A DNA stretch of 64,000 nt from assembly GCF_002803095.1 (NCBI RefSeq), contig NZ_PGLR01000004.1:124001-188000 (forward strand), in the 5' to 3' direction. Source of the stretch: Pseudomonas sp. ZH-FAD (GTDB taxonomy: Bacteria > Pseudomonadota > Gammaproteobacteria > Pseudomonadales > Pseudomonadaceae). This document shows, one piece after another, positions 1-64,000 of this stretch. Each line of letters opens with the position of its first letter. The stretch's first letter is position 1. A program made the position numbers and the translations under genes. The notes under the pieces were generated by a model. It was not told the origin of the DNA and did no database searches. It worked only from the letters and a program-made list of their open reading frames with translations.

Positions 1-1
1 C

Positions 2-427
2 ATGGCCGAGCGCGCCCTGGAGCTGATGTGCAAGCGCGCTGTTTCGCGGACCGCCTTTGGCAAGCCGCTGGCGCGCCTGGGTGGCAATATCGATCACATC
101 GCCGATTCGCGCATGGAGATCAACCAGGCGCGTCTGCTGACCCTGAACGCGGCCTACATGATGGATACCGTGGGCAACAAGATCGCCGCCAGCGAAATCG
201 CCCAGATCAAGGTGGTGGCGCCCAACGTGGCACTCAAGGTGATCGACCGGGCGATCCAGATACACGGCGGCGCGGGCGTCTCCAACGACTTCCCGCTGGC
301 CTACTGGTATGCCATGCAGCGCACTCTGCGCCTGGCCGATGGCCCGGACGAGGTGCATCGCGCCGCCATCGGCAAGTTCGAGATTGGCAAGTACGTGCCG
401 CGCGACGTGATGAAAGCCAGCCGCTGA
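2..427 (+). CDS. acyl-CoA dehydrogenase, C-terminal part (cut by window edge)
   Basis: This is the last 141 codons of an acyl-CoA dehydrogenase, a flavoenzyme that oxidises the alpha-beta bond of acyl-CoA thioesters in beta-oxidation or branched-chain degradation. The visible part is the C-terminal helical domain, with the family signature [20 protein letters not shown] and, near the end, a [10 protein letters not shown] segment typical of the larger ACAD10/11-like subgroup. The FAD- and substrate-binding N-terminal and beta domains lie outside the window, so the ATG at position 2 is almost certainly internal. The gene ends just before a strong hairpin shared with the convergent terC-like gene. 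Family assignment is safe; substrate cannot be told. Confidence 0.9.
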
Positions 428-443
428 TCCTGCAAGCCAAAGC

Positions 444-475
444 AAAGAGGCCCGCATCTGCGGGCCTCTTTGTTT
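444..475. terminator. bidirectional terminator, acyl-CoA dehydrogenase / terC
   Basis: A perfect 13-bp stem (AAAGAGGCCCGCA, 444-456, with its complement at 459-471) has a two-base loop, with A and T runs on the two sides. It lies between convergent genes and can serve both strands. Confidence 0.85.
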
Positions 476-514
476 GTCAGTCGTCGACTGCTCGGTCGTC
501 CGGCTAGCCGTTGC

Positions 515-1507
515 TCAGTGTTCCGGGGCCCTCTGGTCGCGGGTATTGAGCAGCGACAGGATCACCCCGCCTGCCAGCAGCCCCAGGGTGACGCCAAGCG
601 AGAGCAGGGCGGGAACCTTGATCAGGTCGTGCAGGAAGATCTTGCCGCCGATATACATCAGCACCAGCGCCAGGGCGTACTTCAGGTAGATGAAGCGGTG
701 CATCAGTGCGGCCAGAGCGAAGTACAGCGCGCGCAGGCCGAGAATGGCGAAGATGTTCGAGGTGTAAACGATGAACGGGTCCTGCGAGATGGCCAGTACC
801 GCCGGCACGCTGTCCACTGCGAACACCAGGTCGGCCAGTTCGATCATCACCAGCGCCAGCAGCAGCGGGGTGGCATAGAGCAGCGGCTTGCCACTGACCT
901 GATCCTTCAGGCGCACCAGGAACTTGCCTTCGTGCAGCTCATCGGTGACGCGAATGTGCTTACGCACGAAGCGGATCACCGGATTTTGCGCCAGGTCCGG
1001 ATGCGACTCTTCGTCACCGCCGCTGCGCAGCATTTTGACGCCGCTGAACAGCAGGAAGGCGCCGAAGAGGTAGAGAATCCAGTCGAACTGCTGCACCAGG
1101 GCCGTGCCCAGACCGATCATGATCGCACGCAGCACGATCACCCCGAGAATGCCCCAGAACAGCACGCGGTGCTGGTACTTACGCGGGATGTTGAAGTAGC
1201 CGAGGATCATCGCCATGACGAAGACGTTGTCCATCGACAGCGATTGCTCCACAAGGAAGCCGGTGTAGTACTCCATCGCCTTGGTACCGCCGAGCTGCCA
1301 CCAGATCCAGCCGCCGAAGGCGACGCCGACACTGAAATAGCCGGAATACAGCAGCAGGCTCTCGCGCATCTCGATTTCATGCTGATCGCGATGCAGCACG
1401 CCGAGGTCGAGTACCAGAAGGGTGATGATCAGTACCAGAAAGGCCAGCCAGAACCAGCCTGGGGTACCGAAGATGGGGGATGTCAAAAAGGCAAGTAGAG
1501 CGTCCAT
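515..1507 (-). CDS. TerC/Alx-family integral membrane protein
   Basis: A 330-residue multi-spanning inner membrane protein of the TerC family, whose best studied members (Alx, MntE-like TerC) export Mn2+ or supply metals to secreted enzymes. Hydrophobic segments fill residues about 17-36, 55-71, 94-105, 115-135, 142-158 and the C-terminal third. The two acidic signature motifs are intact: DNVFVM near residue 93 and ELADLVFAVDS near 223. I chose the ATG at 1507 because GGAGGGCT lies just upstream of it; a longer in-frame start at 1612 has no ribosome site. The 160-base leader contains a small hairpin (1566-1583) and should be tested for a metal riboswitch. The metal specificity is inference. 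Confidence 0.88.
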   Translation of the reverse strand: MDALLAFLTSPIFGTPGWFWLAFLVLIITLLVLDLGVLHRDQHEIEMRESLLLYSGYFSVGVAFGGWIWWQLGGTKAMEYYTGFLVEQSLSMDNVFVMAMILGYFNIPRKYQHRVLFWGILGVIVLRAIMIGLGTALVQQFDWILYLFGAFLLFSGVKMLRSGGDEESHPDLAQNPVIRFVRKHIRVTDELHEGKFLVRLKDQVSGKPLLYATPLLLALVMIELADLVFAVDSVPAVLAISQDPFIVYTSNIFAILGLRALYFALAALMHRFIYLKYALALVLMYIGGKIFLHDLIKVPALLSLGVTLGLLAGGVILSLLNTRDQRAPEH

Positions 1508-1565
1508 GAGCCCTCCCTTATGTCTGCCTGAGTTGAAAGAAATCGACTCAGTGACTCCGACATCA

Positions 1566-1583
1566 CGGTGAGAAAACTCACCG
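1566..1583 (-). other. hairpin in the leader of the TerC/Alx gene
   Basis: The sequence CGGTGAG-aaaa-CTCACCG forms a seven-pair stem about 60 bases upstream of the terC-like start codon. Alx leaders elsewhere carry the yybP-ykoY Mn riboswitch. I could not match that consensus by eye, so only the hairpin is claimed. Confidence 0.35.
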
Positions 1584-1669
1584 CCAGAGGGGCCCGGCGT
1601 CACGCGCTGCAAAGACTAGCGCCGAGCCCTTACTCTGCCAAGCCCTTTGTAAGGAAATATTTTCAGGCG

Positions 1670-3049
1670 TCAGTAGACCCAGACTTCGACACGGCGATTA
1701 CGGATGCGACCATTGTTCTGATCATTGGCCGCCACCGGTAGCTCGCTGCCCATACCGGTAATTTCACGAAACAGTACGCCTTGTTTGGCCAGCTCGCGGC
1801 GCACGGCCATGGCGCGCAGTTTCGACAGCAGTTCGGCGCGCTCGGGGTCGCTCTTCGGATCGCCGAAACCCACCAGCACCACCTTGTCCTGCAGCTTGTC
1901 ATGCTGCTTGAGATAGTCCAGCACTCGCTGCAAATCACGATGTGCCTTGTTATCCAGCGTTGCGCTGCCTTCCTGGAAGCGGAAGTTCACCGACAGGCGC
2001 TGCGCCTGCTTTGCCAGTTGCTGGTACTCCGCTGGCATCTGCGCATCTGCGGCGACCTTGATCGCCTGGACGGTCTGGGCGATGAAACCGCTGTTGTCGA
2101 CAATGGCCTGGCCGCGTGGGCTGTGGGCGAAGTCGATCAGCGCGCGTACCCAGGGATTGGCCAGTTGCGGGTCGTTGTAGAGAAACAGGCGGCGTGCCAG
2201 GGGGTAGTCCTCGGTGGCGATCAGCGTGGTGCTCGGTGGCATCGGCTGAGAATTACCCGCAGCGACGGCGACAGCCTTGGCCTGGCGGATGTAGGGCAGG
2301 CCAATGAAACCGATGCCATTGGGATCGCTGCTCACCGCGTCGGACAGTTGGGTGCTGGATTCGAAGCGTTGCGCGCCTGCGGCGAGTGTGCGCCCGCCTG
2401 CAGCCAGCACCAGCTCCTTGAAGGTGTCGTAGGTGCCGGAATTGTCATCGCGTGCGTAGGGGCGAACCTTGCCGGGTTTGCCGCCCAGCGCAGCCCAGTC
2501 TCCGATCTCGCCGGAAAATAGCTGCGCGATCTGCTCCACACTCAGCGTTCCAATCGGGTTCGATGGATGGACGATGATCGCCAGACCATCGATGGCGATG
2601 ACCTGTTCACTCTGCGGACTGCGCAGATCGCCAAGGGTCGCCAGGGTAGCGGCTTCGCTATCCTTGATCGGCCGCGACGAGGCGGCCAGATCGGCGCTGC
2701 CGTCCTTGAGCGAGGTAAAACCGGTGCCAGAGCCGTGAGCGGCGACTTCGACTATCACCTGGCGGCCGTCGGCCCGTCGCGCGAGCAGGCGCTGCTCGTT
2801 TTCCCGGGCACCTTCTTCGCTGTGGATATCGTGCAGGCCCTGAGCTTCGAACAGCCCTTTGACCAGCTCCGGGCCGAGCTTGGCACCAATGGTGTTGGAG
2901 CCCTGGATGCGCAGTACCGGTTGGTTGCCCTCGGAGGCTGGTAGTGCGGCGAAGACGGAAAGAGGCAGGGCGTAGCAGATGAAACCGATCAGCAGCAGGG
3001 ACAGAGTACGACCCCAGAGGTCGCGGTCGGCGGACAGGGCGCGCGGCAT
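1670..3049 (-). CDS. PstS-like phosphate-binding protein fused to an OmpA peptidoglycan-binding domain
   Basis: A 459-residue secreted protein with two domains. After an N-terminal signal or anchor segment (about residues 14-35), residues about 45-310 form a type II periplasmic binding protein of the PstS class (LRIQGSNTIG, GSGTGFTSL and ARDDNSGTYDTFKELV match the phosphate-contact loops). Residues about 345-459 form an OmpA C-terminal domain (FRFQEGSATLD, VLVGFGDP, LSKLRAMAV and the terminal NRRVEVWV), with the Asp and Arg that bind diaminopimelate apparently kept. The protein would hold a phosphate-binding module against the cell wall. No pst permease genes are adjacent. A Pho box lies upstream at 3106-3123, so PhoB control is likely. 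Start 3049 is preceded by AGAAGG. Ligand is inferred, not shown. Confidence 0.85.
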   Translation of the reverse strand: MPRALSADRDLWGRTLSLLLIGFICYALPLSVFAALPASEGNQPVLRIQGSNTIGAKLGPELVKGLFEAQGLHDIHSEEGARENEQRLLARRADGRQVIVEVAAHGSGTGFTSLKDGSADLAASSRPIKDSEAATLATLGDLRSPQSEQVIAIDGLAIIVHPSNPIGTLSVEQIAQLFSGEIGDWAALGGKPGKVRPYARDDNSGTYDTFKELVLAAGGRTLAAGAQRFESSTQLSDAVSSDPNGIGFIGLPYIRQAKAVAVAAGNSQPMPPSTTLIATEDYPLARRLFLYNDPQLANPWVRALIDFAHSPRGQAIVDNSGFIAQTVQAIKVAADAQMPAEYQQLAKQAQRLSVNFRFQEGSATLDNKAHRDLQRVLDYLKQHDKLQDKVVLVGFGDPKSDPERAELLSKLRAMAVRRELAKQGVLFREITGMGSELPVAANDQNNGRIRNRRVEVWVY

Positions 3050-3089
3050 GCGGCAGGCACCTTCTAGTGGGTGAGAGAAAGTGCCGCGC

Positions 3090-3123
3090 AGATTAAGTCA
3101 GTCAGATTGCAGTCATGTGACGG
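3090..3123 (-). promoter_or_regulatory. Pho box and -10 element of the PstS/OmpA-fusion gene
   Basis: On the minus strand CCGTCAC-atga-CTGCAAT (3123 to 3106) matches the two seven-base PhoB repeats 11 bases apart. Ten bases further on lies TAATCT (3095 to 3090), at the position expected of the -10 of a PhoB-activated promoter. The predicted transcript start is about 35 bases before the ATG at 3049. Confidence 0.7.
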
Positions 3124-3150
3124 GGCGCGTCATCTCACGCGCGCCCAGTT

Positions 3151-3963
3151 TCAGGCCAGTTCCAGCCAGATCGGCGCATGGTCCGATGGCTTGTCCATTC
3201 CACGCAGGTCGTAATCGATGCCGGCATCCTTGAAGCGCGCCTGCAGCGGCTGGCTGGCGAGGATCACGTCGATGCGCAGGCCGCGCTTTGGCTCGTCTTC
3301 GAAGCCGCGACTGCGGTAGTCGAACCAACTGAAACGGTCATTCACCTCGGGATTGAGGTGGCGGAAGCTGTCCACCAGGCCCCAGCTCTTCAGCGTCGCC
3401 AGCCACTCGCGTTCCTCCGGCAGGAAGCTGCACTTGCCGGTTTTCAGCCAGCGCAGGCGATTGGGCTCGCCGATGCCGATGTCGCAATCTTCCGGGCTGA
3501 TGTTGATGTCGCCCATCACTACCAGCGCCTGCTGCGGATCGAAGTGCTCCACCAGCAGTTGCTGCAGGTCGGCGTAGAAGCGCTGCTTGGCCGGGAATTT
3601 CACCGGGTGGTCACGGCTTTCGCCCTGCGGGAAATAGCCGTTCATGACAGTGACCGGGTTGCCATTGGCATCGGCGAAGGTGCCGTAGATGAAGCGGCGT
3701 TGAGAGTCTTCTCCATCGCCGGGAAACCCCTTGTGCAGGCTCAGTGGCTCCTGACGCGAGAGCAGGGCGACGCCATAGTGGCCTTTCTGGCCGTGGTAAT
3801 GCACGTGGTAGCCGAGCTGACGGATCTCGGCTTCGGGGAACTGCTCATCGGCCACCTTGGTTTCCTGCAGGCCTATCACGTCCGGCTGGTGTTTTTCGAT
3901 CAAGGCTTGCAACTGATGAGGGCGCGCACGCAGGCCATTGATATTGAAAGAGACGATTTTCAT
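3151..3963 (-). CDS. xthA: exodeoxyribonuclease III
   Basis: Exonuclease III, a 270-residue AP endonuclease and 3'-5' exonuclease of base excision repair (E. coli XthA is 268). The start [14 protein letters not shown], the catalytic Glu34 in LQETK, the GDINISPED loop with the central Asp and Asn, and SDHAPI with the catalytic His near the C terminus are all present. The reading frame stays open upstream to 4266 through a repeat element, but homology begins at the ATG at 3963. It is divergent from the following GNAT gene. Confidence 0.96.
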
Positions 3964-4030
3964 GGGCAGCGGGTCCTGGGCTAACGGGCATGCCACGAGA
4001 GGCATCCCGGATGATGAAAGCCTTCGCGGC

Positions 4031-4085
4031 ATACCCTCGCTCATCCGGCGCTTCGCGCCACCTTCTCCCGGAGGGAGAAGGGTAT
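4031..4085. repeat. REP-like repeat, single copy, upstream of xthA
   Basis: A GC-rich unit reading CCTCGCTCATCCGGCGCTTC, then GCGCCACCTTCTCCC, then a palindromic tail CTCCCGGAGGGAG followed by AAGGGT. The same unit occurs at 15610-15653 and, in a sister form, at 15531-15570 and 28211-28253. It sits in the 271-base gap between the divergent xthA and GNAT genes. Confidence 0.75.
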
Positions 4086-4234
4086 GAGGAAGGTGTCGCT
4101 GCGCGACTTTCAGATTAAACGGCGATGCTAGCCGATCCTCGGCGCTCGCGGCCAGCGCCTGGCGGGCATCATGAGGTGGTGCTAAGTTGGCTGGGACGCG
4201 CCTGACCCACAACGCATAACAACAGAGGTCTGCC

Positions 4235-4879
4235 ATGCCCAACAACGCTCCAGCAGAAGTGCGCATGCTCGATGGTGGTTACGCCCGCGAGGTCCGTTCG
4301 CTGCTCTACCACGCCTATCGCCACGAGCCTACCTTCGCCTACCTGTTCGAAGCGCAGCGGCCGGGTTTTGATCAGCGTGTGCGCGCGACGATTCGCGAAC
4401 TTGTGCAGCAGCACTTCGCCGAGGATCTGCCGGCCATTGGCCTGCTGATCGATGACCGCCTGATCGGCGCAGCGCTGATCGCGCCACCGCAGCGCCGTCT
4501 GGATATCACCGAAAGCTGGGGGTGGCGTCTGCGCATGCTGCTGAGCACAGGTTTCAGCTGCACCAAGCGCTATCTCGAGTACCACGATGCGGTGCTTACC
4601 AGTCTGCCGCCCGGGCCTTACCACGTGCTGCCGCTACTGGGCATTCACCCCGAGTTTCAGGGGCAGCATCGCGGCGAGCAGTTGCTCGAGGCGCTGCACG
4701 ACTGGTGTGCCCAGGACAGCGGCTCGCAAGGCGTGGTGCTGGATACCGGCAATGCGCGCTATCTGGATTTCTACCGGCGCCAGGGCTACGAGGAAATCGG
4801 CGAGCTGGCCATAGGCCCGGTGGTCGAACACGTGTTCTTTCATCCCAACCCACAACCGGTGGTCAGAGCCAGCGCCTGA
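4235..4879 (+). CDS. GNAT-family N-acetyltransferase
   Basis: A 214-residue cytosolic protein with a GNAT fold. The acetyl-CoA-binding motif A region is at about residues 132-155 ([21 protein letters not shown]), with motif B about residues 170-190 ([17 protein letters not shown]). The first 60 residues resemble the MarR-independent, stand-alone acetyltransferases that act on small molecules or on protein N termini; the substrate is unknown. A good AGAGG ribosome site precedes the ATG. The gene is followed after 68 bases by tamA and may share its transcript. Confidence 0.82.
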
Positions 4880-4947
4880 ACTGCGGCTGTCTGGCGCGCG
4901 TTCAACTGCTCTGGCGTGGGCTCCGCTCCGTGGTAGCATCCTCCGCC

Positions 4948-6675
4948 ATGAGCGTATATGGACATTTTCAGCGTAGCCTGGCGCTGCTGCTGATCAGTAC
5001 GGGTGCTTTCGCAGCGAGCGAACTCGACGTACGAATCACCCCGAGCAATTCGGCTCTCAAGGCCAATATCGAAGGTTATGTCGGCAGCCTCGATGGGCGT
5101 GACGCGCAGTCGTTGCGGCGTTTACGTCGTATCGCCGAGAACGAGGCCGACAAGGCGGCTCAGGCTCTGGGTTATTACCAGGCGCGCATTCGTAGCCGTA
5201 TCGAAGAGGGCGCAACGCCGCGCCTGGTGATCGAGGTCGAGCCCGGCGAGCGCATTCGCCTGCGCAATGTCGACATTCGTATCGAAGGGCCTGCCAGCGA
5301 GCTGTCTGCCTTTCGTGTACCCAGTGCCGGTCGCTTGCAGCCAGGCTCGGTGCTCAACCATGGGCGCTATGAGGATGCCAAGCGACTGATCCAGAATCAG
5401 GCCTCGCGCTATGGCTTCTTCGACGGTCGATTCTCCAGGCAGCGCCTGGAAATCGATCCGGCTGCCGGGGTGGCCGATATCGAGCTGGTGTTCGTCAGCG
5501 GGCCGCGTTACAGCCTGGGCGATATCGCCTTCAGCGGTGACTTCCCGTTCGATGAAGAGCTGCTGCTGCGCATGGTGCCGTTCGATCCGGACACACCCTA
5601 CGACTCCGAATTGATCGCCGAGCTGTATCAGGCGCTGCAGTCCAGTGGCTATTTCGAGTCGGTGCGGGTCGATGCCATCCCGACCCAGGCCGACCAGTTG
5701 CGTATTCCAGTGGCGGTGGCGCTGCAGGTGCGTGAGCCGCGTACCATGGGCCTGGGGCTGGGTTTTTCCACCGACGTCGGGCCGCGCCTGCGCGCCAACT
5801 GGACGCGCCACTGGCGCAATCCGCAGGGGCACAGCTACGGGGTGGAAACCGAATTGTCCGCTCCCAGACAGAACGTTGGCCTGTGGTACGACATTCCCGG
5901 TGACCCGCCACTGACCGACAAACTGCGCCTGGCCGGCGGTTATCAGTATGAGGAGTTGGCTAGCAAGGACAGCTTGAGCCGGCTGCTTACCCTCGGCCCG
6001 GAATGGCACAGCCAGCGCTCCGGTGGCTGGCAGCGCGTGCTGTCGGTGAAATGGCAACGTGAGGAATATCGCCTGGGTGACGATTCCGGGCTGAGCACCC
6101 TGTTGATGCCGGGCGTCAGCTATTCGCTGCTGCGTAGCGACAACCGCCTCGACCCGAATCAGGGCTACCGCGTGCAGTTCGACGTGCGCGGCGCTGTCGA
6201 TGGCGTGCTGTCCGACGCCAACGTGCTGCACGGTAATGTCATGCTCAAGGGCCTGACTACCGTATTCGATAATCACCGTCTGCTCGGGCGGGTGCAGTTC
6301 GGCGGTACCGAAACCAATGGTTTTTCTGCCGTGCCGCCGTCGCTGCGCTTCTTCGCCGGCGGCGATCAGAGCGTGCGTGGTTACGACTACCAGAGTCTGT
6401 CGCCGGAGAACAATCGCGGCGACAAGATTGGCGGCCGCTACCTGTTCGCTGCCAGCGCCGAGTACCAGTACAGCCTCACCGACAAGTGGCGCCTGGCGAC
6501 CTTCATCGATCAGGGCAACGCTTTCAATTCGCTGGACATTCCCACCTTGAAGACCGGCGTCGGCTTCGGCGTGCGCTGGGTATCGCCAGTTGGCCCACTG
6601 CGCCTGGACCTCGCTCATGCGCTGGACGACGACGGTGGCGTGCGCCTGCATTTCTCCATGGGGCCTGAGCTATGA
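4948..6675 (+). CDS. tamA: TamA, outer membrane translocation/assembly module subunit
   Basis: A 575-residue BamA-family outer membrane protein. The start at 4948 gives a signal peptide cut after AFA (residues about 1-24); a longer open frame from 4522 overlaps the GNAT gene and is not used. Three POTRA domains fill residues about 25-250, and the C-terminal 16-strand barrel carries the lock motif VRGY at 476-479. TamA works with the inner-membrane-anchored TamB in insertion of autotransporter-like proteins and in phospholipid transport to the outer membrane. Its stop codon overlaps the tamB start (ATGA), so the two are translationally coupled. The terminal residue is Leu rather than the usual aromatic. 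Confidence 0.95.
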   Translation: MSVYGHFQRSLALLLISTGAFAASELDVRITPSNSALKANIEGYVGSLDGRDAQSLRRLRRIAENEADKAAQALGYYQARIRSRIEEGATPRLVIEVEPGERIRLRNVDIRIEGPASELSAFRVPSAGRLQPGSVLNHGRYEDAKRLIQNQASRYGFFDGRFSRQRLEIDPAAGVADIELVFVSGPRYSLGDIAFSGDFPFDEELLLRMVPFDPDTPYDSELIAELYQALQSSGYFESVRVDAIPTQADQLRIPVAVALQVREPRTMGLGLGFSTDVGPRLRANWTRHWRNPQGHSYGVETELSAPRQNVGLWYDIPGDPPLTDKLRLAGGYQYEELASKDSLSRLLTLGPEWHSQRSGGWQRVLSVKWQREEYRLGDDSGLSTLLMPGVSYSLLRSDNRLDPNQGYRVQFDVRGAVDGVLSDANVLHGNVMLKGLTTVFDNHRLLGRVQFGGTETNGFSAVPPSLRFFAGGDQSVRGYDYQSLSPENNRGDKIGGRYLFAASAEYQYSLTDKWRLATFIDQGNAFNSLDIPTLKTGVGFGVRWVSPVGPLRLDLAHALDDDGGVRLHFSMGPEL

Positions 6676-9600
6676 GTCGGCGCCTGCTGAAATGGCTGGC
6701 CGGCGGTCTGCTCGGTCTGGTGTTGCTGCTCGTCGCGGCCCTGTGGGCGCTGCTGGGCACCCAGGGTGGCAGTCGTTGGCTGCTGGCCCAGGTGCCAGGC
6801 CTGCAGGTCGACAACTTCGCAGGGCGTCTGGGCGGAGCCTGGCAGGCCGATGCGCTGATCTGGCAGCAAGACGATATGCGGGTTGAGCTGCAGCAGCTGG
6901 ACATGGCCTGGTCGCCGTCCTGCCTGCTGCGCCTGACGCTGTGCCTGGATCGTCTGCATCTGCAGCAGGTGGCCGTGACCCTGCCCGACAGTGGGGAGAC
7001 CAGCGATGAGCCGTTGAGCCTGCCGAGCCTCAAACTGCCACTGCGCTTGCAATTGGGCGATATCCAGTTGGGCGAACTGCGCCTGGACGGCCAGACGCAA
7101 CTGAGCGATCTCGAACTGATCGCCAGTTGGAACGAGCAGGGTGTGGCGCTGCAGCGCCTGGCCTTGCAACGTGATGACCTGAGCCTGGACCTCAGTGGCC
7201 AGCTGACGCCGCAGGGCGATTGGCCCTTGGCCCTGAGCGGCCGTCTGCAGTTGCCGGAAGTCGATGGCAAGGCCTGGCAGGTGGCGCTGCAGGTAGGTGG
7301 CGAATTGCAGCGCAGCCTGAACGTCGAGGCTGACAGCAGCGGTTATCTCGACGCCCGTCTCGAAGGACAGGTGCAGGCGCTGGCCGAGCACCTGCCCGCC
7401 GAGCTGCGCCTGACCAGCCGGGATTTCCAGGCCAGCAGCGCCTTGCCGCAGACGTTGCACCTGCAGGCGCTGACGTTGTCGGCAAAGGGTGACCTGAGCA
7501 GCGGCTATCGAATCGACGGCAGCGCCACTCTGCCCGCCGAGCAGGCGCCGATGCCGCTGGCCTTGCGCGGCAGGGTCGATGCCAGGGGCGCGGATATCGA
7601 ATTGCTGCGCATCGAAGCCGAGGAACAGCAGCATTTGCAGCTCAGCGGTACGCTCACCTGGAGCGAGGCGTTTCAGGCCGATGCCACGCTCGATTGGCTG
7701 AATTTCCCCTGGCAGCGTCTGTACCCGCTGGACGAGCCGCCACCCGTGGCGCTGCAGCAACTGCAGGCAGAAGTCAGCTACAGCGAAGGCAATTACCTGG
7801 GTAACTTCGCTGCGCAGCTTAAGGGGCCGGCAGGGGACTTCAGCCTGAGCAGTCCGGTCAGTGGCGATCTCGGCCAGGTCAGCCTGCCGCAATTGCAGTT
7901 GGTGGCTGGTCAGGGCCGCGCCGAAGGGGTGGTCAAGGTCGGTTTTGCCGACGGCGTCGACTGGCAGGCCATGCTGCAGCTCAGCGCCCTCGACCCGGGT
8001 TACTGGTTGGCGGAAATGCCAGGTAACCTGGCAGGGCCGCTGAATACCTCGGGCAGCTTCAATGCCGGTGCGCTGCAGGCCAAGGCCGATATCGACCTCA
8101 ATGGCCGTCTGCGTGGCCAGCCCGCGCAATTGCAGGTACAGGGCGCCGGTAGCGGCGAGCAGTGGCAGCTCGAGCGGTTGCTGGTGCGTCTGGGCGACAA
8201 CCGGATCAGCGGCCAGGGCGCGCTGGATCAGCGTTTGCGTGGTCAGCTACAACTGGCCTTGCCGCGTCTGGGGCAACTCTGGCCCGGTCTGCAAGGGCAG
8301 ATGCAGGGCCAGCTGTCCGTGGCGGGCACCTTGCAGGCGCCACAAGGCCAGCTTGCGCTGAGTGGGGAGCGTCTGGCCTTTGGCGACCCCAGTCTGCGGC
8401 GACTGCAGCTTGACGCGACGCTGGATGCCCGCCAGCAGGCGCGCATCGGTTTGAATCTGCGTGGCATCCGCATCGGCGATACCTATCTTGGGCGCCTGCA
8501 GGCTGATGGTCGTGGCGATCAGCGTCGCCAGGCGCTGGACATTGATTTGCAAGGTCCGCTGTTGCAGCTGGCGTTGGCCCTGGACGGTAGCTTGAGCGAG
8601 CAGGGCGACTGGCGCGGTCGTATTGCCAGTGGCCGGGTGCAGAGCGGCGGGCAGGATTGGCAATTGCAACAGGTGGCGACCCTGGAGCGCCTGGCCAGCG
8701 GCCGCATGAACCTGGGCGCGCATTGCTGGCAGTCCGGCGATGCCAGCCTGTGCGGCGGGCAGCAGCGGCTGATGCCACAGCCCAGCCTGGACTGGCGCCT
8801 GGAGAATTTCCCCTTGGCCAGCCTGCAGCCCTGGCTGCCCGAGGACTTTGCCTGGCAGGGGCGGCTGGATGGTCAGCTGAAAGTCGAGCTACCCGACAGC
8901 GGTCCCAACGGCCAGATCAGGCTCGATGCCGGCGGCGGCAACCTGCGTATTCGTCAGCCGGATGAAGAGCAGTGGCTGGACTTTCCCTACGACAGCCTGC
9001 GCCTGGACAGCACGCTGCGACCACAGCGGGTGGACAGTGAGCTGCGTTTCGTCAGTAGCCGCCTGGGTGAGCTGCTGCTGCAGGCGCAGATCGACCCACG
9101 CCCGGCGAGCAAGCCGGTTAACGGTGAGTTTCGATTGAGCGGTTTCGACCTGGCCGTGCTGCGTCCCTTCGTACCCATGGCGGAAAGGCTCGAAGGCAAG
9201 CTGCGGGGCAGCGGCACTATAAGCGGCCAGCTGCTGGCGCCGCAGATCAACGGCCAGCTGAGCCTGGACGGCGGCGAGCTGTCCGGCAGCGAACTGCCGA
9301 TCAGCCTGGAGAACCTGCAATTGCAGGCGCTGATCGCGGGCGAGCAGGTGCAGCTCTCCGGTGACTGGCGCAGCGGTGAGCAGGGGCGTGGCAATCTGCG
9401 TGGCGAACTGACCTGGGCCGAGGGGCTGAGCGGCGATCTGGCATTGCAGGGACAGCGCTTGCCGGTGAAGGTCGAGCCCTATGCCGAGCTGGAAGTCGAG
9501 CCTGATCTGCAATTGCAACTGCGTGCCCAGCGTCTGGCCGTCAGCGGCAAGGTTGGTGTGCCGCGTGGTTTGATCAGCGTACGTGAACTACCGCCGTCGA

Positions 9601-10355
9601 CGGTCAAGGTTTCCGGTGATGCACGGGTGGTCGGTCGTGAAACCCCGGAAGCTGAGCAGGGCATGGGCGTCGCCATGGATGTCGATGTCGAGGTGGGGCA
9701 GGACAAGCTGGCCTTCAGCGGTTTCGGCCTGACTGCCGACCTGCGTGGACGCGTGCACATCGGCGATAACCTCGATACCCGCGGTGAACTGGATCTGGTC
9801 AACGGCCGCTATCGCGCCTACGGCCAGCGCCTGACCATTCGCCGCGCGCGCCTGCTGTTCACCGGGCCCATCGATCAGCCGTTCCTCGATGTGGAAGCGA
9901 TTCGCCGGGTCGACACGGTCGTCGCCGGTATCCGTCTGTCCGGCAGCGCCGAGCAGCCGAGCACCACGGTCTTCGCCGAGCCGGCCATGAGCCAGGAACA
10001 GGCGCTGTCCTATCTGGTGCTGGGCCGGCCTTTGGGGCAAAGCACGGGGGACAACAACATGCTTGGCCAGGCAGCGCTGGCGCTCGGTCTGGCCGGCAGC
10101 AGTTCGCTCACCACCAGCCTGGCCACCAGTCTGGGTATTCAGGATTTTCAGCTCGACACCGAGGGCAGTGGCGTGACCACCAGCGTGGTGGCCAGCGGTA
10201 ATATCACCGAGCGCCTGAGCCTGCGTTACGGTGTGGGTGTGTTCGAGCCGGCCAACACCATCGCTCTGCGTTACGAGCTGAGCCGGCGCCTGTACCTTGA
10301 GGCCGCCAGCGGTCTGGCCAGCTCGCTCGACCTGTTCTATCGCCGGGACTTCTGA
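6672..10355 (+). CDS. tamB: TamB, translocation and assembly module / inter-membrane lipid transport protein
   Basis: A 1227-residue protein with an N-terminal membrane anchor (residues about 7-30), then a very long run of repetitive, Leu/Gln/Gly-rich beta segments, and a C-terminal DUF490/TamB domain (about 850-1227) ending in the aromatic LDLFYRRDF. This is the usual architecture of an AsmA-like bridge across the periplasm, and the size is close to E. coli TamB (about 1260). The partner TamA is encoded immediately upstream with a 4-base overlap. Sequence within the middle is low complexity in composition but without exact repeats. Assignment is firm. Confidence 0.95.
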   Translation: MSRRLLKWLAGGLLGLVLLLVAALWALLGTQGGSRWLLAQVPGLQVDNFAGRLGGAWQADALIWQQDDMRVELQQLDMAWSPSCLLRLTLCLDRLHLQQVAVTLPDSGETSDEPLSLPSLKLPLRLQLGDIQLGELRLDGQTQLSDLELIASWNEQGVALQRLALQRDDLSLDLSGQLTPQGDWPLALSGRLQLPEVDGKAWQVALQVGGELQRSLNVEADSSGYLDARLEGQVQALAEHLPAELRLTSRDFQASSALPQTLHLQALTLSAKGDLSSGYRIDGSATLPAEQAPMPLALRGRVDARGADIELLRIEAEEQQHLQLSGTLTWSEAFQADATLDWLNFPWQRLYPLDEPPPVALQQLQAEVSYSEGNYLGNFAAQLKGPAGDFSLSSPVSGDLGQVSLPQLQLVAGQGRAEGVVKVGFADGVDWQAMLQLSALDPGYWLAEMPGNLAGPLNTSGSFNAGALQAKADIDLNGRLRGQPAQLQVQGAGSGEQWQLERLLVRLGDNRISGQGALDQRLRGQLQLALPRLGQLWPGLQGQMQGQLSVAGTLQAPQGQLALSGERLAFGDPSLRRLQLDATLDARQQARIGLNLRGIRIGDTYLGRLQADGRGDQRRQALDIDLQGPLLQLALALDGSLSEQGDWRGRIASGRVQSGGQDWQLQQVATLERLASGRMNLGAHCWQSGDASLCGGQQRLMPQPSLDWRLENFPLASLQPWLPEDFAWQGRLDGQLKVELPDSGPNGQIRLDAGGGNLRIRQPDEEQWLDFPYDSLRLDSTLRPQRVDSELRFVSSRLGELLLQAQIDPRPASKPVNGEFRLSGFDLAVLRPFVPMAERLEGKLRGSGTISGQLLAPQINGQLSLDGGELSGSELPISLENLQLQALIAGEQVQLSGDWRSGEQGRGNLRGELTWAEGLSGDLALQGQRLPVKVEPYAELEVEPDLQLQLRAQRLAVSGKVGVPRGLISVRELPPSTVKVSGDARVVGRETPEAEQGMGVAMDVDVEVGQDKLAFSGFGLTADLRGRVHIGDNLDTRGELDLVNGRYRAYGQRLTIRRARLLFTGPIDQPFLDVEAIRRVDTVVAGIRLSGSAEQPSTTVFAEPAMSQEQALSYLVLGRPLGQSTGDNNMLGQAALALGLAGSSSLTTSLATSLGIQDFQLDTEGSGVTTSVVASGNITERLSLRYGVGVFEPANTIALRYELSRRLYLEAASGLASSLDLFYRRDF

Positions 10356-10529
10356 TGGTCGCGCCACCTTTTGCTAAATCCCTACATGGCTGCGGGTGTA
10401 TCGGCGGCGCTTCTGCGCTAGTCTGGACGCATGGTCGGGCCGTGACCTGCCATTCGATGGAGCATTCGCCACGGCGAACCCCATGTCACACATTTGCCCT
10501 TCAACTCCCTGAACGATAAGGAAACTCCC

Positions 10530-11030
10530 ATGGCGCAAGTCACTCTCAAAGGCAACCCGGTGCAGGTCGACGGCCAACTGCCGCAGGCCGGCCAACAGGC
10601 GCCGGCGTTCAGCCTGGTCGCTGGCGACCTGAGCGACGTCACCCTGACCAGCCTGGCCGGCAAGCGCAAGGTGCTGAACATCTTCCCCAGCGTCGACACC
10701 CCGACCTGCGCTACCTCCGTGCGCAAGTTCAACGCCGAAGCCGGTCAACTGAACAACACCGTGGTGCTGTGCATCTCCGCTGACCTGCCATTCGCCCAGG
10801 CACGCTTCTGTGGTACCGAAGGCCTGGAAAGCGTGGTCAATCTGTCCACCCTGCGTGGCGCCGACTTCCTCAAGAACTACGGTGTGGCCATTGCCAGCGG
10901 CCCGCTGACCGGCTTGGCTGCGCGCGCCGTGGTGGTGCTGGATGAAAACGACAAGGTGCTGCACAGCGAGCTGGTTGGCGAGATCGCTGACGAGCCGAAC
11001 TACGCAGCCGCCCTGGCGGTGCTGAAGTAA
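10530..11030 (+). CDS. tpx: thiol peroxidase (atypical 2-Cys peroxiredoxin)
   Basis: A 166-residue Tpx that reduces lipid and alkyl hydroperoxides using thioredoxin. The peroxidatic Cys60 lies in [12 protein letters not shown] and the resolving Cys94 in ARFCGTEG, the same spacing as in E. coli Tpx (61/95). The start at 10530 follows AAGGAA; an in-frame ATG at 10494 lacks homology. The gene stands alone, with its own terminator downstream. Confidence 0.96.
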
Positions 11031-11049
11031 CTCGCAGCTGGTTCGATGA

Positions 11050-11078
11050 AACGGCCTGCCTCGCAGGCCGTTTTTATT
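11050..11078 (+). terminator. terminator after tpx
   Basis: Stem AACGGCCTGC (11050-11059) pairs with GCAGGCCGTT and is followed by a run of T, a classic intrinsic terminator. Confidence 0.88.
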
Positions 11079-11195
11079 TGTGTCTCAAACAGTTAGTAAC
11101 GTAAGGGCAGCGTAAAAAGCGGGTAAATGGGCTTTGCTTGACGCGGGCCAGTGCTTATCGTGCCGACTCCCATTAAAAGTGATATTGCGCCTGCC

Positions 11196-12425
11196 ATGTC
11201 GAATGCTTCCTCGTCCTCCTCGAATTCCTCCCGTCAATGGCTGATTGGCCTGACGTTGCTCGCCGTACTGCTTCTGCTGCTGTGGTGGTTCTGGCCGAGC
11301 AAGCCAGAAAGCCAGCAGATGGGCCGTGGCCGTTTCGGTGACATGGGGCCGGTGCCGGTGCGCGTGGCCGAGGTCAAGCAGGGCGAGTTCGCCATCGAGC
11401 TCAAGGCGCTTGGCACGGTAACTTCCTACAACACGGTCAACGTACGCTCGCGAGTCGACGGTGAGCTGGTCAAGGTGCTGTTCGAGGAGGGCCAGCAGGT
11501 CAAGGCTGGCGACCTGTTGGCGGTGATCGATCCACGTCCTTATCAGGTGGCCTTGCAGCAGGCGCAGGGGGCGCTGCAGGAAAACCAGGCGCAACTGAAG
11601 AACGCCGAGCTGGACCTGCAGCGCTACAAGGGGCTGTACGACGAAGACAGCATCGCCAAACAGACCCTGGACACCCAGCAGGCGCTGGTCAATCAGTACC
11701 GTGGCAGTCTGCAGAGCAACCAGGCCGACGTCGCCACGGCCAAGCTCAACCTCGACTTCACCCAGATTCGCGCGCCCATCGACGGTCGCCTCGGTCTGCG
11801 TCAGCTGGATATCGGCAACCTGGTCAGCAGTGGCGATACCACGCCTCTGGTGGTGATTACCCAGGCCGATCCGATTGCGGTGATCTTCACCATCCCCGAG
11901 GGCGATCTGCCAGCCGTGCTGCAGCGCCGCCGCGACGGCACGATCCTGGCCGTCGAGGCCTGGGACCGTGGTGAACGCCTGAAACTGGCCGAGGGCGTGC
12001 TGGAAAGCCTGGACAACCAGATCGACACCACCACCGGTACGGTCAAGCTCAAGGCGCGCTTCGACAACGCCGAGCAGATGCTCTTCCCCAATCAGTTCGT
12101 CAACGTGCGTCTGCGCGTTGAAACCCGTGAGGCCGCCACCATCATTCCGTCCGCTGCGGTGCAGTTCGGCACCCAGGGTACCTTCGTCTATGTCGTGGGT
12201 GACGATAACAAGGTAAGCATCCGTCAGGTCACCATCGCTGCCAGCGACGCTGAACGCAGCATGGTCAACGAGGGCGTGCAGCAGGGTGAGCGGCTGGTCA
12301 TGGAAGGTACCGATCGTCTGCGTGACGGTAGCGAGGTGGAGGTAGTCGACCCCACTGCCGTGCAGGAATCCGAAAATGAACGGCAGGGTGAGCCTGGCCA
12401 GGCCGCGGCACGGAACGACGCATGA
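11196..12425 (+). CDS. muxA: RND efflux periplasmic adaptor MuxA (MdtA-like)
   Basis: A 409-residue membrane fusion protein. After a Ser-rich cytoplasmic N terminus, one transmembrane anchor lies at about residues 14-35 ([19 protein letters not shown]), then the barrel-sandwich/lipoyl domain ([38 protein letters not shown]), an alpha-hairpin between its halves, and a beta-barrel plus membrane-proximal domain. It links the MuxB/MuxC pump to OpmB. I use the ATG at 11196; a GTG at 11151 in the same frame is possible but has no visible ribosome site. Its stop overlaps the muxB start. Confidence 0.92.
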
Positions 12426-15400
12426 ACATCTCCCGCCCCTTCATCCTGCGGCCGGTCGCCACCACGCTGTTGATGGTGGCGATCTTCCTCAGCGGTCTGA
12501 TCGCCTATCGCCTGCTGCCGGTGTCGGCGCTGCCGGAAGTCGATTACCCGACCATCCGTGTGCTGACCTTATATCCAGGCGCCAGTCCGGATGTGATGAC
12601 CAGTGCCGTGACGGCGCCGCTGGAGCGCCAGTTCGGGCAGATGGCCGGGCTCAAGCAGATGTCCTCGACCAGTTCGGGCGGCGCCTCGGTGATCACCCTG
12701 CGCTTCAATCTGGATGTCTCCCTGGCGGTGGCCGAGCAGGAAGTGCAGGCGGCGATCAACGCGGCGAGCAATCTGCTGCCTGGCGATCTGCCGGCGCCGC
12801 CGGTGTACAACAAGGTCAACCCGGCCGATACGCCGGTGCTGACTCTGGCGGTGAGCTCAAAGACGATGCCGCTGCCGCAGGTCAACGACCTGGTCGATAC
12901 CCGTCTGGCGCAAAAGCTCGCGCAAACCAGCGGTGTCGGCCTGGTCACCCTGGCCGGCGGGCAACGTCCGGCGGTACGTATCCGCGTCAACCCGGAGGCG
13001 CTGGCGTCCTACGGCCTGAGCCTGGCCGACGTGCGCAGCCTGATCACGGCCAGCAACGTCAACCAGCCCAAGGGCAACTTCGACGGGCCCACGCGGGTTT
13101 CCCAGCTCGATGCCAACGACCAGCTGAAGTCGGTCGAGGAATATCGCGAGCTGATCCTCAGCTATCAGAATGGTGCCGCGCTACGCCTGAAGGATGTCGC
13201 CGAGATCATCGACGGCGCCGAGAACGAACGCCTGGCCGCCTGGGCCAACCGCAACCAGGCGGTACTGGTCAATGTGCAGCGTCAGCCCGGCGCCAACGTC
13301 ATCGATGTGGTCGACCGCATCCAGACCCTGCTGCCGCACCTGACCGAAGGCCTGCCGGCCAGCGTCGAGGTCAAGGTGCTCACCGACCGCACGCAGACCA
13401 TCCGCGCTGCAGTGCGCGACGTACAGCACGAACTGCTGCTGGCCATCGCCCTGGTGGTGATGGTGACCTTCCTGTTCCTGCGCAAGCTGTCGGCGACCAT
13501 CATCCCGTCCATCGTCGTGCCACTGTCGCTGATTGGCACCTTCGGCGTGATGTACCTGGCCGGTTTCACCATCAACAACCTGACGCTGATGGCGCTGACC
13601 ATCGCCACCGGTTTCGTGGTCGACGACGCCATCGTCATGCTGGAGAACATCGCCCGTCATCTGGAGGAGGGCGAGACGCCGCTCAACGCCGCACTCAAGG
13701 GCGCTCGGCAGATCGGCTTCACCCTGGTCTCGCTGACCCTGTCGCTGATTGCCGTACTGATCCCGCTGCTGTTCATGGCCGATGTGGTCGGCCGGCTGTT
13801 CCGCGAGTTCGCCATTACCCTGGCCGTGGCCATCCTGATTTCCCTGGTGGTGTCGCTGACCCTCACGCCGATGATGTGCGCGCGCTTGCTCAAGGCCGAG
13901 AAACCCGAGCAGGAAGGGCGCTTCTATCGCGTCGCCGGTGGCGCCATCGACGCCATGATCGAACGCTACGGCGTGTGGCTGCAGTGGGTGCTCAGGCATC
14001 AGCCGCTGACCCTGCTGGTGGCCGTGGCGACCCTGGGCCTGACCGTGCTGTTGTATATGGCGGTACCCAAGGGCTTCTTCCCGGTGCAGGACACCGGCGT
14101 GATCCAGGGTATTTCCGAGGCGCCGCAGTCGATCTCCTTTGCCGCCATGAGCGAGCGTCAGCAGCGCCTGGCGGATGTCATCCTGCGTGATCCGGCGGTG
14201 GCCAGTCTGTCCTCGTCGATTGGCGTGGATGGCGACAATCCGACGCTCAACAGCGGCCGTCTGCTGATCAACCTGAAAACCCACGCCGAACGCGACGTCA
14301 CCGCCAGTGAGGTAATCGAACGTCTGCGTCCTGAGCTGGCGAAGGTTCCCGGTATCGAGTTGTTCATGCAGCCGGTGCAGGACCTGACCATCGAAGATCG
14401 CATCAGCCGCACCCAGTTCCAGTTCACCCTGGAGTCGCCCGACAGTCAGTTGCTGGAAACCTGGACGCCGCGTCTGGTCGAGGCGCTGCGCGAGCAGCCG
14501 GAGCTGACCGACGTGGCCAGCGACCTGCAGAACCGCGGCTTGCAGGTGTTTCTGGATATCGATCGCGATGCCGCGGCGCGCCTGGGCATCAACGTCGGCA
14601 CTATCGACGATGCGCTGTATGACGCCTTCGGCCAGCGCCAGATCAGCACCATCTACACCCAGGCCAGCCAGTACCGCGTGGTGCTGGAGAGCCGCGATGG
14701 CGGGCGTATCGGCCTGGCCGCGTTGCGTCAGATTCATGTAGCCACCGGTGACGGCCAGCAGGTGCCGTTGTCGTCCCTGGCGCATGTCGAGGAGCGTCCG
14801 GCCAGCCTGCTGATCAACCATATCGGTCAGTTCCCGGCGGTGACCCTGTCGTTCAACCTGGCGCCTGGCGTGTCGCTGGGCGAGGCAGTGGCGGTGATCG
14901 AGCGGGTCGAGCAGGAGATCGGCCTGCCAGGCGGCATCAACACCCAGTTCCAGGGCGCTGCCGAGGCGTTCCGCGCGTCGCTGTCGTCGACCTTGCTACT
15001 GATCCTGGCGGCCATCGTCACCATGTACATCGTGCTGGGCGTGCTCTACGAGAGCTATATCCACCCGATCACCATTCTGTCCACGCTGCCTTCGGCGGGC
15101 GTCGGTGCGCTACTGGCATTGCTGCTGACCGGTAACGACCTGGGGCTGATCGCCATCATCGGCATCATCCTGCTGATTGGTATCGTCAAGAAGAACGCGA
15201 TCATGATGATCGACTTCGCCCTCGAGGCTGAGCGCAACCAGGGCATGGCGCCCGAGGCGGCGATCTACCAGGCTGCGCTGCTGCGCTTTCGGCCGATTCT
15301 GATGACCACCCTGGCGGCGTTGTTCGGCGCCATCCCGCTGATGCTCGCCTCGGGCTCCGGCGCCGAGCTGCGCCAGCCGCTGGGGCTGGTGATGGTCGGC

Positions 15401-15514
15401 GGCCTGCTGGTCAGCCAGGTGCTGACGCTGTTCACCACGCCAGTGATCTACCTGTACTTCGATCGCCTGTCGCGCCGCGTCAGCGGGCGAAGTGCGGCGG
15501 GGGTGGCGGTATGA
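12422..15514 (+). CDS. muxB: RND efflux transporter MuxB (MdtB-like)
   Basis: A 1030-residue inner membrane RND pump subunit of the HAE-1 family. It begins [18 protein letters not shown], with TM1, a large periplasmic porter domain, a TM2-6 block (residues about 335-535) holding the proton-relay motif [14 protein letters not shown], a second periplasmic loop, and a TM8-12 block containing [16 protein letters not shown]. In MuxABC-OpmB and MdtABC two different RND subunits form a heterotrimer that expels aminocoumarins, novobiocin, bile salts and similar compounds. It overlaps muxA by four bases. The stop codon lies inside an ATGA that opens the repeat-derived mini-ORF described separately. 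Confidence 0.95.
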
Positions 15515-15660
15515 GCGGCGCAGCGCTTTTGCCCCCCTTTCCCTTCGGGAGAGGGGCTGGGGGTGAGAGTATGAAGGTTGCCCGAACTTCAATCGGGGCA
15601 CCGTCGCAACCCTCATCCGGCGCTGCGCGCCACCTTCTCCCAGAGGGAGAAGGACGGTGA
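15511..15660 (+). other. 49-codon bridging mini-ORF through the repeat between muxB and muxC
   Basis: An uninterrupted frame runs from the ATG in the ATGA at the muxB stop (15511) to a TGA at 15658-15660. That TGA overlaps the GTG start of muxC (GTGA, 15657-15660). The encoded peptide is Gly/Pro/Arg-rich (starts [15 protein letters not shown]) and is simply a reading of two inverted REP-like units, so it is unlikely to be a functional protein. It may however carry ribosomes from muxB to muxC. Confidence 0.45.
15529..15655. repeat. pair of inverted REP-like units between muxB and muxC
   Basis: Two related units in opposite orientation, a BIME-like arrangement. The left unit is 15531-15570 (CCCTTCGGGAGAGGGGCTGG then GGGTGAGAGT). 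The right unit is 15610-15653 (CCCTCATCCGGCGC, then CCACCTTCTCCC, then AGAGGGAGAAGG). The right-hand end supplies the Shine-Dalgarno of muxC. Sister copies lie at 4031-4085 and 28211-28253. Confidence 0.8.
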
Positions 15661-18600
15661 ACCTCTCCGCCCCCTTTATCCGCCGTCCGGTGGCGACCTT
15701 GCTGCTGAGCCTGGCGATCATGCTGCTCGGTGGTGTCAGCTTCGGCCTGCTGCCGGTGGCGCCGCTGCCACAGATGGATTTCCCCACCATCACCGTGCAG
15801 GCCAGCCTGCCAGGAGCCAGCCCGCAGATCATGGCCTCGACCGTGGCCACGCCGTTGGAGCGCTCGCTCGGCTCGATCGCCGGGGTCAGCCAGATGAACA
15901 GCCGCAGCAGCCAGGGCAGCACGCGAATCATGATCCAGTTCGACCTGGACAAGGACATCAACACCGCCGCGCGCGAGGTCCAGGCGGCGATCAATGCGGC
16001 GCGCGAACTGCTGCCCAGCGGCATGCGCACCATGCCCAGCTACCGCAAGATCAACCCCTCGCAGGCACCGATCATGGTGCTGTCGCTGACCAGTGCCACG
16101 CTGAACAAGGGCCAGCTGTACGACGTGGCCTCGACCATCCTGGCGCAGAAACTGTCCCAGGTCGGTGGCGTGGGTGAGGTGCAGGTCGGTGGTAGTTCGC
16201 TGCCGGCAGTACGGGTTTCCCTCGAGCCACGTCTGCTCGATCACTATGGCATTGCGCTGGACGAAGTACGCCAGACCATCGCCGCCAGCAATGCCCTGCG
16301 TCCCAAGGGCGCGGTCGAGGACGAGCAGCGTCGCTGGCAGGTGCAGGCCAGCGACCAGTTGGCCAAGGCCGCCGATTACCTGCCGATGATCATCCGCTAC
16401 CAGGACGGCGCTGCCGTGCGCCTGGGCGATGTAGCCACGGTCACCGATGGTGTCGAGGACCGCTACAACAGCGGCTTCTACAACGACAAGGAAGCGGTGC
16501 TGCTGGTGATCAATCGGCAGAGCGGGGCGAACATCCTGCAGACCATCAGCGACATCCGCGCCGAGCTGCCGGCGCTACGCGAGGTGATTCCAGCCAGCGT
16601 CGAGCTGGAAGTGGCGATGGATCGCTCGCCGGTAATCCGCGCCACCCTGCACGAGGCCGAGCAGACCCTGCTGATCGCCGTGGGCCTGGTGATCCTGGTG
16701 GTGCTGGCGTTTCTCGGGCGTTGGCGCGCAGCGCTGATTCCGGCGCTGGCGGTGCCGGTGTCGCTGATCGGCAGTTTCGCCGCCATGTACCTGCTGGGGT
16801 TCTCGCTGAACAACCTGTCGTTGATGGCGCTGATTATCGCCACCGGGCTGGTGGTGGACGATGCCATTGTGGTGCTGGAGAACATCGCCCGGCACATCCA
16901 TAACGGCGAGAAGCCGATGGCGGCGGCGTTCAAAGGCACGCGCGAGGTAGGCTTCACCCTGCTGTCGATGAACCTGTCGCTGGTAGCGGTGTTCATCTCC
17001 ATCCTGTTCATGGGCGGCATCGTCGAGCGGCTGTTCCGTGAGTTCTCCATTACCCTGGCCGTGGCGGTGGTGATTTCCCTGCTGGTGTCGCTGACGCTGA
17101 CGCCGATGCTCTGCGCGCGCTGGCTCAAAGCCGAGGACGAACAACCGCGCGGCCGCCTGCAACAATGGGGCGACCGCTTGCAGACGCGGGTGCTGGCTGT
17201 CTACGGGCGTTCGCTGGACTGGGCACTGCGCCATTCGTTGCTGATGGTCATCAGCCTGCTGGCGACCATCGCGCTGAATGTCTACCTGTTCGTCAGCATT
17301 CCGAAGACCTTCATGCCGCAGCAGGACACCGGCCAACTGATCGGGTTTATCCGCGGCGACGATGGCCTGTCGTTCCAGGTCATGCAGCCGAAGATGGAGA
17401 TTTTCCGCAAGGCGGTGCTGGCCGATCCGGCGGTGGACAGCGTCGCTGGCTTCATCGGCGGTGCCGGCGGCATCAACAACGCCTTCATGATCGTGCGCCT
17501 GAAGCCCATCAGCGAGCGCAGCGTGTCATCGCAACAGGTAATCAACCGCCTGCGCGCCAGCGTGCCGAAGGTGCCCGGTGGGCGCATGTTCCTCATGCCG
17601 GATCAGGACCTGCAGATCGGTGGGCGCGAGGGGCGCAGTTCGGAGAACGAGTACATGCTGCTCTCGGGCGACCTCGATGCCCTGCGTGAGTGGCTACCCA
17701 AGGTGCGTGAAGCCCTGCGCGCGTTGCCCGAACTGACCGATATCGACGCCCGCGAGAACAGTGGTGCCCAGCAGATTCGCCTGGTGGTGGATCGCGAAGC
17801 CGCGCAGCGCCTGGGTGTGGAGATGAGCATGATCACCGCAGTGCTCAACAACGCCTTCAGTCAGCGCCAGGTTTCCACCATCTACGAAGCACTGAACCAG
17901 TACAGCGTGGTGATGGAAATCAACCCGCTCTATGCCCAGCATCCCGAGGCGCTGGACCAGATTCAGCTGATCACCGCCGATGGCGCACGGGTGCCGCTGT
18001 CCACCTTCGCCCATTGGGAACGCAGCCTGGAAGAGGACCGGGTCAACCACCAGGGCCAGTTCGCCGCCGAGAACATCGGCTTCTCCCTGGCCGAAGGGGT
18101 CAGCCTGGATCAGGCCAGCCGCGCCATCGACAATGCCGTGGCGCGGGTCGGCCTGCCCACCGAAGTGCAGGGCATGCTGGGCGGCACCGGTGCGGCCTTC
18201 CAGCAGACCCAGGGCAATCAGCCGCTGATGATCCTGCTGGCACTGGTGGTGGTGTATATCGTGTTGGGCGTGCTCTACGAGAGCTACGTACATCCGCTGA
18301 CCATCCTCTCGACCTTGCCGTCGGCCGGCGTCGGCGCCTTGCTCGCGCTGCAACTGGTAGGCATGGAGTTCAGTCTGATCTCCTTGCTGGGTCTGTTCCT
18401 GCTGATCGGTATCGTCAAGAAGAACGCCATCCTGATGGTCGATCTGGCCCTGCAACTGGAACGCGGTGAGCGCCTGAGTCCGCAGGAGTCCATCCGCCAG
18501 GCATGCCTGCTGCGTTTCCGACCGATCATGATGACCACCCTGGCTGCGATCCTTGGCGCCTTGCCGCTGGTGCTGGGCAGTGCCGAAGGTTCGGAGATGC

Positions 18601-18761
18601 GCCAACCACTGGGTATCACCATTGTCGGTGGTCTGGTGCTGAGCCAGATGCTGACCCTCTACACCACTCCGGTGGTCTACCTCTACTTCGACCGTCTGCG
18701 CCACCGCGTCAACCGCTGGCGTGGCGTGCGCACCGATGCTTCGTTGGAAAATCCGCTATGA
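15657..18761 (+). CDS. muxC: RND efflux transporter MuxC (MdtC-like)
   Basis: A 1034-residue RND subunit and partner of MuxB. It opens [22 protein letters not shown], has the TM4 relay motif [14 protein letters not shown], the TM8-12 block with [16 protein letters not shown], and the PxxLCARWLK element. The start is a GTG at 15657, fixed by homology of the following residues. GGAG at 15646-15649, seven bases upstream, is its ribosome site and belongs to the repeat element. It is separated from muxB by 142 bases of repeat DNA, whereas its own stop overlaps opmB by four bases as expected for this operon. Confidence 0.95.
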
Positions 18762-20227
18762 ATCGAGCTCCTTTCGCCCGAACTCTTGTTTCCTTGCTGC
18801 TGGCCGGCGTGCTGGGCGGCTGCGCCCTGGGGCCTGACTATCAGCGCCCCGAACTGGCGGCACCTGCACAGTTCAAACAGGTCGAGGGCTGGAAAGCCGC
18901 CGCGCCGGCAGATGTTCTGGAGCGTGGCAACTGGTGGGCGCTGTACGGCGACGCCGAGCTCAATGCACTGGCCGAGCGCCTGCAGCTGTCCAACCAGAAC
19001 CTGGCCGCCGCCGAGGCCCAGTACCGCCAGGCAAGGGCGTTGGTGCGCAGTGCACGGGCCAGCTTCTATCCCACGCTGTCCGGCAGCGCCGGGGTGACTC
19101 GGGCCGGGCAGGGTGGTGGTGACAGCACCATCCGTACCGCCGATGGCGTCACTGTCAGCGGTTCTGGAGCGTCAAGCATTTCCAAGAGTTATGACCTCAG
19201 CCTCAATGCAGCCTGGGAGCTGGATCTCTGGGGCAAGCTGCGCCGGGGGCTGGAGGCCAGCCGCGCCGAATTCGAAGCCAGCGCCGCCGACCTCGCCGCT
19301 GCGCGCCTGAGCCTGCAGAGCGAACTGGTGCAGAACTACCTGCAACTGCGCATCCTCGACGAACAGAAGCGCCTGCTCGACGCGACAGTGGCCGCTTACG
19401 CGCGCTCGCTGCGCCTGACCGAGAACCAGTATCGAGCCGGTATCGTGCCCAAGTCCGACGTGACCCAGGCCACCACTCAGCTCAAGAGCACCCAGGCGCA
19501 GGCAATCGATCTCGAGTGGCAGCGCGCGCAGCTCGAACATGCCATTGCCGTGCTGGTCGGCGTCAGCCCGGCCGAGCTGTCCATCGCACCGCGCGAGAGC
19601 CTGCCAGCGCTGCCCGAGGTACCCGTGGCGCTGCCATCGCAACTTCTCGAACGTCGCCCTGACGTCGCTGCGGCCGAGCGCCGGGTGATGGCAGCCAACG
19701 CGCAGATCGGCGTAGCGGAAGCGGCCTGGTTCCCGGACCTGAGCATTTCGGCGACCGGTGGCTATCGCGGCAGCAGCTTCGCCGACTGGATCGAGGTACC
19801 CAATCGCTTCTGGTCGCTCGGCCCGCAACTGGCACTGACCCTGTTCGACGGCGGCGCGCGGCGTGCGGAGCTGGAACGTAGCGAAGCCGTCTATGACCAG
19901 ACCGTGGCGCAATACCGCCAGGCCGTGCTGGACAGCTTCCGTGAAGTGGAGGATTACCTGGTGCAGCTGCGCGTGCTGGAGCAGGAGAGCGGGGTGCAGC
20001 AGGAGGCGCTGGATGCGGCGCGCGAGTCGCTGCGGCTGATCGAGAACCAGTACCGCGCCGGTACCGTGGACTACAACAGCGTGGTTACCGTACAGGCCAC
20101 CGCGCTGAACAACGAACGTACCAATCTCACGCTGCTGGGTAGCCGGCTGACTGCCAGTGTGCAACTGATCGCTGCTCTCGGTGGCGGCTGGCAGGTGGAG
20201 CGACTGCAACAGCAGGCGCCCCAGTAG
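18758..20227 (+). CDS. opmB: outer membrane efflux lipoprotein OpmB (OprM family)
   Basis: A 489-residue TolC/OprM-like outer membrane factor. The signal peptide ends in a lipobox LGGC, so Cys22 is predicted to be acylated. Two OEP repeats follow (about residues 60-260 and 270-470), seen in the paired motifs [11 protein letters not shown] and [16 protein letters not shown]. It forms the exit duct for MuxABC. It begins in the ATGA at the muxC stop. A long open frame beginning at 18503 overlaps muxC and is not used. Confidence 0.95.
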
Positions 20228-20241
20228 GTGGGGGAACTAAT

Positions 20242-20275
20242 CAGCCGGCATGGCGGGAAACCGCCATGCCGGCTG
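20242..20275. terminator. long hairpin between convergent opmB and dctP
   Basis: A perfect 15-bp stem (CAGCCGGCATGGCGG at 20242-20256 and its complement at 20261-20275) with a GAAA tetraloop. No long T run follows on either strand. It probably acts as a shared terminator or mRNA 3'-end stabiliser. Confidence 0.7.
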
Positions 20276-20279
20276 TGGG

Positions 20280-21329
<1,050 letters not shown>

Positions 21330-21409
21330 CTACGTCGTGTTGGTCACTTTGGCGGTCGCTCAGCCGCTGGTAGCTGTCGCGGCATGAACGAAGCTGGCGA
21401 CTTACCATC

Positions 21410-21424
21410 GCAAGGCTTATGCCA
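21410..21424 (-). promoter_or_regulatory. sigma54 (-24/-12) promoter of dctP
   Basis: On the minus strand TGGCATAAGCCTTGC (21424 to 21410) has GG and GC exactly ten bases apart with a good fit to TGGCAC-N5-TTGC. It lies about 120 bases before the dctP start codon. Confidence 0.7.
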
Positions 21425-21427
21425 TTG

Positions 21428-21504
21428 TGGCGAAATTCCGCCAACCTGCCTGGTGTGTGAAAAGGGCTGTGACGTGTCGCACATTGGGTGGCGGATATCC
21501 GCCA
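21428..21504. promoter_or_regulatory. two palindromic upstream activator sites for dctP
   Basis: TGGCGAAATTCCGCCA (21428-21443, one mismatch) and TGGCGGATATCCGCCA (21489-21504, perfect) share the same half-site TGGCG. They lie just upstream of the sigma54 element. Paired sites of this kind fit an enhancer-binding protein such as DctD; the identity of the protein is inference. Confidence 0.55.
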
Positions 21505-21610
21505 TGCCTGTGTCAAGCGAGAGCGGAAACTTGCCGGTTTCAGCGAAAGCCTTGGGGCTTTGGTCAGCCTGTTATCCTGTGGCCCGCGATTGAAATCGAG
21601 GAGTGATGCG

Positions 21611-22372
21611 ATGAGTTGGTCCGCCCAGCAGTATTCCCTGTTTGAACGCCAGCGTACCCGCCCTGTGCATGATCTGCTGGCGGCGGTGCCGCGCGATGAT
21701 GTCGAGCTGGCCGTCGACCTGGGCTGCGGCCCCGGTAATTCCACTGCCGTATTGCAGGCTCATGCGCCACAGGCGCGGGTGATAGGTATCGACAGCAGTG
21801 AAGACATGCTGCGCGCAGCGCGTGAGCGGTTGCCCCAGGTGACCTTTCAATTGGCGGATATCCAGCACTGGCAGGCCGAGCGCGCACCGCAGTTGATCCT
21901 GGCCAACGCCTCGCTGCAGTGGTTGCCGGATCACGCGCAGCTCTACCCGAGATTGCTGGCGCAGCTGGCACCTGGTGGCTGGCTGGCGATCCAGACACCG
22001 GACAACCTGCAGGAGCCGGCACACCGCCTGGCCCGCGAGGTGGCCGCCGCCGGGCCCTGGGCTTCACAAATCGGCGAGGTGCGCCATGCCGAGCGGCACA
22101 GCGCGCAGGCCTATTACGACATCCTCGGCGCCCATGCCAGCGAGCTGGATATCTGGCGCACCACCTACTTCCATGTGCTGGACAATGCCGCGGCGGTGGT
22201 GGAGTGGTTCAAGTCAACGGCGTTGCTGCCGTTCCTGCAGCCGCTGGAGGTCGAGCAGCAGGCAGCTTTCCTCGAGCGCTATCAGGCGGCGATTGCTGAA
22301 GCCTACCCGGCGCAGGCCGATGGTCGGGTGTTGCTGCCGTTTCCGCGTCTGTTTCTGGTAGCTCGGCGGTAG
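21611..22372 (+). CDS. tam: trans-aconitate 2-methyltransferase
   Basis: A 253-residue SAM-dependent methyltransferase very like Tam, which methylates trans-aconitate, a spontaneous by-product that inhibits aconitase. The SAM motif VDLGCGPGNST lies at about residues 35-45, followed by the acidic GIDSSEDML and the ANASLQWLPDH motif characteristic of Tam. GAGGAG precedes the ATG at 21611. It is divergent from dctP and shares the 323-base regulatory gap with it. A neighbouring C4-acid binder and a TCA-related methyltransferase are functionally consistent. Confidence 0.88.
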   Translation: MSWSAQQYSLFERQRTRPVHDLLAAVPRDDVELAVDLGCGPGNSTAVLQAHAPQARVIGIDSSEDMLRAARERLPQVTFQLADIQHWQAERAPQLILANASLQWLPDHAQLYPRLLAQLAPGGWLAIQTPDNLQEPAHRLAREVAAAGPWASQIGEVRHAERHSAQAYYDILGAHASELDIWRTTYFHVLDNAAAVVEWFKSTALLPFLQPLEVEQQAAFLERYQAAIAEAYPAQADGRVLLPFPRLFLVARR

Positions 22373-22380
22373 CGCAACAA

Positions 22381-22445
22381 GCTCGCGGCTAAAGCCCCTC
22401 CCACAGATCACAGTGAAGACTGTGGGAGGGGCTTTAGCCGCGAGC
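22381..22445. repeat. 65-bp REP-type palindrome
   Basis: Perfect 26-base arms (starting GCTCGCGGCTAAAGCCCCTC) around a 13-base loop. This is a common Pseudomonas intergenic palindrome and sits between the convergent tam and nuoN genes. Confidence 0.85.
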
Positions 22446-22449
22446 CTTA

Positions 22450-22479
22450 TAAAGAAAGCCCCCGCATCTGCGGGGGCTG
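22450..22479 (-). terminator. terminator of the nuo operon
   Basis: Stem AGCCCCCGCA/TGCGGGGGCT (22457-22478) is followed on the minus strand by TTTCTTTATAAGG, just after the nuoN stop codon. Confidence 0.85.
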
Positions 22480-22484
22480 TTCGT

Positions 22485-23969
22485 TTACTGCGCCAGAGCG
22501 ACCAGTCCGGCGTGCTGGACCAGCTCCAGCAGTGGCTGCGGGTACACGCCGATGATGAAGGCGAGCAGGGCGACCACCAGCAGCATGATGCCGCCGGCGC
22601 GTTGCTCCCAGTCGAAGGGCGCGTCGTGGCGATGCATGTTGGGTTCGCGCATGAACAGCGTGACCATCACCCGCAGGTAATAGAACACGCCGATGGCACT
22701 GCCGAGCACCATGGCGCCGAGCAGCCACCACAGTTGCGCCTCGACACCGGCGGCGATCACGTAGAACTTGCCGATGAAGCCCGCGGTCAGCGGAATACCG
22801 GCCAGCGACAGCATCATCACCGTGAGCACGGCGGTCAGGTAGGGGCGGCGCCAGAACAGGCCACGGTATTCGTACAGCGCATCGGCATCGCGGCCGCTGT
22901 AGGGCGTGGACATCAGGGTGATCACACCGAACGCACCGAGGCTGGTCAGCACGTAGGTGGCCAGGTACACGCCCACGGCTTCCACCGCCAGGCCCTTGCT
23001 GGCGATCAGCGCCACCAGCAGGTAGCCGAAGTGGGCGATCGACGAGTAACCGAGCAGGCGTTTGAGGTTGTTCTGCAGCAGGGCCAGCAGGTTGCCGAAC
23101 AGGATCGAGGCAATGGCGATCAGGGTCAGCAGGTCGCTCAACCAGCCGCCGCTCATGGCCGGAGATATCTGGTACAGGCGCAGCAGCACGGCGAATACCG
23201 CCACCTTGCTGGCAGTGGCGAGGAAGGCTGCGACTGGCGCAGGGGCGCCTTCGTAGACATCCGGCGTCCACAGGTGGAAGGGCACCAGCGACAGTTTGAA
23301 GGCCAGGCCGATCAGCATCATGCCGATGCCGATCTGCACCAGCTGACTGCTTTCGCGCGCCAGGCTGACGCCGATATCGGCGAAGGCCAGGTTGCCGGAC
23401 TCGGCATATAGCAGCGCCATACCGAACAGCAGGAAGGCCGAACCAGCAGCCGACAGCACCATGTACTTGATGCCGGCCTCCAGTGAGCGCTTGTTGAAGA
23501 AGGCGTAGGCGATCATGCCGTAGGTCGGCACCGACAGCAGTTCCAGACCGATGAACAGGCCAGCCAGATGCTGGGCGCTGACCAGCACCAGGCCGCCCGC
23601 GGCGGAGAGCAGCACCAGCAGGTACAGCTCCTCGCGGTTGCCCGGGTAGCCCTTGCCGGATGCGCCGCCCAGATAGGCATGGATCAGGGTGATGCAGGCC
23701 AGGCTGGCGGCCAGCACCAGGGCCATGTAGTAGCAGGCGAAGGTGTCGATCAGCAGCAGCGGGGTGACTTCCAGCGGCGCCACTTCCAGTGCCGGTATCA
23801 ACGACAGCAGCGCCAGGTTCAGGCCGACCACCGAGAGGATGAAGGTCAGGGCGTGATTGCGCTTGGCGGCGATGGCCAGCATCACCACGACAGCGGTGAG
23901 GCTGGTCACCAGCAGTGGCAGCAGGGCGATCAGGTGTTGCAGGGTAAATTCGACAGCGTGATGTTCCAT
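22485..23969 (-). CDS. nuoN: NADH-quinone oxidoreductase subunit N
   Basis: A 494-residue, roughly 14-helix antiporter-like subunit of the membrane arm of complex I. The discontinuous-helix and lysine motifs of the family are visible ([15 protein letters not shown] with the Glu; [20 protein letters not shown] with the Lys; [14 protein letters not shown]). It is the last gene of the operon, 19 bases after nuoM and immediately before a terminator. Confidence 0.97.
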
Positions 23970-23988
23970 GAGTCTCTAATCCTTACCC

Positions 23989-25518
23989 CTACCGGCCCGA
24001 GGCGAGTTGATCGAGGGCGCCAGCCATCCACTGCTGCACGCCATGCATGCTGGCAGCGGAGGTGTCGAGCACCGGTTGCGGGTAAACGCCAAGCAGAATC
24101 AGCAGTACACCTAGGCCGAGCACCATGGCCAGCTCACGGGCTTTCAGGCCGGGCAGCGGCGCGTCCTGTTGCACCGGGCCGAAGTAGGCGCGATGAATCA
24201 TCGCCAGGGCGTACACCGAGCCGAGCACCAGGCCGGTGGCGGCCAGCACCACGATCCAGGGTGCGCCGGGGAAGCTGCCGATCAGGATGAGGAATTCGCC
24301 GACGAAGTTGCCGGTGCCCGGCAGGCCCAGCGCGGCAGCGGCGAAGAACAGGCTGATGGCCGGCAGCCAGGGCATACGCGCCCAGATCCCGCCCATCTGG
24401 CGCAGGTCACGGGTGTGCACGCGCTCGTAGAGTTGGCCGCAGAGGATGAACAGCGCAGCAGCGGACAGGCCGTGGGCGACCATCTGCACCACCGCACCTT
24501 GCAGGGCGATCTGGCTGCCGGAATAGATGGCGATCAGCACGAAGCCCATGTGCGACACGCTGGAGTAGGCCACCAGGCGCTTGATGTCGGTCTGCGCGAA
24601 GGACAATAAGGCGCCGTAGATGATGGCGAACACGCCGAGCCACTGGGCGATGGGCGCGAACTCCGCCGAGGCATTGGGGAACAGCGGCAGGGCGAAGCGC
24701 AGCAGGCCGTAGGCCGCGGTCTTCAGCAGGATGCCGGCCAGGTCGACGGAGCCGGCGGTCGGTGCCTGGGCGTGGGCGTCCGGCAGCCAGGAGTGCACCG
24801 GCACCACCGGGAACTTCACCGCGAAGGCGACGAAGAAACCGAGCATCAGCAAGTACTCGGTGCCTGGCGCCAGCTCGGTCTTCAGCAGGTCGGCGTAGTT
24901 GAAGGTCAGCACGCCGGTCTGGTTGAAGTGCACGAACACCAGGGCCAGGATCGCCAGCAGCATGATCAGACCGCTGGCCTGGGTGAAGATGAAGAACTTG
25001 GTGGCGGCGGTGATGCGGGTACGACCGTCGCTGCCGCTGTGACCCCAGAGCGCGATGAGAAAATACATCGGCACCAGCATCATTTCCCAGAAGAAGAAGA
25101 ACAGGAACAGGTCGACGGCGAGGAACACGCCGACCACGCCACCGAGAATCCACATCAGGTTGAGGTGGAAGAAACCGACGCGGTTCTGGATCTCGTTCCA
25201 CGAGCACAGCACCGAGAGCACGCCGAGCAGGCCGGTGAGCACCACCATCAGCACCGACAGGCCATCCATCGCCAGGTGGATGGTGATGCCCAGGCGCGGA
25301 ATCCAGTCGATGACGAACTCGTGGGCCCAGCGCGGCTCGCCGCCAGGAGCGGGGGCCAGGGTGAAATCACCGCTGACCCACAGCCACAGGCCGAGGCCCA
25401 GCAGCAGGCCCATGGTGATCAGGGCGATCCAGCGCGGCAGGATGTGGCCGAAGCGCTCGCCTTGCCAGCACAGCAGGCCGCCGATGAAGGGAATCAGGAT
25501 TAGCCAGGGCAGAATCAT
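23989..25518 (-). CDS. nuoM: NADH-quinone oxidoreductase subunit M
   Basis: A 509-residue, 14-helix proton-pumping subunit of complex I. Key motifs include [19 protein letters not shown] (conserved Glu), [30 protein letters not shown] (conserved Lys) and [14 protein letters not shown]. It starts 15 bases after the nuoL stop. Confidence 0.97.
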
Positions 25519-25533
25519 GACAGGCTGTTTTCC

Positions 25534-27384
25534 TTAACTCAGAAAGAGGATGGCGGCGAGCACCAGCACGGCGCCCCCGGCGATCGAGGCGGCGTACCAG
25601 CGCACCTGGCCGTTTTCGCTGCGCACCAGCGTGGCATTACCACCGCGCGCAAGCAGCGGAATCAGGCCGATGCTGCGGTCGATGGGGTCGCGGCGCAGCA
25701 GATGGCAGAGCGCAAGGTAGGGGCGCACGAACAGCTTGTCGTACAGCCAGTCGAAGCCCCAGGCAGCGAACCACAGGGCGCTCAGCAAACGACCCGGCGC
25801 GCTCTGCGCCACGGCAGAGGCGACGCGGCGCTGGCCGAGGAAGAGCAGGGCGGCGATGACGATACCGCTCACCGCGATCAGCCCCGACAGCAGTTCCAGG
25901 CTGTGCTTGGCCTCGCCACCGGCATGGCCGGCGCTTTGTGGCAGCACGCCGGCCAGCGGCGGGGTGATCCAGGCACCGATGAAGGTCGACAGGACGATCA
26001 GCACCAGCAGCGGCAGGTTGTGGGCGATGCCATGACCGGCGTGCGCCTCGGTCTTCTGCTCGCCGTGGAAGGCGATGAAGATCAGGCGGAAGGAGTAGAT
26101 CGAGGTCAGGAAGGCACCGACCAGGCCTGCATAGAGCAGCTCGCTGTGGCCACTGGCGAAGGCTTCCCAGAGGATTTCGTCCTTGGAGTAGAAGCCGGCG
26201 GTCAGCAGCGGCAGGGCGGCCAGGGCGGCACCGCCGACAACGAAGCTGGCATAGGCCAGCGGCAACTTCTTCCACAGCCCGCCCATCCTGAAGATGTTCT
26301 GCTCGTGGTGGCAGGCATGGATCACTGCACCGGAAGCAAGGAACAGCAGGGCCTTGAAGAAAGCGTGGGTCATCAGGTGGAAGATCGCCGCGTCCCAGGC
26401 ACCAACACCCAGGGCGAGGAACATGTAGCCGATCTGGCTCATGGTCGAGTAGGCGAGGATGCGCTTGATGTCGGTCTGCACCAGCGCGGCAAAGCCGGCC
26501 AGCACCAGGGTCACGCCGCCGACGATGCCGACCAGCTCGAGAATCTCCGGGGTCAGCAGGAACAGACCGTGGGTACGGGCGATCAGGTACACGCCGGCGG
26601 TGACCATGGTCGCCGCGTGGATCAACGCCGACACCGGAGTCGGGCCGGCCATGGCGTCGGCCAGCCAGGTCTGCAGCGGCAGCTGGGCAGATTTACCGAC
26701 CGCGCCGCCCAGTAGCATCAGGGTGGCGAGCCACAGCCAGGTATCGCCGGCCACGTATTTTTGCGGTGCCAGCACCATCAGCTCCTGAATGTTCAGGGTG
26801 CCGAGGTTGATGAACAGCAGGAACATGCCGATCATCAGGAACACGTCGCCGACGCGGGTGACGATGAAGGCCTTGAGCGCGGCGTTACCGTTGGGTACGT
26901 GCTTGTAGTAGAAGCCGATCAGCAGGTACGAGCACAGGCCGACGCCTTCCCAGCCGAAGAACAGCACCAGCAGGTTGTCGCCGAGCACCAGCAGCAGCAT
27001 GCTGAAGATGAACAGGTTGGTGTAGGCGAAGAAGCGCGAATAGCCTTCCTCGCCGCGCATGTACCAGCTGGCGAACAGGTGGATCAGGAATCCCACGCCG
27101 GTGACCACGCCGAGCATGGTCACGGACAGGCCGTCCAGGTACAGGGTGAAGCTCGGCGCCAGGCCTTCGACGCTCATCCACTGCCACAGGGTCAGGCTGT
27201 AGGCGCCACCGGCCGGCGGGTTGCAGAGGAACGCGGCGATGACCCAGGCAGCGCTGGCGGCGGCCAGGCCGATGGAGCCGACACCGATCAGCGCACTGGT
27301 GTTTTCCGAGAGTCGCCCGCGCGAGAAGGCCAGCAGCAGCCAGCCGAGTAGCGGGAAGAATAGAGTCAGGGCTAGAAGGTTCAT
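25534..27384 (-). CDS. nuoL: NADH-quinone oxidoreductase subunit L
   Basis: A 616-residue distal pump subunit of complex I with about 16 helices, including the long C-terminal lateral helix. Motifs seen are [53 protein letters not shown] and [15 protein letters not shown]. Its start overlaps the nuoK stop by four bases. Confidence 0.97.
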
Positions 27385-27689
27385 CCGCGCATCTCGCTGG
27401 CAGCGTCGATATCCAGGGTGTTGAAGCGGCGATACAACTGCAGCAGGATCGCCAGGCCGATGCTGGCCTCGGCGGCTGCCAGGGTGATCACCAGAATGAA
27501 CATCACCTGGCCGTCAGCCGCGCCCCAACGGGCGCCGGCGACGACGAAGGCCAGTGCGGCGGCGTTCATCATCACTTCCAGGCTCATCAGGATGAACAGG
27601 ATGTTGCGCCGCACCATCAGGCCGACCAGGCCGATGCAGAACAGCACACCGGCCAGGGCCAGGCCGTGTTCGAGTGGAATACCGGTCAT
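27381..27689 (-). CDS. nuoK: NADH-quinone oxidoreductase subunit K
   Basis: A 102-residue, three-helix subunit with the two conserved membrane glutamates, one in [15 protein letters not shown] and the other in [11 protein letters not shown]. These lie on the proton path at the hinge of the membrane arm. Both ends overlap the neighbouring genes in ATGA junctions. Confidence 0.96.
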
Positions 27690-28195
27690 GCGGTGGGCTC
27701 CTTGGCGTCGTGGCGGCCCAGGTGGTAGGCAGCGACCAATGCGGCAAGCAGCAGCATGGAAGCCAGTTCCACCGCCAGCAGATAGGGGCCGAACAGGCTG
27801 ATGCCGACGGCCTTGGCTTCGACTGTGGTGTGGCCGATATGGGCGTCGCTGACGTGATTGAGCAGCACATAGAGCAACTGGCCGAGCAGCAGGGCGCTAA
27901 GAATCGCCGGGCCGACCCATATACCGGGCGTCAGCCACTTGCGCTCCTGCTCGGCAGCAGCCGGGCCAAGGTTGAGCATCATCACCACGAAGACGAACAG
28001 CACCATGATCGCGCCGGCATAGACGATGATTTCCAGCGCGCCGGCGAAGGGCGCACCAAGGGCGAAGAACACCATCGACACCGCCAGCAGCGAGACGATG
28101 AGGTAGAGCAGGGCATGCACCGGGTTGGTGTTGGTGACTACCCCGACCGTTGCGGCCACCGCCACACCGGCGGCGAAATAGAAGGCAAATTCCAT
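27686..28195 (-). CDS. nuoJ: NADH-quinone oxidoreductase subunit J
   Basis: A 169-residue, five-helix subunit. I chose the start [13 protein letters not shown] at 28195, which follows GAGGAGC; a longer frame to 28348 reads backwards through a repeat element and is not homologous. The family helix with its pi-bulge is [24 protein letters not shown]. It is separated from nuoI by 67 bases of mostly repeat DNA. The ATG overlaps the stop of a mini-ORF that begins in the nuoI stop. Confidence 0.95.
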
Positions 28196-28266
28196 CAGAA
28201 GCTCCTCATGGCACCCCGCTCCCGCTTGCGGGAGAGGGGCTGGGGGAGAGGGTAAGAACGAGTCAT
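28195..28266 (-). other. 23-codon bridging mini-ORF through the repeat between nuoI and nuoJ
   Basis: On the minus strand the nuoI stop lies in an ATGA whose ATG (28266) opens a frame that runs through the repeat. It encodes a Pro/Arg-rich peptide ([18 protein letters not shown] plus five residues) and stops at a TGA (28197-28195) that shares its last base with the nuoJ ATG. The peptide is probably not functional, but the frame can keep ribosomes coupled across the insertion. Confidence 0.45.
28211..28253. repeat. REP-like repeat between nuoI and nuoJ
   Basis: A single unit, CACCCCGCTCCCGCTTGCGG then GAGAGGGGCTGGGGGAGAGG, of the same family as the left unit at 15531-15570. It contains the short palindrome GCTCCCGCTTGCGGGAG. 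Confidence 0.78.
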
Positions 28267-28811
28267 GGCAACAGCCCCTTGACGTTGATCGGCTCGGCCT
28301 CGTTCTGCGCGGCGCCCTTGGGCTTGCCGGCGATGGCCATACCGGCAACGCGGTAGAAGTTGTAGTCCGGGTTCTTGCCGGGGCCGCTGATCAGCAGGTC
28401 TTCCTTCTCGTACACCAGATCCTGACGTTTGAACTCGCCCATCTCGAAATCGGGGGTGAGCTGGATCGCGGTGGTCGGGCAGGCTTCCTCGCACAGGCCG
28501 CAGAAGATGCAGCGCGAGAAGTTGATGCGGAAGAATTCCGGGTACCAGCGACCGTCGTCGGTTTCGGCCTTCTGCAGCGAAATGCAGCCCACCGGGCAGG
28601 CCACGGCGCACAGGTTGCAGGCCACGCAGCGTTCCTCGCCGTCGGGGTCGCGGGTCAGGACGATGCGGCCACGGTAGCGCGGCGGCAGGTAGACCGGTTC
28701 TTCCGGATATTGCAGGGTGTCGCGCTTGCGAAAGCCATGGCTGAACACCATGACCAGGCTGCGCAGTTGGGTGCCGGTACCGACCAGCACGTCCCATATG
28801 TATTTGAACAT
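28263..28811 (-). CDS. nuoI: NADH-quinone oxidoreductase subunit I
   Basis: A 182-residue ferredoxin-like subunit carrying clusters N6a and N6b. Two CxxCxxCxxxCP motifs are complete ([12 protein letters not shown] and [12 protein letters not shown]). It passes electrons from NuoG towards NuoB at the foot of the peripheral arm. It starts 13 bases after nuoH. Confidence 0.97.
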
Positions 28812-28824
28812 TCTGTGGTTCTCC

Positions 28825-29817
28825 TTACTGGGCCGTGGCCAGCACGACGGCGCCGGTCACCAGCAGGTTGATCAGGGTCAGCGGCAGGCAGAACTTCCAG
28901 CTGAAGGCCATGACCTGGTCATAGCGCGGGCGTGGGATCGACGCGCGCAGCAGGATGAAGATCATGATGAAGAAGGCCGTTTTCAGCGCGAACCAGAAGA
29001 ACGGAATCTGCGGCAGGATGCCGAACGGGCCATGCCAGCCACCGAAGAACAGCGTTACCAGCAAGGCCGACACGGTGACGATGGCGACGTACTCGCCGAC
29101 GAAGAACATGCCCCATTTCATGCCGGCGTATTCGATGTGGTAACCATCGGCCAGCTCCTGTTCGGCTTCCGGCTGGTCGAACGGGTGACGGTGGGTCACG
29201 GCGACGGCGGCGATGAAGAAGGTACAGAAGCCGAAGAACTGCGGAATGATGAACCACAGGTTCTGCGCCTGGTAGTCGACGATGTCGCGCATGTTGAACG
29301 AGCCGACCTGCGCCACCACGCCCATCAGCGCCAGGGCCAGGAACACCTCGTAGGAGATGGTCTGGGCCGAGGCACGCAGGCTGCCGAGCAGGGCGAACTT
29401 GTTGTTGCTCGACCAGCCGGCGAACAGCACGGCATAGACCGAAAGACCCGCCATGGCGAAGAAGAACAGGATGCCGATGTTCAGATCCGCCACACCCCAG
29501 GTCGGGGTGATGGGGATGATGGCGAAGGCCATCAGCATCGCCGAGAAGGCGATCATCGGCGCCAGGATGAAGATGAACTTGTCGGCGAACGGCGGCGTCC
29601 AGTCCTCCTTGAAGAACATCTTGATCATGTCGGCGGCGATCTGGAACATGCCGAACGGCCCCACACGGTTGGGGCCGTAGCGATCCTGCCACCAGCCGAG
29701 CAGACGGCGTTCGATGAAGCTCAGCAGCGCGCCGCAGACCACCACCACCAGCAGGATGACGATGGCCTTGAGTACCGCGATGACGATCTCGATCAGTTCG
29801 GGCGTCAGCCAACTCAT
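28825..29817 (-). CDS. nuoH: NADH-quinone oxidoreductase subunit H
   Basis: A 330-residue, eight-helix subunit that forms the quinone tunnel together with NuoB and NuoD. Seen motifs are [20 protein letters not shown] and the acidic loop [18 protein letters not shown]. The start overlaps the nuoG stop by four bases. Confidence 0.97.
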
Positions 29818-32522
29818 CGCGCGGCCTCCTGCAGCAGGGTCACGCTGGCGCCGGCGAGCGTCGGCGCAATGCCTGGCAAGCCAACCGGCAGGCCGACCAG
29901 GCCGATGGCCAGGTCGTCACGTACCTTGAGCGGCAGGCGCAGGGCCTGGCCATTGACGCGCAGGGCCAGCAGCGCGCCGTCGTTCACCCCCAGGCGTGCC
30001 GCTTCATCGCGGGCCAGGGCCACGTAAGGTTCGGGCATACGCTCCTGAATCGGTTTGGCGCGTGCGGAGTTTTCCTCGCTGCCGAACAGGTGGTGCAGCG
30101 GCGCCACTTGCCAGGTGCCGGCTGCCGGATTGAACGCGGCGTTCACGGCGAACCAGGGCAGGGCGTTGCCGGCCGCTTCGAGCAAGCGCACGCCGGGGTC
30201 GCCGGCGCGCAGGTGCCCGCCGACCTCGTCCTGGAATTTGTTCCATGCCTGCGGCGAGTTCCAGCCCGGCGACCAGGCGAACGGAATCTGTTGCCGATCT
30301 TCCTTGCTGCCGGCGTAGCCTTCCATGGAGAAGGCGAAGGCCGAATCCTGATCCTGCGGCTGACGTGGCTCGTGCACGCTGATATTGGCGCGCATGGCTG
30401 TGCGGCCGCTGTAGCGGTGCGGCTCGCGGGCGAGCTTGAGGCCCTTGATGCGGAACGAGGCGCTAGGCGCGGCGTCCTTGATGCCGGACAAATGCGGATT
30501 GCTGGCGGCGCAGGCCGCGGTGACCTGATCCAGTTGCGTCCAGTCCACGGCTTTGCCCTGCAGGGTGCTGTGCAGGGCGTGCAGCCAGCGCCAGCCTTCG
30601 CGGATCAGGATGCCCGCGTCGTAGTAGCTCGGCTCATAGACCTGGAAGAAGCGCTGGGCTCGGCCTTCGAGGCTGACCAGGGTGCCGTCGCCTTCGGCGA
30701 AGGAGGCCACCGGCAGCAGCAGATGGGCGCGTTCGCTGGTGGCAGTGCGCTGGTGATCAGCGACGATCACCGCCTGCGCGGCGCTGAGCGCAGCATCGAC
30801 CTTGGCCGCATCGGCGCGGCGGTACAGGTCGTTTTCCAGCACGATCACGGCATCGGCCTGGCCGCCACTCAGGGCGTCCAGCGCGGCATCGACGGAGTCG
30901 CCACCGAGCAGGGCCAGCCCCAGGCTGTTGGCCTCAGGCACCACCAGGCTCAGCGAGCCGTTCTTCTCGCGGTTCTTCAGCGCGCTGGCGATATTGGCGG
31001 CGGCTTCGATCAGGGCCTTGTCGCCCAGGGAGGCGCCGGAAACGATCAGCGGGCGCTTGGCATTGATCAGGGCATCGGCGATGCGTTGCACCAGTTCGCC
31101 GGCTTCGGCGTCCAGGCCGTCGACGGCTGGGGCGCTCGGGTCGATGGCGTGGGCCACGGCGAAACCGATACGGGCCAGGTCGGCCGGCGCGGCGTGCACG
31201 CACTGCTCGGCGATATCGTCGAGGCGGGTTTCCGCGACGCTGGCGATGAACAGCGGGTGCAGGGCGTGCTGGGCGACGTTCTGCACCGCCGCCATGTGCC
31301 AGTCCTGAATGCGTGCACCGGCAGCGATTTCGGTGGCCTTGCCCTTGACCGCCTGGCGCAGGGCCAGGGCCAGGCGTGCGGCGGTCTGGGTCAGGTCTTC
31401 GCCGAGGACGAAGATGGCGTCGTGCAGCTCGATATCGCGCAGGGTCGGGGTCGGCAGCGGGCCGTTTTGCAGGATGTCGCGGATCAGGCGGATATTGGTC
31501 AGTTCGCTGGCAGCGATGCCGCTGTAGAAGTTGTCGGCACCGACCAGTTCGCGCAGGGCGAAGTTGGATTCCAGGCTGGCGCGCGGCGAGCCAATGCCGA
31601 TCACGCGCTTGCCCTTGAGCAGCTCGGCGGCCTTGTCCAGCGCGGCATCGATGCCGATGGCCTGGCCGGCCAGCAGCGGCTGACGTGGGCGATCTTCGCG
31701 GTTGACGTAGCCATAGCCGAAGCGACCACGGTCGCAGAGAAAGTACTGGTTCACCGAGCCGTTGAAGCGGTTCTCGATACGGCGCAGCTCGCCGTAGCGC
31801 TCACCGGGGCTGGTGTTGCAGCCGCTGGAGCAGCCATGGCAGATGCTCGGGGCGAACTGCATGTCCCACTTGCGGTTGTAGCGCTCGGAGTGGGTCTTGT
31901 CGGTGAACACGCCGGTCGGGCAGACCTCGACCAGGTTGCCGGAAAACTCGCTTTCCAGCGTGCCGTCCTCGACACGGCCGAAGTACACGTTGTCATGCGC
32001 GCCGTAGACGCCCAGGTCTGTGCCGCCGGCGTAGTCCTTGTAGTAGCGCACGCAGCGATAACAGGCGATGCAGCGGTTCATCTCGTGGGCGATGAACGGG
32101 CCGAGTTCCTGGTTCTGGTGGGTACGCTTGGTGAAGCGGTAGCGACGGGTGTTGTGCCCGGTCATCACCGTCATGTCCTGCAGGTGGCAGTGGCCACCTT
32201 CCTCGCACACTGGGCAGTCGTGCGGGTGGTTGGTCATCAGCCATTCGACGACACTGGCGCGGAACGCCTTGGACTCTTCGTCGTCGATGCTGATCCAGGT
32301 GTTATCGGTGGCGGGCGTCATGCAGGACATGACGATGCGACCACGGGTATCGTTCTCGTCGTTGTACTGCTTGACCGCGCACTGGCGGCAGGCGCCGACG
32401 CTGCCAAGCGCCGGGTGCCAGCAGAAGTAGGGGATATCGAGTCCAAGGGACAGGCAGGCCTGCAGGAGGTTGTCTGCACCATCGACTTCGAAATCTTTGC
32501 CGTCTACGTGGATAGTGGCCAT
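29814..32522 (-). CDS. nuoG: NADH-quinone oxidoreductase subunit G
   Basis: A 902-residue peripheral-arm subunit (E. coli 908). The N-terminal 2Fe-2S ferredoxin domain has Cys residues in DIPYFCWHP and GACRQC. A HxxxCxxC cluster site ([12 protein letters not shown]), two further 4Fe-4S sites ([11 protein letters not shown] and CPTGVF) and the CHGCSSGCN motif follow, then a long molybdopterin-oxidoreductase-like region with no cofactor. It starts 58 bases after nuoF, the largest gap within the peripheral-arm genes. The ribosome site is weak (GAAG), and a short stem (CCGCTT/AAGCGG, 32542-32558) lies in the gap. Confidence 0.97.
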
Positions 32523-32580
32523 TTCTTCAGTCTTCGTTTACCCGCTTCAGAAAAGCGGCTGGCTAAGGGAATTCGTCTGT

Positions 32581-33927
32581 TCAGCTCGCTCTTGCCGGCA
32601 TGCGGGGCGTGGTCGCCACCTTGGCCACGCCGGCCTCGAACTCTTCACGGAAATACTTGATGGCACTGCCCAACGGCTCCACGGCGCCTGGCGCGTGAGC
32701 ACAGAAGGTCTTGCCCGGGCCGAGGAAGTTGACCAGGCCGAGCAGGGTGGCGATGTCCTCGCGTGTGCCTTCGCCACGCTCCAGTGCACGAAGGATCTTC
32801 ACGCTCCACGGCAGGCCGTCGCGGCAGGGCGTGCACCAGCCGCAGGACTCGCGGGCGAAGAACTCTTCCATGTTGCGCAGCAGGGAAACCATGCTGATCG
32901 AGTCGTCGACCGCCAGCGCCAGGCCGGTGCCCATGCGCGTGCCGACCTTGGCGATGCCGCCGGCGTACATTTGCGCCTCGAGGTGTTCGGGCAGCAGGAA
33001 GCCGGTACCGGCGCCGCCAGGCTGCCAGCACTTGAGCTTGTAGCCGTCACGCATGCCGCCGGCGTAGTCCTCGAACAGCTCGCGTGCGGTGATACCGAAC
33101 GGCAGCTCCCACAGACCGGGGTTCTTCACCTTGCCGGAGAAGCCCATCAGCTTGGTGCCGTGGTCTTCGCTGCCCGGGCGGGCGAGGCCCTTGTACCAGT
33201 CCACGCCCTGGCCGACGATGGCCGGCACGTTGCACAGGGTTTCGACGTTATTGACGCAGGTTGGTTTGCCCCACACACCGACGGCAGCCGGGAAGGGCGG
33301 CTTGGCACGTGGGTTGGCGCGGCGGCCTTCCAGCGAGTTGATCAGCGCGGTTTCTTCGCCACAGATGTAGCGGCCCGCGCCGGTATGCACGAACAGCTCG
33401 AAATCGAAGCCGCTGCCAAAAATGTTCTTGCCGAGCAGGCCGGCGGCCTTGGCTTCATCGATAGCGCGGTTGAGGTTGGCTGCGGCGTCGACGTACTCGC
33501 CACGCAGGAAGATGTAGCCGCGATAGGCCTTCAGTGCGCGCGCGGAGATCAGCATGCCTTCCACCAGCAGGTGGGGCAGCTGTTCCATCAGCATGCGGTC
33601 TTTCCAGGTGTTGGGCTCCATTTCGTCCGCGTTGCACAGCAGATAGCGGATGTTCATGGATTCGTCGGCCGGCATCAGACCCCACTTCACACCCGTGGGG
33701 AAGCCTGCGCCGCCGCGACCCTTGAGGCCGGATTCCTTGACGGTCTGCACGATGTCGGCCTGAGCCATCTCGGTCAGGGCCTTGCGTGCGGCAGCATAAC
33801 CGTTCTTCTGCTGGTACTCCTGCAGCCATACCGGCTGGGCGTCGTCACGCAGGCGCCAGGTCAGCGGGTGGGTTTCTTCGCTGCGGGTGATACGGTTGGC
33901 CGGGCCGATGGAGGTCAGGGTTTTCAT
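32581..33927 (-). CDS. nuoF: NADH-quinone oxidoreductase subunit F
   Basis: A 448-residue subunit that binds NADH and FMN and oxidises NADH. The Gly-rich FMN/NADH site is [14 protein letters not shown] (about residue 70), and the N3 4Fe-4S cysteines lie in [11 protein letters not shown] plus a later Cys in KTFCAHA. Its start overlaps the nuoE stop. Confidence 0.97.
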
Positions 33928-34418
33928 TTATAGCCCTCCAGCAGCTTGGCGACGCCGTCAGGTTGAACATCGCCGAAGGTGTCATCGTCGATCATCACCG
34001 CCGGAGCCTTGTCGCAGTTGCCCAGGCAGCACACCGGCAACAGGGTGAAACGCTCATCGCTGGTGGTCTGGCCAAGGCCGATACCGAGTTGCTTTTGCAT
34101 CTCACTGACCACCGACTCATGACCGCCGATGTAGCAGGTCATGCTGTCGCACACGCGAATCACGTGGCGGCCCACCGGCTGGCGGAAGATCTGGCTATAG
34201 AAGGTGGCCACGCCCTCGACGTCGCTGGCCGGGATGCCGAGGACTTCGCCGATGGCATCGGCGGCGCCGTCCGGCACCCAGCCGCGCTGCTTCTGCACGA
34301 TCTTCAGCGCTTCGATGCTGGCGGCGCGCGGGTCTTCGTAGTGGTGCATCTCGTGCTCGATGGCCGAGCGCTCGGTTTCGCTGAGAACGAAACGGTCTGT
34401 CTGGATAAGCGTATTCAT
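33924..34418 (-). CDS. nuoE: NADH-quinone oxidoreductase subunit E
   Basis: A 164-residue thioredoxin-like 2Fe-2S subunit (cluster N1a). The four ligands lie in [11 protein letters not shown] and [11 protein letters not shown]. The start MNTLIQTD at 34418 is two bases after the nuoCD stop; a longer frame to 34958 overlaps nuoCD and is discarded. Confidence 0.96.
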
Positions 34419-34420
34419 GA

Positions 34421-36202
34421 TCAGCGGTCCACGTCGGCCATGACGAAGTCGATACTGCCCAGGTAGGCGATCAGATCCGCCACCATGCTGCCGCGAATCA
34501 CCGAGGGGATCTGCTGCAGGTGGGGGAAGCTGGGCGTGCGAATCCGGGTGCGGTAGCTCATGGTGCTGCCGTCGCTCGTCAGGTAGTAGCTGTTGATGCC
34601 CTTGGTCGCCTCGATCATCTGGAAGGCTTCGTTGGCCGGCATGACCGGGCCCCAGGAAACCTGCAGGAAGTGGGTGATCAGGGTTTCGATGTGCTGCAGC
34701 GTGCGCTCTTTCGGCGGCGGCGTGGTCAGCGGGTGATCCGCCTTGTATGGGCCTTCCGGCATGTTCTTCAGGCACTGGTCGATGATGCGGATGCTCTGGC
34801 GCATCTCTTCCACGCGCACCATGCAGCGGTCGTAGGCATCGCCATTGGCCGCCAGCGGAACTTCGAACTCGAAGTGCTCGTAGCCGGAGTAGGGGCGCGC
34901 CTTGCGCAGGTCGAAGTCGCAACCTGTGGCGCGCAGGCCGGCACCGGTGGTGCCCCACTCGAGCGCTTCCTTGGTGTTGTACTGCGCCACGCCGATGGTG
35001 CGGGCCTTGAGGATGCTGTTCTTGAGCGCCGCTTTCTCGTACTCGTCGAGACGTTTGGGCAGCCAGTCGACGAATTCCTTGACCAGCCCGTCCCAGCCGC
35101 GTGGCAGGTCGTGGGCGACGCCGCCGATGCGGTACCAGGCCGGGTGCAGGCGGAAGCCGGTGATGGCCTCGATCACCTTGTAGGCGCGCTGGCGGTCGGT
35201 GAAGGTGAAGAACACCGGGGTCATGGCGCCAACGTCCTGGATATAGGTACCGAGGAACAGCAAGTGGCTGGTGATGCGGAAGAATTCGGCGAGCATCACG
35301 CGGATGAAGTCGACACGGGCCGGCACCTTGATACCGGCGAGTTTCTCCACCGAGAGCACGTAGGGCAGGTTGTTCATCACCCCGCCGAGGTAGTCGATGC
35401 GGTCGGTGTAGGGGATGAAGCTGTGCCAGCTCTGGCGTTCGGCCATCTTCTCGGCACCACGGTGGTGGTAGCCGATCTCCGGCACGCAGTCGACGATCTC
35501 TTCGCCGTCTAGCTGCAGGATGATGCGGAAGGCACCGTGGGCGGAAGGGTGGTTGGGGCCGAGGTTGAGGAACATGTAGTCCTCGTGCTCGCCACCGCGT
35601 TTCATGCCCCAGTCTTCGGGACGGAAGCGCGCGGCTTCTTCTTCCAGCTGCTGTTTGGCCAGGGTCAGGCTGAACGGATCGAATTCGGTGGCGCGCGCCG
35701 GGTAGTCCTTGCGCAGCGGATGACCTTCCCAGGTCGGCGGCATCATGATGCGGCTCAGGTGTGGGTGGCCGGTGAAGGTGATGCCGTACAGGTCCCAGAC
35801 TTCGCGCTCGTACCAGTTGGCGTTGGGCCAGATGCTGGTGGCGGTGGGCAGGTTGAGGTCGCGCTCGGACAGGGCGACCTTGATCATCACGTCACTGTTA
35901 CGCTCCAGCGACATCAGGTGATAGAACACCGTGAAGTCGGCGTCCGGCAGGCCGCGACGCTGGGTACGCAGGCGCTCGTCGACGCCATGCAGGTCGTAGA
36001 GCATCACGTAGGGGCGTGGCAGGTTGCGCAGGCAGGTGAGCACTTCGATAAGGCGCTCACGGGCGACCCAGAGAACCGGCATGCCGGTGCGGGTCGCTTG
36101 CAGGGTGAAACTGTCGTCGCCAAAACGGGCGCGCAGTTCGACGACGACGTCCTGGTCGTCAGCCTTGTAAGGCGGTATGGACACAACGGTGTCTTGAGTC
36201 AT
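34421..36202 (-). CDS. nuoCD: NADH-quinone oxidoreductase fused subunits C and D
   Basis: A 593-residue fusion of NuoC (residues about 1-190, ending in ERPTW-like [30 protein letters not shown]) and NuoD (about 205-593, with [16 protein letters not shown] and the quinone-site HRGAEK region). The fusion is normal for gammaproteobacteria such as E. coli and Pseudomonas. It provides the quinone-binding core of the peripheral arm. It follows nuoB after 63 bases. Confidence 0.97.
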
Positions 36203-36265
36203 GGTCTCGGTCGCTGTCGATCAACGTAGAAAGTGGGCGTGACGCTTGCGCAGGCAAGCATCGGC

Positions 36266-36943
36266 TCAGACTTCGTCGGGGCTACGCAGGTTGGTAACGG
36301 CGATTCGCTGCTCGCGTCGCTGTTCCTTCTGCGAAGGCATTTCGGCACGGTAGATGCCTTGATCGCCAACGACCCAGGATAGCGGGCGGCGCTCCTGGCC
36401 GATGGATTCCTGCAGCAGCATCAAGCCTTGCAGGAACGCCTCCGGACGGGGCGGGCAGCCGGGAATGTAGACGTCCACGGGGAGGAACTTGTCCACGCCC
36501 TGAACGACCGAGTAGATGTCGTACATGCCGCCGGAGTTGGCGCATGAACCCATGGAGATGACCCACTTGGGCTCCAGCATCTGCTCATAGAGACGCTGGA
36601 TGACCGGCGCCATCTTGATGAAACAGGTGCCGGCGATGACCATGAAGTCGGCCTGGCGGGGTGATGCGCGAATGACTTCCGCACCGAAACGCGCCACGTC
36701 GTGCGGGGCGGTGAAGGCGGTGGTCATTTCCACATAGCAGCAGGACAGGCCGAAGTTGTACGGCCACAAGGAATTCTTGCGCCCCCAGTTGACCGCGCCG
36801 TTAAGCACGTCCGAGAGCTTGCCCATGTAGATGTTCTTGTGAACCTGGTCCTCTAGCAGCGGGTCGGAGACGACCTCCCGCTGGCCGATCGGATACGCCT
36901 CGTTGGGCGCATTCGGGTCGACCCGAGTAAGTTTGTATTGCAT
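36266..36943 (-). CDS. nuoB: NADH-quinone oxidoreductase subunit B
   Basis: A 225-residue subunit carrying the terminal cluster N2. The tandem cysteines (LSCCYVEM), [10 protein letters not shown] and PGCPPRPE supply the ligands. The start ATG at 36943 (MQYKLTR) has AGG eight bases upstream; a TTG two codons earlier is a less likely start. It lies ten bases after nuoA. Confidence 0.97.
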
Positions 36944-36953
36944 CGCCAAAGCC

Positions 36954-37367
36954 TCATTGTTTCAGCTTCGCCTGCCGTTCACGACGTCCCTGAGGTGCCC
37001 AGTCGAGCGCCCCGATACGCCAAAGATAGACAAGACCTGCCAACAGAATTGCTATGAAAACTGTAGCTTCGATCAGGCCCGCCCAGCCGCTTTCGCGCAC
37101 CGAGACTGCCCAAGCGAAGAGATAGAGGGCTTCAACGTCGAAGATCACGAAGAGCATCGCGACCAGATAGAACTTGGCTGACAGGCGCAGACGCGCGCTG
37201 CCGGTAGGAAGCATGCCCGACTCGAAAGGCTCGTTCTTGCTACGTCCCCAGGCTTTGCTGCCGAGCAGACTGGAAACGCCGAGCATGAAGGCGATCAGCC
37301 CACAAACACCCAGCAAGAACACAGCGAAAGCCCAGTTATGGGACATGGTCGTTACCGCATCAGGCAT
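36954..37367 (-). CDS. nuoA: NADH-quinone oxidoreductase subunit A
   Basis: A 137-residue, three-helix subunit and the first gene of the nuo operon. The conserved loop [46 protein letters not shown] is intact, including the acidic FDVEAL. TCAAGGAG precedes the ATG. The promoter lies in the 581-base gap upstream. Confidence 0.96.
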
Positions 37368-37948
37368 GCCGGTACTCCTTGAATTAAGGAACGGCTTTTA
37401 ATCTAGTAGCTGCCAAACACCGTCAAGGGCGCTGGCGCGAAGTGTGTATACAATACTATGTGCAAGCCAACTGTAAGTAAATTTTTCAGAGAAAAATTAT
37501 TCGCGCAGTTTGATCGTTTCTGTCGAGCTTCTGATTGACTTGTCGCATCGATGCAATTCTGCAGCGAACCGCATGGGCCGACGTTTCAGGACTATAGCTG
37601 ACAGCTCTGTTCTGGCAATTTCCAGGAGCCATCGACCTGACTAATCTGCCTCATTGCGAGGTCTGATGAGACTCGGCGAGATAAGCAATTCACTGCCACT
37701 TTGGTGCTAAGGCCAAAGCAGCAGAGTGCCGCGTTAAATTCCAATAATGCATATTTAAGGGCCTGATCTATTACCAAATTTTATTCATTCAATGAGGCTG
37801 CCTGGCTGATTTTGTACTAGCGTGCATGAATCGCCAAAGAGCGATATGCCATCGATCGAGCAGTGCCCACCATTCGCTGGGTCTGCGAAGTTGCCCCTGC
37901 CTGGGTATGCCGACCCTTCGTACGAATAACAACATGAGGGGTTTTGCC
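37368..37948. other. AT-rich intergenic region between nuoA and the divergent hydrolase
   Basis: This 581-base gap is visibly richer in A and T than the rest of the window, mainly at 37430-37510 and 37730-37820. It should hold the nuo promoter (minus strand; TTGACG at 37426-37421 is one candidate -35 but its spacing to TAGATT, 15 bases, is short) and the promoter of the hydrolase gene. A 10-bp palindrome GCATCGATGC lies around 37546. Two antisense open frames of 61 and 66 codons show no recognisable features. No RNA gene was recognised. Confidence 0.5.
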
Positions 37949-39346
37949 ATGCCTGTTGTCCAGTCCTTGCCGCGTATTGTTCCAACCGTTCTGTTGCTAG
38001 CCCTGAGCGCGCCTGCCAGCGCGGAATTGGGTGATTACAGTTTCTGGCAGAGCTTGAGCAACCTGGTGTCGCCGCCCAGGGCCGATAACCCGGTGACGCC
38101 TGCGCAGCGTGTGGGGCCGTATCCGTTGTTGGCCAATCCGAGTGGTTTCAACAGCGGCTTCAATCCCGGCAATTACTACGGCTGGCAAACGATTCAGATG
38201 GCGCCGCAGACCGGTGCGGTGTGCGGCAATGGCTCGCCTTACAAGTTCTTCATCAATCGTGTGCCGAACACGCGCAATACCATCGTTTATCTGGAAGGTG
38301 GTGGTGCCTGCTGGGATTACGCCAGCTGCAGCGGGCAGAGCGGCATCCGCGGTGCGCGCAACCCCGATGGCATCGCCGACGACTACATGTCGCTGCTCAA
38401 TCCGGGCGCCAGTCTGGTGAGTCCGTTCGTCGTGCGTCTGCACCCCTGGACGCGCGTCAAGACGCAGAACTGGAACATGGTCTATGTGCCGTATTGCACG
38501 GGTGACATCTACTCCGGTGACAAGGTGGCGGTATACGAAGACCCGCAGGGGGTAAATCCCCCGCTGGTGTGGCACCACAACGGCTTGCGCAACATGCGCG
38601 CAGTGGTGGGGTGGCTGAAGGATAATCTGCCGCGGCCGACCCAGATGCTCACCACGGGATGCAGTGCAGGCGGCGCGGGCAGCCTGACCAACTACGCCAA
38701 CCTGCGCCAGGACATCGCGCCGAACCGGGGTTACCTGATCAATGATTCCGGGCCTGTCTATACCGCGCTGGCTGGCGACAACCAGGCTTATCCTTCCTAT
38801 CCGTTGCAGACCCTGATTCGTCAGGCCTGGGGTCTGGATGCTGCACAGGGGCCGTTGCAATACCTGCAGGCGCGCCTGCCAGGCTTCAACAGCAACGATC
38901 TGGGCAGCCTGTATCCGGCGCTTTCGAGCAATCTGCCTGGTGATCGCATGGGGCATACGCATTTCTGGCAGGACCTGAACTATTCGTCCTATTCCTACGA
39001 GCGCTTCTACCCTGAGATCGTCAACGCGCCGAATCAGGCTACCAAGGAAGCACTGATCAAGCAGCGCTGGGCAACGGATACCACGCGTCTGCGCAGCCAA
39101 CTGGCGAGCCTGGGCAATGTCGGTGGTTATTTCCCGCAATTCCGTAACGTCAACGAAAGCCACTGCACCAGCATCATCGAGTTCGCCAACTCCGATATCC
39201 AGGAGCAGAATCTGCAGCTGGACAACTTCGTCAGCAGTGTTCTCGATGGCAGTGGGCAGGTACTGGATGCTTCGGAAAGCAGCGATGTGGCTGACCGCAA
39301 CAAACCATTCAATCTGCTCTATTACCTGCTGGACCAGTTGCTCTGA
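37949..39346 (+). CDS. secreted pectinacetylesterase/Notum-family serine hydrolase
   Basis: A 465-residue exported alpha/beta hydrolase. The ATG at 37949 follows GAGGGG and gives a signal peptide ending PASA (about residue 25). Family marks are the oxyanion-hole segment VYLEGGGACWDYASC, the nucleophile motif TTGCSAGGAGSLTNY, a NDSGP segment likely to hold the Asp, and NESHC near the C terminus as the probable His. Plant and animal members deacetylate pectin or the Wnt palmitoleate; bacterial ones are largely uncharacterised. It might act on extracellular polymers or esters. It is convergent with a small anchored protein and 45 bases from it. The substrate is unknown. Confidence 0.82.
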   Translation: MPVVQSLPRIVPTVLLLALSAPASAELGDYSFWQSLSNLVSPPRADNPVTPAQRVGPYPLLANPSGFNSGFNPGNYYGWQTIQMAPQTGAVCGNGSPYKFFINRVPNTRNTIVYLEGGGACWDYASCSGQSGIRGARNPDGIADDYMSLLNPGASLVSPFVVRLHPWTRVKTQNWNMVYVPYCTGDIYSGDKVAVYEDPQGVNPPLVWHHNGLRNMRAVVGWLKDNLPRPTQMLTTGCSAGGAGSLTNYANLRQDIAPNRGYLINDSGPVYTALAGDNQAYPSYPLQTLIRQAWGLDAAQGPLQYLQARLPGFNSNDLGSLYPALSSNLPGDRMGHTHFWQDLNYSSYSYERFYPEIVNAPNQATKEALIKQRWATDTTRLRSQLASLGNVGGYFPQFRNVNESHCTSIIEFANSDIQEQNLQLDNFVSSVLDGSGQVLDASESSDVADRNKPFNLLYYLLDQLL

Positions 39347-39391
39347 AGCGGCGCGAAAGCAACGCGGCGGCAGCTTGGGTTGTCGCCGCGT

Positions 39392-40048
39392 TCAGCCATC
39401 CGGAGTTTGTTGGTAACTGCGCTCGCGAGCTTCTTGCAGGCGTTGCCTGAGGTATTGATCGCGAGTGAGTCCATGGGGAATGTTCTGCAGGCCGAGCACT
39501 TCTTCGACGATATTTCTTTCCTCGGCCTTGTAGCGTTCGAAGTTCGGGTCAGATCGTTGCGCCAGTTTGGCCTCACGCTCAGCGCTGATGGCCTGGTAAC
39601 GCTTGATCAGTGCTTCAGCGCGTCTCTTCTGCTCGGCTTCGTCTTCGCTGACTGCCTTGATCAGGGCGATCTGCAACAACAGGGCCTCGCTCAGCGCCAA
39701 TTCCCCTCGCTGCTCCAGTGCATCGACGCCCTCACTCAACGCTTGCGCTTGTGCTTCGCGACTGCTGCTGTCGAGTTCCGTGGCGTTCTCGATGAACCCT
39801 CTGTAGCGCTGATGAAAATCCAGGCGGCGTTCCTGTTGCTGGACTTCGGGCCTGGCCAGCAGGTGCATTTGCTCGGGGCTCAGATCGGCTGGAGCTGGCG
39901 AGGCGCTGCCTTGCGCGGCCGGTTGCACTTGCGTTTGCTCTGATGGTGAGGTGGCAGGCTCTTCGGCGTTGGGGCGTTGCCAGTACCAGGCGAGTGTCAT
40001 GCTGCCAAGCAGAATGCAACTGCCGAACAGCAGAATGGAGCGGGGCAT
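39392..40048 (-). CDS. small membrane-anchored helical protein, resembling lipase-foldase/PlcR accessory proteins
   Basis: A 218-residue protein with one N-terminal membrane helix (about residues 4-20, ILLFGSCILLGSMTLAWYW), a Pro/Ala/Gln-rich linker (25-55) and a charged all-helical remainder (RPEVQQQERRLDFHQRYRGF; RYKAEERNIVEEVLGL; QYLRQRLQEARERSY). Length and layout recall the accessory proteins of secreted lipases and phospholipases, which anchor in the inner membrane and help a secreted enzyme fold. I cannot assign it firmly. It lies between a secreted hydrolase (convergent) and phoX (upstream, same strand, 120 bases away with a hairpin between). AAGGA precedes the chosen ATG at 40048; a longer frame to 40114 is less likely. 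Confidence 0.55.
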   Translation of the reverse strand: MPRSILLFGSCILLGSMTLAWYWQRPNAEEPATSPSEQTQVQPAAQGSASPAPADLSPEQMHLLARPEVQQQERRLDFHQRYRGFIENATELDSSSREAQAQALSEGVDALEQRGELALSEALLLQIALIKAVSEDEAEQKRRAEALIKRYQAISAEREAKLAQRSDPNFERYKAEERNIVEEVLGLQNIPHGLTRDQYLRQRLQEARERSYQQTPDG

Positions 40049-40128
40049 GAGCAGTCCTTGCGCGAGTCGATTGCCTTCCAGCTTAGAAGTTGCAGTCGCG
40101 TTTTGCCTGTCCATGCAGCGAATGGAGG

Positions 40129-40161
40129 GCCTGCCCTCTCGTCTTGCATGAGAGGGCAGGC
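40129..40161 (-). terminator. hairpin after phoX
   Basis: A perfect 12-bp stem (GCCTGCCCTCTC at 40129-40140 and its complement at 40150-40161) with a nine-base loop lies just past the phoX stop. No T run follows on the minus strand, so it may be a 3'-end stabiliser rather than a strong terminator. Confidence 0.6.
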
Positions 40162-40168
40162 GTTTGGA

Positions 40169-42184
40169 TCAGAACAGCGGCTTGCCGTCTTCGCGCGTGA
40201 CGATCACGGTGGCCGAGCGTGGGCGGCGACCGGGGCCATCCGGCCAGGTGCTGCGAAAATCCGTCGGAGTCGAGCCTTCACCCGGGTGCTGGATGTTGAC
40301 GAACAACGTGCGGAAGTCCGGTGTGGCGGTGATGCCGGTGACCTCGCAGCCTACGGGGCCGACCAGAAAGCGCTTGACCTCGCCGGTGGTGGGCTCGGCT
40401 ACCAGCATCTGGTTGTTGCCGAACGGGCCGCTGGCGAGCTGGCTGCCGCTCATGTCGGTCTGGATCCACAGGCGGCCTTCGTCGTCGAACCACAGGCCGT
40501 CCGGGCTGGCCAGGCGGTTGTCGGCGGTCAGCGGTCTGCCGTTGGGGTCGAGGCTGTCGTTCTCCGGCCCGGCCAGCAGGAACAGGCTCCAGACGAACTC
40601 GCGGCCAGCATAGTCGCGGCTCTGCTCACGCCAGCGGATGATGTGACCGAAGGCGTTGGCCGGGCGCGGGTTGGCTGCATCAGCGACGGTGCGCGAGCTG
40701 TTGTTGGTGAGGGTGAAGTAGACGTCGCCGTTGTTCGGGTTCACCGCCCCCCATTCCGGACGATCCATCTTGGTGGCGCCGACGATGTCGGCAGCCAGGC
40801 GGGTGTTGATCAGCACCTCGCCCTGGTCGGCGAAGCTCACCCCGGCAGCCCTGCAGGCGGCCTGGAAGGCCTTGTCCTTGAGGTCCAGGGCCAGCCACTC
40901 ACCCTTGCCGTTGGCCTTGAAGCGCGCCACGTAGAGGGTGCCCTCGTCGAGCAGACTGCCGTTGCTGCGACCCGGTACGTACCTGCCGCGGCTGACGAAC
41001 TTGTAGATGTACTCGTTCTGCGAATCGTCGCCGGAATAGCAGACCACTGGACTGCCCGGTTTGACCGGGGCGAATACCAGGCCTTCGTGGGCGAAGCGGC
41101 CCAGTGCGGTGCGCTTGACCGGGGTCGATTCCGGCGCGAAGGGATCGATCTCGACGATCCAGCCGAAGTGGTTCGGCTCGTTGCGATAGTCGCCTGCAGC
41201 CTCGGCGGCCAGGCGGGTGGCGTTGAAGCGCTGGAATTCGTCGCCGGACAGGTGATCCCAACCGTAGCGGCTGGCGCTGCCGACACCGTAGCGGGTCATT
41301 TCACGCGGGCGCTCGGCATCGCCGCTGGCGAAATAACCAGCCCAGTTTTCCTCGCAGGTCAGGTAAGTGCCCCAGGGCGTGAAGCCGTTGGCGCAGTTGT
41401 TCAGCGTGCCGCGGGTGGCGGTGCCGTCGGGGCTGTAGCGAGTCTGGAGCAGGGCGTGACCGCGTGCTGGGCCGCTGATCTGCATCGGTGTGGCGCCCGT
41501 GATGCGGCGGTTGCGGGCGCTGGGCAGCACCTCCCATTGGCCGCGCACGCGGCGCACTTCTACCACCGAAACGCCGTGGGCGTTGATTTCCTTGCGCACT
41601 TCATCGGCGCTGCTGCGCTTGCCGCCGACCAGGGTGGGGCCATTGGGGTGCAGCAGCGGTGCGTCGATGTACTCGTGATTGAGTACCAGCAGGCCGTGGT
41701 CGCTCTTGTGACCGCCGCCGCGCTGACCGTCGATGGGGAAGAAGTGCATGCCGTCATGGTGCATGCCGATCTGGTCAGCCTGATCGGCGGCACTGTTGCC
41801 GGCGTTGTCGAGGAATGCCGGGAAGCTGCCACGAATCGGCGTACCCCAGGGGATGAAGGTGGTGGCTTTGTAGCCGGCTGGCACGGTGATGGTATCGGCA
41901 CGGGTAACCGCCACCGGATTGAACGGCAGGCGCTTGCTGCGTTTCTTCAGGCGTTCAAGCAGCTCCTTGAGCTGGTCCTTGAGCGGGTTGTCGGCGGCCT
42001 CGGCACTGCCGGGCATGGCCACGCCGAGAAAGCCCATGACGCCCAGCGCAGCGCCGCCGGCGACCACCTGGCGACGGCTCAGGCCGGCTTCGATCAGGTC
42101 ATTGATATGGGGATTGCTGGAGGCGTTGCTGAGCGGTTCATCGCCATTGCCGAATAGCACGTTTTGCTCTTGTTCATTGCGCAT
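40169..42184 (-). CDS. phoX: PhoX-family alkaline phosphatase, Tat-exported
   Basis: A 671-residue DUF839/PhoX phosphatase. Its N terminus carries a twin-arginine signal (SRRQVVAGG with Arg37-Arg38, then a hydrophobic stretch and a cut after AEA). The body contains the metal-binding loops of the family (VLNHEY, TYLTCEENWAGYF, FAHEGLVFAP, FLVGPVGCEVTGI). PhoX enzymes are Ca2+- and Fe3+-dependent monoesterases used to gain phosphate from organic phosphate in the periplasm or outside the cell. A Pho box sits 53 bases before the start codon. AAGGAG precedes the ATG. Confidence 0.92.
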   Translation of the reverse strand: MRNEQEQNVLFGNGDEPLSNASSNPHINDLIEAGLSRRQVVAGGAALGVMGFLGVAMPGSAEAADNPLKDQLKELLERLKKRSKRLPFNPVAVTRADTITVPAGYKATTFIPWGTPIRGSFPAFLDNAGNSAADQADQIGMHHDGMHFFPIDGQRGGGHKSDHGLLVLNHEYIDAPLLHPNGPTLVGGKRSSADEVRKEINAHGVSVVEVRRVRGQWEVLPSARNRRITGATPMQISGPARGHALLQTRYSPDGTATRGTLNNCANGFTPWGTYLTCEENWAGYFASGDAERPREMTRYGVGSASRYGWDHLSGDEFQRFNATRLAAEAAGDYRNEPNHFGWIVEIDPFAPESTPVKRTALGRFAHEGLVFAPVKPGSPVVCYSGDDSQNEYIYKFVSRGRYVPGRSNGSLLDEGTLYVARFKANGKGEWLALDLKDKAFQAACRAAGVSFADQGEVLINTRLAADIVGATKMDRPEWGAVNPNNGDVYFTLTNNSSRTVADAANPRPANAFGHIIRWREQSRDYAGREFVWSLFLLAGPENDSLDPNGRPLTADNRLASPDGLWFDDEGRLWIQTDMSGSQLASGPFGNNQMLVAEPTTGEVKRFLVGPVGCEVTGITATPDFRTLFVNIQHPGEGSTPTDFRSTWPDGPGRRPRSATVIVTREDGKPLF

Positions 42185-42236
42185 GGAGGGCTCCTTGTCA
42201 GGCTTGTCGACGGAGTCATGACGCTAACCAAGGAAA

Positions 42237-42254
42237 ACGACGGAATAGTGACAG
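42237..42254 (-). promoter_or_regulatory. Pho box of phoX
   Basis: On the minus strand CTGTCAC-tatt-CCGTCGT (42254 to 42237) matches 11 of the 14 specified bases of the PhoB repeat, with the right 11-base periodicity. Confidence 0.65.
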
Positions 42255-42405
42255 CGCCTGTGCGCCATTGCACAAAACTGCTCGGAAGGGTAACGACCAT
42301 CCCCTGTTCGGTGCCGCTTCATCGGGTGTGACGAGGACGTGCAGAGCAGGCAGTGCAGGCGTTTGCGCTGGCATTGGTGCGCGGGATACACCCTGCGGCC
42401 AGGCA

Positions 42406-42432
42406 TAAAAAAGCCCCGGCAAAGCCGGGGCG
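42406..42432 (-). terminator. terminator of aceA
   Basis: Stem GCCCCGGC/GCCGGGGC (42414-42432) with an AAA loop is followed on the minus strand by six T residues. Confidence 0.88.
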
Positions 42433-42485
42433 GATTAGGCAAACAGGCTGCTGCGGATGCGTGGTCCGCAGCAGGGGAACCGTTC

Positions 42486-44081
42486 TTAGTGGAACTGGTT
42501 CATGGTGTTGTCTTTACCGCTCGCCTTCAGAGCGGCTTCGCCAGCGAAGTACTCCTTGTGGTTGTCACCGATGTCGGAGCCAGCCATGTTCTGGTGCTTG
42601 ACGCAGGCGATACCCTGACGCAGTTCCTGACGCTGCACACCCTTCACGTAGGCCAGCATGCCCTGGTCGGCGAAGTAGCCCTTGGCCAGGTTGTCGGTGG
42701 ACAGTGCAGCAGTGTGGTAGGTCGGCAGGGTGATCAGGTGGTGGAAGATGCCGGCGTGGGCCGAACCGTCGCGCTGGAAGGTACGGATCTTCTCGTCGGC
42801 AACCTGGGCCAGTTCGGTTTCGTCGTACTCGACGCTCATCAGCTTGGCGCGGTCGTAGGCGGAAACGTCCTTGCCTTCGGCAACCATGGCGTCGAACACC
42901 TGCTGACGGAAGTTCAGGGTCCAGTTGAAGGACGGGCTGTTGTTGTACACCAGCTTGGCGTTGGGGATGACCTGACGGATGCGGTCAACCATGGCCTTGA
43001 TCTGGCCAACGTGCGGCTTCTCGGTTTCGATCCACAGCAGGTCGGCACCGTTCTGCAGGCTGGTGATGCAGTCCAGTACGCAGCGGTCTTCGCCAGTGCC
43101 AGCCCGGAACTGGAACAGGTTGGACGGCAGGCGCTTCGGACGCAGCAGCTTGCCGCCGCGGTTGATCACGACGTCGCCGTTGCCCAGGTCGGCAGCAGAC
43201 ACTTCTTCGCAATCCAGGAAGCTGTTGTACAGGTCGCCCAGGTCGCCCGGCTCGTTGGTCACGGCGATCTGCTTGGTCAGGCCAGCACCCAGGGAGTCGG
43301 TACGTGCAACGATCACGCCGTTGTCGATGCCTAGCTCGAGGAAGGCGTAGCGAACGGCAGCGATCTTGGCGAGGAAGTCGGCGTGAGGAACGGTCACCTT
43401 ACCGTCCTGGTGGCCGCACTGCTTCTCGTCGGAAACCTGGTTCTCGATCTGGATGCAGCAGGCGCCTGCTTCGATCATGCGCTTGGCCAGCAGGTAGGTG
43501 GCTTCCGGGTTACCGAAGCCAGCGTCGATGTCGGCGATGATCGGCACGATATGGGTTTCGTAGTTGTCGATCTGGTTCTGGATCTCGGCAGCCTTGGCCT
43601 GGTCGCCAGCTGCGCGAGCAGCGTCCAGGGCGGTGAACAGCAGATCCAGTTCGCGGCTGTCGGCCTGACGCAGGAAGGTGTACAGCTCTTCGATCAGGTC
43701 GGAGACGGCAGTCTTCTCGTGCATCGACTGGTCCGGCAGCGGGCCGAAGTCCGAGCGCAGAGCAGCGACCATCCAGCCGGACAGGTAGAGGTAGCGCTTG
43801 TTGGTGGTCTTCAGGTGCTTCTTGATCGAAATCAGCTTCTGCTGACCGATGAAGCCGTGCCAGCAACCCAGGGACTGGGTATAGACGGAGGAGTCTGCGT
43901 CGTACTCTTCCATGTCCTTGCGCATGATGTCAGCGGTGTACTGAGCGATTTCCAGACCGGTCTTGAAGCGGTTCTGAGCGCGCATACGGGCGACGGACTC
44001 GGGGTTGATAGCGCTCCAGCTGCTGCCGAACTTCTCTTTCAGAGCGGCTACAGCCTTGATGTCGTTTTGATATGCGGACAT
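42486..44081 (-). CDS. aceA: isocitrate lyase
   Basis: A 531-residue isocitrate lyase of the long Pseudomonas type, the first enzyme of the glyoxylate shunt (isocitrate to glyoxylate and succinate). The catalytic Cys222 lies in DEKQCGHQDGK, where many homologues have KKCGH. Metal and substrate contacts lie in IIADIDAGFGN, and NNSPSFNW is also present. The ATG at 44081 follows GAAGGA; an extension to 44276 has no homology. It is monocistronic, with a long leader (see promoter). With the two isocitrate dehydrogenases at 58-62 kb, all three enzymes of the isocitrate branch point are in this window. Confidence 0.97.
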   Translation of the reverse strand: MSAYQNDIKAVAALKEKFGSSWSAINPESVARMRAQNRFKTGLEIAQYTADIMRKDMEEYDADSSVYTQSLGCWHGFIGQQKLISIKKHLKTTNKRYLYLSGWMVAALRSDFGPLPDQSMHEKTAVSDLIEELYTFLRQADSRELDLLFTALDAARAAGDQAKAAEIQNQIDNYETHIVPIIADIDAGFGNPEATYLLAKRMIEAGACCIQIENQVSDEKQCGHQDGKVTVPHADFLAKIAAVRYAFLELGIDNGVIVARTDSLGAGLTKQIAVTNEPGDLGDLYNSFLDCEEVSAADLGNGDVVINRGGKLLRPKRLPSNLFQFRAGTGEDRCVLDCITSLQNGADLLWIETEKPHVGQIKAMVDRIRQVIPNAKLVYNNSPSFNWTLNFRQQVFDAMVAEGKDVSAYDRAKLMSVEYDETELAQVADEKIRTFQRDGSAHAGIFHHLITLPTYHTAALSTDNLAKGYFADQGMLAYVKGVQRQELRQGIACVKHQNMAGSDIGDNHKEYFAGEAALKASGKDNTMNQFH

Positions 44082-44639
44082 GGTCAATCCTTCAAAAAAT
44101 GTGTTGGTTGAGCACCGACTACCCACGCAATGCGTGCACGGATGCAGCGGCTGCGGGAGGCTTCCACTTTGACGGCGAGAAGACGGCTGGGGCGAGGATT
44201 GACCGCGAGGAGGGGGATGTGGCGAACGGTTCGAGAGCGTCGCATGGGCCGGTTGGCTCGTGGAAACCTTGGGCACCTGCTGGGCTTTCGATCTGTCTGA
44301 CGCTAAACGCTTCCCCGTCCCTCAGGACAACTTCGTTCCAGTCGCAACCTCGTCGTACGGCCTTGTGGGCTGTTGGGACACGGACCGTTGCGAAGTACTT
44401 CGCGGGCGGTCTGGAGATCCTTTTCAGGACCCCTGGCTAGCGGGAGCGAGGCCATCATGCCTCTGGGAAAATGCTTCGTCAAACGTTTTGTAGTGGTTTT
44501 TTCTAACTACTACATATTCAGTAGACGACTGGCTGGTCACGCTCGGCAGCCCATGGGGTGGGCGTTTCAGGCATTTCGCGGGTTGCGTGTGTTGTCCATC
44601 GTTCTTGCGAGGGAAAGGGATTCGACTTTGGTCGGGGTG
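44082..44639. other. 558-base gap holding the aceA leader and promoter
   Basis: No coding gene is credible here; plus-strand open frames of 77-122 codons lack features and run against the transcription direction of aceA. It holds a candidate aceA promoter, an inverted repeat just upstream of its -35, and a 14-bp palindrome (GCGAAGTACTTCGC, 44390-44403) within the predicted 5' leader of about 365 bases. Confidence 0.5.
44454..44514 (-). promoter_or_regulatory. candidate aceA sigma70 promoter with upstream inverted repeat
   Basis: On the minus strand TTGACG (44482-44477) is 17 bases from CATGAT (44459-44454), a good sigma70 pair. Seven bases upstream of the -35 is TGTAGT-N14-ACTACA (44489-44514), a likely operator. 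Pseudomonas RccR, which controls aceA, recognises a TGTAGT/ACTACA-type element as I recall it, but the spacer here is longer than I remember, so the link is tentative. Confidence 0.5.
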
Positions 44640-45449
44640 TCAGTCGATCGCTTCGACCTTCAGGCGCAGCGACATGTCCTCGCGGCCCTGGGTGGTGTGT
44701 CGACGCAACACGTCACGGCCGCTGGAGCTGGTTTCCTCGCTGACGCCTCCCAGGGTAATCCACTCGCCGAGTCGGCCGCTGACGCGGGTATCGGTGCTTT
44801 GCACATCGATCACGCCGGGGCGGCTGTTGCTGACGCGATCGCGTTGGCTGCTGATGGCAACGTGGACCAGTTCGCCAGAGAGGCTGGCCGTTACGTAGAA
44901 GCCGCGGGTTACGTCGCGGTACTGGGTATCCTGGTAGACCTGGCCGTAAGGGCCGGTACTGGTGGTGGTCAGCGGCACGCTCTGGCCGACCTGGATCAGC
45001 GCTGGATGACCTTCGGTGGCCTGTACCTGCTGAGTGCCGCCGCCACGGCTGTCGGTGCTGCGGCGGATGATGCGCACCTGGTCGCGACCGTTCACTTCGC
45101 CGCGGCCGACCTGTACTTCGGCATTGCCGGCACTAAGCGTGCCATCGACGCGATAGCCGCGGTCGTTCTGGTAATTGCTGTCGGCGCTCTCCACGGTGAT
45201 CAGCAGGCGACGCGGGCGGGTATCGAGTTGCTGCAACAGCACGCGCACTTCACCGATCTTGGCCGGTGACGCATTGACGATCAGTTGGTTGCCATAGGCA
45301 CTGACCTTGCCCTCGTTGCCGAGCATCGACTGCACCACGCCGAGTACGTCATCGGCAGTGCGGTAATTCAGTGGGATTACCTCGGTGGCCGCTTGCAGCG
45401 GCAGGCACAGGCCGAGAAGCAGGGCGGCGAACAGCGTGCGCAGGGTCAT
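44640..45449 (-). CDS. periplasmic secretin N-domain-like protein
   Basis: A 269-residue exported protein (signal peptide to about residue 20, cut after LQA). Residues about 22-85 form a secretin N1/NolW-like repeat (VIPLNYRTADDVLGVVQSML and the LIVNASPAKIGEVRVLLQQLD element). The remainder resembles the secretin gate domain (GHPALIQVGQSVPL; ITLGGVSEE), but the protein is far shorter than a pore-forming secretin and no type II or III secretion genes are nearby. Proteins like this are common in Pseudomonas but have no known function. It is the last of four tightly packed genes and overlaps its upstream neighbour by four bases. Confidence 0.7.
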   Translation of the reverse strand: MTLRTLFAALLLGLCLPLQAATEVIPLNYRTADDVLGVVQSMLGNEGKVSAYGNQLIVNASPAKIGEVRVLLQQLDTRPRRLLITVESADSNYQNDRGYRVDGTLSAGNAEVQVGRGEVNGRDQVRIIRRSTDSRGGGTQQVQATEGHPALIQVGQSVPLTTTSTGPYGQVYQDTQYRDVTRGFYVTASLSGELVHVAISSQRDRVSNSRPGVIDVQSTDTRVSGRLGEWITLGGVSEETSSSGRDVLRRHTTQGREDMSLRLKVEAID

Positions 45450-46087
45450 AGCAGAAAGCTCCGCAGATCAGGGTCGGTGATGCTGGTATCCCAGGCCTGG
45501 TCGAACTGGGTTTGGCGTTGGCGCACGCGCGCCGGATCGTTGTACAGGGTGTAGCCGGATTGTTGATCGAGTTCAGGCCGCACGAACAGGCCTCTGTCAT
45601 CGGCGATCAGGAAGGCCAGTTCCTCGTTGGCGTAATCCGGATTGAGTTTGCGGATATGCAGGTTGGAGGACAGTCGGCGTGACAGGGCGAGCAGGCGATG
45701 ACCTTCCTTCACGGCGCGGGTCGGGTCGCGCAGCAGGATGCGCAGGCGCGCCCGTGGGCTGCTCAGCAGGAATCGGGTGCAGGCCTGTTGCACGCTGCTG
45801 TGGTGATAGAGCCAGGGCTCCAGGTCATCGCAGTACAGGCACAGGTTGCGCTGCGCCTGCTGGATCAGGGCGAGAACGTGAGCGCGCGCTTGCTGGGGCT
45901 GGCTGAAGCGCTCCAGGCGCTCGTGCTCGCCCAGGACGAAGGGGGCCGGCTCCCATTGCGCCGCATCCGGCGTGATGGGGGCGGGGTTGTGCACGGCAAA
46001 ACGCCCCGGCGACTCGAATTCGATAGCCGCCAGTTCAATGGGATCTGGCGTATCGATCGGTTCGACCGGGGCGTCTTTGTCGTTCAT
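45446..46087 (-). CDS. conserved protein of unknown function (phospholipase-D-like fold suspected)
   Basis: A 213-residue soluble protein with a Pro/Asp-rich N terminus (1-60) and a folded domain (70-205) containing ALIQQAQRNLCLYCDDLEPWLYHHSSV, ARLRILLRDPTRAVKEGHRLL and NEELAFLIADDRGLFVRPE. This order (strand with acidic pair, LRILLRD, DDRGLFVR) recalls catalytically dead PLD-like domains, but no HKD motif is visible. It sits nine bases after a GNAT gene and overlaps the secretin-like gene, a set that appears conserved in pseudomonads. Function is unknown. Confidence 0.65.
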   Translation of the reverse strand: MNDKDAPVEPIDTPDPIELAAIEFESPGRFAVHNPAPITPDAAQWEPAPFVLGEHERLERFSQPQQARAHVLALIQQAQRNLCLYCDDLEPWLYHHSSVQQACTRFLLSSPRARLRILLRDPTRAVKEGHRLLALSRRLSSNLHIRKLNPDYANEELAFLIADDRGLFVRPELDQQSGYTLYNDPARVRQRQTQFDQAWDTSITDPDLRSFLL

Positions 46088-46095
46088 CGTGCTCT

Positions 46096-46521
46096 CTACT
46101 GGCTGGTGCGCACCATATCCACGTGCGGTATGCCAGCGTCGAGGTACTCGTCGCTGACAATCCTGAAGCCTAGCCTTTCATAGAACGGCGTGGCGTGCAC
46201 CTGGGCCGTGAGCATTTGCTGATGCAGGCCGCGCTTTTCCGCTTCGGCAATCACCGCCTGCATCAGTTTTTCGCCCACTTTCAGGCCGCGCCAGTCCTTG
46301 AGCACCGACACGCGACCGATATGGCCGTCGGGCAGCAGGCGTGCGGTACCGACCGGGTAATCGCCTTCCTCTGCGAGAAAGTGCACGGCGTCGGTATCCT
46401 CGGCGTCCCATTCCAGCTCCGGCGGTACCGATTGCTCGGCAACGAACACGCTGTCGCGGATACGACGAAGCTCGGCATTGTCCCTATGCCAGTCCGCGAC
46501 TCGGACGGAGATCTCACTCAT
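46096..46521 (-). CDS. GNAT-family N-acetyltransferase (ElaA/YjdJ-like)
   Basis: A 141-residue single-domain GNAT enzyme. RDSVFVAEQSVPPELEWDAEDTDAVHFLA is the ElaA-like N-terminal half, and IGRVSVLKDWRGLKVGEKLMQAV is the acetyl-CoA site. HATPFYERLGFRIVSDEYLDAGIPHVDM is the C-terminal half. Its ATG overlaps the roxA stop by eight bases, so the two are translationally coupled. The acceptor substrate is unknown. Confidence 0.85.
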   Translation of the reverse strand: MSEISVRVADWHRDNAELRRIRDSVFVAEQSVPPELEWDAEDTDAVHFLAEEGDYPVGTARLLPDGHIGRVSVLKDWRGLKVGEKLMQAVIAEAEKRGLHQQMLTAQVHATPFYERLGFRIVSDEYLDAGIPHVDMVRTSQ

Positions 46522-47680
46522 CGGCAAATCCCAGGCTGCCTTGCTTGACCAGTTCCCATAGCAGGGTACGCCCCTCGTCGTCGGCCAGCCAGGCGCCGAG
46601 GTTTTCCACATGTAACGCATCGGCGCTGCAGATCAGCTTCAACAGCTCACGCAGGCGGGCGGAAACCAGACGGCTCTGGCCGCTGGCGAACAGCACCAGG
46701 TCTTCGCCGACTTCCGACCAGGCCATGCGCGCGCTGGGGTTGCGGATGAGGATCGCGCCGTCTTCCAGAGCGCCGAGGAAGTCTTCTTCCTCGATCTCGA
46801 TGCCGGCAACCAGCTCGGGGTACTTGGGCTCGGTCATGAACTGGCCGAACCAGGTCATCAGCAGACGTTCGTCACTCATGTGCTCGTTGAGCAGGGCCTT
46901 GAGGCGCTCCAGGGCGTCGCGCTGGATCTGGTTGGGATCCTCGCTCGGCTGGAGGTCGGCATCGCTGTAACGCTCTTCGTCGGGCAGGAACTGGCCGAGG
47001 AAGTCGGTGAAATGGGTCAGTACTTCGGCGGCGCTCGGCGCGCGGAAGCCCACGGAATAGGTCATGCAATCATCCTCAGCGGTGCCACAGTGGGCGAGGC
47101 ATGGCGGCAGGTAGAGCATGTCGCCGGGTGCCAGCACCCATTCATCGGTTGGTTCGAATTGAGCCAGGATCTTCAGATCGGCGTGGGGGAGCAGCGGGCT
47201 GTCGGCATCGCACATCTGGCCAATTTGCCAGCGGCGATGACCATGAGCCTGCAGCAGGAATACGTCGTAGTTGTCGAAATGCGGGCCGACGCCGCCACCG
47301 GGGGCAGCGAAGCTGATCATCAGATCGTCGATGCGCCACTTGGGCAGAAATTTGAAGTCTTCCAGCAGTTCGGCCACTTCCGGGACGAACTGGTCGACGG
47401 CTTGTACCAGCAGGGTCCAGTCGCGCTCGGGCAGGTCCTGGAAGGTGTCCTCGTTGAACGGGCCGCGCTGCAGCTCCCAGGGGCGTTCCCCGTGCTCGAT
47501 CACCAGGCGCGACTCGACTTCCTCTTCCAGCGCCAGGCCGGCCAGTTCGTCCGGGCTGATCGGGCTTTCGAAGTCGGGAATGGCTTGACGCACCAGCAGG
47601 GGTTTCTTCTGCCAGTAGTCGCGCAGGAATTCACGGGCTGTGAGGCCACCCAGCAATTGCAGCGGAGTATCAGGATTCAT
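46514..47680 (-). CDS. roxA: ribosomal protein uL16 arginine 3-hydroxylase (JmjC-type oxygenase)
   Basis: A 388-residue 2-oxoglutarate/Fe(II) oxygenase of the YcfD/RoxA group, which hydroxylates an arginine of ribosomal protein L16. The Fe ligands are His134 and Asp136 in GPHFDNYDVF and His197 in LAHCG; the C-terminal winged-helix dimerisation region follows. It leads an operon with the GNAT, DUF and secretin-like genes. Confidence 0.9.
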   Translation of the reverse strand: MNPDTPLQLLGGLTAREFLRDYWQKKPLLVRQAIPDFESPISPDELAGLALEEEVESRLVIEHGERPWELQRGPFNEDTFQDLPERDWTLLVQAVDQFVPEVAELLEDFKFLPKWRIDDLMISFAAPGGGVGPHFDNYDVFLLQAHGHRRWQIGQMCDADSPLLPHADLKILAQFEPTDEWVLAPGDMLYLPPCLAHCGTAEDDCMTYSVGFRAPSAAEVLTHFTDFLGQFLPDEERYSDADLQPSEDPNQIQRDALERLKALLNEHMSDERLLMTWFGQFMTEPKYPELVAGIEIEEEDFLGALEDGAILIRNPSARMAWSEVGEDLVLFASGQSRLVSARLRELLKLICSADALHVENLGAWLADDEGRTLLWELVKQGSLGFADE

Positions 47681-47705
47681 CAGTAAGCCCTTGAAATAGA
47701 TAAAA

Positions 47706-47742
47706 ACCTTAAAACAAAAACGCCCGGCTCAGCCGGGCGTCC
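47706..47742 (-). terminator. terminator of purB
   Basis: Stem ACGCCCGGCT/AGCCGGGCGT (47720-47740) with a one-base nominal loop is followed on the minus strand by TTTTTGTTTTAAGG. Confidence 0.87.
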
Positions 47743-47758
47743 TCGAGGCTGGTATGGC

Positions 47759-49249
<1,491 letters not shown>

Positions 49250-49277
49250 TCATACATGAAAACCAGCGCTTGGCCGC

Positions 49278-50141
49278 CTATGCCCTGCGTCTTGCGACCG
49301 ATAACAGACTGGCGGCGAAGATCAATGCTGCACCGAGCAGCGAAAGCGCGTCTGGCGTCTCGCCCCAGAGCAGCCAGGCAATGATGCCGGCGAAGACGAT
49401 GGCCAGATAAGCCACCGGACCGATCAGCCCGGGCGGTGCCAGGCCGTAGGCACGTGACATGATCACTTGGCTGGCGGTGGCCAGCAGGCCGATGCCCAGC
49501 AGCCAGCTCAGTTGCGTGGAGTCGAGCGGTTGCCAGCTCCAGGTCAGCGGGATGGCGGAGAACAGTGCACTGAACAGCGAGAAATAGAAGACGATGCGCG
49601 TGGCCGGTTCGCTGTCGCTCATTTCGCGGATGGAGACGAAGGCGAAGGCGGCCAGCAGGCTGGCGGCCAGGCCAAACAGCGCGGGCCCCTCGAACAGGGC
49701 GGCGCTGGGCTTGGCCACCAGCAGTACCCCGCATAGGCCGATCAGGCTGCTGATCAGCATGCGCCGCGTCAGCGGCTCCTTGAGCCAGATATGTGCGATC
49801 AGCGGGGTAAACACCGGCGCCGAATAGGTGAACAGCATGGCGTCGGCCAGTGGCAGGTGGGCGATGGCATAGAAGAAGCAGTACATCGCCGCCAGGCCGT
49901 AGGTGGTGCGCCACAGATGGGATTTCAGCCGTGTCGTGCGCAGAGGACGAACACCGCGTACCAGCAGCAGCGGCAGAAAGAACAGCACGCCGACCAGGTT
50001 GCGGAAGAACACCACCGACTCGTTGTTGACGCTGACGGATATCTCGCGGATGCCGACCCCGGTAAAGGCGAACAGCAGCGCCGAGAGCGCCAGCAGCAGG
50101 GCACCCTGAAGGGGTTTTACGCTGCGGCTGGCGGGCTCCAT
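49278..50141 (-). CDS. EamA/DMT-family transporter
   Basis: A 287-residue membrane protein with ten predicted helices made of two EamA repeats (residues about 15-140 and 150-285). RhaT/YdcZ-like members export amino acids, nucleobases or other metabolites; the substrate is unknown. It starts two bases after the hflD stop, so it is the third gene of mnmA-hflD-DMT. Confidence 0.85.
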   Translation of the reverse strand: MEPASRSVKPLQGALLLALSALLFAFTGVGIREISVSVNNESVVFFRNLVGVLFFLPLLLVRGVRPLRTTRLKSHLWRTTYGLAAMYCFFYAIAHLPLADAMLFTYSAPVFTPLIAHIWLKEPLTRRMLISSLIGLCGVLLVAKPSAALFEGPALFGLAASLLAAFAFVSIREMSDSEPATRIVFYFSLFSALFSAIPLTWSWQPLDSTQLSWLLGIGLLATASQVIMSRAYGLAPPGLIGPVAYLAIVFAGIIAWLLWGETPDALSLLGAALIFAASLLSVARRRA

Positions 50142-50143
50142 GG

Positions 50144-50764
50144 TCAGCTTCGCGTCAGTTCGTAGAGTTCTTTGAGCAGCTTGCTGCGGCTGAACACCAA
50201 CTGCCAGCGGTGGCCGCCGAGCTGACGCCAGAGGCGCGCCGAGCGGATGCCGGCGAGCAGCAGGGCGCGGATTTTTGCCGCGTTGTTCGGCTGCTGCAGG
50301 AAGCGCATGTCGCCGTGCACCTGAATGCGCTGGCGGAAGGTGCTGATGGTGTCCTGGTACAGGCCACCGCAGGCGGCGATGACGTTGTCATGGACCAGGC
50401 CGAAATGCTCGACCTGTTGTTGGATCTGATCCAGCCGGCTGCCCATCACCTGCAGCATGTCGCTGCGCTTGTCCAGTTGCCGCTCCAGGCCGATCATCGC
50501 CAGCGCATAGCGCAGCGGCTCGCGCTGCAGAGCGGATGGATTACGTTCCAGCGAGCTGATCAGGGCGCGATAACCGTCACGCAGGTTGAGGTCGTCGCCG
50601 CCGTATACGTCCAGCGTGCTTTTCGGGTCGCGCACCAGCAGGCTGCCCAGCATGCAGCCCATAGAGGCTTCGCTGACCTGGCCGGTGCGGGCGATCTTGT
50701 CGGCCAGTACGGCGGCTTCGAATACGGCGCCGAGGGCAACCAGTTGCTCCTGCAGCGGGCTCAT
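50144..50764 (-). CDS. hflD: HflD-like membrane-associated protein
   Basis: A 206-residue mainly helical protein homologous to HflD (YcfC), a peripheral inner-membrane factor that affects lysogeny of phage lambda through CII in E. coli. Its normal role is unclear. The start [18 protein letters not shown] at 50764 lies in an ATGA overlap with the mnmA stop, the usual mnmA-hflD pairing. Confidence 0.93.
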
Positions 50765-51873
50765 CGGGCGTCCTCGTACCAGGCTTCTGCGGTTTCGATC
50801 ACGCCGCCGCCGAGGCACACCTCACCGTCATAGAACACCACGGACTGACCCGGGGTGACGGCGCGCTGCGGCTCGTCGAACACGGCGCGATAGCCCTTCT
50901 CGGTCTTCTCCAGGATGCAGTGCTGATCGCTCTGGCGGTAGCGCACCTTGGCCGTGAGGCGGCGCGGAGTGCTCAGGTCCACGGGGTTGACCCAGTAGAT
51001 GTCCGAGGCGAGCAGGGCGCGGGAGAACAGCCAGGGATGTTCGTTGCCTTGGCCGACGATCAGTACGTTGCGCGTCAGGTCCTTGCGCAGCACGTACCAG
51101 GGATCGTCGCCGGCGTCCTTGAGACCACCGATGCCGAGGCCCTGGCGCTGGCCGATGGTGTGGTACATCAGGCCGTGATGACGGCCGATGACCTGGCCGT
51201 CAGTGGTTTCGATATCGCCAGGCTGCGCCGGCAGGTACTGCTTGAGGAAGTCGCTGAAGCGGCGCTCGCCGATGAAGCAGATACCGGTGGAGTCCTTCTT
51301 CTTCGCCGTGGCCAGCTCGTACTTCTCGGCAATGGCGCGCACCTGCGGCTTTTCCAGTTCACCGACCGGGAACAGGGTCCTGGCGATCTGCTCGCCGCCG
51401 ACGGCATGCAGGAAGTAGCTCTGGTCCTTGTTCGGGTCCAGGCCCTTGAGCAGCTCGGTACGGTCATCGATATCGCGGCGACGCACGTAGTGGCCGGTGG
51501 CGATCAGGTCGGCGCCGAGGCTCAGGGCGTAGTCGAGGAAGGCTTTGAACTTGATCTCGCGGTTGCACAGGATATCCGGGTTCGGCGTACGTCCGGCCTT
51601 GTATTCGGCCAGGAAGTGCTCGAACACGTTGTCCCAGTATTCTGCGGCGAAGTTGGCGGTGTGCAGCTTGATGCCGATGCGATCGCATACGGCCTGGGCG
51701 TCGGCCAGGTCATCCATGGCGGTGCAGTACTCGGTGCCGTCGTCTTCGTCCCAGTTCTTCATGAACAGGCCTTCGACCTGGTAACCCTGCTCCATCAGCA
51801 GCAGGGCGGAAACGGACGAGTCGACGCCGCCGGACATGCCGACGATCACGCGTTGGGTGCTAGGTGCTTGCAT
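50761..51873 (-). CDS. mnmA: tRNA-specific 2-thiouridylase
   Basis: A 370-residue enzyme that thiolates U34 of tRNA Lys, Glu and Gln. The ATP PP-loop GMSGGVDSS is at residues 12-20. The catalytic Cys103 lies in [12 protein letters not shown], and the partner Cys199 in TGICFIGER. It leads the mnmA-hflD-DMT transcript. I recall the nudix gene as its upstream neighbour in P. aeruginosa; here about 5.8 kb of mevalonate genes intervene. Confidence 0.97.
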
Positions 51874-51919
51874 GGGAATCTGCGAGTGAAGCCTGAAAAG
51901 TTGTCGAGTCTACCAGAAA

Positions 51920-51944
51920 GCCTGCGCCCGTTCAGTGCGCAGGC
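51920..51944 (-). terminator. terminator of the MocR-type regulator
   Basis: Stem GCCTGCGC/GCGCAGGC (51920-51944) with a nine-base loop lies just after the regulator stop and is followed by TTTC on the minus strand, a weak T run. Confidence 0.55.
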
Positions 51945-51961
51945 GAGAGCGACTGTCGTTC

Positions 51962-53347
51962 TTATCCTGCTAGCCCCAGGTGCATGAGGCTGCGGCGAAA
52001 GGCCGGATCGTCCAGGTAGGCGACATTGAGCCGCGTCCAGGCCACGGGCATCTGCCGATCGACCGCGAAGATCGAGCCCGGCGCAAGCATCACGCCCTGG
52101 CTCAGGCATTGGCGGGTGAGGGTATTGGCATCATCTGCCCCAGGAAAGCGGGCCCACAGATAGAGGCTCTGTTCGGGCCGGCAGAACACCTCGGCGCCCA
52201 AACTGTCGAGTACCGCCAGACCGCGTTGCGTGGCAGCGCGCAAGCGTTCCTGAAGGCGCGACAGGTGGCGCAGGAAGTGCCCTTCGGCGAGGATCACGTC
52301 GATGGTGCGCTCACTGTACTCGGCGCCGCTGTTGTGCAGCAGCATCTTCAGGTCGGCCAGTTCCTCGATGCGTTTCTTGCTGCCAGCGATGAAACCTACG
52401 CGCAAGGCGGCGGAAATCGATTTGGAGAAACTGCCCAGGTACAGGGTGCGCTCGGACTGGTCCAGGGCCGTCAGCTTTATCGCCGAGCTGGGCTTGAAGT
52501 CGGCCATGGCGTCGTTCTCCACCAGCAGCAGGTCATGCGCTTCTGCAAGCTGCAGGAGCTGGTGCGCCTTGGCTGGAGACAGATCGGAGCCGGTCGGGTT
52601 GTGGCCCACGGACTGGAGGAAGAACAGCTTGGGGCGGTGCTTCTTCAGCTGGCGCTCCAGCGTATCCAGGTCCGGGCCATCGGCCTCTCGCGCAATGCCG
52701 AGCATGCGCGCCCCTTGTAGTTGCAGCTTGCCGAACAAGGGATAGTAGCCAGGGTCCTCGACCAGTACCGTGTCGCCGGGGGCCACGTAGCGACGGATAA
52801 TCAGGTCCATGGCATGGTTGGCGCCCAGGGTGGTCACCAGTTGCCGTGGTGACACGGCAATCTGGTAGTCCGCCAGTTTTTGCACCAGGCGCTGGCGCAG
52901 GTCGGGATTGCCCAGCCGTGTTCCGTAGCGAAACAGAGTCGACACGCCGCCGCGCACCACTTGCCGGTGGAATTTGTCCAGGCGCATGTCCATCAGCCAT
53001 TCAATCGGCGGAAATCCTTCACCCAGGTGTGAATGGCCTGGGTCGCGCACGAACTGCTGGCGCATCATCCAGATGGTGTCCAGCGCCCGGCTGTAAGGCT
53101 CTGGTTCGTCATCCTCCTTGTGCGCTTTGAGGTTCTTGCAGACGAAGAACCCCTTGCCATGCCGGGCTTCTACCAGCCCTTGCGATGCCAGGTGTTCGTA
53201 AGCGGTGATTACGGTGTTCTTGGCGTACCCATGCAGGCGCATGTACTCGCGTAACGAGGGCAGTTTGTTGCCCTCTTGCAGGGCGCCTTCGGCTATCTGC
53301 CTGGCAATGGCGTCGGCCACTCTTTGCGCAAGGGTTTGTCTGGGCAT
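51962..53347 (-). CDS. MocR-type (GntR-HTH plus aminotransferase fold) regulator of the mevalonate genes
   Basis: A 461-residue two-domain regulator. Residues 1-72 are a GntR winged helix (ADAIARQIAEGALQEGNKLPSLREYMRLHG). Residues about 105-460 are a class I aminotransferase fold with the PLP lysine at Lys309 (GSFSKSIS), ENDAMADF and HNPTGSD. MocR regulators use PLP or an amine/aldehyde ligand and usually activate a divergent operon. It is divergent from mvaA with 117 bases between them. The best known mevalonate regulator, MvaR of P. mevalonii, is not of this family as far as I recall. The effector is unknown. Confidence 0.88.
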   Translation of the reverse strand: MPRQTLAQRVADAIARQIAEGALQEGNKLPSLREYMRLHGYAKNTVITAYEHLASQGLVEARHGKGFFVCKNLKAHKEDDEPEPYSRALDTIWMMRQQFVRDPGHSHLGEGFPPIEWLMDMRLDKFHRQVVRGGVSTLFRYGTRLGNPDLRQRLVQKLADYQIAVSPRQLVTTLGANHAMDLIIRRYVAPGDTVLVEDPGYYPLFGKLQLQGARMLGIAREADGPDLDTLERQLKKHRPKLFFLQSVGHNPTGSDLSPAKAHQLLQLAEAHDLLLVENDAMADFKPSSAIKLTALDQSERTLYLGSFSKSISAALRVGFIAGSKKRIEELADLKMLLHNSGAEYSERTIDVILAEGHFLRHLSRLQERLRAATQRGLAVLDSLGAEVFCRPEQSLYLWARFPGADDANTLTRQCLSQGVMLAPGSIFAVDRQMPVAWTRLNVAYLDDPAFRRSLMHLGLAG

Positions 53348-53362
53348 GGCGAAAAGGTCGTG

Positions 53363-53423
53363 GGTACATGGGTGAAGTGTCTGGGCAAACTGTACCTTTT
53401 TTCAGGGATACAGTGCGGATAGT
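53363..53423. promoter_or_regulatory. candidate operator(s) between the MocR gene and mvaA
   Basis: The 117-base gap holds ACTGTA (53389-53394) and TACAGT (53409-53414) as an inverted pair with 14 bases between. A second overlapping pair is GGTACA (53363-53368) and TGTACC (53391-53396). GATAGT at 53418-53423 may be the mvaA -10. No good -35 is seen, as expected of an activated promoter. The link to the regulator is inference. Confidence 0.4.
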
Positions 53424-53464
53424 GTTTCGCAACCAAGAACAAACGACTCCAAGAGAGCTCCCCG

Positions 53465-54751
53465 ATGTCCATCGACTCCCGCCTGCCCAATTTCCGCAAT
53501 CTGTCGCCCTCGAAACGACTCGACTACGTTCAGCAACTGGTTGGTCTGTCCGCCGAAGACTCGGCCCTTCTCCGCGATGCCGGTGCACTGCCGATTGAAA
53601 TCGCCGACGGCATGATCGAGAACGTGATCGGCACATTCGAGTTGCCCTATGCACTGGCGAGCAACTTCCGCATCAACGGCAGGGATGTAGTGATTCCATT
53701 GGTGGTGGAGGAGCCTTCGGTGGTTGCCGCGGCTTCGTTCATGGCCAAGCTGGCGCGGCCGACTGGTGGTTTCCAGACCTCCAGCAGTGCGCCACTGATG
53801 CGTGCTCAGGTGCAGATCATTGGCGTCAGCGACCCCTACAATGCGCGGCTCAGCCTGCTGCGCAGCAAGGACGAGATCATCGCTCTGGCCAACAGCAAGG
53901 ACCAACTGCTGAACAGCCTGGGTGGCGGTTGTCGCGATATCGAGGTACACACCTTCATCGATAGCCCGCGCGGGCCGATGCTGGTGGCTCACCTGATCGT
54001 CGACGTGCGCGATGCCATGGGCGCCAATACGGTCAATACCATGGCAGAGGCGGTGGCGCCGCTGATGGAGCAGCTCACCGGCGGCAAGGTGCGTTTGCGC
54101 ATTCTCTCCAACCTCGCCGATCTGCGTCTGGCCCGCGCCCAGGTGCGTATCGCGCCGGAGCAGCTGGATACGCCGGAGTACAAGGGGGCCGAGGTCATCG
54201 AAGGGGTGATCGATGCCTATACCTTTGCGGCGATCGATCCCTACCGAGCGGCGACCCACAACAAGGGCATCATGAATGGCATCGATCCCCTGGTGGTGGC
54301 CACCGGCAACGATTGGCGAGCGGTGGAGGCCGGTGCTCATGCCTATGCCTGCCGCAATGGTCACTATGGTTCCCTGACCACCTGGGAGAAGGACAGCCAA
54401 GGTCATCTGGTCGGAACCATTGAAATGCCCATGCCGCTCGGGCTGGTGGGCGGCGCCACCAAGACTCATCCCCTGGCGCAGTTGTCGCTGCGCATTCTGG
54501 GCGTCAAGAGTGCCCAGGAGCTGGGCGAAATTGCGGTCGCCGTGGGGTTGGCACAGAACCTCGGGGCTCTGCGCGCCCTGGCCACCGAAGGCATTCAGCG
54601 CGGTCACATGGCCCTGCATGCGCGCAATGTCGCGCTGTCGGCCGGTGCCCGTGGCGATGAGGTGGACTGGCTGGTCAAGCGAATGGTCGAGGCGCGAGAT
54701 GTGCGCGCCGACCGCGCGGAGGTTCTGCTGCGCGAAAAGCGTGGGCAATGA
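53465..54751 (+). CDS. mvaA: class II hydroxymethylglutaryl-CoA reductase (degradative)
   Basis: A 428-residue enzyme of the same length as the Pseudomonas mevalonii reductase and closely similar to it from memory. All four catalytic residues of that enzyme fall at identical numbers: Glu83 (VVEEPS), Lys267 (HNKGIMNG), Asp283 (ATGND) and His381 (QRGHMALHA). In P. mevalonii it runs oxidatively with NAD+, turning mevalonate plus CoA into HMG-CoA, so mevalonate serves as a carbon source. Pseudomonas makes isoprenoids by the MEP route, so a biosynthetic role is unlikely. It overlaps mvaB by four bases. Codon use looks like that of the neighbours. Confidence 0.95.
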
Positions 54752-55659
54752 CCATGGATGCGGTAAGGCTGGTAGAGGTCGGCGCACGCGACGGCCTGCA
54801 GAACGAGGCCCAGACGCTGCCGGTGGCGATACGCGTGGAGCTGATTGAGCGCCTGGTCGCAGCCGGGTTGCGAACTCTGGAGGCCGGGGCGTTCGTCTCG
54901 CCGCGCTGGGTTCCGCAGATGGCCGACTCCGATGAGGTGCTGCGACGGCTTCGGCAGCACCCGGGGGTGACCTACACGGCGCTGGTGCCCAATCTCCAGG
55001 GGCTGGATGCCGCGCTGGCGGCGGGCTGCAGGGAGGTCGCGGTTTTCGCGTCCGCATCCGAGTTGTTCTCGCAGCGGAACATCAACTGCTCCATCGATGA
55101 AAGCCTGCAGCGCTTCCAGCCTGTGCTTGCCAAGGCAGCAGAGCAGGGCATGGCAGTACGCGGCTACGTGTCCTGCGTGCTTGGTTGTCCGTTCAGCGAT
55201 GAAGTGCCGGTGGCTGATGTGGTTCGAGTCGCCCGTGAGCTGTATGCCATGGGCTGCTATGAGATCAGCCTGGGTGACACCATTGGCAGAGGTACGCCAG
55301 GGCGGGTCAGGCCGCTCATCGAAGCGTGCGCCAGCGAGGTGCCCATCACAGCCCTGGCCGGGCACTTCCACGACACCTATGGCATGGCAGTGGCCAACGT
55401 TCAGGCGGCTCTGGAGGCTGGCGTGCGTGTGTTCGACAGCTCGATCTCCGGGCTTGGCGGGTGTCCATATTCACCAGGTGCCACGGGTAACGTGGCAACC
55501 GAGGAACTGGTCTACCTGTTCCGTGAGCAGGGGTTGGCGACCGGTGTTGATCTTCCGGCGCTGCTCGAAGCGGGAGCCTTTATCGATGCCGCGCTGGGCA
55601 AGGCCTCGGCCTCGAGAGTGGCCACGGCTCTGCGCAGCAAGGCAGCCCGTCCGCGATGA
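54748..55659 (+). CDS. mvaB: hydroxymethylglutaryl-CoA lyase
   Basis: A 303-residue TIM-barrel lyase that splits HMG-CoA into acetoacetate and acetyl-CoA. It shows the Arg13-Asp14 catalytic pair in ARDGLQNE, the metal-binding GHFHDTYG (His206, His208) and the active-site loop [19 protein letters not shown] with Cys239. It begins in the ATGA at the mvaA stop, and a second ATG two codons later is also possible. The mvaA-mvaB pair is the known mevalonate degradation operon. Confidence 0.95.
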
Positions 55660-55795
55660 CGGTGCCGGAGGGCTGGTGATGACAGGCAGGTTGTGTCCCG
55701 CCCAGTATCCCGACACCCCATGAACGACGACCTGGCGGTCGTCCATCCAAGCGCTTCCTCAATAACAACAAGAGCCCGCGAGGGCGAGGGACATC

Positions 55796-56323
55796 ATGAC
55801 TCAAGAACTTGCCAGGCCGGCCGCAACGCCGTCCGACGTCACGCGCGATACCAACAACCTCTATGAGGTGTGGGGCGACACCGTGGATTCCAGGCATCTC
55901 GTGCTGGCCATTCTGATCAGTGCAGTCGTCAGTCTCGGTACCTATGCATTGGCATTAGGGATTCTTGTCGACATCCTGGATTCGGCGCAGATGGCCAAGG
56001 CTTACGCCATGCTGTTTGGAATTCTGGGTTGTCTGGGTGGAGGGACTATCAGTGCCTTCCTGTTCAAACCCAAGCGCGATGTGGTCGAGCATGTGGCGGA
56101 TCCCGCGTTTCGTGAGCAAGTGGTCAACGACCTGCTCAAGGAGTACGGCAGCCTTGGTCGCCTTGAGGAGACGTCGCCCGAGGTGATCGCCGAGCTGCGC
56201 GATCTGGGGCTCTACGAGCTATTTCGCGACGCTCAGCGGCGAGAGGAGGGAGCGCGTGAGTCTGCCGCTGACACCGAGGTGGATGAGCATGCATCTCTGC
56301 AGCCAAGTGGAGGGCGTTCGTGA
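55796..56323 (+). CDS. small two-helix membrane protein, putative subunit of a mevalonate transporter
   Basis: A 175-residue protein with a polar N terminus (1-32), two membrane helices (about 33-56 and 66-88, the second Gly-rich: MLFGILGCLGGGTISAFLF) and a charged cytoplasmic tail (92-175). I do not recognise the family. It overlaps the next gene (TGATG), a TctA-like permease, so it probably takes the place of the small TctB subunit, although TctB normally has four helices. GAGGG precedes the ATG. It lies 136 bases after mvaB on the same strand. Confidence 0.7.
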   Translation: MTQELARPAATPSDVTRDTNNLYEVWGDTVDSRHLVLAILISAVVSLGTYALALGILVDILDSAQMAKAYAMLFGILGCLGGGTISAFLFKPKRDVVEHVADPAFREQVVNDLLKEYGSLGRLEETSPEVIAELRDLGLYELFRDAQRREEGARESAADTEVDEHASLQPSGGRS

Positions 56324-57705
56324 TGGAGGGGTTGCTCTACGAAATCCTGATGGCTCTGGCACTGGGTTTGTTCGGCGCGGTGTTGTTCTCCGCTATCGGT
56401 CTGGTCTCGGGAACTGATGAAACCACCACCCTGGCGCCCTTGACCATGTTGGTCGTGATGCTGGGTGCGCCGCCAGCCGGCATCCTCACCTTCTTTCTGG
56501 CCGGGGCGGTCGCCAAGCATATGACCCACGCCGTACCCACTGCGCTGTTGGGGATTCCCGGCGACACCATGGCGACTGCTCTGATCGGGGACGCCAACTA
56601 CTTGCGCCGACTCGGCGTGCCCCACGTGGCCTTGCGCAAGATGATCACCGGCGGCGCGATGGCCGCTCTGATCGCAGTGCCGTTATCGGTGCTGTTCGCG
56701 GTGTTGCTGGCGCCATTCGGCGATGTGATCAAGCAGTTCGCTCCCTGGGTTTTCCTCTGTGCGGCCTTTGCCATCGCTTATTTCTCGGCCGGTCGCTGGG
56801 CCTCGGTGCTGGCGCTGCTGCCATTCGTGCTGGTCATCGTTGCCTTGCAGGCGTTGACGGCTCAGCACGACGTCAAGCTCGCCGTCAGCTATTTCCTCGG
56901 TATCGCAGTCGCGCCGCTGATCGCCTCGCTGTTCTCGCTGCTGGCGCCGGGCGAGCGCGAGAAGATGCGTCGCGATGGCTTTCGCGTCTTTTCCCTGGCT
57001 CCGGATATGAAGGGCTGGAAAGGCTACTTTCCCAATCCGTTTCGAGTGATCAACAAGCGTCAGAGACGCATGACCGCGATGGCTGCCAGTGTCACCAGTG
57101 CCACCTTCGTCTTCAGCCCCGTGGCCATGACCGTGATCATGGGCGAGGTGATCGGCGCCCGCATCAAGCAGGCATACGAGCGATTGACCACGGTGATCAC
57201 TGCACGTAATGGCGTAACTGAGTCGACCTACATCGCGGAAGCGCTGATTCCCCTGATCGCCTTCGGCCTGCCGCTAAGCCCGGTAGCTGCCGGGCCGGCT
57301 GCGCCGCTGTTCAATGCACCGCCGCGTTTTACTGTCGACAGCGCGACAGGTGAGGTCAACAACCTGCACAACCTGCTGAACTACTGGGAGTTCTTCGGTT
57401 ACGGCATGTTGGCGGTGTTTGTCGCCATCCTGATCGCTTATCCATTTTCCATGAGCTTCGCCCACCGGGCGGCATCCTTCGTGTTCCGCAAGATCAGTCA
57501 CGAGGCGGTGATCTCCACCTTCATCGGTCTGGCACTGGTCGTGGGTATCTGGGAGGGTGGCCTGCTCGGAGTGCTGGTGGTGGTCACCATCGGCTTGATT
57601 GGTGGCTTCCTCGGGCGCTTCCTAGGGTTCAACATCGGCGTGCAGTTCATGGGTTACTACACGGCGGTATTGAGCGTACCGGCTATGTTGGCCGTGTTGA
57701 GGTAA
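56323..57705 (+). CDS. TctA-like permease, putative mevalonate transporter
   Basis: A 460-residue polytopic membrane protein with ten or more helices. GLVSGTDETTTLAPLT (about 26-41) and PTALLGIPGDTMATALIGD (about 72-90) are degenerate forms of the two TctA (tripartite tricarboxylate transporter) signatures, and the internal repeat AFGLPLSPVAAGPAAPLF matches the second. No TctC-type binding protein is near. Its position in the cassette suggests mevalonate uptake. The ATG at 56323 has GGAGGG upstream; a GTG one codon earlier is possible. Family relation is probable and substrate is inferred. Confidence 0.72.
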   Translation: MEGLLYEILMALALGLFGAVLFSAIGLVSGTDETTTLAPLTMLVVMLGAPPAGILTFFLAGAVAKHMTHAVPTALLGIPGDTMATALIGDANYLRRLGVPHVALRKMITGGAMAALIAVPLSVLFAVLLAPFGDVIKQFAPWVFLCAAFAIAYFSAGRWASVLALLPFVLVIVALQALTAQHDVKLAVSYFLGIAVAPLIASLFSLLAPGEREKMRRDGFRVFSLAPDMKGWKGYFPNPFRVINKRQRRMTAMAASVTSATFVFSPVAMTVIMGEVIGARIKQAYERLTTVITARNGVTESTYIAEALIPLIAFGLPLSPVAAGPAAPLFNAPPRFTVDSATGEVNNLHNLLNYWEFFGYGMLAVFVAILIAYPFSMSFAHRAASFVFRKISHEAVISTFIGLALVVGIWEGGLLGVLVVVTIGLIGGFLGRFLGFNIGVQFMGYYTAVLSVPAMLAVLR

Positions 57706-57717
57706 GCGACAACCTTG

Positions 57718-57733
57718 GGCGCAACGGTGCGCC
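57718..57733. terminator. weak hairpin between the permease and the nudix gene
   Basis: GGCGCA-acgg-TGCGCC lies between these convergent genes without a T run. It is a possible shared terminator. Confidence 0.35.
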
Positions 57734-57738
57734 TGGCG

Positions 57739-58176
57739 TTAGCGCAGCAGCTCCAGTGGTCCGCTGATGCCAGCCAGGTAGTCATCCACGCACTGCAGTA
57801 CCAGCTCGCTGCGCCAGCGCTCGGGTTGGGTGGCCAACTCGTCGCGCGTCAACCAGGTGATGCCGCTGATGTCGCTATCCAGCTCGCGCTCGGGGTCATG
57901 GCGCACGGGGCGTGCGCTGAAGCACACGCGCTGATAGGTCACGCCATTACTTGGTGCGGTATAGAGGTAGATGCCGAGCAGGGCAGTGAGCTCGACGTCC
58001 CAGCCGGTTTCCTCGAGCGTCTCGCGCAGCGCGGCTTCGCGTAGCGATTCATTGGCTTCCAGGTGCCCGGCCGGCTGGTTGAGTACCAGGCGGCCGGCCT
58101 TGAACTCTTCGACGAAGAGGAAACGGCCATCATCTTCGATCACCGTGGCCACGGTGATATGGGGTTGCCACTCCAT
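57739..58176 (-). CDS. nudJ: nudix hydrolase (NudJ-like)
   Basis: A 145-residue nudix hydrolase. The nudix box is complete: G at the start of GHLEANES, then REAALRETLEETGWDV. In E. coli NudJ (YmfB) hydrolyses nucleoside di- and triphosphates and the thiamin precursor pyrophosphate. The ATG at 58176 starts the homologous region; the frame extends to 58251 through a palindromic repeat. In P. aeruginosa I recall it next to mnmA. Confidence 0.87.
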   Translation of the reverse strand: MEWQPHITVATVIEDDGRFLFVEEFKAGRLVLNQPAGHLEANESLREAALRETLEETGWDVELTALLGIYLYTAPSNGVTYQRVCFSARPVRHDPERELDSDISGITWLTRDELATQPERWRSELVLQCVDDYLAGISGPLELLR

Positions 58177-58200
58177 TTTCGGTGCTCCAAGTGCAGGATT

Positions 58201-58259
58201 CTGTAGGAGTGAGCTCTGCTCGCGAAAAACGGCTTCGCGAGCAGAACTCACTCCTACGG
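58201..58259. repeat. 59-bp REP-type palindrome upstream of nudJ
   Basis: Arms of 26 bases (starting CTGTAGGAGTGAGCTCTGCT, 58201-58226; complement at 58234-58259) differ at two positions around a seven-base loop. The family differs from the 22381 palindrome and from the muxB/nuoI type. Confidence 0.85.
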
Positions 58260-58271
58260 AGATTGTTCGCG

Positions 58272-58313
58272 TCTATAAATAAAGAACCCCGGCACAAGAC
58301 CGGGGTTCTTTTG
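58272..58313 (-). terminator. terminator of idh
   Basis: Stem AAGAACCCCGG/CCGGGGTTCTT (58282-58310) is followed on the minus strand by TTTATTTATAG. Confidence 0.88.
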
Positions 58314-58327
58314 ACACTCAAGCCCTA

Positions 58328-60556
<2,229 letters not shown>

Positions 60557-60740
60557 TTAGGGTTAACTCTCTTCTTTGCTGAGCGCGCATAGAAACTCGA
60601 CCTGCGCGGGTAGGCGCTTGAGCCCCATGATGGCGGGGCCGGGTCGAGGACTCGCCGCGGTGATGTTGGATGCACCCGTAGAGTGTCGAGCATTTCGAGC
60701 CGGCAGACAGTGGTGGCCGTTTACCGGGTTCAAGAGGTTG

Positions 60741-60758
60741 CTGTCTGGTTCCAGACAG
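60741..60758. promoter_or_regulatory. 18-bp palindrome between idh and icd
   Basis: CTGTCTGGTTCCAGACAG is an eight-base inverted repeat around TT. In the idh transcript it would form a hairpin about 30 bases after the predicted start; as DNA it could be an operator. Either role is inference. Confidence 0.5.
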
Positions 60759-60790
60759 GTCGCCCCTTATGACTCGTTAGTCACCTAAGC

Positions 60791-60799
60791 AGTATACCA
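60791..60799 (-). promoter_or_regulatory. extended -10 promoter candidate of idh
   Basis: TGGTATACT on the minus strand is an extended -10 (TGn-TATACT). The -35 region is poor, as is common with extended -10 promoters. Confidence 0.5.
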
Positions 60800-60916
60800 C
60801 TGCGACACCTCGCCACAGAATGCCCAGTTGCATAAGACCTTTGCACATGTGTCTCCGCGAGCGGTTTGCGCTACTCTCGGGGATGCACACTGTCTAACCA
60901 CAAGATGGAGTCCAGC

Positions 60917-62173
60917 ATGGGATACCAAAAGATCCAGGTGCCAGCCAGCGGTGACAAAATCACCGTCAACGCCGATATGTCGCTGAACGTTCCGAACAAC
61001 CCGATCATCCCGTTCATCGAGGGTGACGGTATCGGTGTCGATATTTCTCCGGTGATGATCAAGGTCGTCGACGCGGCTGTCGAAAAAGCCTATGGCGGCG
61101 CCCGCAAGATTTCCTGGATGGAAGTTTATGCCGGCGAGAAGGCCACCCAGGTTTACGATCAGGACACCTGGCTGCCGAAAGAAACCCTCGAAGCTGTGCG
61201 TGATTACGTGGTTTCGATCAAAGGCCCGCTGACCACGCCTGTTGGTGGCGGCATTCGCTCATTGAACGTGGCCTTGCGCCAGGAACTCGATCTCTATGTC
61301 TGCCTGCGCCCGGTGCGTTGGTTCGAAGGCGTACCCAGCCCGGTGAAGAAGCCGGGGGACGTGGACATGGTGATCTTCCGCGAGAACTCCGAGGACATCT
61401 ATGCCGGCGTGGAGTGGAAGGCTGGCAGCCCCGAGGCCGAAAAGGTCATCAAGTTCCTCACCGAGGAAATGGGCGTCAAGAAGATCCGCTTCACCGACAT
61501 GTGCGGTATCGGCATCAAGCCGGTTTCCGAGGCGGGCACCAAGCGCCTGGTGCGCAAGGCACTGCAATACGCTGTGGACAACGACCGCAGCTCGGTGACC
61601 CTGGTGCACAAAGGCAACATCATGAAATTCACCGAGGGTGCCTTCAAGGAGTGGGGCTACGAGATTGCCCGTGAGGAATTCGGCGCCGAGCTGCTCGACG
61701 GCGGCCCGTGGATGCAGTTCAAGAATCCGCGCACCGGCAAGAACATCGTGGTCAAGGACGTGATTGCCGACGCCATGCTGCAGCAGATCCTGCTGCGTCC
61801 GGCCGAATATGACGTGATCGCTACTCTAAACCTCAATGGTGACTATCTGTCCGATGCTCTGGCGGCCGAAGTCGGCGGCATTGGCATCGCGCCCGGTGCC
61901 AACCTGTCCGATTCGGTGGCCATGTTCGAGGCGACTCATGGTACGGCGCCCAAATATGCCGGGCAGGACAAGGTCAACCCAGGCTCGGTCATTCTCTCTG
62001 CCGAGATGATGCTGCGTCATATGGGCTGGGCCGAGGCGGCCGATCTGATCATCAAGGGCACCAACGGCGCCATCGCTGCCAAGACCGTGACCTACGACTT
62101 CGAGCGTCTGATGGAGGGAGCAAAACTGATGTCCTGCTCCGAATTTGGCGATGCGATGATCAGCCATATGTAA
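60917..62173 (+). CDS. icd: NADP-dependent isocitrate dehydrogenase (homodimeric)
   Basis: A 418-residue Icd of the E. coli type (416). The phosphorylatable serine segment [13 protein letters not shown], substrate loops [16 protein letters not shown] and [17 protein letters not shown], and the NADP-site [19 protein letters not shown] are all seen. The ATG at 60917 (MGYQKIQVP) is the homologous start. Having both Icd and Idh is usual in Pseudomonas and allows control of flux against isocitrate lyase, including by AceK phosphorylation of Icd. Confidence 0.97.
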
Positions 62174-62197
62174 TCGGTAGACCGATTCAGAGCGTGA

Positions 62198-62229
62198 AAA
62201 AAAGGCCGGTCACATGACCGGCCTTTTCG
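62198..62229. terminator. bidirectional terminator between icd and cspD
   Basis: Stem AAAAGGCCGGTCA (62200-62212) pairs with its complement (62215-62227), with T and A runs on either side. It serves the convergent icd and cspD genes. Confidence 0.88.
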
Positions 62230-62248
62230 TGGCGATTTGCCAGAGTAC

Positions 62249-62518
62249 TCAGACTTCGACAGTGCTCGCGATATTTTGCGCCTGGGGTACTGCCACGGGG
62301 GCGTCCTGGTTGGCGGTAACCGCGCTGATATTGATGGCATGCAGTCCTTTGGGGCCTTGCACGATCTCGAAGCGGACCGGCTGGCCGGCCTTGAGTGTCT
62401 TGTAACCGTCCATCTGGATGGCCGAGTAGTGGGCGAACAGGTCCTCATCTCGGCCGTCGGCCAGGATGAATCCATAGCCTTTGGCGTTGTTGAACCACTT
62501 GACCTTACCGCTGAGCAT
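62249..62518 (-). CDS. cspD: cold-shock-domain protein CspD
   Basis: An 89-residue protein with a cold-shock domain (residues 1-68; RNP1 KGYGFI, RNP2 DLFAHYSAI) and a short acidic-poor tail. CspD binds single-stranded DNA and inhibits replication in stationary phase. The start MLSGKVKWFNN at 62518 is fixed by homology. It sits divergent from clpS, the usual arrangement. Confidence 0.93.
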   Translation of the reverse strand: MLSGKVKWFNNAKGYGFILADGRDEDLFAHYSAIQMDGYKTLKAGQPVRFEIVQGPKGLHAINISAVTANQDAPVAVPQAQNIASTVEV

Positions 62519-62749
62519 GCTGATATCCCTCTGCAAAGGACTCCATCTCTGGAGTATCATCCACTTCGACTCCACGCGATAACCGACCAGGCTGGGCGAA
62601 GGCGTGGAATCCCTGATACCCACCAGTGGGTATTCATTTGTTGTAACACCCTTTTGCCGTTAGTCAAGGCTATACGGCGGATGGCTGAGAACTCAGTCAA
62701 ACTCCCTCTAGCATCCCCGTTCGCCCGGCCTTGAACCTCTGATTTCAGC

Positions 62750-63112
62750 ATGCATGCAAGTAGCCAGATTCGACTAACATTCAATCAGGATCACCCGGCA
62801 GAGCATGAGGATGACTCCTCTGGTATCGCTGTTCAGGAATCCAAGCCAGCATTGCAGGCACCACCGATGTACAAGGTGGTCTTATTCAATGACGACTACA
62901 CCCCGATGGATTTCGTCGTCGAAGTACTTGAAACGTTCTTCGGTATGAACCGGGAGCTGGCGACCAAGATCATGCTGGTCGTCCATACAGAAGGGCGTGC
63001 GGTGTGTGGTGTGTACACCCGTGATATTGCGGAGACCAAGGCAATGCAGGTCAACCAGTACGCGCGGGAGAGCCAGCATCCGCTACTCTGTGAAATAGAG
63101 AAGGACGGTTAA
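62750..63112 (+). CDS. clpS: ClpS, ClpAP adaptor for N-end rule substrates
   Basis: A 120-residue adaptor. The disordered N terminus (1-38) enters the ClpA channel. The folded part (40-118) shows [18 protein letters not shown], with the Asn-Asp pair that binds the N-degron, and the ClpA-contact segment [18 protein letters not shown]. It is followed by clpA after 29 bases. Confidence 0.96.
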
Positions 63113-63141
63113 CGCCGGCCACTTGGGTATGAGGTGAAGCT

Positions 63142-64000
63142 ATGTTGAATCGAGAGCTCGAAGTCACCCTCAATCTGGCTTTCAAGGAGGCCCGTGCCAA
63201 GCGTCATGAATTCATGACGGTCGAGCACCTGCTGCTCGCCTTGCTGGATAACGAGGCAGCCGCCAGTGTGCTGCGGGCCTGTGGGGCCAACCTCGACAAG
63301 CTGCGCCACGATCTGCAGGAGTTCATCGACTCCACCACACCACTGATTCCTCAGCACGATGAAGACCGCGAAACCCAGCCGACTCTGGGCTTCCAGCGCG
63401 TTCTGCAGCGTGCTGTCTTCCATGTGCAGAGCTCCGGCAAGCGTGAAGTGACCGGCGCCAACGTGCTGGTCGCGATCTTCAGCGAGCAGGAAAGCCAGGC
63501 CGTGTTCCTGCTCAAGCAGCAGAGCGTGGCTCGCATCGATGTGGTCAACTACATTGCCCATGGCATCTCCAAGGTGCCCGGGCATGGCGATCACCACGAG
63601 AATGATCAGGACATGCAGGATGAGGAGGGCGGCGAGTCCTCAGCTTCCGGCAATCCGCTGGATGCCTACGCCAGCAACCTCAATGAACTGGCTCGTCAGG
63701 GGCGTATCGACCCGCTGGTCGGGCGTGAACATGAAGTCGAGCGCGTTGCGCAGATTCTCGCGCGTCGGCGCAAGAACAACCCGCTGCTGGTCGGTGAGGC
63801 CGGTGTCGGCAAGACAGCCATCGCCGAAGGCCTGGCCAAGCGTATCGTCGACGAGCAGGTACCCGACCTGCTGGCTGACAGCGTGGTCTATTCACTGGAT
63901 CTCGGTGCGCTGCTGGCCGGCACCAAGTACCGCGGCGACTTCGAGAAGCGCTTCAAGGCGCTGCTCAACGAGTTGCGCAAAAGGCCGCATGCGATCCTCT
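63142..64000 (+). CDS. clpA: ClpA, ATP-dependent Clp protease ATP-binding subunit (cut by window edge)
   Basis: The first 286 codons of ClpA. The N domain ([20 protein letters not shown] to about 145, docking site of ClpS) is followed by an acidic linker (about 150-170) and the start of the first AAA+ module with Walker [14 protein letters not shown] near residue 220. The rest, including the second AAA+ module and the ClpP-binding loop, is beyond the window. GAGG lies upstream of the ATG. Confidence 0.95.

Follow-up and report, generated by a model that had tools for sequence, protein, structure and literature searches.

How can a mobile repeat settle between two genes that, in many related operons, overlap by only four nucleotides, and what then becomes of the passage of ribosomes from one gene to the other? 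The question is raised by the muxB/muxC junction of Pseudomonas sp. ZH-FAD, which lies in a stretch of 64,000 nucleotides (NZ_PGLR01000004.1, positions 124,001 to 188,000; hereafter 'the window', whose coordinates are used throughout). An NCBIfam profile search gives the gene order as muxA-muxB-muxC-opmB, with MuxA, MuxB and an outer-membrane channel scoring above their cut-offs. The muxB gene (12422..15514, plus strand, from its translation) belongs to the MdtB/MuxB family of RND permeases (NF007798, 1681 bits against a cut-off of 1584), whilst muxC (15657..18761, plus strand) finds its best match in NF007905, MdtC, at 1485.6 bits, below the cut-off of 1774, but passes the RND permease subfamily profile NF033617 (1255.5 bits against 1250), and is referred to here as an MdtC-like RND permease.

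An open frame bridges muxB and muxC

The end of muxB reads ...GTATGA, such that its TGA stop (15512-15514) is overlapped by the ATG of an ATGA (15511..15514, plus strand). As read from the list of open reading frames and its translation, this ATG opens a mini-ORF of 49 codons plus TGA (15511..15660, plus strand), whose stop lies in turn within the GTGA (15657..15660, plus strand) that provides the muxC start; the spacing between the two genes is 142 nt. The initial annotation had described exactly this arrangement, an ATGA opening 49 stop-free codons, a closing TGA within GTGA and two inverted repeats in between, and each element is borne out, the two hairpins reading by eye as an inverted doublet. 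A G-rich, Shine-Dalgarno (SD)-like stretch at the muxB 3' end (15495..15510, plus strand) precedes the mini-ORF, and is the site that serves muxC itself in genomes of the overlap type; ahead of muxC in the window stands GGGAGAAGG (15645..15653, plus strand), at once an arm of the second hairpin and an SD-like sequence. The other two junctions of the operon also carry ATGA overlaps (muxA/muxB, 12422..12425; muxC/opmB, 18758..18761; both plus strand), and served as controls.

The first REP-like half, comprising the hairpin CCCTTTCCCTTCGGGAGAGGG and a tail, occupies 15525..15575 on the plus strand, whilst the second, with the hairpin CCTTCTCCCAGAGGGAGAAGG, occupies 15605..15655 on the minus strand and is, as judged by eye from the sequence, inverted with respect to the first; both sets of limits are approximate, being taken from genome matches to query positions 32-85 and 115-165, respectively. 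Pieces of the spacer match 36 further places in the same genome, with the second half showing up to 98% identity to copies elsewhere, and the spacer thus has both the inverted doublet of a palindromic unit and the many genomic copies of a REP/REPIN element. The region 15505-15675 folds better than all 200 of 200 shuffled sequences (z -4.48); a search of 15301-15900 against Rfam returned no known RNA family at E 0.1, and the mini-ORF peptide of the window had no NCBIfam match.

A chance baseline was drawn from 464 kb of the window's own genome, where crude gene calls gave 175 codirectional pairs spaced by 20-600 nt: a frame leading from the upstream stop ended exactly over the next called start in 12, 10 and 5 of these pairs, for the three frames respectively. 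Taken as one case, the bridging frame of the window could be chance; it is the repeated occurrence of such frames elsewhere, in other species, that makes it telling. Of the 42 pairs whose upstream TGA is overlapped by an ATG, GTG or TTG, 4 are bridged in the mini-ORF frame, too few for a genome-wide excess of bridging ORFs to be claimed here; besides muxB/muxC, this genome holds two more REP-bearing bridges.

Inserts across the genus keep one frame relation

The comparison covered the operon in 140 of 199 genomes of the genus, the window's own included. The L081 locus (G168:C16), in which the muxB frame meets no stop at the junction and continues into muxC, reflecting either a fusion or a sequencing error, was left out, so that muxB/muxC was counted in 139 of the 140; the junctions of L138 (an insert of 136 nt) and L181 were parsed by hand. 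The two genes overlap by 4 nt in 77/139 genomes and are parted by inserts in 62/139, that of the window included, so the earlier expectation of a direct overlap in other operons holds for the former and fails for the latter.

These inserts span 31-262 nt in 28 different lengths. The initial annotation had proposed a survey of other genomes for a bias in length modulo three, and the gap proves to be 1 mod 3 in every one of the 62. Because homology fixes the frames of both muxB and muxC, this frame class cannot be produced by the start codon chosen, and the 28 lengths imply no fewer than 27 insertions or changes of length that kept it, whatever the ancestry; L040 and L049, for example, are by eye alike but for 48 extra in-frame codons in L040. 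The muxB stop is overlapped by ATG in 46 inserts and by GTG in 16, and a stop-start overlap of -4 or -1 is present at each junction, in the window as in all 62. No mini-ORF frame contains a stop ahead of the muxC overlap, save for a tandem TGA in three inserts (giving TGATG), and the remaining two frames are open in 19 and 7 of the 62. Counted per codon, stops number 3 in 2651 in the mini-ORF frame (the tandem ones), 63 in 2589 in the muxB frame and 117 in 2589 in the third.

Of the control junctions, muxA/muxB has no inserts, with a gap of -4 in 140/140 genomes, and muxC/opmB has a gap of -4 in 70/140, given the start codons chosen by our script. In 69 of the remaining 70 the muxC stop lies in an ATGA, and OpmB stands to muxC in the same frame as where the genes overlap. 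We considered muxC/opmB as a further site of insertion and rejected it, 69 of its 70 positive gaps falling in class 2 mod 3, the same as the overlap; we read these gaps as probable differences of start choice within an unbroken OpmB frame. One locus, L051, is a true exception, with a repeat-like insert and an ATGA frame that runs without a stop as far as a TAG, 4 nt ahead of the opmB ATG. In a further six (L041, L045, L049, L053, L054 and L058), REP-like halves apparently lie in the OpmB frame as N-terminal extensions, as read by eye (VGASSAREE, VGASHARET and similar).

The wider family and beyond

A further 46 loci, 4 from the genus and 42 from other genera of the family, were drawn from 106 genomes with a match, being chosen partly as best matches. 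Inserts of at least 10 nt are present in 37 of the 46, and 36 of the 37 bridge, including L181, where a 550-nt insert with several repeats is crossed by an open bridge of 185 codons, and L197, which bridges from CTG, with CTGA replacing ATGA or GTGA. The one exception in the family is L191, with a gap of 59 and a mini-ORF that stops 9 nt short of muxC. A second, named set held the best 80 of 582 loci; besides 2 duplicates, it included 4 that yielded no MuxC and 18 with gaps below 10 nt other than -4; its Pseudomonas inserts bridge in 7/7 cases, one of which repeats L084.

With duplicates removed, 104 of 105 distinct family inserts bridge, over a range of 10 to 550 nt in which those of 10-52 nt are bridged too. 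At 60 nt and above the figure is 89/89, against 31 and 9 in which the other two frames are open. Of the 9 inserts from beyond the family amongst these best 80 of 582 loci, 4 bridge; two of these are from Methylobacterium gossipiicola (886 nt) and Xenophilus aerolatus (667 nt), each without a stop and ending in an exact bridge. The five that do not are L316, L317 and L320, which have no ATG or GTG over the stop, L382, whose start is ambiguous, and L348, a plain exception. By eye, L320 (Derxia lacustris) appears to have a gene between its MdtB-like and MdtC-like genes, which we take to be OsmC-like.

Frameshifts or stops at chance level in orthologous junctions would have spoken against selection; they were sought and not found, and the counts (62/62 in the genus and 104/105 in the family, which are not independent since the species are related) strongly support the core idea of the initial annotation, that selection keeps a path for the ribosome from muxB to muxC. 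That nearly every insert is unbroken from stop to start suggests that ribosomes need to be handed across without a gap.

Origins of the inserts

Parsimony on a FastTree of MuxB plus MuxC for the genus, in which 37 of 136 inner branches are poorly supported, gives at least 29 changes in the presence of an insert and at least 38 in the identity of its cluster. Clustering of the genus inserts by blast at E 1e-6, with half-length coverage, yields 19 clusters; linkage at E 1e-3 yields 6 groups (of 30, 19, 9, 2, 1 and 1 inserts) and linkage at E 1e-2 yields 4, though chance links are possible at that level and looser linkage arises partly via shared REP halves. To speak of nineteen 'unrelated' clusters would be too strong: since they collapse to 6 or 4, the repeats are of several kinds, not nineteen.

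Peptide, Shine-Dalgarno sequences and RNA structure

In ten disjoint pairs of mini-ORFs, substitutions are spread over the three codon positions as 31/38/41, and the synonymous share, 24 of 71 single changes, shows no difference from the unconstrained expectation (p 0.135); a rough comparison of muxB in the same pairs, at fixed offsets and unaligned, gave 74 N to 230 S. We therefore rejected a function for the mini-ORF peptide, which has neither a family match nor significant codon-level constraint, and the lack of such constraint suggests that it is translation, not the peptide, that is selected.

Across the 62 insert loci, the predicted anti-SD duplex ahead of the mini-ORF has a median energy of -7.1 kcal/mol. 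Medians for the muxC start are -5.6 kcal/mol in insert loci and -4.8 kcal/mol in overlap loci, against -2.8 kcal/mol at random sites within muxC, and energies of -5 kcal/mol or below are reached by 61/62 mini-ORF starts, 52/62 muxC starts and 77/417 random sites. An SD motif thus lies inside the upstream reading frame, as in termination-reinitiation coupling. In a comparison over L039-L178 that ignores kinship, the SD at the muxB 3' end is also stronger with an insert (-7.1 kcal/mol) than with an overlap (-4.8 kcal/mol).

As to folding, 51 of 61 inserts lie at z below -2, each against 20 base-shuffles. We also asked whether the insert hides the muxC start, and saw no sign of it: in insert loci that region is slightly more open than in overlap loci (0.41 against 0.36 unpaired; p 0.04). 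With a fair SD of its own and a slightly less paired start, muxC in insert loci could therefore start independently.

Other gene pairs as comparison junctions

Two further gene pairs of the window's own genome were followed into relatives. The first, cysteine desulfurase/SufE (C46, minus strand, L225-L238; relatives, L245-L274), was named by NCBIfam and Pfam, with the desulfurase subfamily below cut-offs. It overlaps in 24 of 30 loci and has a 2-nt gap in one and inserts in five, all of which bridge (5/5); close relatives of the window's species account for four of the five. The second, a CoA-transferase family III/HpcH-HpaI pair (L275, C46:23459- of the window's own genome, and L276-L304), overlaps in 5 of 30 loci, two of the 30 yielding no second gene, and here the repeat insert of the window's own genome bridges, as the only one among the 30. 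No bridge was found in the 22 loci of this pair without a -4 overlap, where gaps fall 9/4/9 over the three classes modulo three and several hold repeat-like stretches or translations; the non-bridging L300 has GTGA at its upstream stop. The spacing of this pair is free in relatives without the overlap, and the constraint seems, therefore, to be tied to the overlap and not to the repeats.

A model for passage across the insert, and its alternatives

We propose, with a probability that we put at roughly 0.8, that the doublet is tolerated at muxB/muxC as an exact bridge from the ATGA of muxB to the xTGA of muxC, that this bridge acts as a 'relay' by reinitiation, and that it is the act of translation which is selected. 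In this model, a REP-like doublet would have come to lie at the ATGA overlap of muxB and muxC; a ribosome terminating on muxB would then restart at the overlapping ATG, helped by the SD in the muxB 3' end, translate the mini-ORF, unwinding the repeat as it does so, terminate at the TGA of GTGA and restart on muxC. The mini-ORF peptide would be a by-product, with selection acting on translating itself. The anatomy of the junction, with its frame, start, stop and SD, recurs over many lengths and several types of repeat, and from it we infer that ribosomes translate the mini-ORF, that they pass on by reinitiation, and that MuxC output depends on the mini-ORF.

Translation through the insert might, alternatively, do no more than shield a structured stretch from Rho or RNases, leaving muxC reinitiation beside the point; untranslated operon RNA is described as loading Rho (PMC12548453), and the inserts are, as given above, strongly structured (51/61 at z below -2). 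An ORF ending near or past the muxC start would serve this purpose equally, however, yet in 104 of 105 family inserts the frame terminates right at the muxC start, and even those of 10-52 nt are bridged, and we regard such shielding as improbable. We attach a rather lower likelihood to the idea that each element carries an ORF along with it and is directed to xTGA sites, in the manner in which MIRUs are described in PMC12548453; the frame would then be inherent in the element and would owe nothing to selection at the junction. The xTGA at both ends of the insert, and a loose clustering that puts most genus inserts in three groups, would fit; against this, several groups persist even at E 1e-3 and the lengths number 28, one and the same GTAGGAGCG-type motif occurs in two reading frames (as VGANLFA in L046 and as RRSELARD in L062), inserts with several repeats (L040 and L181, by eye) remain open, and the repeat-bearing gaps of the CoA-transferase/HpcH-like pair without an overlap are not open.

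That the mini-ORF might encode a functional small protein is suggested by its being always intact in the family, the early stop of L191 excepted, but the sequences are dissimilar and range from 5 to 185 codons, and both the missing NCBIfam match of the window's peptide and the near-equal substitutions over codon positions, with no significant shortage of amino-acid changes, speak against it; we hold this to be very improbable. Least probable of all is chance, by which GC-rich repeats, being poor in stops, would be open merely on account of their composition: the exact frame-on-start ends amongst spaced pairs of the window's own genome (12, 10 and 5 of 175) show how this may happen, but the other frames of the inserts are open in just 19 and 7 of 62, and frame class alone is kept in 62/62 across 28 lengths, such that we give it almost no weight.

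Returning to the proposed relay by reinitiation, the initial annotation had supposed that the two pump subunits must be made in equal amounts. This is not to be expected, as the MdtBC complex is given as MdtB2C1 (PMC7015380, there citing Kim 2010), and equal amounts of MuxB and MuxC are therefore not required; by our own reasoning, a relay that loses ribosomes would, if anything, shift the MuxB:MuxC ratio in the right direction. A bolder and, in our judgement, rather unlikely extension would be that across Proteobacteria DNA of any origin or length, once inserted at a coupled ATGA junction, survives only as a bridging mini-ORF, and that the recurrent gains at muxB/muxC are favoured because a relay in two steps lowers MuxC relative to MuxB toward B2C, with repeats serving as evolvable stoichiometry 'dials'.

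Relation to known systems

The distance that a ribosome can cover between coupled genes has so far been debated on the basis of few reporter constructs, with a need for overlap on one side and scanning over long gaps on the other. In E. coli, a 38-nt gap is reported to have cut reinitiation by 80-90% in two gene pairs and wholly in a third, and overlaps to be enriched in heteromeric complexes (both PMC10666635), whilst some reporter studies, as related in PMC12548453, found coupling over far longer gaps, up to +350 nt. At this one gene pair, evolution appears to have repeated the experiment many times over, family inserts of 10-550 nt having been kept only without a ribosome-free gap, with 1 exception in 105; the pattern speaks for overlaps being necessary in nature, and points to a route by which mobile repeats may invade operons without breaking them. 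Looking for bridging frames in genome sequences may also be an easy means of spotting coupled junctions, along with translated mini-ORFs that would otherwise stay hidden.

Among the matches listed for REP/REPIN together with coupling, small or bridging ORFs, which comprised titles and the beginnings of abstracts and few subscription papers, there was no report on Pseudomonas or mux. The Chunjie MITE is said, in the title of the paper on it, to have left an operon undisturbed.

As with the ATGA/TGATG pairs described for termination-reinitiation (PMC6728339, PMC10666635), muxB/muxC combines a -4 or -1 overlap, an SD in the upstream gene and subunits of a heteromeric complex; unlike those pairs, it has one such junction following on another, with a repeat-derived ORF as the link between them. 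The inserts resemble the REP/REPIN elements of Pseudomonas (PMC3116915, PMC3733652) in being inverted doublets with many copies per genome, mostly intergenic, but where those elements are described as mainly extragenic, with some within genes, here they make up an open frame where two coupled genes meet. Rickettsia palindromic elements (PMC10969869) are likewise palindromic repeats kept in frame, although inside proteins, whereas the frame here is a separate ORF between two genes. Closest of all comes the mycobacterial MIRU (Supply et al. 1997, as cited in PMC12548453), a repeat that inserts at start codons and whose own ORF is coupled at -4. The likeness lies in a mobile repeat at a start codon with an ORF coupled at -4 to the gene downstream, an arrangement thought to soften the effect of insertion; the muxB/muxC inserts are not a single repeat family with a built-in ORF, however, and where MIRUs are one class of repeat carrying its own ORF, several groups of repeats converge here on the same bridge.
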